Source: Planococcus lenghuensis (lineage in GTDB: Bacteria > Bacillota > Bacilli > Bacillales_A > Planococcaceae). Taken from it: 64,000 bases of DNA. The stretch spans positions 186,001-250,000 of the forward strand of contig NZ_CP019641.1 in assembly GCF_001999905.1 (NCBI RefSeq), read 5' to 3'. Shown in pieces: positions 1 to 64,000 of the stretch (the first letter of the stretch is position 1; every line of letters starts with the position of its first letter). The position numbers and the translations under genes were made by a program. The notes beneath the pieces were generated by a model. That model had not been told where the DNA came from. It saw only the letters and a program-made list of their open reading frames with translations, and did not search any database.

Positions 1-594
1 GGTGTGAAGCTAGGTGAAGTCGTCCTTGAAGCGGACTCGTAAAACGTGGATTTAGGGCGGTAGGCTTTAAAAACATTCTATGATGAGCGAAAGCGAACCC
101 TTGTATGTACGCTCCGTTACTCATTCCCTAACCTAATTACGAGATATATGGTTAGGTCTCGCGCGAAGAGGAATTTCTCTTGCCTGTGGAAATTCCCGAC
201 TGCACAAGTCTTTCCTGTGCTTGTGTAGTACCCATCAGAGTTAGGAATAGTCTCCTGATGGACAAGTACCGCCGGAGTATAAAGGGCATCTAAGGAATGT
301 AAATAAAGGGCTAATGTAAAGGGAACGTGCGAGAGTCGATACATGGAGAGATTGGACTCAATAATGTGTATTGACAGTCAGAGACACCATAGTACCAATG
401 ATGAGCAGCCGGTTGTATTCCAGCTATAAGGTCACCGACCGAAATGCGGAAGAGGATAAAACTGCTCTAGGGAAGGGTGTTAGTCAGTAAGTGTTTCGAT
501 GAGCGGATTTGTTTAAACGAACCATGTGGGAGTTAAAGAGTTAATTCATCTGGGTTAGTCCGTTTCCTCTAATCAAGGGGGGCGAACCAATTAA

Positions 595-2466
595 ATGATG
601 AAGGATAAAAAACAAAATCCTAAAAACGAAAACGAGTTAAAGACAATTCTCGATAGTATGTATCAAATCGCCAAAGATACTGAAAAGCCATTCTTCAATT
701 TGATTGAGCTTATGAAAAATGAGCAGACAATCATGACGGCGGTTCACAATATCAAAGGCAACAAGGGAAGCAAGACGCCTGGGATAGATGGAAAGACTAT
801 CGATGACTACTTGCAATTGAGCAGAGCAGAACTTCTTTCTTTAATAAGAAGAAGCATCAATAACTACAATCCGAGCCCGGTAAGAAGAAAATACATCCCA
901 AAAGCAAATAAGGGTAAACGACCGCTGGGAATTCCCACAATAATGGACCGAATCATCCAAGAAATTACGAAAGTCGTACTCGAACCAATAGCAGAAGCTA
1001 AATTCTATCATTACAGTTTTGGCTTCAGACCTATGCGATCCGCTGAACAAGCAATCGCAGAAATATTGGAGCGGATACGGCGCAGTAAGACGTACTGGAT
1101 AATTGAAGGAGACATCAAAGGTTTCTTCGACAACATCAACCATAACAAGCTGATAGAGATGTTATGGACAATGGGCATTCGGGACAAACGAGTGCTGATG
1201 ATGATTAAGAAGATGCTGAAAGCGGGGGTCATGGAAGAAGGTAATGTTAGAGATAGCATGACCGGTACTCCACAAGGCGGCATCATTTCACCGCTCTTGG
1301 CGAATATTTACCTTAACTATTTTGATTGGGAAGTGGCAAAGATGTTCCAGGAGCATCCTGCCAGATACAAAGTGAAAGATGTATCTCGCAATGGACTACA
1401 AAGGGTTCGTCAGCGTCATGAAGATATTTTCTTGGTCCGGTACGCAGATGATTGGGTTGTACTCTGCCAAACGGAAGAAAAAGCCAAAAAGGTTCTAACG
1501 AAGATTGAAAAATATTTCTCGCATAAGCTCAGCCTTGAACTCTCTAAGGAAAAGACCGTCATCACAGACATCCGTGAGGATAGGGCCTCATTCTTAGGCT
1601 ACTGGATATATGCTGAACACGACCGTCTCAATAAAGGCAAGATGCAAGGTAAGGCGATACCCAATATGGATAGAGCGAAAGAAAAAATCCGCGAAATCAA
1701 CAAGGAAATCAGGCGGCTTTATACTTTTCGCGGCAATGTCCCGATTCAGGTGGAAATCATCGAAAGAATAAATGCCAAAATCGTTGGAGTATCCAATTAC
1801 TACAAAATTGCCAATGTCTCCTCCATCTTTCGAGGGTTGGATAAACGTATTTTCTACAATCAATGGCGGACGTGGTTACGAATGAATAACCTTCGAGGAC
1901 GATATCACTCGCTAACCACTCCCGCTAAGAACCTTGCGAATAGAAGAGACAGACATAAAGACAGGAATTGCAGACTGTTCTACGTTGAAGAGCTTGGCGT
2001 AAAAGTAGGAATCACAAAGTTCGCACATACTCCAAAACGGAATGCTATGAAAGTGAACTTGAAGCTTACTCCGTACACGAATGAAGGCCGAAGGATATAC
2101 AAGCGGACTACCGGTAAAAGAGATGGGCTAGACAGACCAAATCTTTTCAATGAAGAAATGGACTTCTACTATCTTAAAAACCGATACCCGATCTATAACT
2201 TCGAATACTTCCTTAATAGGGAGTACACCTTCAACCGAGACAGAGGGAAATGTGTCTGCTGTTCTACAGCATTAAATGCAGGCAACTTACACATTCACCA
2301 TAAGCAAAGAAACCTACCGCTTGTAAAAGTGAACAAAGTCAGCAATTTGGTCTCCCTATGTAAGACGTGTCATAAGTTGATTCACAACGACAATCCAGTT
2401 GATTACAAAAAGGGCAGCAAGAAGATTTTGAGACTCCGCGAACTGAACCAAATGGCTAAGAACTAG
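595..2466 (+). CDS. ltrA: Group II intron reverse transcriptase/maturase/endonuclease
   Basis: The 623-aa intron-encoded protein promotes intron splicing (maturase) and target-primed reverse transcription during retrohoming. The RT domain carries the YADD catalytic box (in VRYADDWVV, near residue 285) and the TPQGGIISP block near residue 225. It is followed by the thumb/X domain. The C-terminus has a complete HNH endonuclease, with Cys pairs CVCC and CKTC around HIHHK and a closing CHKLIH, so all enzymatic parts look intact. The full length matches the usual 560-630 aa. The start is the ATG pair at 595/598 after an AAGGGGGG ribosome site. It is expressed from within intron domain IV. Confidence 0.95.
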   Translation: MMKDKKQNPKNENELKTILDSMYQIAKDTEKPFFNLIELMKNEQTIMTAVHNIKGNKGSKTPGIDGKTIDDYLQLSRAELLSLIRRSINNYNPSPVRRKYIPKANKGKRPLGIPTIMDRIIQEITKVVLEPIAEAKFYHYSFGFRPMRSAEQAIAEILERIRRSKTYWIIEGDIKGFFDNINHNKLIEMLWTMGIRDKRVLMMIKKMLKAGVMEEGNVRDSMTGTPQGGIISPLLANIYLNYFDWEVAKMFQEHPARYKVKDVSRNGLQRVRQRHEDIFLVRYADDWVVLCQTEEKAKKVLTKIEKYFSHKLSLELSKEKTVITDIREDRASFLGYWIYAEHDRLNKGKMQGKAIPNMDRAKEKIREINKEIRRLYTFRGNVPIQVEIIERINAKIVGVSNYYKIANVSSIFRGLDKRIFYNQWRTWLRMNNLRGRYHSLTTPAKNLANRRDRHKDRNCRLFYVEELGVKVGITKFAHTPKRNAMKVNLKLTPYTNEGRRIYKRTTGKRDGLDRPNLFNEEMDFYYLKNRYPIYNFEYFLNREYTFNRDRGKCVCCSTALNAGNLHIHHKQRNLPLVKVNKVSNLVSLCKTCHKLIHNDNPVDYKKGSKKILRLRELNQMAKN

Positions 2467-2603
2467 CGAAACTGACTACGAGACATTGAATAAACTCAAA
2501 TTCGTTTAAACGCTTAGAGAAACGGCGGTTATATCCGTAAAGGTATAACCTGCCTGCAAAGTTAATGCTGAGATAACAGCATAACTGGCGACTTATTGAT
2601 GGA

Positions 2604-2637
2604 AAGCCGTATGCGGTGAAAATCGCACGTACGGTTT
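2604..2637 (+). ncRNA. Group II intron domain V catalytic hairpin
   Basis: Thirty-four bases forming the near-invariant domain V: AAGCCGTATGCGG, a GAAA-like loop, and the complementary CGCACGTACGGTTT. The catalytic AGC triad is present in the 5' strand. Domain VI with the branch-point adenosine should lie in the following ~45 bases. Confidence 0.85.
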
Positions 2638-2694
2638 GGGGTGGGGGAAAAGATGGAGATAACCTCAAAGTCCTACCTATCACCATAATCGGCC

Positions 2695-5118
2695 ATGATG
2701 ACCGCTATTGCGGATGGCTACCATACCATGAAGCAGAAAGACGGCTATCATGTCTGCCTGATGTGTCCTCCTTCCCTCACGAAGAAGTGGCCGCAGGAGA
2801 TCCGTCAGCTGATTCCGGAAGCCGAAGTCCATGTGATTTCACACACCGACCAGCTGATCCGCTTTCACAGCGACTGGACGCAGAAAGGACGACCAAAACC
2901 GGTCAAGCCGACGTTCTTCATCATCTCCTTTACGATAATGAGAGGGGATGCGCGAACCATGCCGGCAATCGATTACCGACGCAAGGTGATGCTTCCGAAA
3001 GAGGAAGGCGCTGAGCGCGGCGGTTTCTATTGTCATTCCTGCGGAAAGGCACACCAGGTGATTGAGAACAAACAGACGGAGACGAACGAGAACGGCATCG
3101 AACGTGAGATTTTCGAAACCCGCAATATGGAATCAAGCGAGTTTGGCACCAGCCGGCGAATCCATACCGGCGTTCTGCCAGCGAACGCGTTCTGCTTCTA
3201 CTGTGGTGATTCATTCTGGACCAAGCGAGTGCCGGTACGCTACGGCTCATTCAAAGCCTGGACCGCTCATGAAAAGAAGCTGGCTCACGCCATTCGTCAG
3301 GAGAGCAAGAACCACGTTCAGCATATCCAGTCCAGCCAGCCGAAACCGGCCGCTATCACAGGCATGCCGCGCCGTGTCGCTGCGATCGAATACATTCGCC
3401 GGAAGATGAAACACTTCTTCGATATGGCGATTGTTGACGAGATCCACGAGCTGAAAGCCGGTATGAGTGCTCAGGGGAACGCCCTTGGCGCTTTAGTGGA
3501 ATCATCGAAAAAGGTGATCGGCGGTACCGGTACACTGTTCGGCGGAAAAGCAGAGGACGTTTACTACTTACTGTGGCGCTTGTTCCCGCAGATGATGGCG
3601 GAGAGCGGATATCGCTACGAGGAAGTCACACGTTTCAATGAGGAATACGGAAATATTGAAGAAACGACCTACGAATCCCGTTCTGAGGCGAGTGAGTATA
3701 CCAATACCAATTCACGGGGCGGCGATCGTCGGACAACAAAGAAAGTCATGCCCGGCATCTCTCCCTTCATCTTCGGCAAATACCTGGTTCAGAACGTCAT
3801 CAACGTCCGACTGAAGGATGTATGGCCGGATCCAGTTGAACTGGTCGATACCCCGACCATCTTTGTTCCGATGAGCGAGGAATTGAGAAAGCCGTATGAT
3901 CAGATGCTTCATTCTTTCGAACGTGCCATCGACTCCTATGACGATGGGTTCAAGCTGTTCATGAAAATGACGGATTACGGGATTGCCTATCCGGACAACC
4001 CATTCAAGTTTCCGGATGCCACGCACAAGAATGCAGACGGGAAACGGGAAGTCTTCTGGGATGCGCATCACCTGAATCCGGATTGTACGCTGCCGAAAGA
4101 AGCGAAGCTGCAGGAAATCATTCAGACAGAAATGGCGGAAGGGCGAAAAGCGATTGTGTATGTTCGGGACACTGGAACATCGGTTTCCGAACGGGACTTG
4201 CGTCCGCGCCTGAAAGAGAAGCTGGAAGAGATCGGCGCCAAAGTCTGCATCCTGGATACGTCCACGACAAAGACGAATAACCGGAGTGAGTGGCTGGCCA
4301 ACAAGATCGAGCAGGAGAACTACGATGTCTGCATCGTTTCCCAAGAGCTGGTCAAAGTCGGTCTGGACCTCCTCTGCACGCCGACGCTCATCTACTATCA
4401 GTTCAGCTGGTCGCTGTTCACCATTAATCAGTCTGCACGACGCGCTTGGCGTCTCGGGCAGGACAAGGAATGCCGTCTGTTCTATCTCGCTTATAAAAAC
4501 AGCTTTCAGGAAAAGATGGCTGAGCTCATTGCGAAGAAGAACCGGGCGACTGCGGCCATCAACGGGGAAGTTTCCTCGGACGGTCTGTCAGCCATGCTCG
4601 GTGACGAAGGCGACCTTCAGTCCATGCTGATTGAATCGGTGAAAAACGGCGGGGCTGCGATGAAAGGTTCTGCAGAAGAATGGATTCACCAGACCTCTGA
4701 CAGAGCGCGGCAGCTGCTGGCGAACATCGGGAAGAAGAAACAGCTGGCGCCGATTGAGGCATTCCGGAAATGGGTGCAGGGAGAAATTACCGGCGATGTG
4801 ACACGGAACGCGTTTTTCCGGCGAGCGAAAGAGTTTACGGCACTTGTGGAATCGGGCGGATTGCCTGGCTTTGCCTTTGACGGCACTGGCCTGACCGTCG
4901 ATTATACGACAGTCTTTGGTTTCGACCGTGAATACATTTCGGACGGATCGCTCCTGTATCACATGAGCAAACCGCTTGATACAGCTGATGCCAAAACAAT
5001 TGAGAGAGACACCGCGGGTTCAGAGAAATTGACGCTGATCACCGTGACACAGCAAAAGACAAAATTGACGAAGAAGAAAGTGGCTGAAGACCAGCTCGCT
5101 TTCGACCTCTTCGCCTAA
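2695..5118 (+). CDS. SNF2-like DEAD/DEAH helicase, 3' exon (split by the intron)
   Basis: This is the C-terminal ~810 residues of a superfamily II DNA/RNA translocase. Visible motifs are Ia-like CPPSLTKKW, the Walker B/DExH box DEIHE near residue 247, GTGTLFGG (motif III) and the SNF2-type motif VI QSARRAWRLGQ near residue 580. Two CxxC zinc-ribbon pairs (CHSCG, CFYCG) sit between Ia and the DEIH box. The N-terminus with Walker A is missing. Bases 2687-2697 read AA-TCG-GCC-ATG in frame, the expected end of a GK-S Walker A. ATG 2695 has no ribosome site and an in-frame TAA lies at 2686-2688, so the protein is probably made only from spliced RNA. Such helicases are common on Gram-positive plasmids and islands; the substrate is unknown. 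Confidence 0.85.
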   Translation: MMTAIADGYHTMKQKDGYHVCLMCPPSLTKKWPQEIRQLIPEAEVHVISHTDQLIRFHSDWTQKGRPKPVKPTFFIISFTIMRGDARTMPAIDYRRKVMLPKEEGAERGGFYCHSCGKAHQVIENKQTETNENGIEREIFETRNMESSEFGTSRRIHTGVLPANAFCFYCGDSFWTKRVPVRYGSFKAWTAHEKKLAHAIRQESKNHVQHIQSSQPKPAAITGMPRRVAAIEYIRRKMKHFFDMAIVDEIHELKAGMSAQGNALGALVESSKKVIGGTGTLFGGKAEDVYYLLWRLFPQMMAESGYRYEEVTRFNEEYGNIEETTYESRSEASEYTNTNSRGGDRRTTKKVMPGISPFIFGKYLVQNVINVRLKDVWPDPVELVDTPTIFVPMSEELRKPYDQMLHSFERAIDSYDDGFKLFMKMTDYGIAYPDNPFKFPDATHKNADGKREVFWDAHHLNPDCTLPKEAKLQEIIQTEMAEGRKAIVYVRDTGTSVSERDLRPRLKEKLEEIGAKVCILDTSTTKTNNRSEWLANKIEQENYDVCIVSQELVKVGLDLLCTPTLIYYQFSWSLFTINQSARRAWRLGQDKECRLFYLAYKNSFQEKMAELIAKKNRATAAINGEVSSDGLSAMLGDEGDLQSMLIESVKNGGAAMKGSAEEWIHQTSDRARQLLANIGKKKQLAPIEAFRKWVQGEITGDVTRNAFFRRAKEFTALVESGGLPGFAFDGTGLTVDYTTVFGFDREYISDGSLLYHMSKPLDTADAKTIERDTAGSEKLTLITVTQQKTKLTKKKVAEDQLAFDLFA

Positions 5119-5137
5119 TAAAACTAGGAGGCTTATC

Positions 5138-6019
5138 ATGACACTGTTTATACAATCACTCGTCAGCATGGAACTATTCATACAAATAGGGTTGAGTTCA
5201 TTACTGCTGCTGGAAGAAGTTTTGATCACTCACGCAAACTGGATGCGGTTGTTCCCGCTTCCAGAAGATGCGTTCCACAAGAAAACCTTGGATAAAGTGG
5301 ATATTGAAACGGCATGGGGGTTGCGGTATGGAGTGCCGGAAGGAATGGCTGCGGCCGTTCTTTCTCCACTCCCAAAGGATTGTAGTCAGCCACAGGAACC
5401 GGAATATGTAGAATCCCAGTTGGACGAAGAGCACGAAGCTTTCCTGGCATCGCTTTATGAAGAACTGGCAGAGCCGGAAACATCAACTGCCCCGTCAGAT
5501 TTCGATTTGCAGTTCGGTCCAATCCCTGCGGATTCCGAAGAAGAACCAGTTTACACCGAAGATTCGGAAGTGGAAGCTGCAGAACTGGAAACGAAGGAAG
5601 CAGCGGAGGTCACAGCGGCAGCCGAGGAAACGGAAGAATCCGAATACCTGTTGATGGAGGATTGGCATGTGCAGCAGAAACCGGTTGCCATCCGGCCGCA
5701 GCTTACCGCTAAATCGACTCACTCAATCCGCTCAAACCATATTGGTGAGCAAGAATGGGTGGTTGAAATTATCGGTCATGAGCAAGAATACATCCACGTC
5801 AGTGACGGAGACAGCCGTACTTGGCTCAATGTGGCAAATGACTCTCTTGGGAAAGGGGATATTCTTTCCGTACTCGTACACCGGGCAATGACCGGAAAAA
5901 TCGAGGTCAAAAAAGCCGATATTCTGCAGAAAAAGTCCCTTGATTTCGCCTTAGAGCTGGAAAACGAAGAAGAATTTTATAATTTGTCGAGAAATGTCGA
6001 ACAAGAATATGTGATTTAA
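5138..6019 (+). CDS. Hypothetical protein with acidic linker
   Basis: The 293-aa protein begins 19 bases after the helicase stop and has an AGGAGG ribosome site, so it is probably co-transcribed with the helicase. The first 35 residues are hydrophobic and leucine-rich. Residues ~100-170 are a very acidic, low-complexity linker rich in Glu and Ala. Residues ~190-265 look folded (EWVVEIIGHEQEYIHV, GKGDILSVLVHR) and could be a small beta-barrel. I recognise no family. Partnership with the helicase is inferred only from position. Confidence 0.7.
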   Translation: MTLFIQSLVSMELFIQIGLSSLLLLEEVLITHANWMRLFPLPEDAFHKKTLDKVDIETAWGLRYGVPEGMAAAVLSPLPKDCSQPQEPEYVESQLDEEHEAFLASLYEELAEPETSTAPSDFDLQFGPIPADSEEEPVYTEDSEVEAAELETKEAAEVTAAAEETEESEYLLMEDWHVQQKPVAIRPQLTAKSTHSIRSNHIGEQEWVVEIIGHEQEYIHVSDGDSRTWLNVANDSLGKGDILSVLVHRAMTGKIEVKKADILQKKSLDFALELENEEEFYNLSRNVEQEYVI

Positions 6020-6033
6020 CTCAAATTTACACA

Positions 6034-6060
6034 GAAAAACCCATTTTCATTGGGTTTTTC
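6034..6060 (+). terminator. Rho-independent terminator
   Basis: The inverted repeat AAAAACCCA ... TGGGTTTTT has a 7-base loop and a T-run, and sits 15 bases after the stop at 6019. Further inverted repeats overlap it downstream: TTTCTGT/ACAGAAA around 6068-6087, and GGGTTTTTCCTCC against GGAGGAGAAACCC at 6052-6104. The region could therefore also act as an operator. Confidence 0.75.
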
Positions 6061-6134
6061 CTCCTGGTTTCTGTCAGTTTACAGAAATTTGGAGGAGAAA
6101 CCCATAAAAAGATATAACTTATCTCCCCTTTTTT

Positions 6135-6172
6135 AGGTAAAAAGGTATATACAATTGATAAACTTTTTACCT
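6135..6172. promoter_or_regulatory. 10-bp perfect inverted repeat upstream of gene at 6214
   Basis: AGGTAAAAAG at 6135-6144 is repeated inverted as CTTTTTACCT at 6163-6172 across an AT-rich 18-base centre that contains TATATACAATTGATAA. It lies 42 bases before the next gene, where a promoter is expected. A repressor operator is the simplest reading; a plasmid origin element is an alternative. Confidence 0.5.
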
Positions 6173-6213
6173 AGTTATAAAATTATAAAAGACATTCGAA
6201 GGAGGATATCACT

Positions 6214-6873
6214 ATGTGTCATGCATTTACACTTGAAGAAAAACCACAAGATGTCGTTCGAAAAATGATTTCAGACATAAAGAATCACGGAAAATTTTTA
6301 ACTGAAATAGAAGTATTGTTCAAAGGACGTCTTAAAATAAAATGTTTTGAAGTCACTTCTGACATGAAGTTGACCAACGGGTACTATAAGCAAATGGAGA
6401 GCGATTTATTAAGAATGGTATCGAATGTTCTAGAGCCAATTGTGAATTTCACCGGCTTCACAACAAAAGTAATTGTCCAAGTGCAAAACAACGGGGCGCT
6501 GGACTTCAATGATATTAATGTTTCCCTACATACCGATATGCCGGAGAAAATTACGGCTACCCGTCTATTCGAAAAACGTGTTAATCACATTTTCCCTTTT
6601 CTTGAGTTTTTGCAGGGAGTCGAAGTAAAAGGGCACCATCATCGATTGATTGCCTTGCATGCGAACATTAATTTATCAATAGAAGATATAGACTACGTCA
6701 TCTTTGAGGAGAAGATTTTCCCTCCACGAGTCACGACGCAATGGATGTTGACCCTTGAACGGATGATCCTGGAGTCGGAAAAAGAGTATGCCTATCATGC
6801 GTTTATCCCTTGTTTCGACGGTGAGCTGCTTTGGGAACGAAAAGAACAGGTTTTGAGGTACACGTTCCAATGA
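6214..6873 (+). CDS. Hypothetical protein, 219 aa
   Basis: A cytoplasmic-looking protein with a good GGAGGA ribosome site 11 bases before the ATG. There is no signal peptide or membrane segment and no family that I recognise. The middle (KVIVQVQNNGALDFNDINVSLHTD) looks like alternating beta structure, and there is an HHH near residue 148. The stop overlaps the next ATG by ATGA, indicating translational coupling with the membrane protein that follows. Conserved company with that membrane protein is the best clue to its role. Confidence 0.7.
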   Translation: MCHAFTLEEKPQDVVRKMISDIKNHGKFLTEIEVLFKGRLKIKCFEVTSDMKLTNGYYKQMESDLLRMVSNVLEPIVNFTGFTTKVIVQVQNNGALDFNDINVSLHTDMPEKITATRLFEKRVNHIFPFLEFLQGVEVKGHHHRLIALHANINLSIEDIDYVIFEEKIFPPRVTTQWMLTLERMILESEKEYAYHAFIPCFDGELLWERKEQVLRYTFQ

Positions 6874-7469
6874 CTGTTCTTTCATATTTGAAGGGCAGCC
6901 TTATTTGGCTGATCATCCTTCTAACAGGAACGATTTCTACTCCTGTATCGGCAGCGACCCATTTTCTGCCTAAAGAAAAACCGCCAAATCAAGTGGCCCC
7001 TCAATCTGATAGCACAATTTGGTCAGATGCCGCTCAGGGCTTAATGAGTTTCTTTAGTCAGGGGCTGAATGAAGCGATTGTGTTATTTACCGGTTTGTTT
7101 TTGATCGGCACCTTTGCGATGGTCTTCTCTGTCTTGCTCCGAAATGGCCAGTGGCAGAAATTTGCGACACAAACTATGGCATGGTCCTTTCTCGCTCTGC
7201 TTCTGATCCGTCTAATTCCGTTACTTGCAATTACCATCCATTCTTGGGAAGACGTTAATGAATATTTATTGTTCGGTATAAAGCTTATTGCAACAGGTGT
7301 GTTCCTGATTGGGCTGTTAGCAATAGAACCGATTGCGGACCTTTTCCGTCGGGGAGATCAGCTAATTGCTCACCCAAAATATCGAAGATGGGCTAAAAAT
7401 GCGTTGGGGATCGCCATCCTAATGATTCTGTTGAGTCAGGGATTCATGTATTTCTATTTAAAAGTGTAA
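6870..7469 (+). CDS. Exported or membrane protein with three to four TM segments
   Basis: I start at ATG 6870, inside the ATGA overlap with the preceding stop; an upstream in-frame GTG/ATG has no ribosome site. The protein has a signal-like N-terminus (SLIWLIILLTGTISTPVSAA), a short extracellular linker, then hydrophobic segments near residues 63-85, 98-120, 130-150 and 172-195. RRGD and KYRRWAK give a positive cytoplasmic loop. No catalytic motif is visible and the function is unknown. It is the last gene of its unit, with a strong terminator after it. Confidence 0.7.
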   Translation: MTVLSYLKGSLIWLIILLTGTISTPVSAATHFLPKEKPPNQVAPQSDSTIWSDAAQGLMSFFSQGLNEAIVLFTGLFLIGTFAMVFSVLLRNGQWQKFATQTMAWSFLALLLIRLIPLLAITIHSWEDVNEYLLFGIKLIATGVFLIGLLAIEPIADLFRRGDQLIAHPKYRRWAKNALGIAILMILLSQGFMYFYLKV

Positions 7470-7529
7470 AAAGTCTACCCACTGGTTTCGCGCATTTGGT
7501 ATAATTAACACATAACTTAAACTAACAGG

Positions 7530-7581
7530 GCGCACCCCTCCTTTTGCAGCATTTGCTGTTTTGGAGGGGTGCGCTTTTTTT
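7530..7581 (+). terminator. Strong rho-independent terminator
   Basis: The stem GCGCACCCCTCC pairs with GGAGGGGTGCGC, with an inner CAGC/GCTG extension and a run of seven T. It ends 12 bases before the next ATG, so transcription of the following gene is either separate or controlled by readthrough. Confidence 0.85.
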
Positions 7582-7593
7582 AGGAGTGATTGA

Positions 7594-8172
7594 ATGAATT
7601 TAATGCTAATCGGTGATGCTGACAAACGGCGCGAGAAGTTGTTATATACGTTGATGTTGTCATTCCCTTCTCATAGAATAACAGCTTACAGCTGTGTGCC
7701 TACAATTCATCAGCTGGAGGAAATACACCTTGTCTTATTCTTGGCAAACGATGCTGAAATGGCCAAACAACTCGACTGGCTCCCGCCGGGAATGCCGATT
7801 TTTCTTATAGAGGAAAAACCGATTCCATATATTGACCGGTATATCGAAAGACGGAATGTTAAAGGTTATATCCAGAAGAATACATCTCTAAACACTCTCA
7901 ATTTTGCAATCAAACTTGTGTTGGAAGGAGGCAGCTACTTTGACCCATCTCACCAACCGAACACGGGAGGGAAACGGAAAGTCGATTTACTGGAGTTTAG
8001 GGTATTTGCCATGCTCTCGAAAGGCTATCCCATTAAAGAAGTGGCAGGCCGGATGAATATCTCGGAAGAAAAAGCGGAGAAATACCGGATGAATTTTATC
8101 GATATGGGATTTCCAATGCCATCAAGGAATAAGGAGAAGGCTGTTCAAGCTTTGCGTCCCATTCGCCAATAG
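7594..8172 (+). CDS. LuxR/NarL-type regulator with degenerate receiver domain
   Basis: The 192-aa protein has the size and layout of a NarL-type response regulator: a receiver-like N-terminus (residues ~1-115) and a LuxR-type helix-turn-helix (LLEFRVFAMLSKGYPIKEVA then MNISEEKAEKYR, residues ~130-170). The acidic cluster near residue 8 is reduced to GDAD. The phospho-acceptor position after HLVLFLA is not Asp, although the conserved Lys (GYIQK) remains, so it is probably a phosphorylation-independent DNA-binding regulator. No sensor kinase is adjacent. Its target could be the palindrome at 8187-8204 just downstream. Confidence 0.75.
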   Translation: MNLMLIGDADKRREKLLYTLMLSFPSHRITAYSCVPTIHQLEEIHLVLFLANDAEMAKQLDWLPPGMPIFLIEEKPIPYIDRYIERRNVKGYIQKNTSLNTLNFAIKLVLEGGSYFDPSHQPNTGGKRKVDLLEFRVFAMLSKGYPIKEVAGRMNISEEKAEKYRMNFIDMGFPMPSRNKEKAVQALRPIRQ

Positions 8173-8186
8173 TATTTGCAATTTAT

Positions 8187-8204
8187 AATATAACGTTATA
8201 TTAT
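8187..8204. promoter_or_regulatory. 18-bp perfect palindrome
   Basis: TAATATAACGTTATATTA lies in the 63-bp gap between the regulator at 7594 and the DUF2325 gene, in very AT-rich DNA that could also hold a -10 box. It is consistent with an operator; there is no T-run to support a terminator. Confidence 0.45.
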
Positions 8205-8235
8205 TATAAATACAAAATAGACAGGAGTGATTCGA

Positions 8236-8547
8236 ATGAAGAAAACCACCATTTTTATCGTTGGCGGTAGCCAGGAACAGACGTACAAGAAAATCGGGAA
8301 GAAGGCAGGGTGCGATATTTTGTTCCACAATGGCAAAGCCCGGAATGGCGGAGTCAAGAAAGCGTTCGAACCGATGGTCAAGAAAGCGGATTGTGTAGTT
8401 GTGCTGGCTGGAGCTTGTGGCCACGAAACGATGTATTCCATTAAAGAACTTTGTAAAGCAAATCAGATAGAAGTCGTCTTTCAAAAAGGATTTGGCGCGA
8501 GCGGAGCGGTTAATGCTGCCCTGGACCGCCTGAAATCCGTTGCTTGA
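8236..8547 (+). CDS. DUF2325 domain protein
   Basis: The ~103-aa protein begins with a nucleotide-fold-like IFIVGGSQEQTYKKI and ends FGASGAVNAAL. In between it has the HNGK..NGGVKKAFEPMVKKADCVVVLAG pattern and a Cys-rich stretch (CGHETMYSIKELCK) typical of DUF2325. These small proteins are widespread on Gram-positive plasmids and near metal or stress genes; no reaction is established. The ATG at 8236 is preferred over the GTG at 8227 because AGGAG is spaced 8 bases before it. Confidence 0.8.
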   Translation: MKKTTIFIVGGSQEQTYKKIGKKAGCDILFHNGKARNGGVKKAFEPMVKKADCVVVLAGACGHETMYSIKELCKANQIEVVFQKGFGASGAVNAALDRLKSVA

Positions 8548-8569
8548 AAGAATCAGGAGGAGGAAAAAA

Positions 8570-8740
8570 ATGATAAAGTATGATGCAAAAATCTGTATTG
8601 GCTACGGGAACGAATTCGTGCTTCTTCGTATGAGTGATGAAATGTCCTCGTTATTCTGCACACCGGACTGTGAGTCGGAACACTCGATTTTCAACCCGGA
8701 ATTGCTCAAGCCTGAAAAACAAATTCCCACAGAGGAGTGA
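8570..8740 (+). CDS. Small hypothetical protein, 56 aa
   Basis: The start is ATG 8570 after a very strong AGGAGGAGG site; the longer TTG start at 8540 would overlap the previous gene. The protein is acidic, with one Cys pair (FCTPDCESE) that might bind metal. It lies in a tight operon with the genes at 8236 and 8747. No family recognised. Confidence 0.65.
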   Translation: MIKYDAKICIGYGNEFVLLRMSDEMSSLFCTPDCESEHSIFNPELLKPEKQIPTEE

Positions 8741-8746
8741 TCCCTC

Positions 8747-9586
8747 ATGCATTCAGCAGTGTTACCGAATGGAAAAGTGATAGGCGCAGCCAGTTACGAT
8801 GAACAGATCCACGGTCTGCAGATAAATTGCATGGACTCTGCTTGCGGTGCCCCCGTCATTTTCATAAAGGGCAAGACGGATATGGCTCCTCATTTCAAGA
8901 CCAGTGGTCATGGTGACTCTGTCCATAAGGAAAAGTGCGGTTTCGCCCGGCAATTGTCTTTCCAGGAAACCGTATCAAAAGTGGGTGAATATCAAGCGAG
9001 CATCGCAGACAATGGTGTCCGCCAGATCGCCATTCGGCTCAACCTAAATGATGTTGATCCGGATTACGAGAAACAGGTCATCGAACGGGACGTAAAGGAG
9101 AAAGAAGAACCGAAGGAGCTGGATGAAAAGATGTTGAAGGACAAGCCAGACACGCCTGCCTCCATTAGCTCCTTGAAAACCATTAAAAAGCTCTTTACTA
9201 CCGTGGGTCCGGATATCCTTGCCGGCATTCTGCTTCATGTGAAAGGGCGGAAAATTCCAGTCTCCGATATGATCCGCCATCACGAACAGGCGCACACCGC
9301 TTTATGGGAAGGCGAGACAGAAGACATTCCATATTTCATCCACGGCAAAGTGGAACGAGTCACCCGCCGCGGAAAAGTCTGGTTCATCAATTTCAGCAAA
9401 ACCGATAACGGCTATTTTTCACTCGTCATCTTCGAACGGCATTTTCCTCACTTCACCTACAAGGACGAAGACCTGATTGGGAAGGAAATCCTGGCGTATG
9501 GCTACCTCCGGAAGAACGATTTCAAGGAAGGGCAGCAGTCCTCTGAAATGATCATTAAATCTAATAAATACATCGAGTTCCTGTAG
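8747..9586 (+). CDS. Hypothetical protein with N-terminal zinc-finger-like motif and C-terminal OB-like domain
   Basis: The 279-aa protein begins 6 bases after the previous stop. The N-terminal ~75 residues have CMDSACGAP, then APHFKTSGHGDSVHKEKCGF. This spacing of Cys and His resembles the CoiA-like zinc domain found in plasmid proteins. A charged linker (residues ~105-140) follows. The C-terminal ~90 residues (IHGKVERVTRRGKVWFINFS ... EILAYGYLRKN) read like an OB fold. Single-stranded DNA or RNA binding is a reasonable guess but is not shown. Confidence 0.65.
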   Translation: MHSAVLPNGKVIGAASYDEQIHGLQINCMDSACGAPVIFIKGKTDMAPHFKTSGHGDSVHKEKCGFARQLSFQETVSKVGEYQASIADNGVRQIAIRLNLNDVDPDYEKQVIERDVKEKEEPKELDEKMLKDKPDTPASISSLKTIKKLFTTVGPDILAGILLHVKGRKIPVSDMIRHHEQAHTALWEGETEDIPYFIHGKVERVTRRGKVWFINFSKTDNGYFSLVIFERHFPHFTYKDEDLIGKEILAYGYLRKNDFKEGQQSSEMIIKSNKYIEFL

Positions 9587-9599
9587 GAAGAGGGAAGGT

Positions 9600-10043
9600 A
9601 TGAACGAAATCGAACTGAAATTGCATGTGCTGGAGCGGCTCTGTGAAATGCTGCCAGCCGAAAAAGATAAATTCCATAAGATTTATGAACTCGAAGCTGA
9701 ATTGAAAATGGATGGGGGCTGTTGCTTTCCAACGCTGATGCTGGCACACGCTGAAACGTGCTGCAGTCCGGATGAGCCTGTCATTCGACAGCTGCATGCC
9801 TTGCTGAAGGAGCAATATGCCCGGAATTTACGGCTGGATGAAATATCCCTGCCCGCTCAGACACCGTCGCTCGAGGAGCAGATCGACAAAAATAAAAAAC
9901 TGCCAGCTGAAGAACAAATTCGCCGGTTCGGAGCATTCACCTACCAGATCCTTTCGAGGCATTATGATGCAGCTGACCGCATCGAAGCGCCGCGTGTCTT
10001 TGAGAAAATTCTTGATGAATTTGAAAAGCTTCAACCAAATTAG
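9600..10043 (+). CDS. Hypothetical helical protein, 147 aa
   Basis: The start lies 13 bases after the previous stop, with a GGAAG ribosome site. The protein is mostly alpha-helical and charged; a Cys cluster (GGCCFPT, TCCSP) sits near residues 40-60. It is part of the same run of small genes. No known domain. Confidence 0.6.
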   Translation: MNEIELKLHVLERLCEMLPAEKDKFHKIYELEAELKMDGGCCFPTLMLAHAETCCSPDEPVIRQLHALLKEQYARNLRLDEISLPAQTPSLEEQIDKNKKLPAEEQIRRFGAFTYQILSRHYDAADRIEAPRVFEKILDEFEKLQPN

Positions 10044-10053
10044 GAGGATGGCC

Positions 10054-10755
10054 ATGATTCGAAAACTACTTACGCCAGTATGTTTACTCCTTCTCCTCGC
10101 ATCCTGCACATTGCAGGGCCATATGTTTCGTTATGAAGGCACTCAAATAGAAGAGACGGCTGCTGAACAGCTGACCGGGACTGTCACTGAGGTCATAGAC
10201 GGCGACACATTTGTTGTAAAACTTGCGACCGCTTACGTCCTCCGCGGAATGCATTTGCCAGCCGGCCAAGAGATTATTGTTCGTCTGCTGTTGGTAGATA
10301 CGCCGGAAAGTGTCGGTGATAAAGCTGGAATGCCATTAGGCGAAGAAGCCAGTGCTTTTGCGAAAGAGCTGCTGGAAGGTGAGACCGTCTCTCTTGAATT
10401 CGATGAAGGCGAGATTCAGGACCATTACGATCGCTTCCTCTCCTATGCCTATGTGGACGGGGAACGAGTGCAGGACAAACTGGTTAAAGAAGGTTACGCC
10501 ATGATCCGCTACATATATGAACCCAACACGAAGTACCTGGACCAGCTGCGGGCAATTGAAGAAGAAGCACGTAATTCTGAGGCAGGTATCTGGGCCATTC
10601 CGGAATATGTGGAGCTTGAGGAAGGATTCAACGAAATCACATCCAGTGAGACGCACACCGAGCTTGAAGGGCTGGTGAAGGAGAAAGCGGAAGAAGTGGG
10701 CGATAAAACTGTAGATGAAGCGATTGATTCGTTTTTCGAATCGGTGCTGAACTAA
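10054..10755 (+). CDS. Secreted thermonuclease-like lipoprotein (SNase domain)
   Basis: A 233-aa staphylococcal-nuclease-fold protein exported as a lipoprotein. The N-terminus is a signal peptide ending in the lipobox LLASC. The SNase core keeps the calcium-binding and catalytic groups: DGDTF, the RLLLVDTPES block holding the first catalytic Arg, Asp and Glu, and DHYDRFLSYAYVDG holding the second catalytic Arg. A helical acidic tail of about 55 residues follows. The start is ATG 10054, six bases after AGGAGG, rather than the ATG at 10048, which is too close. It likely degrades extracellular DNA or RNA at the membrane surface, a common cargo of Gram-positive conjugative and plasmid regions. 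Confidence 0.9.
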   Translation: MIRKLLTPVCLLLLLASCTLQGHMFRYEGTQIEETAAEQLTGTVTEVIDGDTFVVKLATAYVLRGMHLPAGQEIIVRLLLVDTPESVGDKAGMPLGEEASAFAKELLEGETVSLEFDEGEIQDHYDRFLSYAYVDGERVQDKLVKEGYAMIRYIYEPNTKYLDQLRAIEEEARNSEAGIWAIPEYVELEEGFNEITSSETHTELEGLVKEKAEEVGDKTVDEAIDSFFESVLN

Positions 10756-10758
10756 ACG

Positions 10759-11202
10759 ATGGAAAACCTATTTGTTCAGCTTTTCTTGCTGCATCTGCCG
10801 TCAATCATCTGTTTCATTCTGTGCGGCATCTAGTTCTTCAAAACCAAAGGCGAGGAAAATCCTGTGCTCGCACAGTGCCTGCCATTGCTTATCATATTTG
10901 TCGGTTTTTTCGTCTACTTTCGAATCTTTCATTGGGAAGCTCTACAAGAGCCCGGAATGGGCAGCGTCATTTCCTTCATGGTCTTCCTGCCTACCATTTG
11001 CTTGGGTGCTACATATGGTCTCATTGTCGGTATAAGCGGGCTTAACCAGCGAAACAAAGGCGAAGAAAAAGGGCTGCTTTTAACCTCTGTGTTATGTCTA
11101 ACTTATTTGACGCCGCTCGTTTCTGTTATTATCGGCGTGTTCCCATTAATTGCGGCAGTTATCTTAATGAAAAAGGGATATAAGCGATTCTCTCATTCGT
11201 GA
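10759..11202 (+). pseudogene. Small membrane protein gene with in-frame amber codon
   Basis: An open frame runs from ATG 10759 (MENLFVQLFLLHLPS...) but meets TAG at 10831-10833, then stays open in the same frame to 11202. The combined product would be about 147 aa with four hydrophobic segments. A GTG at 10864 preceded by GAGGA could reinitiate and give a 112-aa three-TM protein. Either a recent nonsense mutation or a two-part gene. It resembles the membrane protein at 11239 only in being short and hydrophobic. Confidence 0.6.
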
Positions 11203-11238
11203 AAATGATAGATAGGCTATCGGAAAAGGACTGATAAG

Positions 11239-11424
11239 ATGCAAATTATCCTGTATGCCTTGTTGCTGATCATTTTGGCCGTTACATGGGCTGGTTCTGT
11301 AATCGCCTATGCGAAGGAATACAATACAAAAATAAAGTGGGCAGAAAGATTACTGGTAAGCGCGATTGTCACTCTTTTGTTCTTGGTAGGTTCATCAATG
11401 ACCTATTACTTCACTACACTTTAA
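11239..11424 (+). CDS. Small two-TM membrane protein, 61 aa
   Basis: There are two hydrophobic segments (residues ~3-24 and ~40-58) separated by a short charged loop (KEYNTKIKWAER). The AAGGAC-type ribosome site is moderate. No family recognised. Confidence 0.55.
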   Translation: MQIILYALLLIILAVTWAGSVIAYAKEYNTKIKWAERLLVSAIVTLLFLVGSSMTYYFTTL

Positions 11425-11442
11425 CGGACAGGTGGAATAGCA

Positions 11443-11583
11443 ATGAATTGGGAACATTTTAAGGAATGGGTTAAAGAAAAGGGATATGAAACAGGTGCAA
11501 TTTCCTGGAAAGAGACTCGAAAACTGATTAAAAAATATAGACAGACCCAAAGCTGTGAATTGAAAGTAAGAGAGGGAAATTGA
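11443..11583 (+). CDS. Small basic protein, 46 aa
   Basis: ATG 11443 opens a 46-codon frame rich in Lys, Trp and Glu (MNWEHFKEWVKEKGYETG...). Its TGA is directly followed by the ATG at 11584, so the two are translationally coupled. The AGGTGG site is 10 bases upstream. Unknown function. Confidence 0.5.
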   Translation: MNWEHFKEWVKEKGYETGAISWKETRKLIKKYRQTQSCELKVREGN

Positions 11584-11724
11584 ATGATAACCATTCAAGT
11601 GAGAGTGAAGATAGGTGAAGATGTTTTTGTGGATCGGATAGACGGTTCTGATATTAAAAATGCAATGGAAAACGCTAAATGGAATTGGCCTGGTGCTATA
11701 ATTGAATTTATCAAGGTAAGTTAA
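11584..11724 (+). CDS. Small protein, 46 aa
   Basis: The frame starts immediately after the stop at 11583, behind AGAGGGAA. It encodes MITIQVRVKIGEDVFVDRI and ends with PGAIIEFIKVS, a compact beta-alpha pattern. Unknown function, coupled to the gene before it. Confidence 0.5.
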   Translation: MITIQVRVKIGEDVFVDRIDGSDIKNAMENAKWNWPGAIIEFIKVS

Positions 11725-11784
11725 TATCCATAAGGAAATTAATATAGAGTACGATGTTAAAGTAGAAGGAGTTGATGACGGACC

Positions 11785-12081
11785 ATGAAGAAACGGCAAC
11801 GGAAAAAGAATGAACAAAAGTACCTGTCCGTTTTTGCTGATGAATTCAATTTAATGACAATGACATCTGCAGAACAAGAACAGGTACTTAAAGACATGGA
11901 AGCCTTTCGAAAGCGTCAAGCATTCCGGAAGCGATACAAAGATTTAAAAGAGGGGAAGCCGCTCCGTTATTTCTTTCCTTTGGGTGACAGTTTCAAAGGA
12001 AATTTGCAGGAGATCAGTAAACTGGGAAAAAAGAAACCTTATCTTACTGTGACGCAGTCATCCGAAGATTTTGGGAACTGA
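11785..12081 (+). CDS. Small basic hypothetical protein, 98 aa
   Basis: ATG 11785 lies ~14 bases after GAAGGAG. The protein is strongly basic (MKKRQRKKNEQKY, RKRQAFRKRYKDLKEGK), which suggests nucleic-acid binding, but no recognised domain is present. Confidence 0.5.
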   Translation: MKKRQRKKNEQKYLSVFADEFNLMTMTSAEQEQVLKDMEAFRKRQAFRKRYKDLKEGKPLRYFFPLGDSFKGNLQEISKLGKKKPYLTVTQSSEDFGN

Positions 12082-12208
12082 CACAGACTGAGAGAAGACA
12101 ATCTCCATGGCGTTGACCGCGACAGAGTTTTACGTTCACTTAAGGAAACAATAATCTGTGTTTGCACACCAGTAAAAGCAAATACGCCAGAAATGAGGAG
12201 TGACCTGA

Positions 12209-12376
12209 ATGTCTTATATTGTCCTATTCGTTCCCCTTTTGGTCATTGCTTGGTTGATCGTTATCACCATTGTTGGAGTTGATTCACCCGGGGAAAAACG
12301 AAAAATGAAAAGGTTAATTGGCTTAATGGCTGTTTTGAGCGTAGCTTATATCACGATGGATTTACTCTTGTTCTAG
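12209..12376 (+). CDS. Small two-TM membrane protein, 55 aa
   Basis: ATG 12209 is eight bases after GAGGAG. Two hydrophobic helices (residues 3-22 and 36-54) flank a charged loop with GEKRKMKR. Unknown function. Confidence 0.55.
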   Translation: MSYIVLFVPLLVIAWLIVITIVGVDSPGEKRKMKRLIGLMAVLSVAYITMDLLLF

Positions 12377-12391
12377 AAGAAAGGAATTTAA

Positions 12392-12526
12392 GTGTCGAAA
12401 AGCAACAAAAATACGAATGACAGAGGACATCAACCCAACAAGCATAATGACAGGTATCAACCAAATACGAACGGGCCAGTTGCTCCTCCTAAAAAAGGAA
12501 CGCTAAGTATTAAGCTAACGAAATAG
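12392..12526 (+). CDS. Small Asn/Pro-rich protein, 44 aa
   Basis: GTG 12392 follows AAGGA by six bases. The product is hydrophilic and disordered (many Asn, Gln, Pro), with a conserved-looking tail PPKKGTLSIKLTK. It lies 15 bases after the previous gene and just before a terminator, so it ends the operon. I do not recognise a function. Confidence 0.5.
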   Translation: MSKSNKNTNDRGHQPNKHNDRYQPNTNGPVAPPKKGTLSIKLTK

Positions 12527-12542
12527 TTAAAGAGAAAACAAA

Positions 12543-12566
12543 AAGAGCCAAAGCGGCTCTTCTTTT
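12543..12566. terminator. Bidirectional terminator
   Basis: AAGAGCC and GGCTCTT form a stem around a 5-base loop, with T-rich sequence after it and A-rich sequence before it. It serves the operon ending at 12526 and the minus-strand pseudogene ending at 12567. Confidence 0.8.
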
Positions 12567-13292
12567 TTATACATCCTGCTGGTTGCCATTCAGGCGGAGC
12601 CATTCCTTCCGCTCCTCGTAATTCGGCATGAGCATCCCGAGTGTCTCCCAATAGGCTTGTGTGTGGTTCATTTCCTTGAGATGGGCGACTTCGTGAGCCA
12701 GCACGTAATCTACTGTGGACACCGGACCAAGAAAGATGCGCCAGTTCAAGAGAATTCGCTGTTGCGGCGTGCAGCTACCTCACCGTTTGTCTAATTTCCG
12801 AACCTGAACCTCTTTCGGTTTCTGTCCAAGTCGCTGGGTGAATCGTTCCAAGCGCTTTTCCGCAAACTGCTGACCTTTCTTCTGCACCTAGGCAGTGTAA
12901 AGTGAATATAGATGGCTGCGTTGTTCTTCTAAGGTTAGTGAGGGCGGCATAGCGGCATGGAATTTCCCCTGCTTGAATTGCAGTGACGCTTTCAGGACGG
13001 TATCGCTCTCCACTTTCAACCGGTACTGACGGCCGAGGTAAGGGAGTTTCTCCCCTGATCGGAATTCGAGCTTTCGGCTTTCCTGCTGCATCTCTTTATG
13101 GTCGAGCAGTTGTTTGGTAATCCATAGCGCTTTTTGCTGCAGGACCGGCTGATAGACGGTTTCATCTATTCCAGCAGGGACGGTGATCGCCACTTCGCCA
13201 TCCCTGACGGAGATATTCACGGTTTTTCGATTCGTTGATTCCTTTATCGTGTACGGGATAATTGTATTTCCATATTGGAGTATGGCATTCAT
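12567..13292 (-). pseudogene. YgjP/M48-like zinc metallopeptidase with two nonsense codons
   Basis: The whole 241-codon frame is present without a frameshift, but it carries TAG at 12888-12890 and TGA at 12780-12782. The TGA falls where this family has the Trp of its RWGSC motif (here KR-stop-GSC). The zinc site HEVAHLKEMNH is intact near the C-terminus, and length and layout match the YgjP-type DUF45 hydrolases. Both stops can arise from single G-to-A changes. As written only N- and C-terminal fragments could be made, so the enzyme is probably dead. Confidence 0.85.
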
Positions 13293-13678
13293 AGCAAAAA
13301 CCCTTTCGGTGCAATGAGTATAATCGTCATTTTAATAGAATACAGACTCACTTCTTTTGAAATACAAGAACAGCGATGGCGCTTACCACCCCTTGTATTT
13401 TACCGGTTGGCGGGGCTGAGAAGGAAATCCGACCATATTCGCATAGTAGAGATTTTACTGTTCTTATAACGATGACGTAATTATTTGCGTCTGTGGCTAT
13501 GACGATTTTGAAGAGAGCTGGTAGCTGGCCCTGACCTTCGTCTAATGCGAGTAGGATTGAGAACCATGGCGGACAGGGAAACGAGCGTGGTATTCTATCA
13601 CTAATAGCTTGCGACTAATTAGCCGAAGGTACAGTATATGAACCGAATAGAATCATTAGTTAGGACGTGAATCAGCAA
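13293..13678. other. Gene-free stretch before abiEii
   Basis: About 385 bases without a convincing gene; the short open frames have no ribosome sites. The promoters of the leftward pseudogene and of abiEii must lie here, but I could not fix -35/-10 boxes. Confidence 0.4.
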
Positions 13679-14575
13679 ATGAACGTTTCAGAAACGATAT
13701 TCGAACAGCTCCGGAAACTGACCATACTGGCACTTTTCTCGGATGATGATTTGATGGAAATCCTCGTCTTAAAAGGTGGAAACGCATTGGAACTTGCCTA
13801 CAAATTGCATTCCCGTGCTTCCATGGATATCGATGTTTCCATGGAAAAAGATTTTCAGGATTTTGGTCTTACGCTTGAAGAAGTAAGAGAGAAAATTGAA
13901 CGGAGCCTGCAGCGTACCTTCAAAGAAGAAGGATTCTTGGCTTTCGATTTGACATTGAAAGAACGCCCAAAAATGCGTAAACAAGTAATCGACAAGCACT
14001 GGGGCGGGTATGCCGCAGAGTTCAAGGTCATTCGGTTGGCAGATGTCAAGCGGATCGGCGATGACTTAGAAAAACTTCGGCGCGAGTCGCTGCCTGTCTC
14101 CGGCGGAAAGAAAATCATCAAGGTTGATATCAGCAAATATGAATTCACCGATCCAAGTGAAGAGACGGATTTTGAGGATTACCTGATCCGTGTTTACACA
14201 CCGCGGATGATTATTTTCGAAAAGCTGCGGGCAATTTGCCAGCAGATGCCTGACTATACTCGGTTGATGAATTCAAGTAGCAGTCCCCGACCACGAGACT
14301 TCTACGACATTTATATGGTCACGGAGAATTTGGAACCGAATCTTAAATTTGGCTCGCCCGAGAACCTGGAAATGATCCGTAATTTTTTTGAGGTGAAAAA
14401 AGTGCCGTTGGCGTTGCTTGGCAAGGTAAAAGAATCTGCCGTGAAAGACTTCCATGCCTCCGGATTTAGCGCGGTCAAAGACACAATCAAGGGACATATC
14501 GACGTCCAACCGTTCGATTTCTATTATGATTATGTCATTCATAAAATAGAAGAGATGGAGTCGCTCTGGGCTTAG
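13679..14575 (+). CDS. abiEii: AbiEii-type nucleotidyltransferase toxin
   Basis: A ~298-aa type IV toxin-antitoxin toxin with the nucleotidyltransferase signature: LKGGNAL near the N-terminus, then SRASMDIDVSM, giving the metal-binding D-x-D pair. Family members block growth by NTP-dependent modification of RNA (tRNA acceptor stems in characterised relatives). The start is uncertain: GTG 13667 sits too close to AGGA, and ATG 13679 is 13 bases away. The gene ends tail to tail with the antitoxin, the two stop codons overlapping at 14572-14575, whereas AbiE pairs are normally one operon with the antitoxin first. Confidence 0.85.
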   Translation: MNVSETIFEQLRKLTILALFSDDDLMEILVLKGGNALELAYKLHSRASMDIDVSMEKDFQDFGLTLEEVREKIERSLQRTFKEEGFLAFDLTLKERPKMRKQVIDKHWGGYAAEFKVIRLADVKRIGDDLEKLRRESLPVSGGKKIIKVDISKYEFTDPSEETDFEDYLIRVYTPRMIIFEKLRAICQQMPDYTRLMNSSSSPRPRDFYDIYMVTENLEPNLKFGSPENLEMIRNFFEVKKVPLALLGKVKESAVKDFHASGFSAVKDTIKGHIDVQPFDFYYDYVIHKIEEMESLWA

Positions 14576-15453
14576 CTGTCCATTGAAGCAGGATAATGCA
14601 ATTTCCATCGTTCAGAGTAGTGGCTATCCTGAATTTGGTATGCCAGGTGAAAGTCCAAATTAATCGGAAACTTTTCCATCAAGCGAACAGTACTTTCCTT
14701 GTATCCCGCTCTTTCAAGATAGAACCCAATTGATTGGTGATAGGGATACGCATGCTCTAGTTTCTTCAGATACGAATATAGCTTGTTAACGGAGGCCTCA
14801 CCCTTTGCCCGCTTGTAAATCTCCAGCACTTCGAACGCGCCACCTGCGTATTCTGGACGAACCGCTATGTCGATGAGTGTGCGTTCAATGTTGGAAAAAC
14901 GAATATGCTCTTCCTGCTGGACACCTAGGTTTCCCGTGTTTTTCCCGTTCAACAGGACAATCTTTTGGTCATCGTGGACAGCTACATTGTTTGATTCCCG
15001 CATTGGTCGGGCGAACGCTTGATCAATGGCTTCCTGGGTTAGTGTCCATGGCTGTGAAGCCTTTACCGACTGTTCTTGGTTGACATATATCGTCTTCACG
15101 ATGTTATCCGTTAAGTCGTGATAGAAGGCCGCGGTATAGTGAGATAGGTAAGCGGTCTTACCGAGCGAGCAGGCAAGCTCAAGCAGGCTCAAATCGGCTG
15201 GGTTCTGAGTGTAGCGGACCATCTTTTTTTTCGGAAAATCCAATGTAATCCCCTTAATTTTCCCGTGCTGCTCCAAGAAATATAAAAAATCCTCCAGTGT
15301 TGCAGAGGAGGGGAGTTTCCATTCACTTCGGTGGGCTTCCAAAATCCCCAGCATGTCCTCATTAGTAAGGATGGGGTGGTTTGCCTCATTAAGGGCGATT
15401 TCGATTTCTTCTTTAAACAATCTCATGATTTGAAACTTATTTGGTCGCCCCAT
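14572..15453 (-). CDS. abiEi: AbiEi-type antitoxin/transcriptional regulator
   Basis: The 293-aa protein has a winged-helix N-terminus and the typical AbiEi centre TAYLSHYTAAFYHDLTD, followed by RFSNIERTLIDIAVRPEYAGG and a helical C-terminal domain. In characterised AbiE systems this protein neutralises AbiEii without binding it tightly and represses its own promoter by binding inverted repeats. The start ATG 15453 follows GGAGGG. The operator at 15478-15507 overlaps its -10 box, fitting autoregulation. Confidence 0.8.
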   Translation of the reverse strand: MGRPNKFQIMRLFKEEIEIALNEANHPILTNEDMLGILEAHRSEWKLPSSATLEDFLYFLEQHGKIKGITLDFPKKKMVRYTQNPADLSLLELACSLGKTAYLSHYTAAFYHDLTDNIVKTIYVNQEQSVKASQPWTLTQEAIDQAFARPMRESNNVAVHDDQKIVLLNGKNTGNLGVQQEEHIRFSNIERTLIDIAVRPEYAGGAFEVLEIYKRAKGEASVNKLYSYLKKLEHAYPYHQSIGFYLERAGYKESTVRLMEKFPINLDFHLAYQIQDSHYSERWKLHYPASMDS

Positions 15454-15477
15454 GTTTCATCCCTCCGCAAGAGTTTA

Positions 15478-15528
15478 CTACAATAAAGTATGCATACTTT
15501 ATTGTAGCTTAAATTAACGTTTTGTCAA
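15478..15528 (-). promoter_or_regulatory. abiEi promoter with 30-bp palindromic operator
   Basis: On the minus strand TTGACA (15523-15528) and TACAAT (15501-15506) are spaced by 16 bases. A perfect palindrome occupies 15478-15507: arms CTACAATAAAGTA and TACTTTATTGTAG around TGCA. It overlaps the -10 box, as an autorepressor site should. Confidence 0.8.
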
Positions 15529-15611
15529 GTGCTGAAAGTCTCTTTGATTTTTCGATACTTAAAATTTAGAGGTAAAAGGGCATTTTATTCACTTATAATA
15601 AGTCATTTTAC

Positions 15612-15662
15612 TTGACGAATTAAGTATTTCTAGTACAATGAAGTATGAATACTTCATTGTAC
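15612..15662 (+). promoter_or_regulatory. Second promoter with matching palindromic operator
   Basis: On the plus strand TTGACG (15612-15617) and TACAAT (15634-15639) are spaced by 16 bases, the same geometry as the abiEi promoter. A 30-bp palindrome at 15633-15662 has arms GTACAATGAAGTA and TACTTCATTGTAC around TGAA and is clearly related to the first operator. It points away from abiEi and has no gene after it. Confidence 0.7.
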
Positions 15663-15777
15663 AATATAGGATTAAATTTCTTTAGCTTCTTCCCCTGTTA
15701 CTTTTAAAGCATTTTTCCCAGGATAGAAAGTAAAATAAAACAAGAGCAGTCTCGGATGTGGGACTGCTCTTGTTTTT
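15646..15777 (+). ncRNA. Candidate ~130-nt RNA under the AbiEi-type operator
   Basis: Transcription from the promoter at 15612-15639 would start near 15646 and stop at the terminator at 15741-15777. The only frame inside is a 20-codon one without a ribosome site. A small RNA is therefore inferred; there is no sequence similarity to a named RNA. Confidence 0.35.
15741..15777 (+). terminator. Rho-independent terminator
   Basis: CAAGAGCAGTC and GACTGCTCTTG form an 11-bp perfect stem with a 10-base loop and TTTTT. Confidence 0.85.
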
Positions 15778-16029
15778 ATCTATTCGCTCCCTTTCTAAGC
15801 CTAATTACGGCTTCTATAAATCTTCAAAAAGTGAAGACTGCGAAATGAAGAGCAGCCATAAGGTTTCCAGTTTTTAAACTCCTACGGCTATTTCATATAT
15901 GAGCGTTACAAGTAAATCATTTCATTCAATTCCAGACAGTTCAATATCCTTCGCTGCTCACACGCGAGCGTCGCATCTTTCTAGTCGTTTTTCGTCTCTG
16001 CAATTCTCGTCCAGCTATTTTGAGCATTT

Positions 16030-16294
16030 GGCATGTATCGGACTCGCCCTGATTTAAGAAATGCCATGGTCATATCGATGAAGGCGACATAATACATTCG
16101 CTTAGCAATGCCCATTCCGGCAATGAGTATTTTATTTACGACTTGAGAATTTTTTCGTTCAATTTAGAATCCAATTCGCAGCCCGCTTGGCAGCTGATTT
16201 AGAGATCAATTTATGAATTATGTTACTCGTGTCATAGCAAGAAGCCTCTTTCTGTTTCGGCCCCGTAAAGTCTTCTAAACAGGGATGCTTTCTA
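16030..16294 (-). pseudogene. Remnant of an IS110-family element (5' end of transposase and non-coding end)
   Basis: The sequence aligns by eye with 59440-59660, the 5' end of the IS110 element on the right of this window. The transposase N-terminus reads ILIAGMGIAKRMYYVAFID where the intact one has LVIGMDIAKYTHYAVFVD, so the catalytic Asp is lost. The non-coding end (TTGGCAGCTGATTTAG ... CCTCTTTCTGTTTC) is also recognisable. Its outer edge runs into the last codons of the protease gene at 16275. The DNA between 15778 and 16030 has no gene that I can recognise. Confidence 0.7.
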
Positions 16295-17024
16295 CTAATT
16301 CTATAATAGCAGATGTTTTCCATACCATTCCTAAGTCGGATTCTCTATTTATCCTACCGCTATAAATTCCTAATAGCTTAGTAGAGGAACCAGGGTATAT
16401 ACCTGCACCACCGTTCCCCACAACTAGACTCCCAGCTTTCCTATATGCAACTACTGCTGAACCTGATTGGCCTTCTCTTGTTCTGCAATCCACTAAGAAC
16501 AGTGGCAAATTCTTGTAATTAATAGCCGGTTCAGAAGCAACAAATCCAGTAGCCCAGATAGCAGCATTACTCCCCACTTGGAGTCCAAATGGAAAGCCAA
16601 TCACGCTGACAATATCAGATACCCCGATATCCATATGTGATCCTGCATCAAGCGAGTATGCGTGAATCTCCACGTCCTTAAGATTGGTCAGCTTTAATGC
16701 GACAAGGTCTACTTTAGACCCCAAACCAGGATGTTCTATCCATAATGGCTCCTCGTTCTGATAAAGTTCTTCACTTTTGACTGTGACTGATCCTAGCTCT
16801 CTTTTTTTGTGATGAGAAATTGCAATTCTATTGGGCACAGCCTTTGTCTTTGATAAACATTCACCCGTTTCATTGTGTCTGCCGGTTACGTTATGTCTGT
16901 TTGTAATTAAGACAGGGCCACTATTAGAACGAATAAGAAATCCCGTTCCAGAAGAAAGATGCTTTTCGTTGAAATACATTTTAATTAAAAGTGACTTTAG
17001 TGACTCGTCGGTGAAGTTAACCAT
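16275..17024 (-). CDS. Trypsin-like serine protease domain protein
   Basis: A ~249-aa chymotrypsin-fold protease. The triad can be read as His in LITNRHNVTG, Asp in KVDLVALKL and Ser in REGQSGSAVV. There is no signal peptide, so it is cytoplasmic. Stand-alone proteases of this kind occur in defence islands and on plasmids, often as effectors in phage defence, but no partner is obvious here. I start at ATG 17024 after GGAGGA, not at the longer frame. The 3' end overlaps the edge of the IS110 remnant, so the last few residues may be insertion-derived. Confidence 0.75.
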   Translation of the reverse strand: MVNFTDESLKSLLIKMYFNEKHLSSGTGFLIRSNSGPVLITNRHNVTGRHNETGECLSKTKAVPNRIAISHHKKRELGSVTVKSEELYQNEEPLWIEHPGLGSKVDLVALKLTNLKDVEIHAYSLDAGSHMDIGVSDIVSVIGFPFGLQVGSNAAIWATGFVASEPAINYKNLPLFLVDCRTREGQSGSAVVAYRKAGSLVVGNGGAGIYPGSSTKLLGIYSGRINRESDLGMVWKTSAIIELVESIPV

Positions 17025-17287
17025 ACAAATCCTCCTCGTATATAAGCGGATTTTCAATTTTCTACACTAGTCTTTCAATTTGCTGAAGATTACTATTGAT
17101 TACATAGCAGGAAATACGCAATTTTCGCTAGATTGTATTTTGGAGTAGCGTTCATTGAATAGTATGTCGTTCTTCTGAATTCGCCAGTGGCGCTTCTCTT
17201 TATTCTAAATTCTTCGGCTTTCAATTTTCATCATTAGCTTGTCTGTCTGGTCTTTAACCATAGGATAGAAGGAAAGTTTGGCCAAGT

Positions 17288-18418
17288 TTATCCAAGGAAT
17301 TCTCCTAATGCATCGCCTGTCCATTGATTCACCGCATGTCGCTCCTTCGCAAAGATCTTTTCCAGATAGATCATCGTCGTTTCAATCTTCTCATGACCAA
17401 GCGAGCGCATGATGTCGTAAATATCCACTTTGTTTAAATGGGAGATGATGGCGAAAGCGTGCCGGAAGACGTGTGGCGTAAGATCCACTTCGACTCCCTG
17501 CAGCCGCGGTGAAATTTTCTGCATCTCTTTTTTCATGTACTGATTCAGGTAGCTTGGCGAGAACCGGGTACCGCGGCTTGTCGTAAAGACAGGTGCATCG
17601 GGTGCTGACTGTTCCAAAAGTGGGAGCCCGCGCACTTTCCGGTATTCCTGGATTGCTGCGTATACTTCCGCTTTCAATGGGATTTGACGTCGTTTGTTCC
17701 CTTTACCGAGAACATTGAGAAAATAGCCGCCTTGAATGCGGTCCCGCTTAATATCGGACACATCCAGCCGGCAGAATTCCTCGTTCCGCAACCCGGTTGC
17801 TGTCATCGTCAGCAAAATACCGAACATCACCGTATGCTCGATCTCCCTGAACCCCCGCAGCATAATCACCACGTCCCCCGGCCCCAAATCACGGTTCGGG
17901 CGGTCATCTTTTCGGACCGTCGCTTTCCGGAGTCCCGTATGAGTTTCTTCTATTATATAGCCGACCCGATGGAGGTACTGGAAGAAGGAGCGGATGATGG
18001 TCGTTTTGCGGGTGATGGCCGTCTGGCTGTAAGCGCCCCGCTTCTTCACATAAGGACTTTCCGCAATCAGCCATTCCTGCCAGCGGCGAAGGTGGCGGGG
18101 AGAAAGTGACTTGAAGAGTGACCCCTCAACCACGTCTCCTAAATCCAAGCCGATTTCGTCCGGATACGTCAGCAGCTGCGAGATGAATTGCCTCAGTTCT
18201 TTTTCGTATTCCTTCTTCGTCCGTTCCGACCGTTCATTTGCTGCGTTCGTGTGCTGCCGTTCATGAATGTACCAATTCAAGATATCGAGGTCGTCGAAGT
18301 CAGCAAACGGATTTTCGTTCCGTTTCTCCGCTTCGTCTTTTTTCAGCTGGAGCGACGGAAGAGAAGCTGGCGAAAACGGAAGAAGTGTGTTTTTGTTGAT
18401 TTTTGTCGGAAACTGCAT
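17288..18418 (-). CDS. Tyrosine recombinase/integrase (XerC/D-like)
   Basis: A 376-aa site-specific recombinase with an N-terminal SAM-like core-binding domain (residues ~75-170) and a C-terminal catalytic domain. The active-site residues are present: Arg in ATGLRNEE, Lys in GKGNKRR, His-x-x-Arg in PHVFRHAF, His in SLGHEKIETT and the nucleophile Tyr in TMIYLEK. A perfect inverted repeat lies 93 bases upstream of the start (18511-18539) and might be its binding or crossover site. It could act in plasmid dimer resolution or cassette movement. Confidence 0.9.
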   Translation of the reverse strand: MQFPTKINKNTLLPFSPASLPSLQLKKDEAEKRNENPFADFDDLDILNWYIHERQHTNAANERSERTKKEYEKELRQFISQLLTYPDEIGLDLGDVVEGSLFKSLSPRHLRRWQEWLIAESPYVKKRGAYSQTAITRKTTIIRSFFQYLHRVGYIIEETHTGLRKATVRKDDRPNRDLGPGDVVIMLRGFREIEHTVMFGILLTMTATGLRNEEFCRLDVSDIKRDRIQGGYFLNVLGKGNKRRQIPLKAEVYAAIQEYRKVRGLPLLEQSAPDAPVFTTSRGTRFSPSYLNQYMKKEMQKISPRLQGVEVDLTPHVFRHAFAIISHLNKVDIYDIMRSLGHEKIETTMIYLEKIFAKERHAVNQWTGDALGEFLG

Positions 18419-18510
18419 TTTCTTTCAATCCCTCTCTATTTTAAGAATAATTGGTTTCCCTCTCTATTTCATCCGTTAATCTGCGCTATTTCATCCTAAT
18501 TATACACGTT

Positions 18511-18539
18511 ACCTAAACAAAGAGTACCTTTGTTTAGGT
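18511..18539. repeat. 29-bp perfect inverted repeat next to recombinase gene
   Basis: ACCTAAACAAAG and CTTTGTTTAGGT flank AGTAC. Arm length and spacer resemble tyrosine-recombinase core sites, and it lies between the recombinase gene (leftward) and the MerR-like gene (rightward). A T-rich stretch follows on the plus strand, so an operator or terminator role is also possible. The rest of 18419-18728 shows only AT-rich promoter-like DNA. Confidence 0.55.
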
Positions 18540-18728
18540 TATTTTTTTATATTTTAAAAAATATTTTATTATTTTCAATTGAAATGAATTTATTTTATTT
18601 ACATCAGGTATAATTAAAGTAATCAATAGAGTATAAATGAAATCAAGAGATAGGAATTTAACTAATAAGAAGCGGAAGCGGCAGTTCACATGTATTTGGG
18701 AGAGTTGCTAAAAAAGGAGAGAACAGGC

Positions 18729-19727
18729 ATGCGGGATTTTTATACGATTGGAGAAGTGGCCGACCTGTTGGGGGTCCGGGAATCCAATATCTATAACTAT
18801 GAAAAGAGAGGGCTGATTGTTCGCCGATCCGACCCGCACCGGCTGTACCGGAGCGCTACTTACGAAAAGGAGAGTGTCGATCAATTAGCGGAAGAAAAAC
18901 GGCGGTTCGAGGCAACCGGGCCGACGATGGTGGAGCTGTCAAAAAAACTCGGGATGTACGACCAGCAGATCAAGGCAGCAATAAGTGCATTGGCACTTGA
19001 GATCCCGGTGGTAAAGAGCAGTTTTCAGCGAACCGGCCAACGGTATGCCATTACGCCAGAACAGGAACGGCAAATCGTGGAGTATCTCCGGTATGAGAAA
19101 CCGACCAGGCCAAAACGGAACCGACTCTACATTCCCCTGTTCGATTTGGCGCGTTACCAGGCCTTCACGATGTCAGGAGATCAACATGTACGGCTATTTG
19201 AGCTGCCCGACTACAGCTTCGGGTTCCGACTGCCGGATGAACAGGTTATTCCGCTCGCTGTTGCTCAGCAGCAGTACGAACTGCAGCCGAAGTATACCAT
19301 TCATCAGCCGAAACAGAAAGGGCAGAACGGGTTTACGGATGTGGTGCTCCCCATCGGAAAGCCCGCTTTCTACCGGGCGGTCGATGCCTTGCTTTCGGTG
19401 TGCGGGGTGGAAAACTTCAACGCTGAACAGCAGGGGGAGGAGTTGCGGCTTGTTGTACGGAATGGGCTATATGCAAAAAATGGGTTTGCGACCGATCAAG
19501 CACTCAGTGATCTGCAGCGGCATATCCAGCAAGGGGCAGTGGAAGACATCGGCACCCACTGGCGTTTTCTCCGGAACGAGAAGAATGTCACTATTCAACT
19601 GCCCGAAACCCTCCATACGCAACTGATGCAGCAAGCAGACAGAGAAGGGGTATCCGTGAACCGGTACATTCAACAACATGTAATCGAACAAGTAACGAAT
19701 AATTCATCAAAAAATGAGGAGGAGTAG
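18729..19727 (+). CDS. MerR-like HTH protein with ribbon-helix-helix-like C-terminus
   Basis: A ~332-aa DNA-binding protein. Residues ~1-35 (FYTIGEVADLLGVRESNIYNYEKRGLI) form a MerR-type winged helix-turn-helix. A second helical region (PTMVELSKKLGMYDQQIKAAISAL) follows. The C-terminus (VTIQLPETLHTQLMQQADREG) reads like an Arc/CopG ribbon-helix-helix motif. Such two-headed proteins occur in plasmid partition and copy control, which is a guess here. I prefer ATG 18729 because AGGAGA precedes it; the ATG at 18690 has no ribosome site. Confidence 0.65.
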   Translation: MRDFYTIGEVADLLGVRESNIYNYEKRGLIVRRSDPHRLYRSATYEKESVDQLAEEKRRFEATGPTMVELSKKLGMYDQQIKAAISALALEIPVVKSSFQRTGQRYAITPEQERQIVEYLRYEKPTRPKRNRLYIPLFDLARYQAFTMSGDQHVRLFELPDYSFGFRLPDEQVIPLAVAQQQYELQPKYTIHQPKQKGQNGFTDVVLPIGKPAFYRAVDALLSVCGVENFNAEQQGEELRLVVRNGLYAKNGFATDQALSDLQRHIQQGAVEDIGTHWRFLRNEKNVTIQLPETLHTQLMQQADREGVSVNRYIQQHVIEQVTNNSSKNEEE

Positions 19728-19729
19728 AT

Positions 19730-19801
19730 ATGGCCATCATTATTCCGTTATGCATTGTAAAATGTGCTACAAGAAAGTTCGGTCGCATGGTTCCTATATA
19801 G
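19730..19801 (+). CDS. 23-codon frame with strong ribosome site, possible gene stub
   Basis: ATG 19730 lies two bases after the previous stop, behind GAGGAGG, but the frame ends at TAG 19799. The strong initiation signal with so short a product suggests that the rest of a second operon gene has been lost. Confidence 0.35.
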   Translation: MAIIIPLCIVKCATRKFGRMVPI

Positions 19802-20362
19802 CAAGGGAACAACACATCTGTGCCCGGATTATTTTTACCTGTATATGTATATGGAACTCGTTGAATCAATAGATTTGGTAAGTAGTCATAAAGAGGGATA
19901 GAGGCAAAATCGAAAGAATTCATTACACATTCAAATCAAATTCAAAGTATCGTAGTGGTAATATCGACTGTGATTCCCGATTTAGCAATGCAAGATTCGG
20001 GTATTCGGTCAGAAATTGCACGGCAACTATGGAGGTATCACATAATACTGCGTTAGATTATCATCGAACTCCATAAGAAGTGATGAGTTTATACGATTAC
20101 AGGGAAAATCACGAACAAGATTGTTAAAGTGGGAAAGCAGGAATAAGCAAAGAAAAAATGGACAAGATTTCGGCTTACATAAATGGCGAAATTTAATTTA
20201 CAAATTATAAAGGCACAAGACATTGTGAAAAAGCTGGTATAGAATGAAGGATATAATTTGGTGAAAGGCCCGTTCAATAGCAGCCCTTTCGTCATTTAGT
20301 TGGTCAATATATTTTCTCTATGGCTCATTGAGGGAAATGGAAATAAATAGGGGTGGTAAGTA
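19802..20362. other. Gene-free stretch
   Basis: About 560 bases. Only scattered short frames with stops are seen, probably decayed coding DNA. The promoter for the toxin-like gene at 20363 should lie near the right end; GGGGTGG at ~20350 is its ribosome site. Confidence 0.4.
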
Positions 20363-20674
20363 GTGACACTAAGATCTAAAACTTTGAGAAATCTTGAAAA
20401 GACAAAGTGGTATCATGGCACAACGTTATCCGGCTTCAAAAGCATAATGAAGCAAGGCGTAAAATTTGATGTTTCCGTAGGATCTGAATTAGATTTCGGA
20501 CCAGGTTTTTATTTAGCACCTGATAAGGAAATGGCAGAAGGCTTGGTCTTCCGTCAAGAAAGTGGACACTGCTTTTTGAACCTTTTTTCGTGGACCGGCT
20601 ACCGCGCTTCGCTTGGTCGGACAGCCGGCGTCATCGGTTCATAAACGAACCGATGCCCCCAACTGTCTTATTGA

Positions 20675-21571
20675 TCACGAAACAGCTCTTTCGATGAAGA
20701 CATGTTTCTGCGTTTTCTCATATTCATCCGGCGACCGGTAATTAAGCGTGGAGTGGCGGCGTCGGGTGTTGTAGAAGCTGTCAATATACCAGCCGATGGC
20801 TGCCCGGGCCTCTGCGCGCGTCTTGTAACGAGTCCGGTAAACGAGCTCTTTCTTTAGACTGGCATGGAAGGATTCGATGCAGGCGTTGTCGTATGGATCA
20901 CCTTTCCGGCTCATACTGATCTGGATCTCCTTCGCCTTCAGGACATCGACATAGTCGGCTGCACAATACTGGGATCCCCGGTCGGAATGGTGAATCAGTG
21001 TCGCATCAGGACGCCGAAGGGTAATCGCCTGCTGCAGCGCTTCAAGCGGCAGTTCGGTTTTCATGGTAACATCCAGACTCCAGCCGACGATCTTGCGGGA
21101 GAAGAGATCCATGACGCTCGCCAGATACAGCCAGCCTTCCATCGTCCAGATATAGGTGATATCGGCGACCCACGCCTTATTCGGTTCAGCGACCCGGAAC
21201 TTACGCTCCAATAGGTTGGGATAGACGAACTGATCATGGGCCGAATCGGTTGTCACCTGGAATTTTTCTTCCGGTATCGCGCGCAATCCCATCTCTTTCA
21301 TATAGCGGCCGACAGTCCGTTCGCAGACGGAATAGCCCCATGCTTCCAAGTCTTCGTGGACGCGTGGGCTGCCATAGATGCCGTGGCTCTCGTGATAAGA
21401 ACGGGCAATTTTCTGCTTGATCTCCTCCCGTCGTTCCTGCTGTGCAGACAACTGACCACCGGTCAGGAGATCACGCCATTTATAGAAACCGCTTCTGGAG
21501 ACACCGAGGACATCGCACATCTTCACCACGTGATAGTCATCCCGGTGTGCCTGGATGAAAGCGTAAATCAC
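20675..21571 (-). CDS. IS3-family transposase OrfB (DDE integrase)
   Basis: A 298-aa rve-type transposase with catalytic Asp in WVADITYIW, Asp in HHSDRGSQY and Glu in NACIESFHASLKKE. An HTH_21 region (SHGIYGSPRVHEDL) lies before them. The reading frame overlaps the end of orfA (GTGA). OrfAB fusion by -1 slippage on A6G at 21601-21611 is possible because the orfB frame is open from there. Confidence 0.93.
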   Translation of the reverse strand: MIYAFIQAHRDDYHVVKMCDVLGVSRSGFYKWRDLLTGGQLSAQQERREEIKQKIARSYHESHGIYGSPRVHEDLEAWGYSVCERTVGRYMKEMGLRAIPEEKFQVTTDSAHDQFVYPNLLERKFRVAEPNKAWVADITYIWTMEGWLYLASVMDLFSRKIVGWSLDVTMKTELPLEALQQAITLRRPDATLIHHSDRGSQYCAADYVDVLKAKEIQISMSRKGDPYDNACIESFHASLKKELVYRTRYKTRAEARAAIGWYIDSFYNTRRRHSTLNYRSPDEYEKTQKHVFIERAVS

Positions 21572-21867
21572 ATGGGGTCTTTCATGAAGACACGCATAGC
21601 CTTTTTTAAAATCTCAACCTCCTCATCCCGTTCCTTCAGGCGCCGATCAGCGTCTGTGAGCCGTTTCTGCAGTTCGGATGTACTCATCAGCTGCTCGTTG
21701 GCCGGGTTCGCCAGCCGTTCCTGTCTCTCCCGGTAATCCGCTGCCCAGCGGCGGATCGTGCTGGGTTTAAGCTCCAGTTCATAAGCGACTTCGGTGGCTC
21801 TTCGGCCATCGTCCACAAGAAGTTTGGCCACATATTCCTTGTACTCCGGCGATTTGCGTTTACCCAT
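21568..21867 (-). CDS. IS3-family OrfA (HTH protein)
   Basis: A ~99-aa protein with the HTH_Tnp_1 fold (YKEYVAKLLVDDGRRATEVA, ELKPSTIRRWAADY) and a C-terminal leucine-zipper helix (LQKRLTDADRRLKERDEEVEILKKA). The slippery TTTAAAAAAG codes for its LKK. The start is ATG 21867 after AAGGAC. Confidence 0.9.
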   Translation of the reverse strand: MGKRKSPEYKEYVAKLLVDDGRRATEVAYELELKPSTIRRWAADYRERQERLANPANEQLMSTSELQKRLTDADRRLKERDEEVEILKKAMRVFMKDPM

Positions 21868-22375
21868 GTTTGACACGTCCTTTAGGTTAGTAGTTTCAGT
21901 ATGTCGAAACTCATTTGGTCGTGTCCACTTTTAAGTCTAAATCTAGGCTATGTCACAAGACAAGTGGAGTTTAAAAAAGGTGATGGTTTAGAAATGTTCC
22001 TTCCACCGGAAGCATTTAAACCTGTTGTTATGGAATTTGAGTTTGCTCCGTTTCCTTATTGGCAGAAAGGTGAAGTTAAAGTTTTAGATAAAAATGATGT
22101 CGAGTTTGCCACGTTTGTAACTGATAACCGAATACGAGCTCGAGAAGGACTATTACATGATTATCCCCTTATCTATGGGATTATGAGTGACAACAACCCT
22201 GCTGAATTGGTTTCAAAGTTCAGAGATGGGGAATTAGTTAAGAAAGAGGTAATTCAGGGTATTTTGGAGAAAACCATACGTACCAGACAATTATCTATCC
22301 ATACGCAAGATATATGTGATACACTGAATTTAACTAAAGCCTACGAAGTAGACGGAGGAAAGGAGTTAGATATTG

Positions 22376-22588
22376 ATGACTACCGCAACTGTTGACCGAA
22401 TACGCTTAACGAAAGATTTGGAAGATTCGCTGGTATATTTTGCCCATCGTCAGAGCAAGTCTTTGTCTAGAGAAGAAGCAGCTGATATTTCTCGTCGAGT
22501 TATGGCTAATGTTGATATCAATAACTCTGCCTTCGCTCATAAAGGGCCATCCTGGATTGCGCGCGAGATTATAAATAATCGAAAATAA
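22376..22588 (+). CDS. Small protein overlapping the DUF3990 gene, possible antitoxin
   Basis: The 70-aa acidic/basic helical protein starts at ATG 22376 inside the last 20 bases of the toxin-like gene, after GGAGGAAAGGAG. Overlap and size suit an immunity partner. It still has its own ribosome site, so it may remain expressed although the toxin gene is broken. Confidence 0.55.
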   Translation: MTTATVDRIRLTKDLEDSLVYFAHRQSKSLSREEAADISRRVMANVDINNSAFAHKGPSWIAREIINNRK

Positions 22589-22600
22589 AAGTAAGTACGT

Positions 22601-22633
22601 AAAGAGTGGGTTGTTTTATACCCGCTCTTTTTA
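22601..22633 (+). terminator. Rho-independent terminator
   Basis: AAAGAGTGGGT pairs with ACCCGCTCTTT across an 8-base loop, with T's after it. Confidence 0.8.
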
Positions 22634-23218
22634 TTTGTTATTCTCTTCTTCTTTGATAAAAAGTAACTAAAAAACGTGTTTAGACACCTATATTATAAAC
22701 TCTTGTAAACGCAATCAGAGATGATTCTTACACTCTTTTGGGGCGTTGCTTTTCGGGTATAAGGATATCAAAATGAAAAGAGCGTCGAACGAGATGACAG
22801 CAAGTGCGACGAAAGAATAGCTTTTCCAGTTGAATTGGAACTTTCGGTTACTTTATCAAGAGTAGATGGTGGATGAATTAGTTTTCATTGTCGAGCGTTT
22901 ACCCTTTTATTCACTACAGTAAGGAGATTCCTCTTAACTCCTTGATCTTTTCGCCCTATTTATCCAACTAGTAATCATCCGAATAAATTTTCGTTAAATT
23001 TGTCAATGTCCATGACCAAATCTCCATAGCAAAATGACAATTTCATAATAAGACCCACCGTGGTCTGCATTATAAAGAGGGTAGTGGGTTGTGTTAAACA
23101 GATTATAACTTATGTTTAATACTGTCCCTTCTATATAATCTTTGAGAATTTTAGAATATGCTACAATATTGTTACAATTGATTTAAATTATTGCCTTGAT
23201 GAAAGAGGGGGTATATAC
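22634..23218. other. Gene-free stretch
   Basis: About 585 AT-rich bases with no supported gene. It presumably contains the promoter for 23219, whose ribosome site is AGAGGGGG. Confidence 0.4.
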
Positions 23219-23620
23219 ATGTCTAATACATTTGAATTTGAAAAAATAGAACTGACACAGTCCCAAATTAATGCTATTGAGCTCGCTAGAAATAAAGATA
23301 AAGAGATGTATGTATTAAACACAGCAAATAATCCTAATGAAGAATGGCGCGTAAATAATCCATATAGTTCATTAGAAGGCATCCCAGTAAAAACCCTGGC
23401 AATTGCTTTATTTGTTCCTGATAGTTATCGTCTCAAACGCTCGCCAGTAGAACTTTTAAGCGACTTTTATAAACAGGCCCAAAAAGATGCTTCATCTGAA
23501 GACGATGAGAAGAGTGTTAGGTCTCAAGGCAAATTAGAAGCGATTTCGTATATTGTTAGCATAATTGACACTCCAGAAATAAAGAAATTTAAGGAAAATA
23601 TTAGCGATCTACCTTTTTAA
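23219..23620 (+). CDS. Hypothetical protein, 133 aa
   Basis: A soluble acidic protein without recognised motifs, starting at ATG 23219 behind AGAGGGGG. It is followed 68 bases later by the gene at 23689. Unknown function. Confidence 0.6.
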   Translation: MSNTFEFEKIELTQSQINAIELARNKDKEMYVLNTANNPNEEWRVNNPYSSLEGIPVKTLAIALFVPDSYRLKRSPVELLSDFYKQAQKDASSEDDEKSVRSQGKLEAISYIVSIIDTPEIKKFKENISDLPF

Positions 23621-23688
23621 GTGATTTATTTAAAATCTATTTATAATGCGGTTTGGGGAAGATGCAAAAACTTAAGGAGTGTTATTAA

Positions 23689-24057
23689 TTGCTGAAACCA
23701 TTATTTGATCAAAATGTAAATTTAGTTGCTTGGATAAAGCAAGAGGAACACATTTTCGATACTGATATGAATTGGATAGCTTTTATATCAAGAGGATATG
23801 TATGGTCTGCAAATACTGGGAATTGGCTTGGACCCATACAAAACCTGTTAGTCCTTGATCAAAAAGGGCGTCCAGTATTATGGAATCCTGAAGGATCAGT
23901 GAATGGAACTTCGAGACCTTCAAGACCATCAAGAGCTTCGAGAGTTTCTCGTCCATCAAAGCCTTCACGCCCATCAAGGCCATCTCGTCCCTCAAGACCT
24001 TCACGTCCCAGCGGAGGATGGACTGATCTAACATTTGAACAATGGATGAGCCAGTAA
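23689..24057 (+). CDS. Protein with beta-domain and RPS tripeptide repeat tail
   Basis: TTG 23689 lies ten bases after AAGGAG. The first ~80 residues (LFDQNVNLVAWIKQEEHIFD, WIAFISRGYVWSANTGNWLG) look like the small 4-fold beta-flower type of domain. Residues ~82-108 are about a dozen near-perfect Arg-Pro-Ser repeats followed by GGWTDLTFEQW. The repeat tail is extended and strongly basic, possibly binding nucleic acid or wall polymer. Family assignment is tentative. Confidence 0.6.
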   Translation: MLKPLFDQNVNLVAWIKQEEHIFDTDMNWIAFISRGYVWSANTGNWLGPIQNLLVLDQKGRPVLWNPEGSVNGTSRPSRPSRASRVSRPSKPSRPSRPSRPSRPSRPSGGWTDLTFEQWMSQ

Positions 24058-24143
24058 AAGAATCTATCTAAATTAATTATAAATATTCTCGATTAAGTTA
24101 ATTGCATCTGATTTCTGTTCAGAAAAGTATGAGAAAAAATCAG

Positions 24144-24187
24144 GACGTTCGTAAAGTGCTTTGACACTTTTGCGAACGTTCTTTTTG
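24144..24187 (+). terminator. Long hairpin with T-run, also built from dif-like arms
   Basis: ACGTTCGTAAAGTG and CACTTTTGCGAACGT pair around CTTTGA and are followed by CTTTTTG, so it can end the unit at 24057. The arms match those of the nearby 28-bp recombination-like sites, but the spacer is too long for a crossover site. Confidence 0.6.
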
Positions 24188-24210
24188 TCTTTTTTCAGTT
24201 GCTTTTGAAG

Positions 24211-24238
24211 CGTTCATAAAAGTGTACTTTAACGAACG
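24211..24238. repeat. dif-like 28-bp site, left edge of mercury cassette
   Basis: An 11-6-11 layout: arms CGTTCATAAAA and TTTAACGAACG around GTGTAC. It shares arm and spacer sequence with the site at 30290-30317 and arm sequence with those at 45652 and 48234. Confidence 0.6.
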
Positions 24239-24343
24239 GTCAATTCACACCAAACGCCTGCTTTTCCTTTCTATCTCCCAAAAGCGTTTCTCCACGCATA
24301 TCTATTCAAAAGTAAATTATTCTTAAAACTATAATCATAATTC

Positions 24344-24375
24344 TTGACTGTGTACTATGGTACGCGGTTTAAGCT
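24344..24375 (+). promoter_or_regulatory. mer promoter/operator
   Basis: TTGACT (24344-24349) and TAAGCT (24370-24375) are separated by 20 bases, the overlong spacer characteristic of MerR-activated promoters. The dyad GTAC-TATG-GTAC lies within the spacer at 24352-24363. Confidence 0.8.
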
Positions 24376-24393
24376 ATAGGAGAGGTGAACAAA

Positions 24394-24792
24394 ATGGAGT
24401 ATAAAATCAGTGAACTGGCAGAGCGTTGTGAGGTGAATAGAGAAACCATTCGGTATTATGAACGGAAAAATCTGCTGCAAAAACCAGCGAAAAACCATTC
24501 CGGCTACCGAATTTACTCAGAAGAAACCGTCAAACGTGTAGGTTTTATTAAGCACCTTCAGGAACTCGGATTTTCCTTGAGCGAGATTGATAGGCTACTG
24601 GGAGTTGCCGATAGAGACGCCGTTCGCTGTGCGAATATGTTTGAATTCGTCTCTAAAAAACAAGAAGAAGTACAGAAACAGATTGAGGATTTAAAGCGTA
24701 TTGAAGTAATGCTGGATGATTTGAAAAAACGGTGCCCTGATGAAAAAGAGCTGTATGAGTGTCCCGTACTAGATGTTCTTCTGGAGGGTTAA
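24394..24792 (+). CDS. merR: Mercury-responsive regulator MerR
   Basis: A 132-aa MerR-family activator-repressor that binds the overlong-spacer promoter just upstream and untwists it when Hg(II) binds. It has an N-terminal winged HTH (YKISELAERCEVNRETIRYY) and a long dimer helix. Cysteines lie at residues 79, 114 and 123, the same three positions that bind Hg in Gram-positive MerR. The promoter drives its own gene and the mer genes after it. The start is ATG 24394 with AGAGGTG. Confidence 0.93.
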   Translation: MEYKISELAERCEVNRETIRYYERKNLLQKPAKNHSGYRIYSEETVKRVGFIKHLQELGFSLSEIDRLLGVADRDAVRCANMFEFVSKKQEEVQKQIEDLKRIEVMLDDLKKRCPDEKELYECPVLDVLLEG

Positions 24793-24795
24793 AGG

Positions 24796-24900
24796 ATGGG
24801 ACGTTGTATTAAAACGAAAATCCGAGTATTTCTTCACGAAGACTGTGCCGTTGAAAAGCGACGGAACAGGAAATCAAGTTTGTTAATGGGGGCGGGATGA
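24796..24900 (+). CDS. Small basic open frame between merR and merP-like gene
   Basis: A 34-codon frame starting three bases after the merR stop and ending directly before the ATG at 24901. It contains two Cys. The position allows translational coupling; it may be only a spacer. Confidence 0.3.
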   Translation: MGRCIKTKIRVFLHEDCAVEKRRNRKSSLLMGAG

Positions 24901-25317
24901 ATGAAGAAATTAGTCGGGGTGGTTGGAATCGCTTTATTTGCCGGTATTATCATCTACATGACAACAAGCAACACCATGACTGCCGGCAATCCTTTTGCTG
25001 AGCAAAACGAAGAACCGATAGAAGTGAATGCGGTTTCCGAGGAAAATATCGAACTGCCGGAAGATGAGACGGCGTTAAAGGAAACCGCTGATCAGGAAAA
25101 GATCGTGTTATCCGGCCTCGGAATGACCTGCTCCAGTTGTGAATACGCTGTCAGCTCCGGGCTCAAGAACACCGAGGGGATTACTGATTTTACGATCAAT
25201 GGACCAGAAGACAGTGCGACGGTTGTGTTTGATCCCGGTCAAGTGACGGTTGATGAGATTGAGCAGGCGGTTGCTGATGTGGGATACGAAGCAGAAGAGG
25301 TCACGGAGGCTGAATAA
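24901..25317 (+). CDS. Membrane-anchored MerP-like heavy-metal-associated protein
   Basis: A 138-aa protein with an N-terminal signal-anchor (VGVVGIALFAGIIIYM), an acidic linker, and a C-terminal HMA domain carrying GMTCSSCEYAV, the two-cysteine Hg(II)/metal site. It probably scavenges Hg(II) outside the membrane and passes it to the transporter encoded next. Its stop overlaps the next start by one base (TAATG). Confidence 0.85.
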   Translation: MKKLVGVVGIALFAGIIIYMTTSNTMTAGNPFAEQNEEPIEVNAVSEENIELPEDETALKETADQEKIVLSGLGMTCSSCEYAVSSGLKNTEGITDFTINGPEDSATVVFDPGQVTVDEIEQAVADVGYEAEEVTEAE

Positions 25318-26012
25318 TGACGTTTGTATATGATGGGCTTGCGGGGCTCGAATCAGCTGGCTTTTTTGTTTACTTTCTTGTCCTCGCTGGCGGAATGTTA
25401 AGTGCGATCAGTGTTTGTTATATCCCTATCCTCATTATGTTTGGCGGGTACATGGGGAAATACTCGGGTGAAGGAAAGGGGAAAGCATTGCGGATTACGT
25501 GGAGCTTTACCCTTGGCATGATGATTACGTCAGCTGTCATGGGAATTATCGCCGCGTTTATCGGCAAGGCGATTATGGAAGTGTTTACAGGATACGGACT
25601 CGATTTATGGATTCCGGTCATAATCGGGCTCTTAATGGGCCTGCAGCTTTTGGGTGTGATCAACCTGAAGTTGCCCAAGATGTTTGCTGTAAAAGGGAAA
25701 AAGCCGGACACGATGGCAGGGGCTTTTACGTTGGGGCTTCCTTTCGGCCTCGTCATCACCCCGTGCACCATTCCGATTTTCGTCATGATCATCACGTATG
25801 TCGCAGCACAGGGAAGCGTGGTCCATGGCGCGTTGTTACTGACCGTATATACGGCCGGTAAAGGAATCGTGCTGACACTGGTTGCGTTAGGAGCAGCGAC
25901 TTTTTTGAAAGATGTTTCCAAAAAATGGAGTGGAAAAATGGAGAAAATCGCCGGAATTATTATCCTTTCGGCTACTGTATACCTGGTCTTTTATCAGCTG
26001 GTTATCAGTTAG
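25317..26012 (+). CDS. CcdA/DsbD-like membrane protein of the mer operon
   Basis: A 231-aa protein with six predicted membrane helices. Two helix-embedded Cys in Pro contexts (SVCYIPILIMF and TPCTIPIFVM) are characteristic of CcdA/DsbD thiol-electron transporters. In this operon it takes the place of MerT, so it is likely to carry Hg(II), or reducing power for it, to MerA. That role is inferred from context. Confidence 0.8.
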   Translation: MTFVYDGLAGLESAGFFVYFLVLAGGMLSAISVCYIPILIMFGGYMGKYSGEGKGKALRITWSFTLGMMITSAVMGIIAAFIGKAIMEVFTGYGLDLWIPVIIGLLMGLQLLGVINLKLPKMFAVKGKKPDTMAGAFTLGLPFGLVITPCTIPIFVMIITYVAAQGSVVHGALLLTVYTAGKGIVLTLVALGAATFLKDVSKKWSGKMEKIAGIIILSATVYLVFYQLVIS

Positions 26013-26095
26013 ATGAGCTGTCATTAAGCTAGGGTATAAATTGGGTATAGGTTAGTAGTGCACTTGATAAAATAGAAAAGGAAGGGTGATGTTTT

Positions 26096-27748
26096 ATGAG
26101 TAGAAAAGAAGTAGAAATAAAGCTGGAAGTTCAAGGGATGACCTGTACAGACTGTGAGAACCATGTAACGAACGCTTTGGAAAGCAAGGGGGCGGAAAAC
26201 GCACAAGCCAATTTCCGCCGCGGACAGGCGACATTTACAATCGAGGAAGACCGCTTGAAAGATGCAAAACAGGCCGTCGATAAAGCCGGCTATGTCGCGG
26301 GTGAAGCAGAGGTCGTATCCGGAGAACGGACATCGTTTTCCGGTAATCCATCCGACGACTACGATCTGTTCATCATCGGTTCAGGCGGAGCTGCCTTTTC
26401 TGCGGCCATCAAAGCGGTGGAAAAAGGGGCGAACGTGGCGATGGCCGAACGGGGAACCGTCGGCGGAACGTGCGTCAATATCGGTTGTGTCCCGTCTAAG
26501 ACATTGCTCCGTGCCGGAGAAATCAATCACCTGGCCGGCCAGCACCCGTTTGCCGGACTGAATACGGAAGCGGGGCAAGTGGATCTGGCAGCGCTGACCA
26601 GCCAGAAAGACGAACTCGTCGAAGGGATGAGACAGCAGAAATACATCGATCTCATCGATGACTACGGTTTTGACCTGATCCGGGGAGAGGCCGCCTTCGT
26701 GGATGAGCGGACGGTTGAAGTGAATGGGCAGCACTACACAGCTGGCAAGTTTCTGGTCTCAACGGGTGCCGCGCCATTTGTTCCGGCTATTCCCGGACTG
26801 AAAGATGTGGACTTCCTGACCAGCACCACGGCTCTGGAATTGGCGGAAGTGCCGAAGAAACTCGCCGTCATCGGTTCCGGCTACATCGCCATGGAACTGG
26901 GCCAGCTGTTCCGTAACCTGGGATCGGACGTGACGCTGATGCAGCGCAGCGACCGGCTCCTGAAGGAATACGACCCGGAAATTTCCGAAGCGGTGGATAA
27001 AGCCCTGACGAAGCAGGGGCTGAATTTCATGACCGGCGTCACGTACAAGAAAGTGGAACAGGACGGGGAGATGAAAAAAGTCTTCCTTGAAGTGAACGGG
27101 GAAGAGCGGATCATTGAAGCCGACCAGGTTTTGGTGGCGACCGGCCGACGGCCGAACACGGAATCTCTCAATTTGGAAGCAGCCGGCGTGGAAACCGGCA
27201 GAAAAGGGGAAGTCACGGTTGATGACTGCCTGCAGACCACTAACGCAAATATCTATGCAGCCGGCGATGTGACATTGGGTCCTCAGTTCGTTTATGTCGC
27301 CGCCTATGAAGGCGGAATCGTAGTCGAGAATGCGTTGGATTCGGCAGCTAAGAAAGTGAACTTGCGTTTTGTGCCGGGTGTGACATTCACCAATCCGTCC
27401 ATCGCAACTGTCGGACTGACGGAACAGCAGGCGAGGGACCGGGGAATTGATGTGAAGACGTCGGTCCTGCCGCTCGAAAACGTGCCGAGAGCGCTCGTGA
27501 ACCACGAAACGAACGGTGTCTTCAAGCTCGTCGTCGACAACGGGTCGCAGAAAATCATCGGAGCCCATGTGGTGGCTGAGAACGCCGGAGATGTCATCTA
27601 CGGCGCGACGCTCGCTGTGCAGTTCGGGCTGACGGCGGATGATCTGAAGAACTCCATGGCGCCGTATCTGACGATGGCCGAAGGGCTGAAGCTCGCCGCC
27701 ATCACCCTCGATAAAGACGTCAGCAAGCTGTCCTGCTGCGCAGGGTGA
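26096..27748 (+). CDS. merA: Mercuric reductase MerA
   Basis: A 550-aa flavoprotein that reduces Hg(II) to volatile Hg(0) with NADPH. The N-terminal HMA domain has [11 protein letters not shown]. The FAD-binding [12 protein letters not shown] is followed by the redox-active [13 protein letters not shown], and the NADPH fold has [11 protein letters not shown]. The C-terminal paired cysteines (KLSCCAG) that hand Hg(II) to the active site are present, so all catalytic parts are intact. It is preceded by an 83-base gap after the transporter and followed by a terminator. Confidence 0.97.
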
Positions 27749-27764
27749 AAAAAAGCCGGTCTTC

Positions 27765-27805
27765 AAAGGAACGTCTTGCGGTACAGCAAGGCGTTCCTTT
27801 TTATT
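27765..27805 (+). terminator. Terminator after merA
   Basis: AAAGGAACGTCTTGC pairs with GCAAGGCGTTCCTTT (one mismatch) around GGTACA, with a T-run after it. Confidence 0.85.
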
Positions 27806-27912
27806 TTGACCAGAAGTTCAGCTTGCCATCAACCGGGGACAAGGTACACAGTTTGTCCGGAAGTTAACAGTGGAATAGGAACTGTAGCGGAATAAGGAAG
27901 GGAGCGAACAAA

Positions 27913-29262
27913 TTGGCAAAGGAATACGATTTGATTGTTATCGGGAGCGGAACAGCGGGTTCCGTGACAGCCGGCAAGTGCCGGGAAGCGGGATGGTCAG
28001 TGGCGATGATCGATGAGCTGCCGTTTGGCGGTACTTGTGCGCTGAGAGGCTGTGATCCGAAGAAGGTCATGGTGGGTGTCACGGAATACTTGGATGGAAT
28101 GGAACGGCTCAAGGGATTCGGCCTTGCGGGCGACACCCGCATCAGTTGGCGTGATCTGATGCAGTTCAAGCGTACATTTACCGAAGATGTACCGGAAAGG
28201 CGCGTGAAACGTTTTCACGAGCGGGGAATCGATACGTACCATGGTCACGCCGCGTTTATCGCTGAAGACAAAGTGCAGGTGAACGATGAGACACTTCAGG
28301 GAAAGAAAATTCTTATTGCGACAGGCGCAAGTCCAGCCCGACTTCCGATTGAGGGGAGCAAATATTTCGCTTACAGCGACGACTTTCTGGAGCTGGATGA
28401 TTTGCCCGCGAACATCCTATTCGTCGGCGGCGGGTACATCTCCTTTGAATTCGCCCATATTGCGAGAAGAGCCGGCGCGGATGTGCGGATTCTCCATCGG
28501 GGCGATCAGCCGCTGGACGGATTCGACAGCGACCTGGTGAGCCGGCTAGCCGATTATTCGCGAGACCTCGGCATCGACCTGCAGCTCGGGACGGATGTGA
28601 AGGAAATCCAGCAAACAGCTGCCGGTTATAACGTGATCGGGCAGCAGGGGAATGAAACGAAGGCATTTAAAGCAGATTTGGTAATCCACGGAGCCGGAAG
28701 AACCCCGAATATCTCTTCCTTGAACCTTGAACAAGCGAATGTCAATGCCAGCCGGAAAGGGATTGAGGTGAATGAATTCCTCCAGAGCACGAGCAACCCG
28801 AATGTTTACGCAGCCGGAGACGTAGCGGCTACTCAAGGGAAGCCGCTGACGCCTGTGGCCGGCATGGAATCGCATATCGTGTGCTCCAACCTGCTGAAAG
28901 GCAACCACCGCACGGCGGGCGATCAGGTAATGCCGACCAGCGTATTCACCCTGCCGAAAATGGCTTCTGTCGGCCTGTCGGAGACGGAAGCGGACGAAAA
29001 AGGCATCGATTGTAAAGTGAATGCGATGGAACTCACCGACTGGTTTACGTATAAGCGGACCAGACAGCCGGTGGCTTATGCCAAAATCCTAATCGACCAG
29101 GAAAAGGACCGGATTGTCGGGGCGCATCTGCTGGGGCATGAGGCGGATGAATTAATCAACCATTTTGCGACCGCAATTCAATTCGATATCCCGACAGGCG
29201 ATCTTAAAAGGATGCTGTTTGCGTATCCGACCGCTGCATCGGATATCACCTACATGTTGTAG
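27913..29262 (+). CDS. FAD/NAD(P)-dependent disulfide oxidoreductase
   Basis: A 449-aa class I pyridine nucleotide-disulfide oxidoreductase related to glutathione reductase and lipoamide dehydrogenase. FAD binding is seen in VIGSGTAGS and the redox pair in GGTCALRGCDPKK. The NADPH fold has FVGGGYISFEFA and the second FAD motif is VYAAGDV. The C-terminal HPxxSE of true glutathione reductases is replaced by YPTAASD, so the dithiol substrate is uncertain. It follows merA after its terminator, with its own ribosome site (AAGGGAG) and a TTG start, and may supply reduced thiols for mercury detoxification. Confidence 0.85.
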   Translation: MAKEYDLIVIGSGTAGSVTAGKCREAGWSVAMIDELPFGGTCALRGCDPKKVMVGVTEYLDGMERLKGFGLAGDTRISWRDLMQFKRTFTEDVPERRVKRFHERGIDTYHGHAAFIAEDKVQVNDETLQGKKILIATGASPARLPIEGSKYFAYSDDFLELDDLPANILFVGGGYISFEFAHIARRAGADVRILHRGDQPLDGFDSDLVSRLADYSRDLGIDLQLGTDVKEIQQTAAGYNVIGQQGNETKAFKADLVIHGAGRTPNISSLNLEQANVNASRKGIEVNEFLQSTSNPNVYAAGDVAATQGKPLTPVAGMESHIVCSNLLKGNHRTAGDQVMPTSVFTLPKMASVGLSETEADEKGIDCKVNAMELTDWFTYKRTRQPVAYAKILIDQEKDRIVGAHLLGHEADELINHFATAIQFDIPTGDLKRMLFAYPTAASDITYML

Positions 29263-29531
29263 CTCCACAACCAATTAAATAGATGAATTTTATAATACCT
29301 AAAGATTAATTTTTAAAATCCACTTTTTTTTACATTCAGGATCCTGCTTTATAAGGTATTGATGCTCGAGTTTCCAAAGATCTTGGGTTACATGTGACCG
29401 CTTAATCAGAAGCTGTGGCCGATAAACAATAAAATAATAGGCTGATAAAAAAGAGTCTGGCATATCGAGCACTTTAGTAGTGCCGGTATGCCGGGCTCTT
29501 TTTGGCCGGAGAGACCATTTCTCCTTTTCAG

Positions 29532-29822
29532 TTAGCTTAATCGATCTTCAGCCATCTTATAAATTTTTTCCTTATCTCGTTTCCCGATGGCCACAATCTG
29601 AATCACTTGGATGGTTTCTTCGGCTTCTCTGAAAATAATCCGCAGTCCCATTTTTTTGTTTTTCAACTTGTTGCATTTCGCCAAATTGCCATGAAGAGCT
29701 TGTCCGGCTTCCATGCCCCTCAACTTGATCCGGTCCAACGCTTTATTGACAAAAATCTTTTGGCTGCCATCAAGCTGTTCATAATCCTCCTTTGAATACT
29801 GCGTCCATTCCAACTGATACAA
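29532..29822 (-). CDS. RelE/ParE-family toxin
   Basis: A 96-aa toxin of the Txe/RelE fold (WTQYSKEDYEQLD at the start; LRIIFREAEETIQVIQIVAIGKRDKEKIYKMA at the end). Members cleave mRNA in ribosomes or inhibit gyrase. The gene lies three bases after the antitoxin stop in the same operon. It is at the right end of the dif-bounded cassette, as is usual for addiction modules on such cassettes. Confidence 0.88.
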   Translation of the reverse strand: MYQLEWTQYSKEDYEQLDGSQKIFVNKALDRIKLRGMEAGQALHGNLAKCNKLKNKKMGLRIIFREAEETIQVIQIVAIGKRDKEKIYKMAEDRLS

Positions 29823-29825
29823 TGA

Positions 29826-30146
29826 TTATTCCCACCCGTCTTCATCATCAATGACAGGGTGTTCAGTTGCAATCGCTCCGCGAACTTCTACATCTGAAAA
29901 GGTAGAGACATTTTCAGTCAATAACCGTTTTTCAGCCATCAAATCAGCCACTTGATCGTAAAGATCTTCTATTTCCCTGTTCAGTGACTCGTATTGTTTT
30001 TGGGTGAGCATGACGCCGGCTACCTTTTCACGGTTAAAGACGTAGACGCCGGCAGCTTCTTGGTCTGCCTTCTGAAAAGCATCCATAGGAGAACGTTTTA
30101 CATCCGAAATCGAAGTTGTTGGAATATCAAGTATTCTCATCGCCAT
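29826..30146 (-). CDS. Phd/YefM-family antitoxin
   Basis: A ~106-aa antitoxin with the Phd/YefM N-terminal DNA-binding fold (ISDVKRSPMDAFQKADQ, VYVFNREKVAGVMLTQKQYESL) and an acidic C-terminal tail that would wrap the toxin. I use the second ATG (30146), nine bases after GGAG. It is probably autoregulated. Confidence 0.85.
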   Translation of the reverse strand: MAMRILDIPTTSISDVKRSPMDAFQKADQEAAGVYVFNREKVAGVMLTQKQYESLNREIEDLYDQVADLMAEKRLLTENVSTFSDVEVRGAIATEHPVIDDEDGWE

Positions 30147-30289
30147 TTCCATCCACTCCTTTAATTAAGTCTATTATATACCTTTTAAAAGACTTTTAAA
30201 AGTCTTTTGTCTATGAATTTTTTGAAATATAAGTCTCGCTGCTATCGCTGACTGAAGAAGAGTGCAAATTTCAAATTAATATTCATTTG

Positions 30290-30317
30290 CACTCGTAAAA
30301 GTGTATTTTTACGAACG
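30290..30317. repeat. dif-like 28-bp site, right edge of mercury cassette
   Basis: Arms CACTCGTAAAA and TTTTACGAACG surround GTGTAT. The inner part AAAAGTGTA matches the left site at 24211 exactly. Confidence 0.6.
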
Positions 30318-30341
30318 CTTTGAATCATCAAGTGAGATAAA

Positions 30342-30380
30342 AAAAGCAGTGGGCAAATTTAATATTTGCCCACTGCTTTT
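30342..30380 (-). terminator. Terminator of the metallo-hydrolase gene
   Basis: AAAAGCAGTGGGCAAAT and ATTTGCCCACTGCTTTT form a 17-bp perfect stem. On the minus strand it is followed by a T-run. Confidence 0.88.
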
Positions 30381-30426
30381 AATTTAGGAATAAATCAGCT
30401 TATGAGTTTGTATCTGTATGGAGATC

Positions 30427-31260
30427 TTATCTGAGACCAAAGCTTTTCATGAAAAATACTAAATCATTTGGAGCCTCTTTATCAAATCGGTTTTTATACT
30501 CAACTACTCCGTCTTCTAGACTTGAGCATTTATTTGCAATAGAAAATCCGAGGTCTAAGTGCTCGTGGAATGTTTCAAAATCATTTTTTCCGAAAGCAGG
30601 TTCATGGGAAGATATGTAATGTTCAACAGCATATTTTTTAACGAGATCCATCATCGGGAATAAGGGTTTATCATCATAGTAATTGAATCCATCTATTCTT
30701 TTTCCATAAAAGCTGTCACCTAAAAACAAGGTTTTTTCTTCAGGAATATATAAAATTGTAGAGTCATCCGTATGGGGACTTGTGATGTGACGCAGTTCGC
30801 ATGTAATTCCACCTAAATTTATTGTCATCTCGCCATCGAAAGATATATCTGCATTTAGAGGGTGAAAATTATTTCGATCTTCGATTTCATTTTTGATGCT
30901 AGTTATAAAGAAATCATTCAAAATGTCTTTCTGTTTTGCCAATTCTAGCGATTCATCTTCATATGTAATTTCTTGATACGCTTTTATGTACTCACTTGTT
31001 TTGTAATTCGCAATTGAAACTAAATCCCACTCCCTCATTCCAAAAGAATGATCGCAGTGATGATGTGTGAGAATCAAGTACTTTATTGGCGGCAAATCCA
31101 TTTTTTCTATCTCAAATTGAAACTCATTTGCATGTTTGGGTGAATTTCCCGAGTCAACGATTAAACAATGGTCATCTCCTATTACAAGTCCAATCAATGG
31201 TCTTCCTGTTTCATTGCTAGGCATCATGTAATAAATTCGATCAGTTACTTTTTCCAACAT
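30427..31260 (-). CDS. Metallo-beta-lactamase-fold hydrolase
   Basis: A ~277-aa enzyme with the zinc motif THHHCDHS, a further His in TSPHTDDS, Asp in FLGDSFYG and His in SSHEPAF, the standard MBL-fold ligands. The substrate is not predictable from the sequence; thioesters, lactones or nucleotides are all possible. I choose the internal ATG at 31260 (MLEKVTDRIYYM) because MBL proteins usually begin there. It lies just outside the mercury cassette and is a single-gene unit with its own terminator. Confidence 0.8.
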   Translation of the reverse strand: MLEKVTDRIYYMMPSNETGRPLIGLVIGDDHCLIVDSGNSPKHANEFQFEIEKMDLPPIKYLILTHHHCDHSFGMREWDLVSIANYKTSEYIKAYQEITYEDESLELAKQKDILNDFFITSIKNEIEDRNNFHPLNADISFDGEMTINLGGITCELRHITSPHTDDSTILYIPEEKTLFLGDSFYGKRIDGFNYYDDKPLFPMMDLVKKYAVEHYISSHEPAFGKNDFETFHEHLDLGFSIANKCSSLEDGVVEYKNRFDKEAPNDLVFFMKSFGLR

Positions 31261-31577
31261 TCCTATCACTTCTCCTATCATAATCGTTTGCACCACTGAA
31301 AAATTGGCAAAATCATTATTGTTTATTCGAGAAGAACCACTTTTAGCAGGACATAATTTAATTTTACACTAAAACAAATTCCTCAACTGTTTGTAGACCG
31401 AAAAATCAATATAAGCAGACAATTTTTAGACATATATAGCGTGCTTAAAAAATTAGATAGAAAGAACATGGGAGGGTAGCATCTAGAATTATGTGTGAAT
31501 GGATAAAAAGAAAATACCTTCAAACATCCAGTTTACATATCATGAGTTTATCGGAAGTTTTCTTAAATAAAACGAAA

Positions 31578-31616
31578 AGAGGCACAATCGACTGGTTAAC
31601 AGCTGATTGTGCCTCT
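31578..31616 (-). terminator. Terminator after ACR3 remnant
   Basis: AGAGGCACAATC pairs with GATTGTGCCTCT around a 15-base loop, with T's on the minus strand. Confidence 0.75.
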
Positions 31617-31629
31617 GTGTTTTGTAAAG

Positions 31630-31824
31630 CTATATCGAATCTTTCCGCAGAGCAAGTAATAATTGCGTGATGATTGCGAGAACCGGCAATTCAAGCAATG
31701 GACCAATTACTAACTCAACTTTCGCACCGATATAACCCAATCTAATCAGCGCGGCAGTAAAGTGCTTGGGTAACTCACTAGGTTCCTTGAGAACTGAATA
31801 AAAAAAAAATTTATAAAATTGCAA
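31630..31824 (-). pseudogene. C-terminal remnant of an ACR3-type arsenite permease
   Basis: Only ~40 residues resemble the family's last helix (GAKVELVIGPLLELPVLAIITQLLLAL). Upstream sequence is lost, and the terminator after it survives. The rest of 31261-31830 contains no gene. Tentative. Confidence 0.5.
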
Positions 31825-31831
31825 AATATAG

Positions 31832-31860
31832 TTTACAGGTTTATCCTATTTTTGTATTAT
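31832..31860 (+). promoter_or_regulatory. Promoter of the peptide cluster
   Basis: TTTACA (31832-31837) and TATTAT (31855-31860) are spaced 17 bases and lie ~20 bases before the precursor gene. Confidence 0.65.
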
Positions 31861-31880
31861 TATTAAAAGGAGGTGTTAAT

Positions 31881-32114
31881 ATGTCAAAGGATATGGAAAA
31901 GATCATTACAAGATTGCAAGATGATTGGGCTTTTTTAAGTGAATTTTTAAGTTTTCCAGAACTAGCAATTCAAAAATTCAACTTAACAGAGACTGAAAAA
32001 AACGTTCTTTTATCTAAGAATGGAGAAGGTATTGAAAAACTTGGATTTGAAGAAGAAGTAGTTGCTGCTGCTATGTCAGGAGCACATAGTTCTACTTGTC
32101 AACAGCATTATTGA
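31881..32114 (+). CDS. Lanthipeptide-like precursor peptide
   Basis: A 77-aa peptide behind AGGAGG. The first ~60 residues are a helical acidic leader (RLQDDWAFLSEFLSFPELAIQ, LTETEKNVLLS) resembling the long Nif11/LigA-type leaders. The C-terminal core AMSGAHSSTCQQHY has three Ser, one Thr and one Cys, the residues that a lyase-kinase would dehydrate and link. A Gly-containing LGFEEE and an AAAMSG segment are possible cleavage zones. It is followed by an attenuator hairpin, as is common after precursor genes, so it is made in excess over the enzymes. Identification rests on context with the synthetase and peptidase genes. Confidence 0.7.
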   Translation: MSKDMEKIITRLQDDWAFLSEFLSFPELAIQKFNLTETEKNVLLSKNGEGIEKLGFEEEVVAAAMSGAHSSTCQQHY

Positions 32115-32123
32115 TATCACAAG

Positions 32124-32147
32124 AGGGAATGCTTTTGCATTCCCTTT
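32124..32147 (+). terminator. Attenuator hairpin after precursor gene
   Basis: AGGGAATGC and GCATTCCCT form a stem with a TTTT loop and a partial T-run, allowing some readthrough into the peptidase gene. Confidence 0.65.
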
Positions 32148-32163
32148 CTAAAAGGAGTTCAAT

Positions 32164-33822
32164 ATGGAGGTTTTTTTAGCTAGAATGAATCAGGGAAGAA
32201 GTAGTATTGCTTTTTTTTTAGATGACAAGGGTCTTTTTACTTTTAATGTTTTTGATTTAAGGTTGAAGAAGCTTGTTTATAAGAGTTCTGTTTGCTCAAG
32301 TAATCCAACTCAAGCTCCAGTTTGGGATAAAGATGGAAATGTGATTTACCAAGGTAACCAAGAGAACTTATTTTATTTAGTTAAAGAAAATCTAGAAATT
32401 TCAAAAGTAGAACTTTCTAGCAATCATCAACATCATTTAATATCTCTTGAAAAAATAAAATCTAACTTCATTATTACATTAAAGTTTTTAGAAAATGGAA
32501 TTACCAAGAATGCCATATACATATTTAACAAAAATAAAGTAAAACTATATAAGACATTTACTGTTAATTCCTTAAGTACCTGTGATATTGATAAGGAAAA
32601 AATAACACGCGAAAATATCAAAGACGAAACAACTAAAAATAAATTTGACCATGAAAGTGAAGTAATAAACAAAAACTATAAACATAAAGAGAAAGATAAG
32701 TTATACGGGGTTATAAGAGAAAATAATAAACTCTTACTAAAAATATTAGATTTAAAAAAATCCCAAGTGAACTCTATACTACTTAGCAATGATAGAAACT
32801 TAAATCTTAATGTACTTGACGTATATAACGATAATGTCTTGTTTGAAGAAAATATTGGTTTTCAGCAAAACCTCTACGTTCTTGAAGAAGACAGACTTAA
32901 AAAAATTTATAAACCAAAAGGAATTATGGAATTTTCTAAATACATAAATTCTGATGAGTTAGTATGTGTTTATACTTCAGAAGGTAACCCGCGCTCTATT
33001 TTCATTCTTCAGCTCAATGAAGAAAAAATGAAATTGATATTTCCAAACAATACTCATCCCCAAAAAGAATTTGAGTCAATAGAAGCAAAAATTCCTGTTA
33101 GAGACAAAGAAAAACTTAATTGCTTGATAAATTTTAAAGGGAAAATTAAAAAGCCAATTATTATTTGGCTGCATGGAGGACCAAATGCAAAATGGGATAG
33201 ATCCTTCCATTATTTATTATGTGATTTACTGGCTCAAGACATGACAGTCATCAGGCCGAACATTAGAGGTAGTACTGATCAATCTAAATCTTTTGCGTCG
33301 TCAATAATGAATGATTGGGGCGGAATTGATGCACGAGACGTTATAGATTTAATTAACTTTTTTAAAAAAGAATTTAAAATACAAGAAAATGAAATTTATA
33401 TTATGGGAGAAAGTTATGGAGCATTTTTATGCTATATCTTAGCCTCTAAATACAAAATATCATGTGGTGGGTTTATATGCATATCTGGGTTTGTTGACCT
33501 CTCATATCAATACTTATTTTCAAATTCAAGAAGATTAGTGAAAGATTTTTTAGGGCCGCTAAATAAGAATAATATTTTTTATAAGGTTAGAAGCCCCATT
33601 TACTATGTTGAGAACATCGAGTCTAAATTATTAATTATACATGGAAAAAAAGATACCCATTGCCCTTTGAAACAGATCGATTTCTTCGTCGAGAAAATGC
33701 GAGATAAAAATAAAAAGTTTATTTATTGGCCAATAGAAGAATACGGTCATTTTTATACTTCATCTTTTACAATAAAAAGATTGATGAGTGAAAAAATAAT
33801 AAAATTCATAAATAGCGAGTGA
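32164..33822 (+). CDS. S9 prolyl-oligopeptidase-family peptidase
   Basis: A 552-aa cytoplasmic serine peptidase with a beta-propeller-like N-terminal ~310 residues and an alpha/beta-hydrolase C-terminus. The oxyanion motif IIWLHGGPNA, the nucleophile in GESYGAFL, Asp in HGKKDTHCP and His in EEYGHFYT complete the triad. Prolyl oligopeptidases remove leaders in several class III lanthipeptide clusters (FlaP-like), and this fits here directly after the precursor. The gene is AT-rich, like the rest of the cluster. Confidence 0.88.
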   Translation: MEVFLARMNQGRSSIAFFLDDKGLFTFNVFDLRLKKLVYKSSVCSSNPTQAPVWDKDGNVIYQGNQENLFYLVKENLEISKVELSSNHQHHLISLEKIKSNFIITLKFLENGITKNAIYIFNKNKVKLYKTFTVNSLSTCDIDKEKITRENIKDETTKNKFDHESEVINKNYKHKEKDKLYGVIRENNKLLLKILDLKKSQVNSILLSNDRNLNLNVLDVYNDNVLFEENIGFQQNLYVLEEDRLKKIYKPKGIMEFSKYINSDELVCVYTSEGNPRSIFILQLNEEKMKLIFPNNTHPQKEFESIEAKIPVRDKEKLNCLINFKGKIKKPIIIWLHGGPNAKWDRSFHYLLCDLLAQDMTVIRPNIRGSTDQSKSFASSIMNDWGGIDARDVIDLINFFKKEFKIQENEIYIMGESYGAFLCYILASKYKISCGGFICISGFVDLSYQYLFSNSRRLVKDFLGPLNKNNIFYKVRSPIYYVENIESKLLIIHGKKDTHCPLKQIDFFVEKMRDKNKKFIYWPIEEYGHFYTSSFTIKRLMSEKIIKFINSE

Positions 33823-33829
33823 TGATATT

Positions 33830-34114
33830 ATGGAACGGCAAGTAGATAAGCAATTAAAAATTGAAATAGAAAAATTCAAAAAAAAACTATTTGAAGTAGA
33901 ATATGTGAATTCAGAAGTATGGCATGAGTTTTATCAATTTATACTTCTTTCATATGAATGCGAAAGAAAAAATCGGTACAGTGTTTCTGATATTTCTGAA
34001 ATTTTGCGTCCTCACGAGCAAAGAGGCTATATTGCAACAATTTATGCCCATGGTTTATATATGGTGGCAATGTCAAACAATATAAGAATTTACAAAAATG
34101 GATTTAATCCTTAA
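33830..34114 (+). CDS. Small hypothetical protein of the peptide cluster, 94 aa
   Basis: It lies eight bases after the peptidase stop and before the synthetase. It is helical and charged, with no recognised domain; a leader-binding or accessory role is possible. The ATG at 33830 has only a weak ribosome site (GTGATGA), which suggests translational coupling. Confidence 0.6.
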   Translation: MERQVDKQLKIEIEKFKKKLFEVEYVNSEVWHEFYQFILLSYECERKNRYSVSDISEILRPHEQRGYIATIYAHGLYMVAMSNNIRIYKNGFNP

Positions 34115-34602
34115 GGAGAGGTTGTTTAAATTGAATATTGAAGATACCTATGAGAAGTTAGAAGAGGAGTTCCAAAAATTCGTGACTACAGAAGAATTAA
34201 GTTCTATTCCCGACACTTTATGGATAGTTTCAAATAATTTCACCCCAAATACTTTACCTTCAGAAGGATTTAAATTGCATATTTCTGCAACAATAAAGAA
34301 TGTTTTAGATATATTAAAGTCTATAAAAACGTATTTAGATTCTAACTTGATTAACTATAAGATAATTAAAAGCATAGATCATTTAATGATGTTGAATAGA
34401 GGCTTGTACGGATATACTCAGATTGGAAAAGCGATTACAATTTACCCCATTGATAAAGAGGATTCTATAAAAATAGCTTTTACTATTGATAATCTTACAA
34501 AAAATTTTCATTCTCCTAAAATCCCAACCGATAATCGGTTACATACCAATTCCATTGTCCACTATCGATATGGAAGTTTTTTTATAGACAAAAACGGGTC
34601 TA

Positions 34603-35740
34603 TATAAGTTGAATTAAAGAAACATACTCAAAGGCGCACGCAAAGCCGATCAATCACTTCTTCCAATCGCTCGCTGATGTACTGGATGAATTCCCGCACT
34701 TTCAGCTTAATCTTACGAACATCCGGGAAGAAGACATTGTTAATGACGGATTCCTTCAGCCATTTCCAGAGGCCTTCCGTCAGGTTCAGTTGGGGGCTGT
34801 AGGGCGGCAGGAAGACAAGCCCCAATCGGTCCCGGTTCTCTTCCAGAAACGGCTGGATCAGCTTCGCGTGATGGATTCGGGCATTGTCCAGAACCACGGC
34901 GATCTTACCCGTTGGGTAAACAGATAGGAGTTTCCTGAGAAAGCGCAGGAACGTCACGGCATCATACCGTTCTTCTTCTGTGCAGAAGACTTCGCCCGTC
35001 GCGTAATTTAGCGTGGCGATGAGCTTCACGCCTTTGTGTTGGCCGTGAGTGGGGATGAACCGCTGTTCCCCTTTTCTGAACCACGTCCGCCCGATTGCCT
35101 GGTAATCTCGGATCATCGACTCATCCTCGAAGAGGAGATGGTCGATCTCTTCAGCCATCAGCTTTTTTTTAGCGCTGGAAACGTCTTTTCCTTGAATTCC
35201 CGCTGCTTTTCCGGATCGGCTTTCTCCAGCGTATACGTCGGCCGTGTATTGGAGAGCCCCTGCCTGCCCAACAGAATCGACATACCGCGCAGGGAATAAG
35301 AGACGCCCCATCTGTTTTTCGCGTATTCGGCAGCCAGTGCGAGTGTCCAGTTGTAGCGGGCGCTGAAGCCGACATCGGCCGGTGTCCGGGTGGCAATCGT
35401 CTCCGCCAGCTCTTCCTGCTGTTCTGCCGTCAGTTTCGGTTTCTTTCCAGTGGAATGGCCAAGGGCCAGTCCCTCGATGCCGCCTGCCAGATAAGCGGAC
35501 AAGTAAGAACTGACGGCCTGGCGGCGCCGGCCGATGATCCGGCCGGCTTCCTCCATTGTCTCGCCCTCCAGGACAAGACGGACAGCCAGATATCGTTCGT
35601 AAAGCCGGCGGTCTTTCGCCTGGTTCATGGCTTCCTGCAGTTCGCTCAGCTGATCCTGTTTTTCCATATTCGATCATCCTTTCAGGTATTAACAGTATAC
35701 ACCTGATTGCTGGATGTTCGAAACATTAAATCAACTTATA
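34603..35740 (-). mobile_element. IS630-family insertion sequence, copy 1
   Basis: A 1138-bp element flanked by the TA duplication (34601-34602 and 35741-35742). Terminal repeats start TATAAGTTGA at both ends. The encoded protein sequences match those of the copy at 50771-51908. Confidence 0.93.
34628..35667 (-). CDS. IS630-family transposase (two overlapping frames)
   Basis: The first frame (35158-35667) is an HTH domain (MEEAGRIIGRRRQAVSSYL, winged KNRWGVSYS). The second (about 34628-35177) holds the DDE catalytic domain: Asp in LLFEDESMIR, Asp in VVLDNARIHH, Glu in NLTEGLWKWL. They meet at A8 (35163-35170), where ribosomal slippage would fuse them into a ~345-aa protein, as in other IS630 members. 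Confidence 0.9.
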
Positions 35741-36431
35741 TAGTTACATAAAAGATTCAAAAGGAGATTTAATTTTAGATACTAAATCAGTAGTTGTTCC
35801 GTTTTGGATTAGAGATCCCTTTATGCAATCCAAAAATAAAAAGAAACAAGGGAAGTTGTTAAACAATCGATATATTCTAATCAAAGTAATAAGATTGCGA
35901 GGAAAAGGAGGTGTGTATCTAGCACTTGATACAAAGAAAATGGGAATACCCAAAGTTATTCTTAAAGAAGGACGGTTTCAAGGAGAGACAGAGCCTTCTG
36001 GAGTCACTGCCATTGAAAGATTAAAATGGCAAGAAAGCGCCACGAAATGTTTGAAAAACTATCAACCTAAAGTTTTGGACTCTTTTACTGAAAATCAAAA
36101 CTATTTCTTGGTTTATGAATATCTAGATGCGGTATCTATAAAAGATTATATTCAGAAAAATAGATTTTCTAAGGAAGAGACATTAGAAATAATTTTGAAG
36201 ATCTCTGAAATAGTTGAAGAAATTCACTCTCAAGGGTATGTTTTAAGAGATTTATCTCCTGATAATGTGCTATTTTCATCTAATAAAGAGATTTACATAA
36301 TAGACTTAGAATATTCTTTTAAAGATTCTTGTGTGGATAACCTACCTTATTTCCCGGCGGGAACACCAGGTTTTTGTCCCCCAGAAAAGTTCGGTATTAA
36401 TGTATCATATCAACCTTCTTTTAGAGATGAC

Positions 36432-36503
36432 TGTTAATGCTATTTCATAATGTCCAAAAGTTGATGGTATTGTTTGTCCAGGAATTGACGGATATAATGT
36501 CCT
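36432..36503 (+). repeat. Left-end transposase binding repeats
   Basis: Three ~24-bp units in a row, each ending in TGTCC (36451-36455, ~36475-36479 and ~36498-36502), with TTGATGG or TTGACGG cores in the second and third. Confidence 0.6.
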
Positions 36504-36642
36504 TAACGATCCTGAAGAAAGGAAAAGACGCCTCCCTTGGTGTCGGCTATTACCAGTAGCTCGACGGGAGACGTCTCTTGACATGATATGATAATCGTCT
36601 CTCATTATAACATAGAAGAATGCACCTCGAAAGGCGTTTTTT

Positions 36643-37155
36643 ATTAGGTGTGCAGAAAAGGTTCCTTGTCCCTGTTGCAGTCATACAGCGTACAAGGTCA
36701 TTGGCTCCAGAGAACGGAAAGTAAGAGAAGACAGCGGTGAATCCCGTACATTCATCATTAGACGGTTGCGCTGCAGGGGATGTGAAAAGATCCATCATGA
36801 ATTACCGGATGTGATTGTGCCCTATAAACGATACGGTGCGGATGTCATCGAGGAGGCGACCCGCCCCACTGGCCACCTGACGGTGGCAGCTGATGAATCG
36901 ACCCTTTATCGTTGGCGGTATTGGTTCTTTGATCTGATCGATTACTGGCTCTTTATCCTTCAATCTCTCTTCATCCAGTTCCGGGAAAATGAGACCTCAG
37001 CGATCGACCTGTCCAGTCGGAAGCTGCCTGCGCATGAGCGAATTGGACAATGGTTTGGTGCAGAAGGCGGATGGCTGGCAAAGATTGTCCGCCCGGTTGC
37101 CAACCATCATTTTTGGATACATACCCGTTCTGCCTTTTTGTCCAACAGTCCGTGA
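36643..37155 (+). CDS. DUF6431 protein of the transposon
   Basis: The frame encodes an N-terminal zinc-binding region (VPCPCCSHT) followed by RRLRCRGCEKIHHELPD, the signature of DUF6431, and a helical C-terminus ending FLSNSP. No conventional start precedes the Cys-rich part; the first is TTG 36766. The true start (perhaps the ATT at 36643) is therefore unclear, or a frameshift is present. It accompanies TniA/TniB-like genes in elements of this kind; its role is unknown. Confidence 0.6.
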   Translation: MRCAEKVPCPCCSHTAYKVIGSRERKVREDSGESRTFIIRRLRCRGCEKIHHELPDVIVPYKRYGADVIEEATRPTGHLTVAADESTLYRWRYWFFDLIDYWLFILQSLFIQFRENETSAIDLSSRKLPAHERIGQWFGAEGGWLAKIVRPVANHHFWIHTRSAFLSNSP

Positions 37156-37194
37156 ATTACACTTCAACTATCCGAACAAGAAGGAGTGTTGAAA

Positions 37195-38550
37195 GTGGCA
37201 AGGACAAAAGCGGAAGAACTCGCAACCCATCGGTTTCAGATGATTGCGCCTCTATTGAATGAAAAGTTGGATGCCCAGGAACTGCAAAAGCTCCGCCGGC
37301 AAATCTGTGAGCGGCACGGCCTCTCCGAACGCACCATCCGACGCTACGTCGCGCAGTTCAAGAAGGAAGGCTTTGAAGGGCTGAAGCAGAAACCATACCG
37401 TTCGGTTCCCCGGGAGCTTCAAGATCACGTGGTGGAGCAGGCAATCCTCCTGAGACGAGAGGTTCCGAGCCGGAGCATCGCCTCGATTATCCAGATTCTT
37501 GAGTGGGACGGTGTCGTCGCAAAAGGCGAATTGAAGCGCAGCACGTTACAGGAACGCCTGTCAAAACAAGGGTATAGCGCCCGTCAGATGAAAATGTATC
37601 ATGAGACATCGGGCGCCGTGCGGCGATTTCAGAAACGCCGTCGGAATGCCCTCTGGCATTCGGATATCAAATACGGACCCTACCTGCCGATCGGGCCAAA
37701 CGGGACGAAGAAACAGGTCTACATGGTGGCGTTCCTGGATGATGCGACCCGCTTCCCGCTCCATGTGGCATTCTATCCGATGTTGGATGCGCGCTGCGTG
37801 GAAGATGCATTTCGTGAATCCATCCGGAAGCATGGGGTACCGGAGAGCGTCTACTTCGACAACGGCAAGCAATATCGCACCAAATGGATGGCGCGAACCT
37901 GTTCCAAGCTCGGCACACGGCTTTTATATGCCCGCCCCTATTCACCAGAATCGACCGGCAAGGTCGAGCGGTTCAATCGAACCTTTGACGAGTTCCTGCA
38001 GGAAGTGCGACTCGAAGAACCGAAGACCGTCGATGAACTGAACGGCTGGTTGGATGTCTGGGTGAAAGAGCGCTACGCCCACAAACCACACAGCGCACTG
38101 GACGGCAAGACGCCATTTGAAGCGTTTCGCAACGAATCGACCCAGCTCCGTTCGGTCTCAGCCGAAGAGCTGGCCCATGCCTTCCTGCATGCGGAGACGC
38201 GGAAAGTCGATAAATCGGGCTGCATCAGTTTCCAGGACCGCAAATATGAAGTCGGTCTCAACTTTGTCGGCTGCAAGGTGGAAATTACGTTTGATCCGCA
38301 GGACACCCGCGAACTGACCGTCGACTATCCAGGTTATGATAGCTGGAAAGCGCGGGAAATGGTCATCACCGAGAAGACTGGGAAGCGACCAGCGCTACCG
38401 GAAAAGATGACGAAAGAACCTGCCGGTTCATCTCGCCTCCTGCAAGGGGCCAAAAAAGTGAACGCGGACCGCAAGGCAGCTGCCGTGACACCGAGTGTGC
38501 CGGCCGTGAGCTTCCGTCACATCGGAAAAGGGGGTGCGGAACATGTTTGA
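37195..38550 (+). CDS. TniA/Mu-like DDE transposase
   Basis: A ~451-aa transposase with an N-terminal HTH (LSERTIRRYVAQFKKEGFEG) and an rve domain: Asp in LWHSDIKYG, Asp in VYFDNGKQY and Glu in STGKVERFNRTF. A Mu-type beta-barrel follows (SGCISFQDRKYEVG). The start is GTG 37195, eight bases after AAGGAG. It overlaps the ATPase gene by eight bases. Confidence 0.9.
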   Translation: MARTKAEELATHRFQMIAPLLNEKLDAQELQKLRRQICERHGLSERTIRRYVAQFKKEGFEGLKQKPYRSVPRELQDHVVEQAILLRREVPSRSIASIIQILEWDGVVAKGELKRSTLQERLSKQGYSARQMKMYHETSGAVRRFQKRRRNALWHSDIKYGPYLPIGPNGTKKQVYMVAFLDDATRFPLHVAFYPMLDARCVEDAFRESIRKHGVPESVYFDNGKQYRTKWMARTCSKLGTRLLYARPYSPESTGKVERFNRTFDEFLQEVRLEEPKTVDELNGWLDVWVKERYAHKPHSALDGKTPFEAFRNESTQLRSVSAEELAHAFLHAETRKVDKSGCISFQDRKYEVGLNFVGCKVEITFDPQDTRELTVDYPGYDSWKAREMVITEKTGKRPALPEKMTKEPAGSSRLLQGAKKVNADRKAAAVTPSVPAVSFRHIGKGGAEHV

Positions 38551-39343
38551 ATCGTTCTTTGAGATGCGTGCCACGCCGTTCTCCCGGGACATCCCGACCG
38601 CCGAATTGTACGAATCGAATCAGCTGGAAGAAATCCTTGGCCGGCTGAACTATGCCGCAGAACGGCAGCTCTTCGCGGTCATGACCGGTGAATGCGGACT
38701 CGGAAAGACCACCGCCATCCGCCGGTTTACGGATCAACTGGATCCTTCGCGCTTTAAGCTGCTTTATCTGTCAGACTCAAAGTTGACGCCCCGGCATTTC
38801 TATAAGGGGCTGTTGGAACAATTGGGACTCGAGTCCAAGTTTTATCGGGGCGATGCCAAGCGGCAACTGCATCGCGAAATCGAACTGATGAAAGGCATCC
38901 ATAAGCTGACGCCCGTCTGTGTGGTGGATGAAGCCCACTTACTCGACCGGGAGATGTTGGAAGAGGTGCGGTTCCTCCTGAACTTCCGCATGGATGCCCA
39001 GAGTCCGATGGCGCTGATCATGGTCGGGCAGAACGAACTGTGGGAGCGCCTTCAGCTCCAATCCTTCGCAGCTATCCGCCAGCGGATTGATATCCAATTC
39101 CGGCTGCATCATCTTGACCGGGCGGAGACCGAACAGTACATGAACAAACATCTTTCCTTCTCAGGTGTCGGACGGGATATCTTCAGCGAATCCGCGATTG
39201 ATGAGGTGTTCAGCTATTCGAGTGGTGCGTCGCGCCTCATCAACAAGCTGGCAACGCATTGCCTGTTGTTTGCGGCGCAGAATGGAAATCGCATCATCGA
39301 CGACCGGATGGTGAAGAAAGTGATCGAGGGAGAACTGGCCTAG
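38543..39343 (+). CDS. TniB/ExeA-type AAA ATPase
   Basis: A ~266-aa ATPase with Walker A GECGLGKTTA, Walker B VCVVDEAHLL and an arginine-finger region (AIRQRIDIQF). It selects targets and activates the DDE transposase. The start is ATG 38543 after GGGGG; the frame from GTG 38534 is less likely. Confidence 0.9.
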   Translation: MFESFFEMRATPFSRDIPTAELYESNQLEEILGRLNYAAERQLFAVMTGECGLGKTTAIRRFTDQLDPSRFKLLYLSDSKLTPRHFYKGLLEQLGLESKFYRGDAKRQLHREIELMKGIHKLTPVCVVDEAHLLDREMLEEVRFLLNFRMDAQSPMALIMVGQNELWERLQLQSFAAIRQRIDIQFRLHHLDRAETEQYMNKHLSFSGVGRDIFSESAIDEVFSYSSGASRLINKLATHCLLFAAQNGNRIIDDRMVKKVIEGELA

Positions 39344-39370
39344 TTCCCCCTCGTTTTTCTCTATTTTTCC

Positions 39371-39441
39371 GGACAAAGAAACCGTCAGGTTGGGGACAAA
39401 AAGAACCGTCAATTTCCAGACAAAATCAGACGTCAATAACA
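39371..39441 (+). repeat. Right-end transposase binding repeats
   Basis: Three ~24-bp units in the opposite orientation to the left end, each beginning GGACAAA or AGACAAA and containing CCGTCA or ACGTCA. The arrangement is typical of Tn7/Tn5053/Tn552-class elements. Confidence 0.65.
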
Positions 39442-39708
39442 GATGACCTTTACTCAATAGTTTCTTTATTAAACGTAATGCTGTTTCAAGACGAATACAA
39501 CAATTATATAAATAACCATTCTGAAGAGGGGATGAATAAAAAGTACATAAAAAGAGCTTGGGAGGTAGGAAGAAAAAATATTGAAAACTACCCGAGGTTA
39601 ACTTCGATTTTAGAGAAAGGTTTAAATGATAGTGAAAAAGAAAGATATTGTTCTGTTAAGGAGATAAAGAAAGAATTGAAAAGCTGGAAAGAAAGCTGGT
39701 GAATAAAG

Positions 39709-40620
39709 TTGGAACAAGAACAAGTAATAAAAATTAAAAATGTTGGTATTAAATATGGAGATAATTGGGTTATAAGAAATTTCAATACCGATTTTTATCA
39801 AGGCCAAATGGTAGCACTTATTGGATCTAATGGGGCTGGTAAAACCACGTTAATGAACACTATTGCTGGAGCTATACATCCGGAAGAGGGAAAGGTGGAG
39901 TTTAATAAGAAGTTGTTAAACAAGCATGCTTTTTCATCAATAGGCTGGAGTCCACAAAGACAAGTAATAGATTGGTATTTAAACGTTTATAATAACGTAT
40001 ATATGGGTGCTATGTTGGCAGGATACTCTAAGAGAGAATCTAAGATTAAAACAAACAATGCACTGAAAATAGTTGGTCTAGAAGACATGAGTAAAAAGCA
40101 TCCCGATGCACTTTCAGGTGGACAGCAACAACGAGTACAAATTGCTCGAGCTATCGTTCATACTCCAAAAATCATGATATTAGATGAACCGACAACTGGA
40201 TTGGATGCGGAATCCACAGATAACTTATTAGCATCCCTAAAAAAACATGCAGATATGGGGAATTTCGTTTTGCTGTCTTCACATGATTTACATTCCGTAG
40301 AAAATTATTGCGACACAATTATGTTTATAGATAAAGGAAAGTTGATATATTTTGAAAAAAAAGAAGCTTTTTTATCACGGTTTCAGAATTTTGAAGTACT
40401 GACGTTAGAAATTGAACATGAACTAAGTGATGCGCAATTTAATACTTTACAAAAATCTATAGAAATAATAAGCAGAAATCCTCTCCAAGTAAGAATAAAA
40501 AGTAATGAACCTTTGGGTGATTTAATTCAGCTTGTTGAAAGATATGTTTGTGTGAAAGATGTAAAAAAGGAGAAGTCGAACTTAAGGGATATATACTTAA
40601 AACTGAAGGAGGGAGAGTAA
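39709..40620 (+). CDS. ABC transporter ATP-binding protein of the peptide cluster
   Basis: A ~303-aa ATPase with Walker A GSNGAGKTT, signature LSGGQQQR, Walker B IMILDEPTTGLD and an H-loop (SSHDLHS). A TTG start lies six bases after the synthetase stop. It pairs with the ABC-2 permease that follows, probably exporting the modified peptide or giving self-immunity. Confidence 0.88.
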   Translation: MEQEQVIKIKNVGIKYGDNWVIRNFNTDFYQGQMVALIGSNGAGKTTLMNTIAGAIHPEEGKVEFNKKLLNKHAFSSIGWSPQRQVIDWYLNVYNNVYMGAMLAGYSKRESKIKTNNALKIVGLEDMSKKHPDALSGGQQQRVQIARAIVHTPKIMILDEPTTGLDAESTDNLLASLKKHADMGNFVLLSSHDLHSVENYCDTIMFIDKGKLIYFEKKEAFLSRFQNFEVLTLEIEHELSDAQFNTLQKSIEIISRNPLQVRIKSNEPLGDLIQLVERYVCVKDVKKEKSNLRDIYLKLKEGE

Positions 40621-41433
40621 GTGGAAAAAAAAATTGAATCGATTGACTTAGGAAAGAATAGTTTTCTTGGAGTCAAAGGAATAATAGCAGTAATTACAAT
40701 TGAGCTACAAGCTTTTTGGAACAATAGAAATACTGTATATGCAAAATTTTTAGAGCCAATAATTTACCTCTTATTTTTAGTTGTAGGAATTAGAAGTTCT
40801 AATCATCTAATTCAATTTAAAGGAGAGTCTGTTGATTATATATTATTTTCTGTACCAGGTATAATGGCAATTTTAGTAATTCGTTTAATGTCTCATACTA
40901 TCTATAGATCGACCATAGATAGAAGATGGGGCCTGATGGCTCTAAAGTTTTTGAATGGAGTAACCCCAATAAGTTATATTTTAGGACTCTCAGTTTATCC
41001 TATTGCAATGTTTATAGTTCAATCAACTTTACTAATAATATTATCATTGTTTTTTGGTATAACAATAACTTTGTCAGGTTTTATATTAGCTCTGGCTTTT
41101 GGTGCTATTGCTATTTTATTTTGGAGTACTCTTGGTGTAATTATTACAACTAGCATTCACAACTATCAACAAAGAGATTTAATTATAAGTTTAATGGTAT
41201 TACCCTTAATATTTACTGCTCCTACTTTTTTTAGTTTAGACAATGTACCTACTTATATGAAAGTAGTAGCATTTTTTAATCCTTTAACTTATCAAACTAA
41301 TTCGATAAGAAGTGCTCTTACTAATCAAGTATCTTTATTAGAAATGTCTGCTACTATATTTTTATCAATAATAGTTTTAGTGATTTTTATTATTCTTTCA
41401 AAAAAGATAAAACTATTAAATAATGAACACTAG
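40621..41433 (+). CDS. ABC-2 type permease
   Basis: A 270-aa protein with six hydrophobic segments. GTG 40621 directly follows the ATPase stop behind GGAGGGAG. The layout is typical of ABC-2 exporters for bacteriocins and drugs. It ends the AT-rich cluster. Confidence 0.85.
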   Translation: MEKKIESIDLGKNSFLGVKGIIAVITIELQAFWNNRNTVYAKFLEPIIYLLFLVVGIRSSNHLIQFKGESVDYILFSVPGIMAILVIRLMSHTIYRSTIDRRWGLMALKFLNGVTPISYILGLSVYPIAMFIVQSTLLIILSLFFGITITLSGFILALAFGAIAILFWSTLGVIITTSIHNYQQRDLIISLMVLPLIFTAPTFFSLDNVPTYMKVVAFFNPLTYQTNSIRSALTNQVSLLEMSATIFLSIIVLVIFIILSKKIKLLNNEH

Positions 41434-41711
41434 AGGAAAATCACAAAATATCATCTCCATTTAGAGAAAGAAGCAAATATAGTTTTCCTCTGGTGGGATG
41501 AAATAAGTTTATTCCATTCCTTTTTGATAATACTTTTCTACGATAGATTGGACTCCAGCTGAATACGATTATTGAAAGTGAGCGTCAATAAAAATTGCCT
41601 AGAGTACAGGCAAGCTTTATTTGACGCTTATATTATTGTAGAAAATAAGGAATTATTCTTCAGCTCAAATATCATGTTTGTAAAAAACTTACTCAGCAAA
41701 GAAGTAGAAAA
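41434..41711. other. Gene-free stretch with a MITE-like hairpin
   Basis: At 41577-41633 GAGCGTCAATAAAAATTGCCT faces an inverted AGGCAAGCTTTATTTGACGC. Its ends resemble the terminal repeats of the neighbouring ISL3 element, so it may be a mini-derivative. No gene seen. Confidence 0.45.
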
Positions 41712-43585
41712 GTAAGCGTCAAATAGGTTCTTTCCACACTTAGTTGAATTTACGAGCTTCAAGCAATAATAGTTTATTTCGCAGAAGCTCAAAACTATTT
41801 CTTCCATACATGATACGTTTAATGGTTTTCAACTTATTTATACTTCTTTCGGCTAATCCGTTATTGTAAGACAGGATACATGCATTTTCAACGGCCTCTA
41901 TATCCTTCTTCATTCCATTGAGAAAACTGACCAATTCCTTTAACTTAAGGCTTTCAGCTTCGGAAATCCATTTATGCAACGCCTCTTTTTTACCCGATTG
42001 AAGAATCCCTTTAAATTCCCCTAGTAAGCGAAATAAGGTTTCAATCACCGGATACTTCTGAAAAACGTTTTTTACTTGTTCGGAGGAAATGGCTTTTACT
42101 TTATCCAGTGGCTTGTAAAGTAGCTTTACCAGCCACTTTCTCTCTACAATCTCCGTGGCATCGGCGGTTTCTTCATCTTTTAGATCGCTTCGCAGCCTTT
42201 TCTCTTTCGCTATGAATTGTCTGATCGCAGCTTCTGAACCTGTGTAACCTTTCTTACAAATGGAAGTGTAGATCTCTTTATAAGTGGTTCCTTTTGAACG
42301 TAAAGCGATCACTTCATTTCGAAAAGGAGCTAATTTTCCGTTGCGCTGTACACCATATTGGCCGTGGACCGGATTGAAATCGGAAGCTAAATAATTGTTT
42401 ATCGTCTTCATTGTATAGCCAGTTTCATCGGCAATTTTTCTGATACTGTATCCTTTTTCCCGTAAAGCGATCACTGCTTCGGCTCTTCCTATTACTTTTT
42501 GAACGGCTTTCTTGTGTTCCTGACCACGTTGATCCACTGACTCTTTGGGGATTTCTTCTTCATGCATTCTCATATATTTTCGAATCATTTGAAAGCTGCA
42601 TCTCGTTTGAGAACGAATTTCTTGTAAGGTGCGTCCTTGGGACGCCAAAGCTTTGACCCATAGGATTTTATCGCGTCGTGAAGATTTAGTGGTTAGTAGT
42701 AGATTCATAGCGTGCTGTTCCTTCGTTAATGGAATGATGATCCGTCCGGATAAAACACTATACAGATAGAGTGTAATCGCATCTGTCAGGTTTTTCACTA
42801 AATGAAAGCGATCGCTGATGTGATGGGCTTCAGGATGAGCTTCCCGAATCGCCGCGGCATACGTAGGAGAGCCGTCTCTTGAAACAAATTCGATATTTGG
42901 AAAGAGTGAAAGCCAACTAACCACATCTTTTTTCTCTCTTGATTCAATGGGGTCAATGACTTTGCCATCCGTCAAATCGATCATGAGAGTGCCGTAGCTC
43001 TTTCTTTTTTTTATCGCGAAATCATCGATGCAGATCGCTTCAATCGATTCTTTATTTATGGACAGTAGACTTTTTTTTTTGATAGTTACAGATGGTACTC
43101 TTTTTAACGTCGACTACGTGCTGAGATAGATAGGCTGCAGCTGAGACAGAACTTTGGGTTAATGAAACTTCCAGGATAGTTTCTTTTAACCTCCTGGTTT
43201 TCTTCGCTTTATTGTCTAAAAAGGGGAAGGTTTCGGTAAATGTCGTCCGGTGACAGGAAGCATTATCACAAAACATTTTCCGGTTTGATAGTATGATGAC
43301 TACTTTTTTATCTTGAATCGGTAAATTTTGAAAGTTTCGGCTATAGCGAGAGTGGATGCGGGAAGACACCTGTTGGCAGGAAGGACATACACATTCTTTG
43401 CGAGTAGATGCCACAGAAAAACGAATGAAATCGGCAGATATATCCGTACTTGTGCAAACTAAATTTTCATCGAGTAATGTGATGAGTTCCTCCATAAAGC
43501 CATCTCTCCTATGATTTTTTGTTTCATTATAACAGAATACACAAACTATTCAACTAAGTATGGAAAGAACCTATTTGACGCTTAC
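41712..43585 (-). mobile_element. ISL3-family insertion sequence
   Basis: A 1.87-kb element with long terminal inverted repeats: GTAAGCGTCAAATAGG continuing through TTCTTTCCA and ACTTAGTTGAAT, with one mismatch. The right end abuts an IS66 remnant. No 8-bp duplication is obvious. Confidence 0.88.
41740..43495 (-). pseudogene. ISL3-family transposase, frameshifted in an A10 run
   Basis: The N-terminal frame (43052-43495) has the zinc motif CVCPSCQ ... CDNASCH. The C-terminal frame (from before 42984 to 41740) is the DDE_Tnp_ISL3 domain (VSRDGSPTYAAAIREAHP, HISDRFHLVKNL, NNGLAERSINKLK). They are joined by the A10 tract at 43071-43080: with nine A's the frame would read through QKKSLLSINKESIEAICIDDF. 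This is either a real frameshift or a homopolymer sequencing error. Confidence 0.85.
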
Positions 43586-43662
43586 GGAAGATGGTGGTTT
43601 ACTGCTGTTGCGGCTGTCAGTGCCAAGCTGCCGCTCGAGATCCTGTACCCGGGTTTTTAAAA
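43586..43662 (-). pseudogene. Remnant of an IS66-type transposase
   Basis: Minus-strand translation gives RVQDLERQLGTDSRNSSKPPSS, the N-terminal signature of IS66/TnpC (DUF6444). It is cut exactly where the ISL3 right end starts. Confidence 0.65.
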
Positions 43663-43754
43663 AACCAGAAAATGTATACTCTTCTATTTATACATAAGAT
43701 AGCTAAAAAGAAATAATTTACTGTATAATCTTATTTAAGGAAGGAGTTATAATA

Positions 43755-44435
43755 GTGAATCTAGTTAATGATTTTATTAGTTTTTTGAACATAAATAGTG
43801 GGGCCTTGGCAGTCCTTCTTAATGCAATTTTGGTTTCCATCACAGGAATATACGTTTTTTTGACATATAAGCTTGCTAAAAATTCTAATCAAACCGTTCA
43901 AGATGCTCGTATAGATTTAATTAATAAAAAAAAGAGAGAAGAAGCTATCAAGAAAAACCTTATTTACTTAATTAACAGTGAAATATTGCAAAATTCCTTC
44001 ATTTATGTTTTTTCTCAGTATTACTTGCTTAACAAAAAAGAAGTTAACTTAAAAGAGAGACTAAGGCAATTTTGGAGTAATGGTAGAATCTCTGTAGATA
44101 GCACCTCAAAAGGCCATATAATTGCCCATACTAAGTTGGATACTTGGAGAGAAATACGTGGCCAATGTAGTCAATATTTTTCCAATGAACTTATGCAAGA
44201 GTTAACGGGATACTATTTCGGAGTTGAACATTCAAAAATCTATTCGATTAAAGGAATGCAAAGAGAAAACTTTATTGAACTTTGTAACAACCAACTTATA
44301 TCTACTTACAAGTGTTTGGAAATTTTAAGAAATGAAGTAGAAGATCTTCGAATTATAGAGGAATACAAAGTAGGGAAAAAGACTCTTCGGATAAACAAGG
44401 AAAAAGGTATTCTTATTGAATCAAGTGAAGGATAG
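43755..44435 (+). CDS. Membrane-anchored hypothetical protein, 226 aa
   Basis: GTG 43755 follows AGGAAGGAG. One N-terminal TM helix (LAVLLNAILVSITGIYVFLTY) is followed by a basic helical cytoplasmic domain with no recognised motif. The gene is AT-rich, unlike the IS elements, and sits between ISL3 and the recombinase. A defence or toxin role is possible but unsupported. Confidence 0.6.
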   Translation: MNLVNDFISFLNINSGALAVLLNAILVSITGIYVFLTYKLAKNSNQTVQDARIDLINKKKREEAIKKNLIYLINSEILQNSFIYVFSQYYLLNKKEVNLKERLRQFWSNGRISVDSTSKGHIIAHTKLDTWREIRGQCSQYFSNELMQELTGYYFGVEHSKIYSIKGMQRENFIELCNNQLISTYKCLEILRNEVEDLRIIEEYKVGKKTLRINKEKGILIESSEG

Positions 44436-44474
44436 AACGACAGCTAGAGAGGAAATGCAGCCATCGTTCTTTCT

Positions 44475-45611
44475 TCAACAGTCTTCTTCAATTTGCATAT
44501 TCTTCTTGGATCGATTGGTTCCCATGCGTGTTAGCACCTGTTCTTGGTCTTTGCTGGACAAGTTGGTATAAAGAGAAGTGGTTTCAATATTGCTATGTCC
44601 TAGCTGGTCACGTAAAAGCACAATATTCCCGCCATTACGGATGAAATCTGCAGCAAAACTATGGCGCAGTTTATGAGGACTGATACCCTCTCCTTGAGCA
44701 AATGCAGCCGTATACTTGCCGACCAGGTTCTCAATGGCCCGACGGGAAAGAGGGCGGGCAGTGCCACCATAGAGTGTGACGAACAGGAAGGGGACATCCT
44801 TCGCCCCCTTATAGCGGGCCTCCCGAATGGAAAGATAAGCCTTCAAATGCTCGATTGCCTGATCCATGATATTCACGGTATCTTCTTTTGCGCCTTTCCG
44901 TTTGATATCAATCAGTTTCTTTTTCAGATTCACTTTTTTCGTCAACATGCCTGCAGTTTCAGCTAGCCGGATTCCGCTGCCAAGAAAAAGGGAGAGGATG
45001 GCTAAATCACGTTCCTTATCCCGTTTAAACCGCTGTTTGGCTATGGCGCTTTCCAGCAATTCTTCGTACTCGAATTCCACAAAATGCAGAAACTCATGGA
45101 TCTCTTGGTCATTCAGGATAACTGAACTGATTTTCTGCGCGCGTCTGCTCGCCGTTTCTTTTTTTGTATGCAAAACGATTTTGCTCATGACGTTCCGGTA
45201 GAAGTAAGATTCTCCTTCTTCATTCTCGGTTTCCTTCGTCAGGTAATTGAATAGGGACTTCAACGCATGGACGGAGAGATTAACGACGTCTTTCCCGCGT
45301 TTTTTGGTCGTTTCCTGTTCGTAATGAATGGATTCTTCCTGAAGGTACTCGATGTAGAGCTCGATGTCCTGTTTTCGCAGTTTCTCCAGGACGGAATAGG
45401 GGATGGAAGCAGCATCCGCCGCATCGGTCAGTCCTTCCCGGAGCAGCCACTTGAAAAAGTGCTGATAGCGGTAGAGGTACTGTAGCAAGGTGTTCGCTGA
45501 TAGCCCTGCACGTTTTTTAGAACGGATGTATTCGACAACGTAGAAGGGCATAGTTGTAAGTTGTGTTTCAATGCGCTGTAGAACCTGCAGCTCTTCGGGT
45601 GTCATGGCCAT
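44475..45611 (-). CDS. xerS: XerS-like tyrosine recombinase
   Basis: A 378-aa recombinase with the layout of XerS, the single-recombinase dif resolvase of streptococci: YVVEYIRSKKRAGLSANTLL near the N-terminus and EGESYFYRNVMSKI in the middle. The catalytic groups are Arg in GSGIRLAET, Lys in IKRKGAKED, His-x-x-Arg in SPHKLRHSF, His in QLGHSNIETT and Tyr in SLYTNL. A 28-bp dif-like site lies only 41 bases upstream, as difSL lies beside xerS. I start at ATG 45611, behind AAGGAAG. Candidate for the enzyme acting on all the dif-like sites here. Confidence 0.85.
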   Translation of the reverse strand: MAMTPEELQVLQRIETQLTTMPFYVVEYIRSKKRAGLSANTLLQYLYRYQHFFKWLLREGLTDAADAASIPYSVLEKLRKQDIELYIEYLQEESIHYEQETTKKRGKDVVNLSVHALKSLFNYLTKETENEEGESYFYRNVMSKIVLHTKKETASRRAQKISSVILNDQEIHEFLHFVEFEYEELLESAIAKQRFKRDKERDLAILSLFLGSGIRLAETAGMLTKKVNLKKKLIDIKRKGAKEDTVNIMDQAIEHLKAYLSIREARYKGAKDVPFLFVTLYGGTARPLSRRAIENLVGKYTAAFAQGEGISPHKLRHSFAADFIRNGGNIVLLRDQLGHSNIETTSLYTNLSSKDQEQVLTRMGTNRSKKNMQIEEDC

Positions 45612-45651
45612 AAATCGAACGCTTCCTTTCGTTTTGTTATATCGGTATAAT

Positions 45652-45679
45652 TGTTCGCAAAATACAATTTTAACGAACA
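45652..45679. repeat. dif-like 28-bp site beside xerS-like gene
   Basis: Arms TGTTCGCAAAA and TTTAACGAACA surround TACAAT. This is the left edge of the MNT/Fic cassette. The arms are those of the site at 48234, in the opposite order. Confidence 0.7.
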
Positions 45680-45862
45680 AATGTTCTATTTTTATTCAAA
45701 TTACTTATATATTGAAAAGCGGCTTACTCATAGCAATATAAAGATGCAAGTTTTTGAGATTCAATTTTGCTTTAGCAAAGAGAGGGGAGCAGACTATACT
45801 CCTTTCTTGGTACAAGAATCTCCAAGAAACAGAGTTTGAGAACAAGTAACCCATAGGTGATC

Positions 45863-46267
45863 CTATTGCTTTCCATAAATCGACTTACTTTCATCAATCT
45901 TGTCTAGAATCGGCTGCCGTTCTTCGTTCAGTTTTGCATACATTTTATAGGTCTTCATTTCGAACTCCATACGTTGCCGTTCATCTTCCCCGAACAAAAG
46001 TTTTCCGCTGCTTACAATCTGCATCTGAAACACGGTTGACGCTCTGGCTAAATCAATCAAATCCACATCCTGATTCAGGATGGCTGCCAGTTCTTGCGCG
46101 ATGATGAACACTTGGTACTCGTCAAACTGCTGGTTACTCAGAAAAGCAATGTCTAAATCGCTGTCCTGACGTGCGGTACCATTCGCTGTAGAACCGAACA
46201 CAATCAACAGCATTGGAGAAAGTCGATCGATCAGGAAATGCTTTACTTGCTCCAGTTTTGCATCCAT
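45863..46267 (-). CDS. MNT-type minimal nucleotidyltransferase
   Basis: A 134-aa protein with VFGSTANGTARQDSDLDIAF, the GS-x-DxD nucleotidyltransferase site. Relatives (MntA) are antitoxins that AMPylate a HEPN RNase toxin, but no HEPN gene is next to it, so it may be an orphan or have another partner. The ribosome site AGGAGG is seven bases before the ATG. Confidence 0.82.
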   Translation of the reverse strand: MDAKLEQVKHFLIDRLSPMLLIVFGSTANGTARQDSDLDIAFLSNQQFDEYQVFIIAQELAAILNQDVDLIDLARASTVFQMQIVSSGKLLFGEDERQRMEFEMKTYKMYAKLNEERQPILDKIDESKSIYGKQ

Positions 46268-46343
46268 TGCATGGCCTCCTGTAAAACTTCAGTTTCAGGC
46301 ACTGTTATACAACCACCTAAATAATAACTCCAATGACGAAACT

Positions 46344-47087
46344 TTACGTGAAAACTTTTAAGTAATTAACCAGACTTTCTTCCACACATCCTGCGATTAA
46401 GTTTATAAAAGGCTGCAGATCCTGTTGTGTACTTGCGATTTCCAACGTTCCATAATACTTCAGACGCTGCTCATTCTCAGCTTTCACAATGGCAGGGGGG
46501 AACCCATTGCTCATCAAAATCAGGTTCATTAACAAGCGCGCAGTGCGCCCATTCCCGTCAGCAAATGGGTGGATATAGACAAATTTAAAGTGGAATTCAG
46601 CAGCCAGTTCTACAGGATGCAATTCTTCTTGTGCTTGGCCATACCATTCAAAAAGGTTCTTTATTTCATGCGGGACTTGGAGAAAATGGGGTGGCTTATG
46701 TTTGCTGCCCGAAATTCTAATGTTAGTCGCACGATATATACCTGCATTTTCGTTATCTATGCTTTTCAAAACCAAGTAGTGAATTGTTTTGATAACTTCT
46801 TCATTTAACACTGTAGGTCGCTGGATTTGTTCCTCTACATAGTCAATCGCTTCTGAGTGATTAATAACCTCCAAATGCTCCTGCAGACGCTTGCCGCCAA
46901 TGGTAAGACCATCTTCTAGAATTACTTTTGTCTCGATTAAGGATAAAGTATTTCCTTCAATGGCATTAGAATTATAGATCCATTCGATTCGTTCAACCGC
47001 TTTAAGATTTGCTTCTGCCACTCGTTGGAGTGGCAGATGTTTATCTAATTTTCTCTTAAGCATATCGACATTCAGAATACTCTCCAC
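46344..47087 (-). CDS. Fic-family AMP transferase
   Basis: A 247-aa protein with the intact Fic motif HPFADGNGRTARLL and an N-terminal inhibitory helix SNAIEGN, the class II self-inhibited arrangement. It would AMPylate a protein target. It shares the cassette with the MNT gene and DUF3800; joint function is inferred only from position. Confidence 0.9.
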   Translation of the reverse strand: MESILNVDMLKRKLDKHLPLQRVAEANLKAVERIEWIYNSNAIEGNTLSLIETKVILEDGLTIGGKRLQEHLEVINHSEAIDYVEEQIQRPTVLNEEVIKTIHYLVLKSIDNENAGIYRATNIRISGSKHKPPHFLQVPHEIKNLFEWYGQAQEELHPVELAAEFHFKFVYIHPFADGNGRTARLLMNLILMSNGFPPAIVKAENEQRLKYYGTLEIASTQQDLQPFINLIAGCVEESLVNYLKVFT

Positions 47088-47171
47088 TAATTAACACCCA
47101 ACCTTACTTGAGATATAAGCGTATAGAGAAAGTGTGTTTGATACCCGCAATTTACTTTTAGAGACGAACTT

Positions 47172-47969
47172 CTATAAATGGTCACTTAAAAATATATCCA
47201 AGTAATTTTTGAAAGGGGCATCAATCAAATCATTAGATTTTCCCCATTCATAAAGCTTTACGCGATTTAGAAAGGAGTAAAAGCTATCACTTTCAGTTAT
47301 CAAATCAAGGATCAGTTTATTCTTGACTCTTTTTCCCGATGTACTATCATTGGGATTTTCTATTATGGTCCTGACTATTCCAAGTAGCAAATCCGTTAAC
47401 TCTATCCCATATTCTTCTTGTTTGGCCATGTATTGAACATCACTGAGCTTGAAGTTTTCACCTCTATATATGGATTGGATATTGAGTTGCTCAAACATTT
47501 GCCGCCTTAAGTCGTAATTTTTGGCTTCATATGTGTTATCGTGCTCAATAGCAACCTGTGCATCTACAAAGGAATGACTTCCGTACTTCCTGATCAATCC
47601 ATAAACAACTCGTTCAGGGAACTTCGTATAAATGGTATGATCGACCACATCAGCAAATTTTTCTTTGATTTCTTGCGAGTCTTGTTGAATCTTATTCTGA
47701 TTATAGGAAATGACGTTCATTTTCATTAGACGTTGATGATTCATGGCTGTGAGTATGATTTTTTCTATTTTTTTCCGTGTCGATCCATGTCCACGAAAAG
47801 TGGCCCAATGGATATCTGACTGGCGAACAATTTCGTTCAGTTCCTGTAATTCCGGCAATTCATACAAAGTCGATGGGATTAGAATAGCACCCATTAAATG
47901 AATTTTCTCTGAATGTTTACCGCTCTCATCAAAGAAAATTCGAACCGGAAAAGATTTTCTTTCTGTCAC
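47172..47969 (-). CDS. DUF3800 protein
   Basis: A 265-aa protein beginning VRIFFDESGKHSE, the DUF3800 signature (RNase-H-like fold), with a second acidic site (AIEHDN, GIELTDLLLG). DUF3800 genes are frequent in defence islands and next to mobile elements; a nuclease activity is suspected but not demonstrated. It is the first gene of the leftward cassette. Confidence 0.8.
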   Translation of the reverse strand: MTERKSFPVRIFFDESGKHSEKIHLMGAILIPSTLYELPELQELNEIVRQSDIHWATFRGHGSTRKKIEKIILTAMNHQRLMKMNVISYNQNKIQQDSQEIKEKFADVVDHTIYTKFPERVVYGLIRKYGSHSFVDAQVAIEHDNTYEAKNYDLRRQMFEQLNIQSIYRGENFKLSDVQYMAKQEEYGIELTDLLLGIVRTIIENPNDSTSGKRVKNKLILDLITESDSFYSFLNRVKLYEWGKSNDLIDAPFKNYLDIFLSDHL

Positions 47970-48083
47970 ATGGACACCGCCTTAGCTACTGGTTAGCTGG
48001 TTAATATAACTTTACAAATTACTTCGTTTACGCGATAATAATAAAGAAGAAACAAACCAAGTTGAATAAACATTGTAGCATTT

Positions 48084-48163
48084 TATTGGTTGCTCCTTAA
48101 TTCGCAGCTTGTAGATGCTACGTACTGAAACCTATTGGTTGCTCCTTAATCTGCAGCCTGTAG
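48084..48163. repeat. Two 31-bp direct repeats
   Basis: TATTGGTTGCTCCTTAAT followed by C-rich GCAGC-TGTAG occurs at 48084-48114 and 48133-48163 with three mismatches, at a 49-bp period. It lies upstream of the DUF3800 gene. Unknown purpose, possibly a regulator binding array. Confidence 0.6.
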
Positions 48164-48178
48164 GTTTTACTTTTTATC

Positions 48179-48215
48179 AAAAAGAGCGGTCTCTTAGCGA
48201 GATGGCTCTTTTCTA
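48179..48215 (+). terminator. Hairpin terminator at cassette edge
   Basis: AAAAGAGC pairs with GCTCTTTT around an inner TCTC/GAGA stem. It lies just before the dif-like site. Confidence 0.55.
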
Positions 48216-48233
48216 ATTATATCACACCTCAAT

Positions 48234-48261
48234 TGTTCGTTAAATCGACATTTTGCGAACA
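48234..48261. repeat. dif-like 28-bp site, right edge of MNT/Fic cassette
   Basis: Arms TGTTCGTTAAA and TTTTGCGAACA surround TCGACA: the same two arm types as at 45652, in inverted order (D-C against C-D), as seen around pdif modules. Confidence 0.7.
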
Positions 48262-48399
48262 ATTGGTTTTACAATCCGAACTAGGATTTAGCGTGATTTC
48301 GTTATCTTTGATAAACCTTCTTATTCAACGCCTCTCCCCACTTCTTCTTAGAACTGTTATTTTCACCAAGATAAAGATGTTCATGTACTTCATACGGCT

Positions 48400-48618
48400 T
48401 CAATTGATTTGTTCAGCGATAACTTGAGCCGCTTTATCTATTGACTCATGGTATTCGACTGTCTGTGTGGGAATAAAAGTTAACTCTATCGTTTTCGTAT
48501 TCGGCAAGCACCTTACTATAACGCGGTCTTCCTCAGTTTTCGTAAAGGTCTGCGTGATGTTTACTGTATCGTATTGGACAATGGTTCTTAAGAGCACTTT
48601 GATGTCTTCTAATTTCAC
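48400..48618 (-). CDS. Small hypothetical protein, 72 aa
   Basis: I use GTG 48618, preceded by AGGGGGA, rather than the longer frame. The protein is beta-rich (VNITQTFTKTEEDRVIVRCLP, TIELTFIPTQTVEYHESI). Unknown function. Confidence 0.5.
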   Translation of the reverse strand: MKLEDIKVLLRTIVQYDTVNITQTFTKTEEDRVIVRCLPNTKTIELTFIPTQTVEYHESIDKAAQVIAEQIN

Positions 48619-49153
48619 TGTTGTTCCCCCTGTCCTTAAAAAGTGGTTAGAAACCTGAAAGAATTCATTAAATCCGTCATAAGACAATGGATAATGTACA
48701 TTTCAGCGTTCAATTGCTTATCATCAGTAATGGTTTGCCCCCTTCTACATGAACTGCAAATCTGCCAATTCAAAATTCCCCACCACAATTTTTCCGATAG
48801 ATTTCCATTGTCTGATCAGTTTATCTGTCCTCCTGGAGCGCAAACTAAATACCCGCTTCGCTATACTATGCGAGTCGCTTGAATTTGACTGTCCGATACA
48901 GGGGCGTTAGCATGCATAGTCCGGCCTGCTCATTTCAAAAAATGACGTTGCAATTTTTAGCCCCCCTTCTGGTCCTTGATATGTATAGATTCCATTTGGC
49001 TCTATTTGAAGCTTTAAGCTTGCCTGATCCCAGGCACTTTCCTATAAATCAGCCAGGACATATCGACTGTGCCCTAGACAATTGACGGATAAGCGGGCGA
49101 ACAAAGTGATGAAGCTTTGCACGTTTTCCCTCATTAAATATCGATTCCGGCAG
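48619..49153. other. Gene-free stretch
   Basis: About 535 bases with only short unsupported frames; probably decayed DNA. No repeats noted. Confidence 0.4.
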
Positions 49154-49546
49154 TTATTGGGCGATGTATTGCAATGTGTCGCCAAGTCGAGCTGCAAAGA
49201 CTTCTGGTGGCTCAATGGCTTCCAGATGCATACAGACGACATCCGCTCTCTCATCTAGCCACTGCCGGTAATCGCTTGGCAGCGGATGTGGATGCTGGAT
49301 CAGCATTAACAAGAACAGCTCATACTCTTCTGGCTGAAAATAAAGCTCAGCTGTATTTAAGGCTACCCTATTCGTCTGACAGGATTTGAATGAGACCTTG
49401 AGATCATAAAGACAGTCACGGACCAGTTCCTCTTTCCCTCCGTTAATAGTTCTAGTTTTGCTGAACACATACTTTTCTTCATCCAAATTCTGTTCCATAT
49501 CCAGGAGAAGGCCTACTTGTCTTGCCGTAGTTTCTGGCGGCTTCAT
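49154..49546 (-). CDS. Hypothetical protein, 130 aa
   Basis: ATG 49546 follows AAGGAGGG at ideal spacing. The protein is soluble and acidic (MEQNLDEEKYVFSKTRTINGG, LPSDYRQWLDERADVVCMHL). No family recognised. Between it and the XRE gene (49547-50000) no supported gene is seen. Confidence 0.6.
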   Translation of the reverse strand: MKPPETTARQVGLLLDMEQNLDEEKYVFSKTRTINGGKEELVRDCLYDLKVSFKSCQTNRVALNTAELYFQPEEYELFLLMLIQHPHPLPSDYRQWLDERADVVCMHLEAIEPPEVFAARLGDTLQYIAQ

Positions 49547-50000
49547 ACTGTTCCCTCCTTTGAAATCCAAGAAGATCTTGATTTCATTTCGCCTGAATTT
49601 GTAAAAAAACGCAGAAAATCAAGTGATTCTCCGCGTCTTTGCAGACAACTCCGCTAACTTCATCATCGTCTTTCCTGGCTTCATACTAATTATAAAAAAT
49701 TAATGATATCTCTAATTAATTCTTATTTTACCGGTCTTAGTGATTCCAGTACAACCATTCGTCTTGTCCACTGGCAGAAGTGTCTTCCTGAGTCGTTCTA
49801 ATAACTCCTTTTTGCTGATCTTGGCCAAAACTTCAGAAAGTGAAAGAAATATATTGTTTATTTCACTGCCTCTGATACCCGCTGACAGAGCTCGAAGAAC
49901 AGGCAAAACATCGCTGTTTTCTGCTGATTATCCATTCCTATGGTAGACTGATTGAAATAAGCTGTGATTTCGAAAATTCGATGAACCATAGGAGGATAAA

Positions 50001-50390
50001 ATGGAAATAGTGTCAATTGGTGAAAGAATAAGAATACTACGTGAACAACGTAATTTATCAGATGGGGAATTTGCAAAGGAACTTGGTATTGCCAAAAGTA
50101 CCGTGTGGGCATATGAAGATGGTAAGAAACTTCTAACGGTTCCACACCTCATACGGATCGCCGAGTTTTTGGGTGTTTCCGCAGATTCACTGCTTGGCCG
50201 CTCGGCACATCACATAGAGTGCGATTTGCAGAATAAACAAGGAATGAGCGGCTATAAGCTCACGGTTGATGACCATCCATTGAACGAAGAAGAAGTGGCA
50301 GACATGATTTCCTATATCCAAGTGAAACGGCGAATGGGAAAACAGCGGGAGCTTGCAAAAACGGAGCAGGGAACCCCCTTCGGAAACTAA
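50001..50390 (+). CDS. XRE-family transcriptional regulator
   Basis: A 129-aa repressor with a classic HTH_XRE (IGERIRILREQRNLSDGEFAKELG, KSTVWAYEDGKK, residues ~6-60) and a helical C-terminus. The start lies behind AGGAGG. A single gene, of the kind that regulates plasmid or phage functions. Confidence 0.85.
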   Translation: MEIVSIGERIRILREQRNLSDGEFAKELGIAKSTVWAYEDGKKLLTVPHLIRIAEFLGVSADSLLGRSAHHIECDLQNKQGMSGYKLTVDDHPLNEEEVADMISYIQVKRRMGKQRELAKTEQGTPFGN

Positions 50391-50770
50391 AGGAATGCAA
50401 TCTATGTCTTCAACCAGCTAACTAAGAACGGCCGGCTAAATGAAATCCTCCCCGACCGAGTTTATTTTTGAGCATGCCCCGTCAGAAGTGGTTCCACCCC
50501 TTCGATATGACTTTTTCTCACTAGCCAAACTCACTAGTGTTGCATTAATTTATCCGGAACATTAGAAATTCATCAAATCTTCAAAAATCAGTTAAATCCA
50601 AAAGAAAAAGTCCTTCATAATGGAAAGCACAGGTAGTTCCTGTCCAAATCCACTAAAAAGGACTCACGCATGGACAAGAATACTAAAAAAACGGCATTTG
50701 GTAAATGGGTTTACCCCATAAATTTTGAGAAATTCAACGAAATTGTGAAAGATCATCGACAGGATTGCTA

Positions 50771-51908
50771 TATAAGTTGAATTAAAGAAACATACTCAAA
50801 GGCGCACGCAAAGCCGATCAATCACTTCTTCCAATCGCTCGCTGATGTACTGGATGAATTCCCGCACTTTCAGCTTAATCTTACGAACATCCGGGAAGAA
50901 GACATTGTTAATGACGGATTCCTTCAGCCATTTCCAGAGGCCTTCCGTCAGGTTCAGTTGGGGGCTGTAGGGCGGCAGGAAGACAAGCCCCAATCGGTCC
51001 CGGTTCTCTTCCAGAAACGGCTGGATCAGCTTCGCGTGATGGATTCGGGCATTGTCCAGAACCACGGCGATCTTACCCGTTGGGTAAACAGATAGGAGTT
51101 TCCTGAGAAAGCGCAGGAACGTCACGGCATCATACCGTTCTTCTTCTGTGCAGAAGACTTCGCCCGTCGCGTAATTTAGCGTGGCGATGAGCTTCACGCC
51201 TTTGTGTTGGCCGTGAGTGGGGATGAACCGCTGTTCCCCTTTTCTGAACCACGTCCGCCCGATTGCCTGGTAATCTCGGATCATCGACTCATCCTCGAAG
51301 AGGAGATGGTCGATCTCTTCAGCCATCAGCTTTTTTTTAGCGCTGGAAACGTCTTTTCCTTGAATTCCCGCTGCTTTTCCGGATCGGCTTTCTCCAGCGT
51401 ATACGTCGGCCGTGTATTGGAGAGCCCCTGCCTGCCCAACAGAATCGACATACCGCGCAGGGAATAAGAGACGCCCCATCTGTTTTTCGCGTATTCGGCA
51501 GCCAGTGCGAGTGTCCAGTTGTAGCGGGCGCTGAAGCCGACATCGGCCGGTGTCCGGGTGGCAATCGTCTCCGCCAGCTCTTCCTGCTGTTCTGCCGTCA
51601 GTTTCGGTTTCTTTCCAGTGGAATGGCCAAGGGCCAGTCCCTCGATGCCGCCTGCCAGATAAGCGGACAAGTAAGAACTGACGGCCTGGCGGCGCCGGCC
51701 GATGATCCGGCCGGCTTCCTCCATTGTCTCGCCCTCCAGGACAAGACGGACAGCCAGATATCGTTCGTAAAGCCGGCGGTCTTTCGCCTGGTTCATGGCT
51801 TCCTGCAGTTCGCTCAGCTGATCCTGTTTTTCCATATTCGATCATCCTTTCAGGTATTAACAGTATACACCTGATTGCTGGATGTTCGAAACATTAAATC
51901 AACTTATA
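50771..51908 (-). mobile_element. IS630-family insertion sequence, copy 2
   Basis: A 1138-bp element, the same length and encoded proteins as the copy at 34603-35740. It is flanked by TA (50769-50770 and 51909-51910) and has ends TATAAGTTGA and TCAACTTATA. Confidence 0.93.
50796..51835 (-). CDS. IS630-family transposase (two overlapping frames), copy 2
   Basis: The predicted protein sequences are the same as for copy 1: an HTH frame (51326-51835) and a DDE frame joined by slippage at A8. The sameness implies recent movement within this replicon. Confidence 0.9.
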
Positions 51909-53121
51909 TATACAAAAAAACTGACGACGCAGGCGTATCTGCTTTTGATGTTGCACGCCCAATTAATGAAAGTAGACAGCCTTCATGCGCTGGAAGCTGC
52001 TTTGGCAAATACCGATGTTCAGCGGACTGCCGGCGTTAAATCCATCAGTGTTTCCCAGCTGTCGAGAAAAAACAACAATCTGGACCCAGTGATTCTTTCG
52101 AATATCTTCCTGCAGCTTGTGAGCCTGATCAACGGAAAGAAGATGCCATCCCCCAACGGGATGCCATTGAAAGTCATCGACTCTTCCACGCTTCCCCTAA
52201 ACGTCAACCACTTTAAGTGGGCGAAGTTCCGGAAGACCAAATCGGGCGTCAAACTGCATCTGCGTCTGGTATTCGATGAGAGGGGAACCCATTATCCCGA
52301 CAAGGAAATCATCACGAACGCCAAGGAATCCGACCGCAGCCAGCTGGAAGTGCTCGTTGATGACAAGGAAGCCATGTATGTTTTTGACCGGGGCTATATG
52401 GATTATGGCCGCTTTGACGCGTTCACAGACGAGGGCCTCTTTTTTGTCAGCCGGCTGAAGAAAAATTCCGTCGTACGTCTGGTAGAAAGATTCGCACTTG
52501 CGTTTGTTGTGATACCATTTCAGATACGATGGCCTTTATCGGAAACGCGACAAATTGTACGGAAAACGTCTTTCGGATTGTGGTCATACCGGATGGCAAA
52601 GGCGGGGAATTGCGCCTTGTCACCAACCGTTTCGACTTATCTCCAGCGGAAATCAGTGACATCTATCGGTCACGGTGGGCCATCGAATTGTTCTTCAAAT
52701 GGCTCAAGCAGCACGTGAAGATCAAGCATTTTTACGGACAAAGCGCAAATGCCGTAAAAAACCAGATCTACCTGGCCTTGATCGCCTACCGCCTGAATGT
52801 GCTGATCCAGCTGGAAACAGAAAGCAAAAAGTCGATTCTGGCCATCACGCGCCTGTTAACGGCGAAGCTCTGGATGAAAGCCAGGGACCGGATTCGCCGG
52901 ATTGGAGGAACATCGGTTCCATAAAGCGAATGGTCGGTCCCCATTTCTCTTGGTTATTTGCATAAAATTACCAAATGGATAGTGCTACCTTTATTCAGGC
53001 ATTTTCTTTTTTGGCGAAAATGATTCAAAATATTTCGATCGATTGTTCTTCTGCTTTTATGCAACACTAGTGACTTGTTCTATATTGACAATGACTTTCA
53101 AGAAAAGTAGAATTGACCATG

Positions 53122-53142
53122 TTGAAAATGATTCTCAATATC
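53122..53142 (+). promoter_or_regulatory. Fur box of the siderophore operon
   Basis: TGAAAATGATTCTCAATATCA matches the GATAATGATTCTCATTATC iron box well, 22 bases before the ATG. A weaker copy (TTGACAATGACTTTCAA) lies at 53084-53100. Iron-dependent repression is expected. Confidence 0.8.
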
Positions 53143-53164
53143 ACAGAAAGCAGGAGGACTACAT

Positions 53165-54136
53165 ATGTTTAAATTCTTTTCAAAACGGGGCGTGCTCCTA
53201 CTCGTCTTGATGATGACCGCTTTGCTTGCCGCTTGCGGAAATACCGTTTCTTCTTCCGGAGATTCTTCAATGGAAGGAACGAATGAGGAAGTCCGTACAA
53301 TTGAACACGCGATGGGAACGACAGAAATTGAAGGGACACCAGAAAGAGTCGTCACTCTTTATCAAGGGGCCACTGATGCAGCGACAGCCTTTGATCTAGA
53401 ACCAGTCGGAATTGTAGAGTCTTGGGTGCAGAAACCGATTTACACATATCTTCAAGAAGATTTGGATGGAACTCCAATCGTTGGACAAGAAACTCAGCCA
53501 AACTTGGAAGAAATCGCAGCAAAAAATCCGGATGTCATCTTTGCTTCCAAAATGCGTCACGAGGATATCTATGAAAAGTTAAGCCAAATTGCGCCGACCG
53601 TAGCCATTGATGCCGTTTATGACTTCAAAGGCACCGTCAAATTACTGGGCGAAACAATGAATAAACAAGATCGTGCAGATGAAATTTTATCCGATTGGGA
53701 GAAGCGCATTGACGATTTCAAGACAAAAGCAGAAGAACGGCTTGGGGACAATTGGCCGCAAAACGTTGCATTAATCAATTTCCGTAGTGATCATGCGCGC
53801 ATTTATTATGATAGTTTCGCAGGTTCCATTTTAAAAGATGCCGGTTTTACTCGTCCTGAAAGCCAGCAAGGAGAAGGCTGGGGCGTCAAACTGACAGACA
53901 AGGAAAGTATCGCCGCAATGAATGCCGATGTGTTTTTCGTCTTCATGGACGATGAGCCAGCTGTCCAGGATACTTATGCCGACTGGACAAGTCATCCCCT
54001 CTGGGGAAAACTCGATGCCGTTCAAAATGACCGGGTTTACCGTGTCGATCAAGTTGTCTGGAATATGGCTGGCGGAATCCGTGCCGCTAATCTCATGCTG
54101 GACGAACTATATGAACACTATAATCTAGAGAAATAA
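53165..54136 (+). CDS. Ferric-siderophore substrate-binding lipoprotein
   Basis: A 323-aa FhuD/FepB-type binding protein with signal peptide and lipobox LLAAC, then the cluster A-11 core (PERVVTLYQGATDAATAF, IVGQETQPNLEEIAAKNPDVIF). It captures an iron-loaded, probably hydroxamate or citrate-type, siderophore outside the membrane. It is the first gene of an operon with two permeases and a reductase, under the Fur box. No ATPase gene is present, so a shared ATPase elsewhere is needed. Confidence 0.92.
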   Translation: MFKFFSKRGVLLLVLMMTALLAACGNTVSSSGDSSMEGTNEEVRTIEHAMGTTEIEGTPERVVTLYQGATDAATAFDLEPVGIVESWVQKPIYTYLQEDLDGTPIVGQETQPNLEEIAAKNPDVIFASKMRHEDIYEKLSQIAPTVAIDAVYDFKGTVKLLGETMNKQDRADEILSDWEKRIDDFKTKAEERLGDNWPQNVALINFRSDHARIYYDSFAGSILKDAGFTRPESQQGEGWGVKLTDKESIAAMNADVFFVFMDDEPAVQDTYADWTSHPLWGKLDAVQNDRVYRVDQVVWNMAGGIRAANLMLDELYEHYNLEK

Positions 54137-54144
54137 CATATAAA

Positions 54145-54166
54145 GATAGGAGGGAATCTCCTATCT
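54145..54166 (+). terminator. Intra-operon hairpin
   Basis: AGATAGGA pairs with TCCTATCT eight bases after the binding-protein stop. A short T-stretch follows, so it likely trims expression of the permeases relative to the binding protein. Confidence 0.6.
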
Positions 54167-54231
54167 TTATTGCTATTGGAGAGAAGTTTCATGAAATCAA
54201 TTGCGATATCCCCCATAGGCAATGGCTGTTC

Positions 54232-55206
54232 ATGCTAGGCATAGTTCTCCTGTTTGTGCTTTCCGTTCTGTTAAGCATGGCTTTAGGAAAAACTCCGATA
54301 CCCCTTTCTACCGTTTGGGATGCTCTGTTCCACTATGATCCAACGAGTACCCATCACATCATCGTCCGTTCGTCACGTCTGACACGCACATTGATCGCAA
54401 CCACAATCGGGGCAAGTCTTGCAATTGCGGGTATGCTGATGCAGATCATCACCCGGAATCCATTAGCCGCTCCCGATATTTTCGGTGTCAACGCGGGCGC
54501 ATTGTTCTTTATTGTTTTTTCCGCCACTTTTTTATCAGTCGATTCTTTGACTGGATATATGTGGATCGGATTTTTAGGCGCTGGAGTAGCTGGTGTACTC
54601 GTTTATTTTCTCGGTGCGATCGGGGAGGACGGCTTATCTCCAATCCGTCTGGTCCTTGCGGGAACCGCAATCAGCGCACTGTTCATTTCCTTCACGCAAG
54701 GGATGCTCGTTTTAGATGAACAGCGGATGCAAAGCGTGTTATTCTGGCTGTCCGGTTCGGTAGCCGGAAGGAATATGGAAATGCTTCTTCCTGTCCTCCC
54801 TTTCGTCATCATCGCCACTCTTATCGCGTTTTTGATGGGAAAGCCGTTGAATATTTTGATGTCAGGAGAAGATGTGGCAAAAAGTCTTGGTCAGAATACG
54901 GTTTTCGTCAAGCTAGTCGCAGGCCTAATCATCATTTTTCTGGCAGGGGGCGCCGTTGCGATTGCAGGAGCGATCGGTTTCGTCGGTCTTGTCGTACCGC
55001 ATATTGCCAAAGGGATTACCGGGCCGAATTATCAATGGGGACTACCCCTCAGCGGTCTGTTCGGGGCAATTCTTCTTTTGCTTTCCGATGTCATCGCAAG
55101 GGTGATCATCGCCCCTCAGGAAATGCCGATCGGTGTCATGACCGCTTTTTTCGGTGTTCCGTTCTTTATTTACGTGGCTAGAAAAGGAGTGAAGAAAGGT
55201 GACTGA
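54232..55206 (+). CDS. FecCD-type siderophore permease 1 (5' end frameshifted)
   Basis: A ~324-aa permease with nine to ten hydrophobic helices and the FecCD signature (GASLAIAGMLMQIITRNPLA, GAIGFVGLVVPHIAK). From ATG 54191 (MKSIAISP) the frame is off by one at a C5 run (54211-54215) before RQWLFMLG; one more C would give a continuous start, the usual layout for this family. As written, translation can begin only at ATG 54232, which has no ribosome site. Real mutation or homopolymer error. Confidence 0.88.
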   Translation: MLGIVLLFVLSVLLSMALGKTPIPLSTVWDALFHYDPTSTHHIIVRSSRLTRTLIATTIGASLAIAGMLMQIITRNPLAAPDIFGVNAGALFFIVFSATFLSVDSLTGYMWIGFLGAGVAGVLVYFLGAIGEDGLSPIRLVLAGTAISALFISFTQGMLVLDEQRMQSVLFWLSGSVAGRNMEMLLPVLPFVIIATLIAFLMGKPLNILMSGEDVAKSLGQNTVFVKLVAGLIIIFLAGGAVAIAGAIGFVGLVVPHIAKGITGPNYQWGLPLSGLFGAILLLLSDVIARVIIAPQEMPIGVMTAFFGVPFFIYVARKGVKKGD

Positions 55207-56242
55207 GTATTTTACGCTGAGAAGTAAATCGGATTCCTTTTCTATGCAGTTCCATAAACGCTCCCTTTTCCTTTTGGCCTTTTTAGCCATGTTGACCTTT
55301 GGGGTCCTCATTATCAGCTTGTCAGCGGGAAGTAGCTATATCCCTGTTTCATCCGTCATAAAGGAGCTGTTTGCCGAGAGTGAACATGCCTTTGTCCTTA
55401 CTGAATTACGTGCACCACGGGTTTTAATGGCCGCTATCGTCGGAGCTGGGTTGGGCGTTTCCGGTTTGATTTTACAGGGAATCATCCGTAATCCACTTGG
55501 CTCTCCAGACATTATCGGGGTGACCGGGGGTGCTTCAGTAGGAGCCGTCCTTTTTATCGTCTATCTCCTTGGCGAGGTGAGCGTGCACTGGTTACCATTA
55601 GCGTCGATTATTGGAGCTGCTGGCACCACCGCCATCATTTATTTGCTTTCCTGGAAAAATGGAGTAACTCCCATGCGGTTGATTTTAATCGGAATCGCCA
55701 TCTCCGCATTAACAAACGCCGTCATTACCCTCTTCATGGTATCAAGCGAGGCAACAATCGCAACTAGGATTTATTTATGGATGACTGGTAGTTTGTATGG
55801 AACGAACTGGCAGGAAGTCACTATCCTCGTTCCGATCATAGTAATGCTCATTTTCACGTCCTTATTTTTCACAAGAATCGTCAATATCAAGCAACTCGGC
55901 GATGATGTGGCAATCGGGATGGGAGTTCGTCTCCAGTTCTTCCGCCTCCTTCTGCTTGCCTTAAGTGTGGGACTTGCTGGCAGTGCTGTTTCGTTTGCCG
56001 GAGGAATTGCTTTTGTCGGTCTGATCGCCCCACATATTGCCAGACTCCTGCTCGAACGCTCTTTCGGTAATCTTGTATTCGGCACTGCGTTAATCGGCGC
56101 CTTAATCGTCATGATCGCTGACATTATCGCACGTACAGCTTTTTTGCCTTCCGATATTCCCGCAGGTGTATTCACAGCCGGAATCGGAGCGCCGTTCTTT
56201 ATTTATTTGCTTTATAAAAATCGGAAGGGAATGAAGAAATGA
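55199..56242 (+). CDS. FecCD-type siderophore permease 2
   Basis: A 347-aa partner permease (GAGLGVSGLILQGIIRNPLG, GGIAFVGLIAPHIARLL). GTG 55199 overlaps the previous stop by eight bases. It forms the heterodimeric channel with permease 1. It ends in an ATGA overlap with the reductase gene. Confidence 0.92.
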   Translation: MTEYFTLRSKSDSFSMQFHKRSLFLLAFLAMLTFGVLIISLSAGSSYIPVSSVIKELFAESEHAFVLTELRAPRVLMAAIVGAGLGVSGLILQGIIRNPLGSPDIIGVTGGASVGAVLFIVYLLGEVSVHWLPLASIIGAAGTTAIIYLLSWKNGVTPMRLILIGIAISALTNAVITLFMVSSEATIATRIYLWMTGSLYGTNWQEVTILVPIIVMLIFTSLFFTRIVNIKQLGDDVAIGMGVRLQFFRLLLLALSVGLAGSAVSFAGGIAFVGLIAPHIARLLLERSFGNLVFGTALIGALIVMIADIIARTAFLPSDIPAGVFTAGIGAPFFIYLLYKNRKGMKK

Positions 56243-56868
56243 TTGCAGCTTCTTCTTTATTGAATGAATCTTCATGTCGGGCATTCTTACAGCACCAACA
56301 GCAACGGATTCATGCTCCAAACTTAAAAGTGACGGCATCTATGATGATGAAGAAATATGCACAAGTCCTCCCCCCTCAGGTTCTCGATCCTTTGATTTTT
56401 GAAAAACGAGGGAAAGCAATTCCCATTTCTGCCGTTCACTTAAGTGAAGACTTGAAATTCGTTACTGATGAATCACTGATTTTTGAAACAGAATCTGTGT
56501 CTGATTCCTGGAACAGTCTCTTTGCTGATCATCTCACACTTGTGTTGATGGCCTTCAATTCGACGACGAACCTCCATTTGCCGATTTTATGGGAAAACGT
56601 AGCTGTGCGACTGAATTCTTATCTACGGAAAATGATAGAACGCTATCCCGAGCATAATGAACGAATCATAGAGGTGGCAGAGGAATTACAAAGCTTGAGC
56701 GGTGACTGTTTCAAGTGGAATACTCATCCGATGCGTCCCTATCTTACTCCTTCCGCCATATTGACTGAGCAACATAAACGACAAACATGCTGCTATTTCC
56801 ATAAGTTGGATAAAGAAAAGGAAATGACTCATTGTCTTGTCTGTCCGCTGAAAAGCTCCTGTAAATGA
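56239..56868 (+). CDS. FhuF-like [2Fe-2S] ferric siderophore reductase
   Basis: A 209-aa protein with the C-terminal cysteine motif RQTCCYFHKL ... HCLVCPLK (CC, then CxxC), which binds a [2Fe-2S] cluster in FhuF-type reductases that release iron from imported siderophores. It is coupled to permease 2 by ATGA overlap and is the last gene of the operon. Confidence 0.85.
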   Translation: MIAASSLLNESSCRAFLQHQQQRIHAPNLKVTASMMMKKYAQVLPPQVLDPLIFEKRGKAIPISAVHLSEDLKFVTDESLIFETESVSDSWNSLFADHLTLVLMAFNSTTNLHLPILWENVAVRLNSYLRKMIERYPEHNERIIEVAEELQSLSGDCFKWNTHPMRPYLTPSAILTEQHKRQTCCYFHKLDKEKEMTHCLVCPLKSSCK

Positions 56869-56904
56869 TCATGATCTTCATCAAAAAGTGAATGAATACT
56901 ATGA

Positions 56905-57313
56905 AATCGTTACGTATGAACTACCCACCAGCCGCAGTATACGCATCGTCCATCGGACGCTGAATAAACTGGCAGTAGCGCTGGACGGAAATGTCCATCC
57001 GAAAGCCGCCATCTACTCCGACTAAGACTTCCATTTCACGTTTCCAGAGTACCAGCAGCGAGATGAAACAGCTGAGACCCGGGCAGTCCATGTCACGTCG
57101 CGGCAACTGTCTGGATAAGGCCCAATGGAGTCCTTCTTCAGCCATTTTAAGGATGAAGTGAATGTTCAGGAGGTAGCGAATTTGGAAGAACTAAAAGCGA
57201 TGATTGACGATTACGTCTTCCATTACAATACTTCCCGGAAGCAATTGAAATGCCAAACATCCTTTAACTTCTCAAAAAACAGGGGTGAAACACCTATTCC
57301 CGGTGACTATTAG
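56905..57313 (+). pseudogene. Decayed IS3/IS150-type OrfB remnant
   Basis: With several stops the frame reads HPKAAIYSD, then MESFFSHFKDEVNVQE and FHYNTSRKQLK, the end of an IS150-type transposase. It begins 37 bases after the reductase stop. Confidence 0.7.
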
Positions 57314-57479
57314 ACTGTGCCTTCGGTCAACGCATCACAAATGGGTAAGGTCGACCCCGAAGATTGTCCCTTGGTGAATGAGTGAAGAGGTTCATTTAGC
57401 TATACTAAGTCAGTTGCGTCATAGTTGAATGATTGCTTCCTTCTCAACTGTTACAGTTCCTTCAGCCAGCCCACCGATA

Positions 57480-57880
57480 ATTGGTGGAACAAGGACATGC
57501 CAAGGGTCGGCAGGATCGCTTTCACGGTAGGTATACTTTCCTTTTACTTTCTCCACAAGCTGGAGGACTGTTTTTCCCAGTTCCTTTTCCATGTCCAAGT
57601 ACTTTTTAAGATTTCATTCTCCATTTTCAAGTTCGCCACCTGACGGTCTCGCTTTTCATCTTCACTTGTGCTTTCGGGTCACTGCCCAACGACGGATCCT
57701 GTTGGGTTTGCGCTCCAGTTCGCAAGCGACTTCAGTGGCCCTTCTGTCGTCGTCCAGAAGAAGTTTGACCACATATTCCTTGTATTCCGGCGATTTCCGT
57801 TTGCCCATGTTTGACACGTCCTTTGGGTTAGTAGTTTCAATATGTCGAAACTCATTTTGTCGTATCCATTTTTAAGGTAG
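57480..57880 (-). pseudogene. Decayed IS3-family OrfA and right end
   Basis: The DNA from 57700 to 57880 follows the right end of the IS3 at 21740-21930 closely, including the ATG (MGKRKSPEYKEYV) and the end ATGTCGAAACTCATTT. Further left it degenerates (ENEILKKYLDMEKELGK). Confidence 0.7.
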
Positions 57881-58239
57881 AATAAGAGATGTTTTGGTTG
57901 AATACGAGTTGGATTATTCTCACCGTTTTTCAAGGTGCCAAAAATATTTTTTCGACCACCATACTGCCAGATATTTATTTCCTTGATAAATCCTGTAAAA
58001 GCTTGGGTACGCTTCGCTGAAACCAATGGAAATGATTGGTTCTGATCCGGTATGTCATGCACCTTGGATCTCTGCGTTGCTTATGACGACGTACCCTCCC
58101 GTGTCTCATGGCATCTGGTGCCCACATTCCTTCGTTCGGTCTGATCATAAGGCAGAGGCCAGCGAAGCTCCTTTAGAGACTCAACAGGTCGAATGGAAAA
58201 AATCGTGCCGGCTTCTCCGTGTCATGCTTATGCGTATCG
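57881..58239. other. Gene-free stretch
   Basis: Between the IS3 remnant and the IS110 element I see no gene. It may contain the short right end of IS110. Confidence 0.4.
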
Positions 58240-58255
58240 AATGGCGGATGTGATC

Positions 58256-59534
58256 TCAGACTGCCTCTTGGAGGCAGGGCTGGTCGTGCATCATGCGCGC
58301 CGCATCAAAGTGAATGCCTTTGGTGCACAGTGCGTGTAGAATCTTCAAGAGTTTGCCGCACAGGACCACGATGGACTGCTTTTTCCGCCAGGGGTTCTGC
58401 GGGCGGTTCGTATAGTAGTCGTGCAGTTTCCGGAACGCTTCATTGTGTCGGATCATCGGCATCATGACACGGAAGAGGAGCGCCCGGAGCCGCCGTCTGC
58501 CGCGTTTGGAAATCCGCTTCTGCCCCTTATGCATGCCGGAGGAATTCTCCCGCAGTGTGAGTCCCGCAAGTTTGATGAGCTGGCGTGGATCTCGGTAATG
58601 GGTGAAGCTGCCGATCTCGGATAACAGGTCGACGATCGTGGGATCGCCGAGACCCGGAACAGTGGCCAGGAATTCATACTCCGCAGTCGACTGGACCAGC
58701 GCTTTGAGTTCCTGTGAGAGATCATCGATCTCTTCTTCAAGCTGGCGGTACCGGCGGACGAGTGTGGCGATTTCATGTGTGGGCCATCTTCCGTCCTTCC
58801 GTAACGCCGATTGAATCGCCCGCAACCCGGATCAGTTCGTTCGCTTTCGGTCGCTGCGGCGCTTTCATGCCTTTCACTGTCCGGCAGACAGCCAGAAGCT
58901 CATCGTCGCTCATCCGGGCCACGTCACCCGGAAAGGGGACCGTTTCCAGGATGGCCAGCGCCATCTTTCCGAATGTCGGGAATACGCGCCGGAATTCCGG
59001 AAAATACCGGTCGAGCCAGCGAATGAGCTTATTCTTCACGGCGCCCTGCTCTTCCGTCAGATTCGCACGGAGTGTCGCACCGACGCGCAAGTCGGCTTCG
59101 ATGCCTTCCAGGATCCGCGGATAGCTGAACCGGCCGTCTTTCACGAGGCGGGCGATGACGAGCGCGTCCTTGCGGTCATTCTTGGTCGGCAGATTATCAT
59201 CCAGTTCCTTTGAGCGTTTGACGTGCATCGGATTGGTCATGACCAGCGGAATGCCCCGGTCTTTCAGAAAGTAGGCGAGATTGAGCCAGTAGTGGCCGGT
59301 CGGTTCGATGCCGACAACCACTTCTGTGCGCCCACTCGTTTCGAGTGCTTCCAGGATCCGGTCATACAGCAGTTGGAATCCCGCTTGGGATTGCTTGATG
59401 GGAAACGCTTTTTCCAGTTCCCGTCCCCGCTCATCGACGAATACCGCGTAATGGGTGTATTTCGCAATATCCATGCCAATCACGAGCGTACGCTCTGTGA
59501 CTTGATTAATTTTATCGTTCGTTTTAGAATGCAA
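58256..59534 (-). pseudogene. IS110-family transposase, frameshifted
   Basis: Frame 1 (58773-59534) is the RuvC-like DEDD domain: Asp in IGMDIAKYTH, Glu in VGIEPTGHYW, Asp pair in KNDRKDALV. Frame 2 (58256-58825) is the C-terminal Tnp20 domain with the serine region GLGDPTIVDLLSEIG and LIKLAGLTLRENSSG. They overlap near 58785, where a single-base shift separates EGRKMA from HEIATL, so the protein is not made whole unless the shift is programmed. Confidence 0.88.
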
Positions 59535-59660
59535 GTGGCGTCCTCCTTGGCAGCTAAGTTAGGGGTCAATTCGTAGCGTATTGACACCCCGCATCATACC
59601 AAGAGGGCTCTTTCTGTTTCAAGGCCTCTTAAAACCCCCTAACAGGAATGCTCCTTATAA
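59535..59660 (-). ncRNA. Candidate IS110 bridge RNA region
   Basis: A non-coding end upstream of the transposase, the place where characterised IS110 elements encode their bridge RNA. Inferred from position and partial conservation with the remnant at 16150-16294; I did not fold it. Confidence 0.35.
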
Positions 59661-59778
59661 CAAACTGCTACTACTTCTTATCAAGTATTCTCATCCTGAA
59701 AAGAAACGATATTTCTATCCCCATACACTTTAGCTGCGCAAACCTAAATTAATGGCTCTCCTTTTATTTGAAAAGGAG

Positions 59779-59817
59779 TTTACAAAACCATTACATTTTT
59801 GAAACAGGAGCTTAACA
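59779..59817 (+). promoter_or_regulatory. Pho box of the alkaline phosphatase gene
   Basis: TTTACA (59779), ATTACA (59790), GAAACA (59801) and TTAACA (59812) repeat every 11 bases, the period of PhoP-binding TT-ACA repeats in Bacillus. It lies upstream of the gene at 59875. Confidence 0.7.
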
Positions 59818-59874
59818 ATCTCCTGTTAAAGTCATTCTTGTAAGGAAAATCACTTTTTGAGGAGGAACATAACG

Positions 59875-61287
59875 TTGGTTCACAAAAAATGGCGTAACAA
59901 GATAGTACCTGCAATGGTTGTCTCATCACTTTTAGTTGGAGGGGTTGCCGTCTCTTATCCTGGAGCGGAGGCAAAAGAAGATAAGAAGAGCCAAAACACT
60001 ATTGCTAAAGTGAAAGCAGAAAGCCAAAACCAGGCGGAAATCAAAAATGTGATTTTTCTAATCGGCGACGGAATGGGACCGGCATACAACACGGCTTACC
60101 GTGCTTTCAAAGATAACCCTGCAACGCCTTATATGGAAAAAACAGCGTTCGATAAATACCTGGTTGGAATGCAACAGACATATTCTTGGGATCCAGAACA
60201 GAGTGTAACTGACTCTGCTGCTGCAGCGACTTCGCTGGCTGCCGGAATTAAAACCTATAATGGCGCAATTGCCGTTGATATGGAACAGAATGCAGTGAAA
60301 ACAGTGCTGGAAGCGGCAAAAGAAGATGGGAAAGCGACAGGCCTGGTGGCAACATCCCAGATCAACCATGCAACCCCCGCTTCATTTGGTGCCCATGATG
60401 AGTCGCGTCATAATTACAATGATATTGCCGATGATTACTTTGATGACTTGGTCAATGGCGAACATAAAGTCGATGTTCTCTTGGGTGGCGGCACCGCTTA
60501 CTTCGACCGTGCAGATCGAAACCTGGCAAGCGAGTTTGATGAAGACGGGTACGGAGTTGTACTGACAAAAAATGAACTGCTCAATGATGAGAACGATCAG
60601 ATTCTTGGCCTCTTTGCACCGAAAGGACTCGATAAAGCCATTGACCGGAGTGAGGAGACACCTTCCCTTTCCGATATGACCGATGAAGCACTGGAACGCT
60701 TAAGCAAGGACCAGGACGGCTTCTTCTTGATGGTGGAAGGCAGCCAGATCGACTGGGCTGGACATGACAACGATATTGTAGCTGCCATGAGCGAGATGGA
60801 GGATTTCGAACAGGCATTCGAACGGGCAATTGCGTTCGCTGAACAGGATCCTCACACACTGGTTATTACCACTGCCGACCATTCAACGGGCGGATTCACA
60901 CTTGGCCGGGATGGTGAATACAAGTGGGATCCAGCCTCACTAAAAGCGGCGGATCGCACACCGGATTTTATGGCTGCGCTAATTGCTGATGGCAATCCGG
61001 TGGAGGAAGTACTGGCGGAGTATATCGACTTGGAATTGACAGCTGAAGAAGTCCAAACCGTCAAAGACGCGGCTGCCACTAACGATGTTCGTAAAATCGA
61101 CAATGCCATTGAGCATATCTTCGATATCCGATCAGGTACAGGCTGGACAACCGGCGGTCACACAGGTGTCGACGTGAACGTCTATGCTTACGGTCCGCAA
61201 GCGGCGAAATTCATCGGCCTGCATGATAACCATATCCTTGGACAAAAAGTGATGGACGTACTGGGTAACGCAAGAAACGGAAAATAA
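59875..61287 (+). CDS. Secreted alkaline phosphatase
   Basis: A 470-aa PhoA-family phosphomonoesterase. The signal peptide ends near SYPGAEA. IFLIGDGMG binds metal, and the nucleophile is the Ser in SVTDSAAAATS near residue 115. Metal ligands are seen in MVEGSQIDWAGHDND, ITTADHSTGG and the final GHTG. I use TTG 59875, nine bases after GAGGAGG. The Pho box upstream indicates phosphate-starvation control. It is related to the partial gene at 63146-64000, which carries a wall-sorting tail. Confidence 0.93.
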   Translation: MVHKKWRNKIVPAMVVSSLLVGGVAVSYPGAEAKEDKKSQNTIAKVKAESQNQAEIKNVIFLIGDGMGPAYNTAYRAFKDNPATPYMEKTAFDKYLVGMQQTYSWDPEQSVTDSAAAATSLAAGIKTYNGAIAVDMEQNAVKTVLEAAKEDGKATGLVATSQINHATPASFGAHDESRHNYNDIADDYFDDLVNGEHKVDVLLGGGTAYFDRADRNLASEFDEDGYGVVLTKNELLNDENDQILGLFAPKGLDKAIDRSEETPSLSDMTDEALERLSKDQDGFFLMVEGSQIDWAGHDNDIVAAMSEMEDFEQAFERAIAFAEQDPHTLVITTADHSTGGFTLGRDGEYKWDPASLKAADRTPDFMAALIADGNPVEEVLAEYIDLELTAEEVQTVKDAAATNDVRKIDNAIEHIFDIRSGTGWTTGGHTGVDVNVYAYGPQAAKFIGLHDNHILGQKVMDVLGNARNGK

Positions 61288-61295
61288 GAAGAACC

Positions 61296-61327
61296 AATCC
61301 CGCTGCTTTTCCAGTAGCGGGATTTTA
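61296..61327 (+). terminator. Terminator after alkaline phosphatase
   Basis: AATCCCGCT pairs with AGCGGGATT around an 11-base loop, followed by TTT. Confidence 0.8.
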
Positions 61328-61358
61328 TAAGACATTCCAACAGTCCGGAGGAAGCGAT

Positions 61359-62054
61359 ATGAAATTTACGGCTTTTCTATTGAGCAGCTTGCTTTTAATG
61401 ACCGGGTGCTCAAATGCTGTAGAACAGAGTGATTCAGGGAGCGAAACAGTTTCCGAGACAAAAACCGTAGCCGGCAGCTCTAGGGATAACGTGGCGAAAA
61501 AAAACATTCCTGATAATTCGGACACCGGTTACGTCAATAACCCCCAAGCACCTGATACCCGTTCTTTAAATGAGATTGGACAGGTTTTCACTGACGAAGA
61601 CGGAACAGTCACCTTGAAAGCCATCACAGATTACCAGAAGGCGCATACGATTGGCCCCATCCAACTGACAGTTTTCAATATAAAAGTGGTGAACTACTCC
61701 CCTTCTCATGATTTAATCGATTACTTCCATGGCTTCACGCATAGTGAAGATAACTTTAACTATCTCAAGTTACACGTTACGATAGAGAACACTTCTGACC
61801 AGGTGGTGGATTTTGCGCCCGTCTCCATTCTCGAAACAAACGAGGGGGAGAAAAAAGACTTCGATGACGATTTTTACCTTCAGAATTTATATGGCCAGCT
61901 TCAGCCCCATGAAGTGAAAACGGGTGAGCTTGCGTTTGTTCTGGACCAGGAAGACATTGAACACCTGAAGTCAATAAAAATCCACCCAAGTGATGTGTTC
62001 GATGAACAGAAGAACGTATTGAATCCAGGAGAAATCATCGAAATCGATTTTTAA
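61359..62054 (+). CDS. Lipoprotein with DUF4352-like domain
   Basis: A 231-aa protein with signal peptide and lipobox LMTGC, a disordered acidic/Ser-rich linker (~residues 20-60) and a beta-sandwich C-terminus (ITDYQKAHTIGPIQLTVFNI, YLKLHVTIENTSDQVVDFAP) like the DUF4352/DUF5067 domain. The AGGAAG site lies behind it. Surface-anchored; role unknown. Confidence 0.8.
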   Translation: MKFTAFLLSSLLLMTGCSNAVEQSDSGSETVSETKTVAGSSRDNVAKKNIPDNSDTGYVNNPQAPDTRSLNEIGQVFTDEDGTVTLKAITDYQKAHTIGPIQLTVFNIKVVNYSPSHDLIDYFHGFTHSEDNFNYLKLHVTIENTSDQVVDFAPVSILETNEGEKKDFDDDFYLQNLYGQLQPHEVKTGELAFVLDQEDIEHLKSIKIHPSDVFDEQKNVLNPGEIIEIDF

Positions 62055-62258
62055 AAAAGCCTTCTGATGATTTAAGATGTCTTTAAAATAGCCAACGACT
62101 GCTTCCAGGCTTGATTACTTCACTCCAAAGACACTGATTTAAACGAAGATTTTGATCAGACGATTTCTCCTGAAGCAATCAGAGGGACCGCAATGGTTAA
62201 AAGAAAGTATCGCGACCGTTGCGAGGAAGATAACTCGATTGTCAGGAAAGAACGACTT

Positions 62259-62305
62259 GAAAACAGCTGCCGCTAATTCATTTAGCGGCAGCTGTTTTCT
62301 TTCAA
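62259..62305 (+). terminator. Strong terminator
   Basis: GAAAACAGCTGCCGCTAA pairs with TTAGCGGCAGCTGTTTTC, followed by T's. It stands between the lipoprotein gene and the converging sortase gene. Confidence 0.85.
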
Positions 62306-62348
62306 GATATCTCCTTGGCAGAAACAACAACGAATAAAATAATAACTT

Positions 62349-63026
62349 TTAGTGAACTTCTTCTACTTTGATTAATTCTGCCTGAATAATATAACGGTCT
62401 GGGGCTGAACCTATAAAATCAAACGGGTAACAAGTTGTCAACGTCAATGTGGGCTTTTCCTTCTCTACGATTACGGTGCGGTCTTCGGCGTCGGTAATCC
62501 AGATATCTCGGATTTGGTATTCGTATTTTTTCTCTTCTACTTCCAGGTAAAGCCGGTCCCCCTCTGCCAGCTGGTCCAGACCGATAAAGACGGTATCCCG
62601 GTGTCCGGCAAGAGCTGTATGGCGCCGCTCGTTTGGCAGCGTAGTAAAAGAAGAATCATACACGCCGACCCCTTTTTGCAGTGTTTGCTGATCCGTGCCC
62701 CAGTGAATCGGAAAGATTTTTCCCATTTTCGGGATGGTCAGCTGACCGATTTCGTCTCCCTGCTCATAACTGGGTGTCTTTAAGTACTCCTCCTGTTCCA
62801 CTTCTTTTTGCTCTACGGTTTCCGTTGGCTTTACTGGATCATCACCTTCTTCCATAGGGGGTAGAAGTGTAGCTTCCTGTGTCCGGTCATTCCACTTTTC
62901 ATCTATTGACTGGGCCTGCTCTTTATCAATTGTGACGGCGCTCGTCTGGTCCCACCATCCATACCCATTCCAGCCGATGAGGCAGATACCGAGGATAACG
63001 AATAAAATACCTGCTTGTCTTAACAC
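62349..63026 (-). CDS. Class D sortase
   Basis: A 225-aa membrane-anchored transpeptidase (TM residues ~6-26). The catalytic groups are His in ALAGHRDTVF, Cys in LTLTTCYPF and Arg in SAPDRYI. Sortases cleave a LPxTG-like tail and link the protein to the wall. The alkaline phosphatase gene immediately upstream ends in such a tail, so the pair forms a dedicated sorting unit. Confidence 0.92.
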   Translation of the reverse strand: MLRQAGILFVILGICLIGWNGYGWWDQTSAVTIDKEQAQSIDEKWNDRTQEATLLPPMEEGDDPVKPTETVEQKEVEQEEYLKTPSYEQGDEIGQLTIPKMGKIFPIHWGTDQQTLQKGVGVYDSSFTTLPNERRHTALAGHRDTVFIGLDQLAEGDRLYLEVEEKKYEYQIRDIWITDAEDRTVIVEKEKPTLTLTTCYPFDFIGSAPDRYIIQAELIKVEEVH

Positions 63027-63145
63027 GTGGGCACCTCCTTACTTTTAGCTTAGACGAAAAAGAAAGGGCAGGCAACCAACGCCCACCCTCCATACCAGGT
63101 ACTTGAATCTGCGAGAAAAACAGTGCCTTTAACAAATGGTTACCT

Positions 63146-64000
63146 TTACTGAAGCGGCTTACGCTTGCGCGTGGCGAGGAGAGCTCCTCCCATTAAAATA
63201 GCCATGATGCCAGCAAGAGTCCCAAGAGGATAATTCGTGGCCGTATCTGCCAGTTCCTCGCCTTCTACACTGACTCCGTTTAGATTTTCGTCCGTGGCCA
63301 ACTCCATAATTTTGAAGATGTTTTCTGCATTATCTGTGTTATCAATCATTCCATTGAAAAGTTCAGACCCAGGCCCATAAGCGTAAACAGGAACATCTTC
63401 CCCTGTATGCCCATCCGTTGTCCAGCCAGTTCCGGAACGAACATTGAAAATATGCTCAATGGCATTATCTACTTCTGCCAGCAGCTCTTCTTCCGGCGCA
63501 TTATCTTTCGCGTCGATTACCGACTGAATTTCTTCAGTGGTTAGTTCAAATCCAATATTGTCCCGGAGCACGTCTTCAATGTCGGCTCCTTCAGCAATCA
63601 ATGCAGCCATATAATCCGGTGTCTTCTCCGCCGCGTGAATCACTTCCGGATGCCACTCGTAAGCACTGCCACGGCCAATCGATAGTCCACCCGTTGAATG
63701 GTCTGCAGTTGTTACCACAAGCGTATCTTCGTTTTCTTTCGCGAATTCCATTACTTCTTCAAAAGCACCAGCAAAGTCTTCCATTTCGCTCATTGCAGCC
63801 ACCACATCGTTGTCATGTCCGGCCCAGTCAATCTGGCTGCCTTCCACCATCAAGAAGAAGCCATCCTCATCTTCGCTGAGACGATCCAATGCCGCTTCTG
63901 TCATCTGAGCGAGTGAAGGCTGTTCCTCTGGCCGATCGATTGCCTTATCAAGGCCTACAGGCGCGAACAAGCCCAGGACTTGGTCATTGTTATCTGCCTG
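63146..64000 (-). CDS. Wall-anchored alkaline phosphatase, 3' part (runs off the window)
   Basis: The C-terminal ~285 residues of a PhoA-family phosphatase (MVEGSQIDWAGHDNDVVAAM, TTADHSTGG, GTGWTTDGHTGEDVPVYAYG). It differs from the secreted enzyme at 59875 by a ~60-residue extension ending LADTATNYPLG, a hydrophobic helix and a KRKP tail: a sortase signal in which LADTA replaces the usual LPxTG/LPDTA. The start lies beyond 64000. It is probably co-transcribed with the sortase gene, 119 bases downstream. Confidence 0.9.
   Translation of the reverse strand, partial: QADNNDQVLGLFAPVGLDKAIDRPEEQPSLAQMTEAALDRLSEDEDGFFLMVEGSQIDWAGHDNDVVAAMSEMEDFAGAFEEVMEFAKENEDTLVVTTADHSTGGLSIGRGSAYEWHPEVIHAAEKTPDYMAALIAEGADIEDVLRDNIGFELTTEEIQSVIDAKDNAPEEELLAEVDNAIEHIFNVRSGTGWTTDGHTGEDVPVYAYGPGSELFNGMIDNTDNAENIFKIMELATDENLNGVSVEGEELADTATNYPLGTLAGIMAILMGGALLATRKRKPLQ

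What the first reader, a model, noticed from the sequence alone, without database searches (positions are those of the whole stretch)
45611..48261. XerS-like recombinase beside oppositely oriented dif-like sites around an MNT/Fic/DUF3800 cassette
Site 45652-45679 reads C-arm, spacer, D-arm; site 48234-48261 has the same two arms inverted. Inverted pairs are a pdif-module hallmark. The recombinase gene starts 41 bp from the left site, as xerS does from difSL. Together with the mercury cassette this suggests a single-recombinase cassette system in a Gram-positive replicon.
Basis: partly seen in the sequence, partly recalled or inferred. Interest (0 to 1): 0.8.

Follow-up and report, generated by a model that had tools for sequence, protein, structure and literature searches.

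The report
Plasmid recombinase with swappable defence-gene cassette
A large bacterial plasmid carries its own DNA-swapping enzyme next to two mirror-image docking sites that bracket a few toxin- or defence-like genes, and comparison with relatives suggests that such cassettes are exchanged between plasmids at those sites.

Summary
Two 30-bp sites with identical arms lie in inverse orientation around MNT/Fic/DUF3800 genes, beside a XerS gene; shuffles gave none. The replicon is a 329-kb RepA_N contig, taken as a plasmid, of a Planococcaceae genome.

The anatomy recurs: distal site D, cassette, proximal site P, xerS. I aligned 37 such pairs (10 from related Enterococcus plasmids); no pair has identical spacers. 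Arms vary between lineages but agree within pairs. Eighteen of 37 cassettes carry Fic, Doc-like, TIR or MNT-HepT genes.

Homology between relatives breaks at the sites. Three loci share the flank outside D but carry different cassettes. In Enterococcus all four combinations of two flanks and two modules occur across D, in 79, 142, 121 and 23 records. Fic and XerS relationships conflict in 26 of the 34 quartets that both resolve.

Best reading: a self-encoded, single-recombinase analogue of Acinetobacter pdif modules, working like recombinase-mediated cassette exchange with heterospecific sites. Catalysis is inferred, not shown; recombination inside short shared sites by RecA is not excluded. 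The mercury genes are not part of it.

The parts
44475..45611 (-). xerS, tyrosine recombinase of 378 aa; R215, K239, H313, R316, H339 and Y348 invariant in the 7-protein alignment
45651..45680 (+). proximal site P; spacer ACAATT (read towards xerS: TTAAA-ATTGTA-TTTT)
45863..46267 (-). MntA-family nucleotidyltransferase antitoxin; no HepT-like ORF recognised in the window cassette
46344..47087 (-). Fic-domain protein; its cluster is the commonest cassette gene among the loci clustered
47172..47969 (-). DUF3800 protein, first gene after D
48216..48243 (-). promoter-like TTAACG-16-TATAAT whose -35 hexamer is the inner arm of D, reading into the cassette
   Evidence: consensus match only; 8 promoter-like matches in the region against 7.4 expected
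48233..48262 (-). distal site D; spacer GTCGAT, inverse orientation to P

Best explanation
The locus is a plasmid-borne XerS recombination unit with an exchangeable cassette. P is the dif-like site that goes with xerS, probably for plasmid multimer resolution (inferred from difSL). D is a second XerS site of opposite polarity and different spacer that closes the other side of the cassette. Because P and D spacers differ, P should recombine poorly with D, so the cassette is neither flipped nor lost. When two such plasmids share a cell, P x P (a near-constant spacer) and D x D (when spacers match) can fuse and then resolve them, exchanging what lies between P and D or the DNA outside D. This is the logic of recombinase-mediated cassette exchange with heterospecific sites. 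The cargo (Fic, Doc-like toxin with antitoxin, MNT-HepT, TIR, DUF3800 and others) probably stabilises the plasmid or protects the host. Shown: anatomy, recurrence, arm co-variation, unequal spacers, breakpoints at both sites. Inferred: that XerS catalyses the exchanges, the two-step route, and the benefit of the cargo.
For: Chance excluded for the window. A scan of 103 xerS loci against 600 random placements gave 31 loci at p<=0.01 with P within 320 bp of xerS and D within 4 kb; 10 of the 31 are related Enterococcus loci and 4 I regard as chance. In the orientation-blind scan of 35 stretches, all 16 that hold both P and D have them inverted. In 37 pairs, arms agree at 17-24 of 24 positions and spacers are identical in 0. 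Arm sequences vary between lineages and agree within a pair. L139, L144 and L148 share the outer flank up to the inner edge of D; for L144 and L148 homology resumes at P; cassettes are 833, 898 and 1910 bp. L048 and L049, two plasmids of one strain with the same P and D spacers, are 91% identical from P through xerS and carry different cassettes. In Enterococcus, flanks A/B and modules X/Y occur in all four combinations with the switch inside D: L174 and L175 are 99.9% identical left of D, L175 and L181 99.8% from the outer edge of D rightwards; records covering 80% or more of the junction queries number 79, 142, 121 and 23. Sequence groupings also change at P. XerS and Fic identities conflict in 26 of the 34 quartets (of 210) that both resolve. 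The largest cassette ORF points the same way as xerS in 25 of 26 non-Enterococcus loci with an ORF, many of them related.
Against: No recombination was observed directly. In Enterococcus the xerS side mostly travels with the module across D, so a clean double exchange at P and D in one event is not seen there. The Planococcus-group swaps are old (flanks 77-86% identical). Six of 25 plasmid xerS loci that I fetched have no convincing pair, and L060, L061 and L071 have P but no D found. Ten of the 24 site-bearing genomes searched have no xerS at E<=1e-30, and many D sites are solitary. One random placement scored 33, as high as real pairs. RecA recombination within 30-42 bp of shared site sequence cannot be excluded.
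Confidence: 0.66

Rival explanations
1. A plasmid stability locus only: XerS resolves multimers at P, a toxin/antitoxin gene sits beside it by selection for maintenance, and D is a relic or second resolution site. The mosaic arose by ordinary homologous recombination and selection at gene borders.
For: Toxin/antitoxin-type cargo beside xerS in several lineages; solitary D sites and xerS-less modules look like relics.
Against: At D in Enterococcus the partners' sequences on both sides do not match in blastn, so the site is nearly the only shared sequence at the switch. The same edges recur in the Planococcus group. Arms of P and D change together between lineages.
Confidence: 0.18
2. An invertible switch: XerS flips the cassette between the inverted sites to turn genes on and off.
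For: Inverted pair beside a recombinase gene; a promoter-like match overlaps D.
Against: Spacers differ in all 37 pairs, by 2 to 5 of 6 bases. The largest ORF has one orientation in 25 of 26 non-Enterococcus loci and the other in 6 of 6 Enterococcus loci with an ORF.
Confidence: 0.05
3. P and D are operator sites at which XerS or another protein regulates xerS and the cassette; recombination is incidental.
For: P lies just upstream of xerS in the window and D overlaps a promoter-like match.
Against: P may lie up to about 770 bp from xerS with a gene between. Operators do not predict breakpoints at their edges.
Confidence: 0.07
4. Ordinary pdif modules worked by the host XerC and XerD.
For: Inverted sites around toxin/antitoxin-type cargo, as in Acinetobacter; the genome also encodes two chromosomal XerC/XerD-sized relatives.
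Against: The dif-like site of this genome reads TTCCTATAATTTATATTATGTCTACT, unlike P and D. P and D arms vary with the xerS lineage and P lies beside xerS.
Confidence: 0.04

Closest known systems
XerS/difSL chromosome dimer resolution of streptococci and lactococci (PMC5357621, passages seen)
   Same: Single XerS-family recombinase encoded next to a dif-like site.
   Different: Plasmid-borne here; the host also has XerC/XerD-like genes and a dif-like site; a second inverted site with another spacer closes a cassette.
pdif (dif) modules of Acinetobacter Rep_3/OrfX plasmids (PMC13141974, passages and the whole Discussion seen)
   Same: Inversely oriented dif-like sites bound modules, toxin-antitoxin modules being abundant; single modules replace one another at the sites; models use matching spacers and cointegrate formation followed by resolution.
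   Different: There chromosomal XerC and XerD act on sites with distinct XerC and XerD arms and a 6-bp spacer, and modules alternate in sets. Here one xerS is encoded beside the site, there is one cassette per locus, and P and D spacers differ in every pair seen.
Recombinase-mediated cassette exchange with heterospecific sites (laboratory technique, recalled)
   Same: Two non-cross-reacting sites bracket a cassette.
   Different: Natural, with cargo of defence or toxin type; not demonstrated biochemically.
Integrons (recalled)
   Same: Tyrosine recombinase beside a primary site next to variable cassettes.
   Different: Integron cassettes carry directly oriented attC sites and form arrays; here the sites are inverted and there is one cassette.

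Membership tests
XerS (NCBIfam NF003462) | Score above the curated cut-off | tested here: met
   406 bits against cut-off 267
XerS (NCBIfam NF003462) | Tyrosine recombinase catalytic residues R-K-H-R-H/W-Y | tested here: met
   R215, K239, H313, R316, H339, Y348 invariant in 7 proteins; the motif is given in PMC5357621; assigning these residues to it is mine
XerS/difSL dimer resolution system | Site immediately adjacent to xerS | tested here: met
   39 bp between site and ATG
XerS/difSL dimer resolution system | Acts as the chromosomal system in place of XerCD/dif | tested here: not met
   XerC/XerD-like genes and a dif-like site are on the chromosome; the unbroken xerS genes are on C2 and C3
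XerS/difSL dimer resolution system | 31-bp site with an 11-bp central region and preferred cleavage of one strand | not testable with these tools
   Stated for difSL in PMC5357621; cleavage positions here are unknown
pdif (dif) modules | Inversely oriented dif-like sites flank the module | tested here: met
   Orientation-blind scan: 16 of 16 stretches with both P and D have them inverted. The 37 pairs were collected as inverted pairs, so they do not test orientation.
pdif (dif) modules | Sites are XerC and XerD binding sites used by the host XerCD | tested here: not met
   Arms differ from the genome's dif-like site and follow the xerS lineage; binding itself was not tested
pdif (dif) modules | Alternating C and D modules in sets | tested here: not met
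   One cassette per xerS locus in the stretches scanned
pdif (dif) modules | Exchange partners share identical or nearly identical spacers | tested here: inconclusive
   Consistent: the D core is the same in 10 of 10 Enterococcus loci; L139 and L144 share both spacers, L148 differs by one base in D; not tested by experiment
Invertible DNA switch | Identical spacers in the two inverted sites | tested here: not met
   0 of 37
Integron | Directly oriented sites bounding cassettes in an array | tested here: not met
   Sites inverted, one cassette

The most novel reading that the evidence does not exclude
A natural, self-encoded cassette-exchange machine: XerS with a universal docking site (P, spacer ATTGTA or a near variant even where the XerS is only about 35% identical to the window's, as in Enterococcus) and a variable second site whose spacer acts as an exchange-group code (D). 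It locks cassette orientation and lets toxin/antitoxin and defence genes be swapped between large plasmids across Planococcaceae, other Bacillales and Enterococcus, including E. faecium.
Probability: 0.45. Interest if true: 0.86.

Novelty: new variant of a known kind. Interest (0 to 1): 0.73.

Why it matters
pdif modules, in the papers that I saw, are a XerCD system. A single-recombinase version that carries its own enzyme and uses two non-matching sites would explain how toxin/antitoxin and defence genes are shuffled between large Gram-positive plasmids, including E. faecium plasmids for which hundreds of records are available. It makes the open question of how a single module bounded by inverted sites moves directly testable with one protein and two 30-bp sites. 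It might also supply a ready-made heterospecific site pair for cassette exchange in Firmicutes. My literature searches listed no paper whose title or abstract start describes XerS-bounded cassettes; 'XerS' with 'Planococcus' and 'XerS' with 'Enterococcus faecium' and 'megaplasmid' gave 0 papers. I opened three papers only (PMC5357621, PMC13141974, PMC3025954); the other listed papers were not opened, and most subscription papers and all bioRxiv preprints are outside that library.

Tried and rejected
One search used a pattern with the wrong spacing and was ignored. One search (single-protein scan of genome contigs) found nothing; the alignment scan replaced it. One search returned unrelated papers. 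Bacillus subtilis plasmids with a similar Fic gene list no xerS in the stretches shown, and the two that I scanned, L166 and L168, gave no pair; L167 was fetched but not scanned. L169 (Peribacillus sp. R9-11) was cut by the start of the record and was not counted. L171 has only a weak distant candidate and was counted as no pair. L134 and L140 (L140 is the same locus as L054) have D, Fic and xerS but no P within 5 mismatches; they are not among the 37 pairs but are among the ten loci. L063 is the weakest pair (17 of 24 arm bases). In one search the strongest null placement scored 33, as high as several real pairs, so single scores are not decisive alone; recurrence is. Four loci of the chromosomal XerS clade pass p<=0.01 with poor site likeness (L089, L096, L097, L118), and I regard them as chance; L105 looks real but its sites are almost palindromic, so its polarity is uncertain. 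A terminus link was considered because the chromosomal sites lie 27 kb from the dif-like site; in G101, G083 and G079 the distances are about 0.06, 0.22 and 1.68 Mb, so I dropped it. L135, L138 and L143 carry a third, half-degenerate D-like site 108-146 bp past xerS, in direct orientation to P; unexplained. In one search the D class was defined by spacer only, so it includes P of L159 and a few weak matches. Seven of the 31 other site-bearing genomes (G030, G065, G066, G135, G164, G178, G242; one 3-mismatch site each) looked like chance; no larger stretch was fetched from them and they were not searched for xerS. I made no structure prediction.
Full report
WHAT IS THERE. The window is C2:186001-250000 of a four-contig genome. 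C2 (329 kb) and C3 (89 kb; lengths) each carry a RepA_N replication gene, so I take both as plasmids. The family is Planococcaceae: contigs of relatives in the same family match named Planococcus, Planomicrobium and Rummeliibacillus contigs in length and position (my matching). On the minus strand, xerS (44475-45611) passes the NCBIfam XerS cut-off (406 against 267 bits). 39 bp lie between its ATG and site P. Then follow a MntA-family gene, a Fic gene, a DUF3800 gene, and site D in inverse orientation. All 24 arm bases of P and D are identical and 5 of 6 central bases differ. 100 shuffles of the window gave no match.

THE SAME GENOME. Seven sites lie within 3 mismatches. C3 has an inverted pair beside another unbroken xerS, around a TIR-domain gene. 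The chromosome has a pair beside a truncated xerS, around a short Fic ORF, MNT and HepT. One solitary site is near the end of C2. Another broken xerS is on the chromosome and one more xerS at C2:64079 has no such site upstream. XerC/XerD-like genes and a dif-like sequence are present on the chromosome.

RECURRENCE. In 261 family genomes, 32 have sites within 3 mismatches; some single 3-mismatch hits look like chance. PLSDB holds 513 records with a XerS relative at E<=1e-20. I fetched 25 plasmid xerS loci, chosen by me and not at random: 19 have an inverted pair (L048-L052, L170, L172-L183, L189) and 6 have no convincing one (L053, L171, L186-L188, L190). Of the 80 genome-contig loci kept out of 121 relatives, 10 of the 19 at 48% identity or more have a pair (L055-L059, L062-L064, L066, L067). 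Among the other 61, mostly Neobacillus, Metabacillus and the like, I see no convincing pair apart from L105; several show a single site like ATTACGTAAAATATAAATTTGACGTAAT upstream. I aligned 37 pairs, 10 of them from related Enterococcus plasmids: arms agree at 17-24 of 24 positions and spacers are never identical. Arms vary with the lineage (TTCGTAAAA...TTTTACGCA in Peribacillus frigoritolerans, TATAGAAA...TTTCTATA in Enterococcus, AACTAAA...TTTAGTTACATG in Lysinibacillus sphaericus; other Lysinibacillus and Peribacillus asahii are close to the window's) but are shared within a pair. Read towards xerS, the centre of P stays near ATTGTA (ATTACA, ATTATA, ATTGTT, ATTGAA; ATAAGA in L. sphaericus); D varies. 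In the orientation-blind scan, all 16 stretches with both sites have them inverted.

CARGO. Named genes between D and P: Fic; DUF3800; MNT, with HepT on the chromosome and in L189; TIR; a Doc-like Fic/DOC-family toxin with an antitoxin (Enterococcus); a weak proteasome-like match (L048); DUF2971 (L144); and a RES-like match just below its cut-off (L064). By my count over the 37 pairs, 18 carry Fic, Doc-like, TIR or MNT-HepT genes, 4 DUF3800 alone, 5 Enterococcus modules have lost the toxin, 1 (L151) is almost empty and 9 carry something else or nothing recognised. PADLOC links Fic, MNT and TIR to candidate defence families; these are model matches, not tested functions.

BREAKPOINTS. Coordinates are relative to xerS. 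Many comparisons between loci with different cassettes begin their homology at P (-60 to -83), for example C3 with the window, L050, L055, L056, L058, L060 and L061, or L057 with the window, L060 and L061; others begin only at the xerS start; loci with related cassettes are homologous through P. L139, L144 and L148 share the outer flank at 77-86%; homology stops 28-37 bp from the start of the 30-bp D, and for L144 and L148 resumes at P through xerS at 80%. Their cassettes are 833, 898 and 1910 bp and do not match each other. L139 keeps P but has other DNA instead of xerS beyond it. L054 and L056 are homologous from the outer edge of D onward. L049 and L050 share the D-Fic-P block at 85% while xerS is 73% identical. 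Over ten loci with both genes, XerS and Fic identities conflict in 26 of the 34 quartets (of 210) that both resolve by my margin; quartets are not independent. L140 and L049 have XerS 97% and Fic 76% identical, L140 and L148 80% and 86%.

ENTEROCOCCUS AS A POPULATION TEST. Ten loci (L174-L183) all have D and P, and the core of D is the same in all ten. Left of D are flanks A, B or C; right of D are modules X (Doc-like toxin and antitoxin) or Y (no ATG-started ORF of 50 aa or more in L175; a remnant in the related L176). A-X: L174, L179. A-Y: L175, L180. B-X: L177, L178, L183. B-Y: L181, L182. C with a Y-like module: L176. L174 and L175 are 99.9% identical left of D and have no blastn match for about 475 bp right of it; L175 and L181 are 99.8% identical from the outer edge of D rightwards. 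An outer-arm base of D follows the flank, A against B, and the sequence beyond D follows the module. Queries of 234 bp centred on D are covered at 80% or more in 79 (A-X), 142 (A-Y), 121 (B-X) and 23 (B-Y) records; one flank plus the site makes up only about 57% of a query. These records include near-clonal plasmids, so they are not independent events. At P the grouping changes as well: left of P, X and the B-X type are 93-95% identical and Y 76-80% to either; right of P, X and Y are 88-89% identical and the B-X type 56-78% to either; within xerS all are 90% or more alike. The xerS side mostly travels with the module, so the Enterococcus data show exchange at D more clearly than a full double exchange.

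MECHANISM. [quoted passage not shown] The same logic fits here with one enzyme. Unequal P and D spacers would hinder inversion, consistent with one cassette orientation in 25 of 26 non-Enterococcus loci with an ORF and the opposite one in 6 of 6 Enterococcus loci with an ORF. P as a multimer-resolution site is inferred from difSL (PMC5357621, passages). D's inner arm may also serve as a -35 box: a TATAAT-like hexamer with at most 1 mismatch lies 14-19 bp inward in 15 of 42 D-class sites against 5.7 expected, and in 2 of 23 P-class sites. The sites are related by descent and the D class includes a few weak matches, so this is a hint only.

WHAT DOES NOT FIT. Ten of the 24 site-bearing genomes searched lack xerS at E<=1e-30 (24 of the 31 other site-bearing genomes), so some modules are relics or act with an enzyme that I did not find. 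Solitary D sites are common. A random placement reached a score of 33. RecA-mediated exchange in the 30-42 bp of site sequence is not excluded. Nothing here shows catalysis.

VERDICT. Observation confirmed; interpretation right in its core and wrong about the mercury genes (MerR, HMA, DsbD-like and a Pyr_redox-HMA protein that I take for MerA, 24385-27748), which have no site within 3 mismatches around them. New variant of a known kind.

Noticed in passing
window 24210-24239: An imperfect palindrome upstream of merR (GCGTTCATAAAAGTGTACTTTAACGAACGG) resembles a repeated element (about CGTTCGTAAAAGTACACTTTTACGAACG) seen in L143, L151 and L156, and in L050 close to a 'recombinase family protein' gene; perhaps a resolvase subsite.
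   Followed up: partly
window 45863-46267: The MntA antitoxin gene has no recognised HepT toxin gene beside it, although the chromosomal cassette (L016 10649-11489) and Peribacillus L189 have both.
   Followed up: partly
L135 6349, L138 5862, L143 (146 bp past xerS): A D-like left half-site 108-146 bp past the xerS stop codon, same orientation as P, right arm degenerate.
   Followed up: no
L142, L145, L146, L147, L150, L152, L153, L160-L163; C2:329258 (L018): Solitary D-type sites without P or xerS in the stretch, several in genomes without any xerS found.
   Followed up: partly
L151 8337-8572: P and D only 176 bp apart with no ORF of 60 aa or more between them, an almost empty module.
   Followed up: no
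L170 7174-7557; L174 7358-8023; L176-L178, L183 just past xerS: A second, short tyrosine-type recombinase/integrase gene follows xerS in Peribacillus asahii and Enterococcus plasmids.
   Followed up: no
C1:1900420-1901414: A second chromosomal xerS, in two frames and lacking its start, about 13 kb from the dif-like site at C1:1887246.
   Followed up: no
L105 (Halalkalibacter okhensis): A XerS locus of the other clade with a second matching near-palindromic site 2.6 kb upstream.
   Followed up: no
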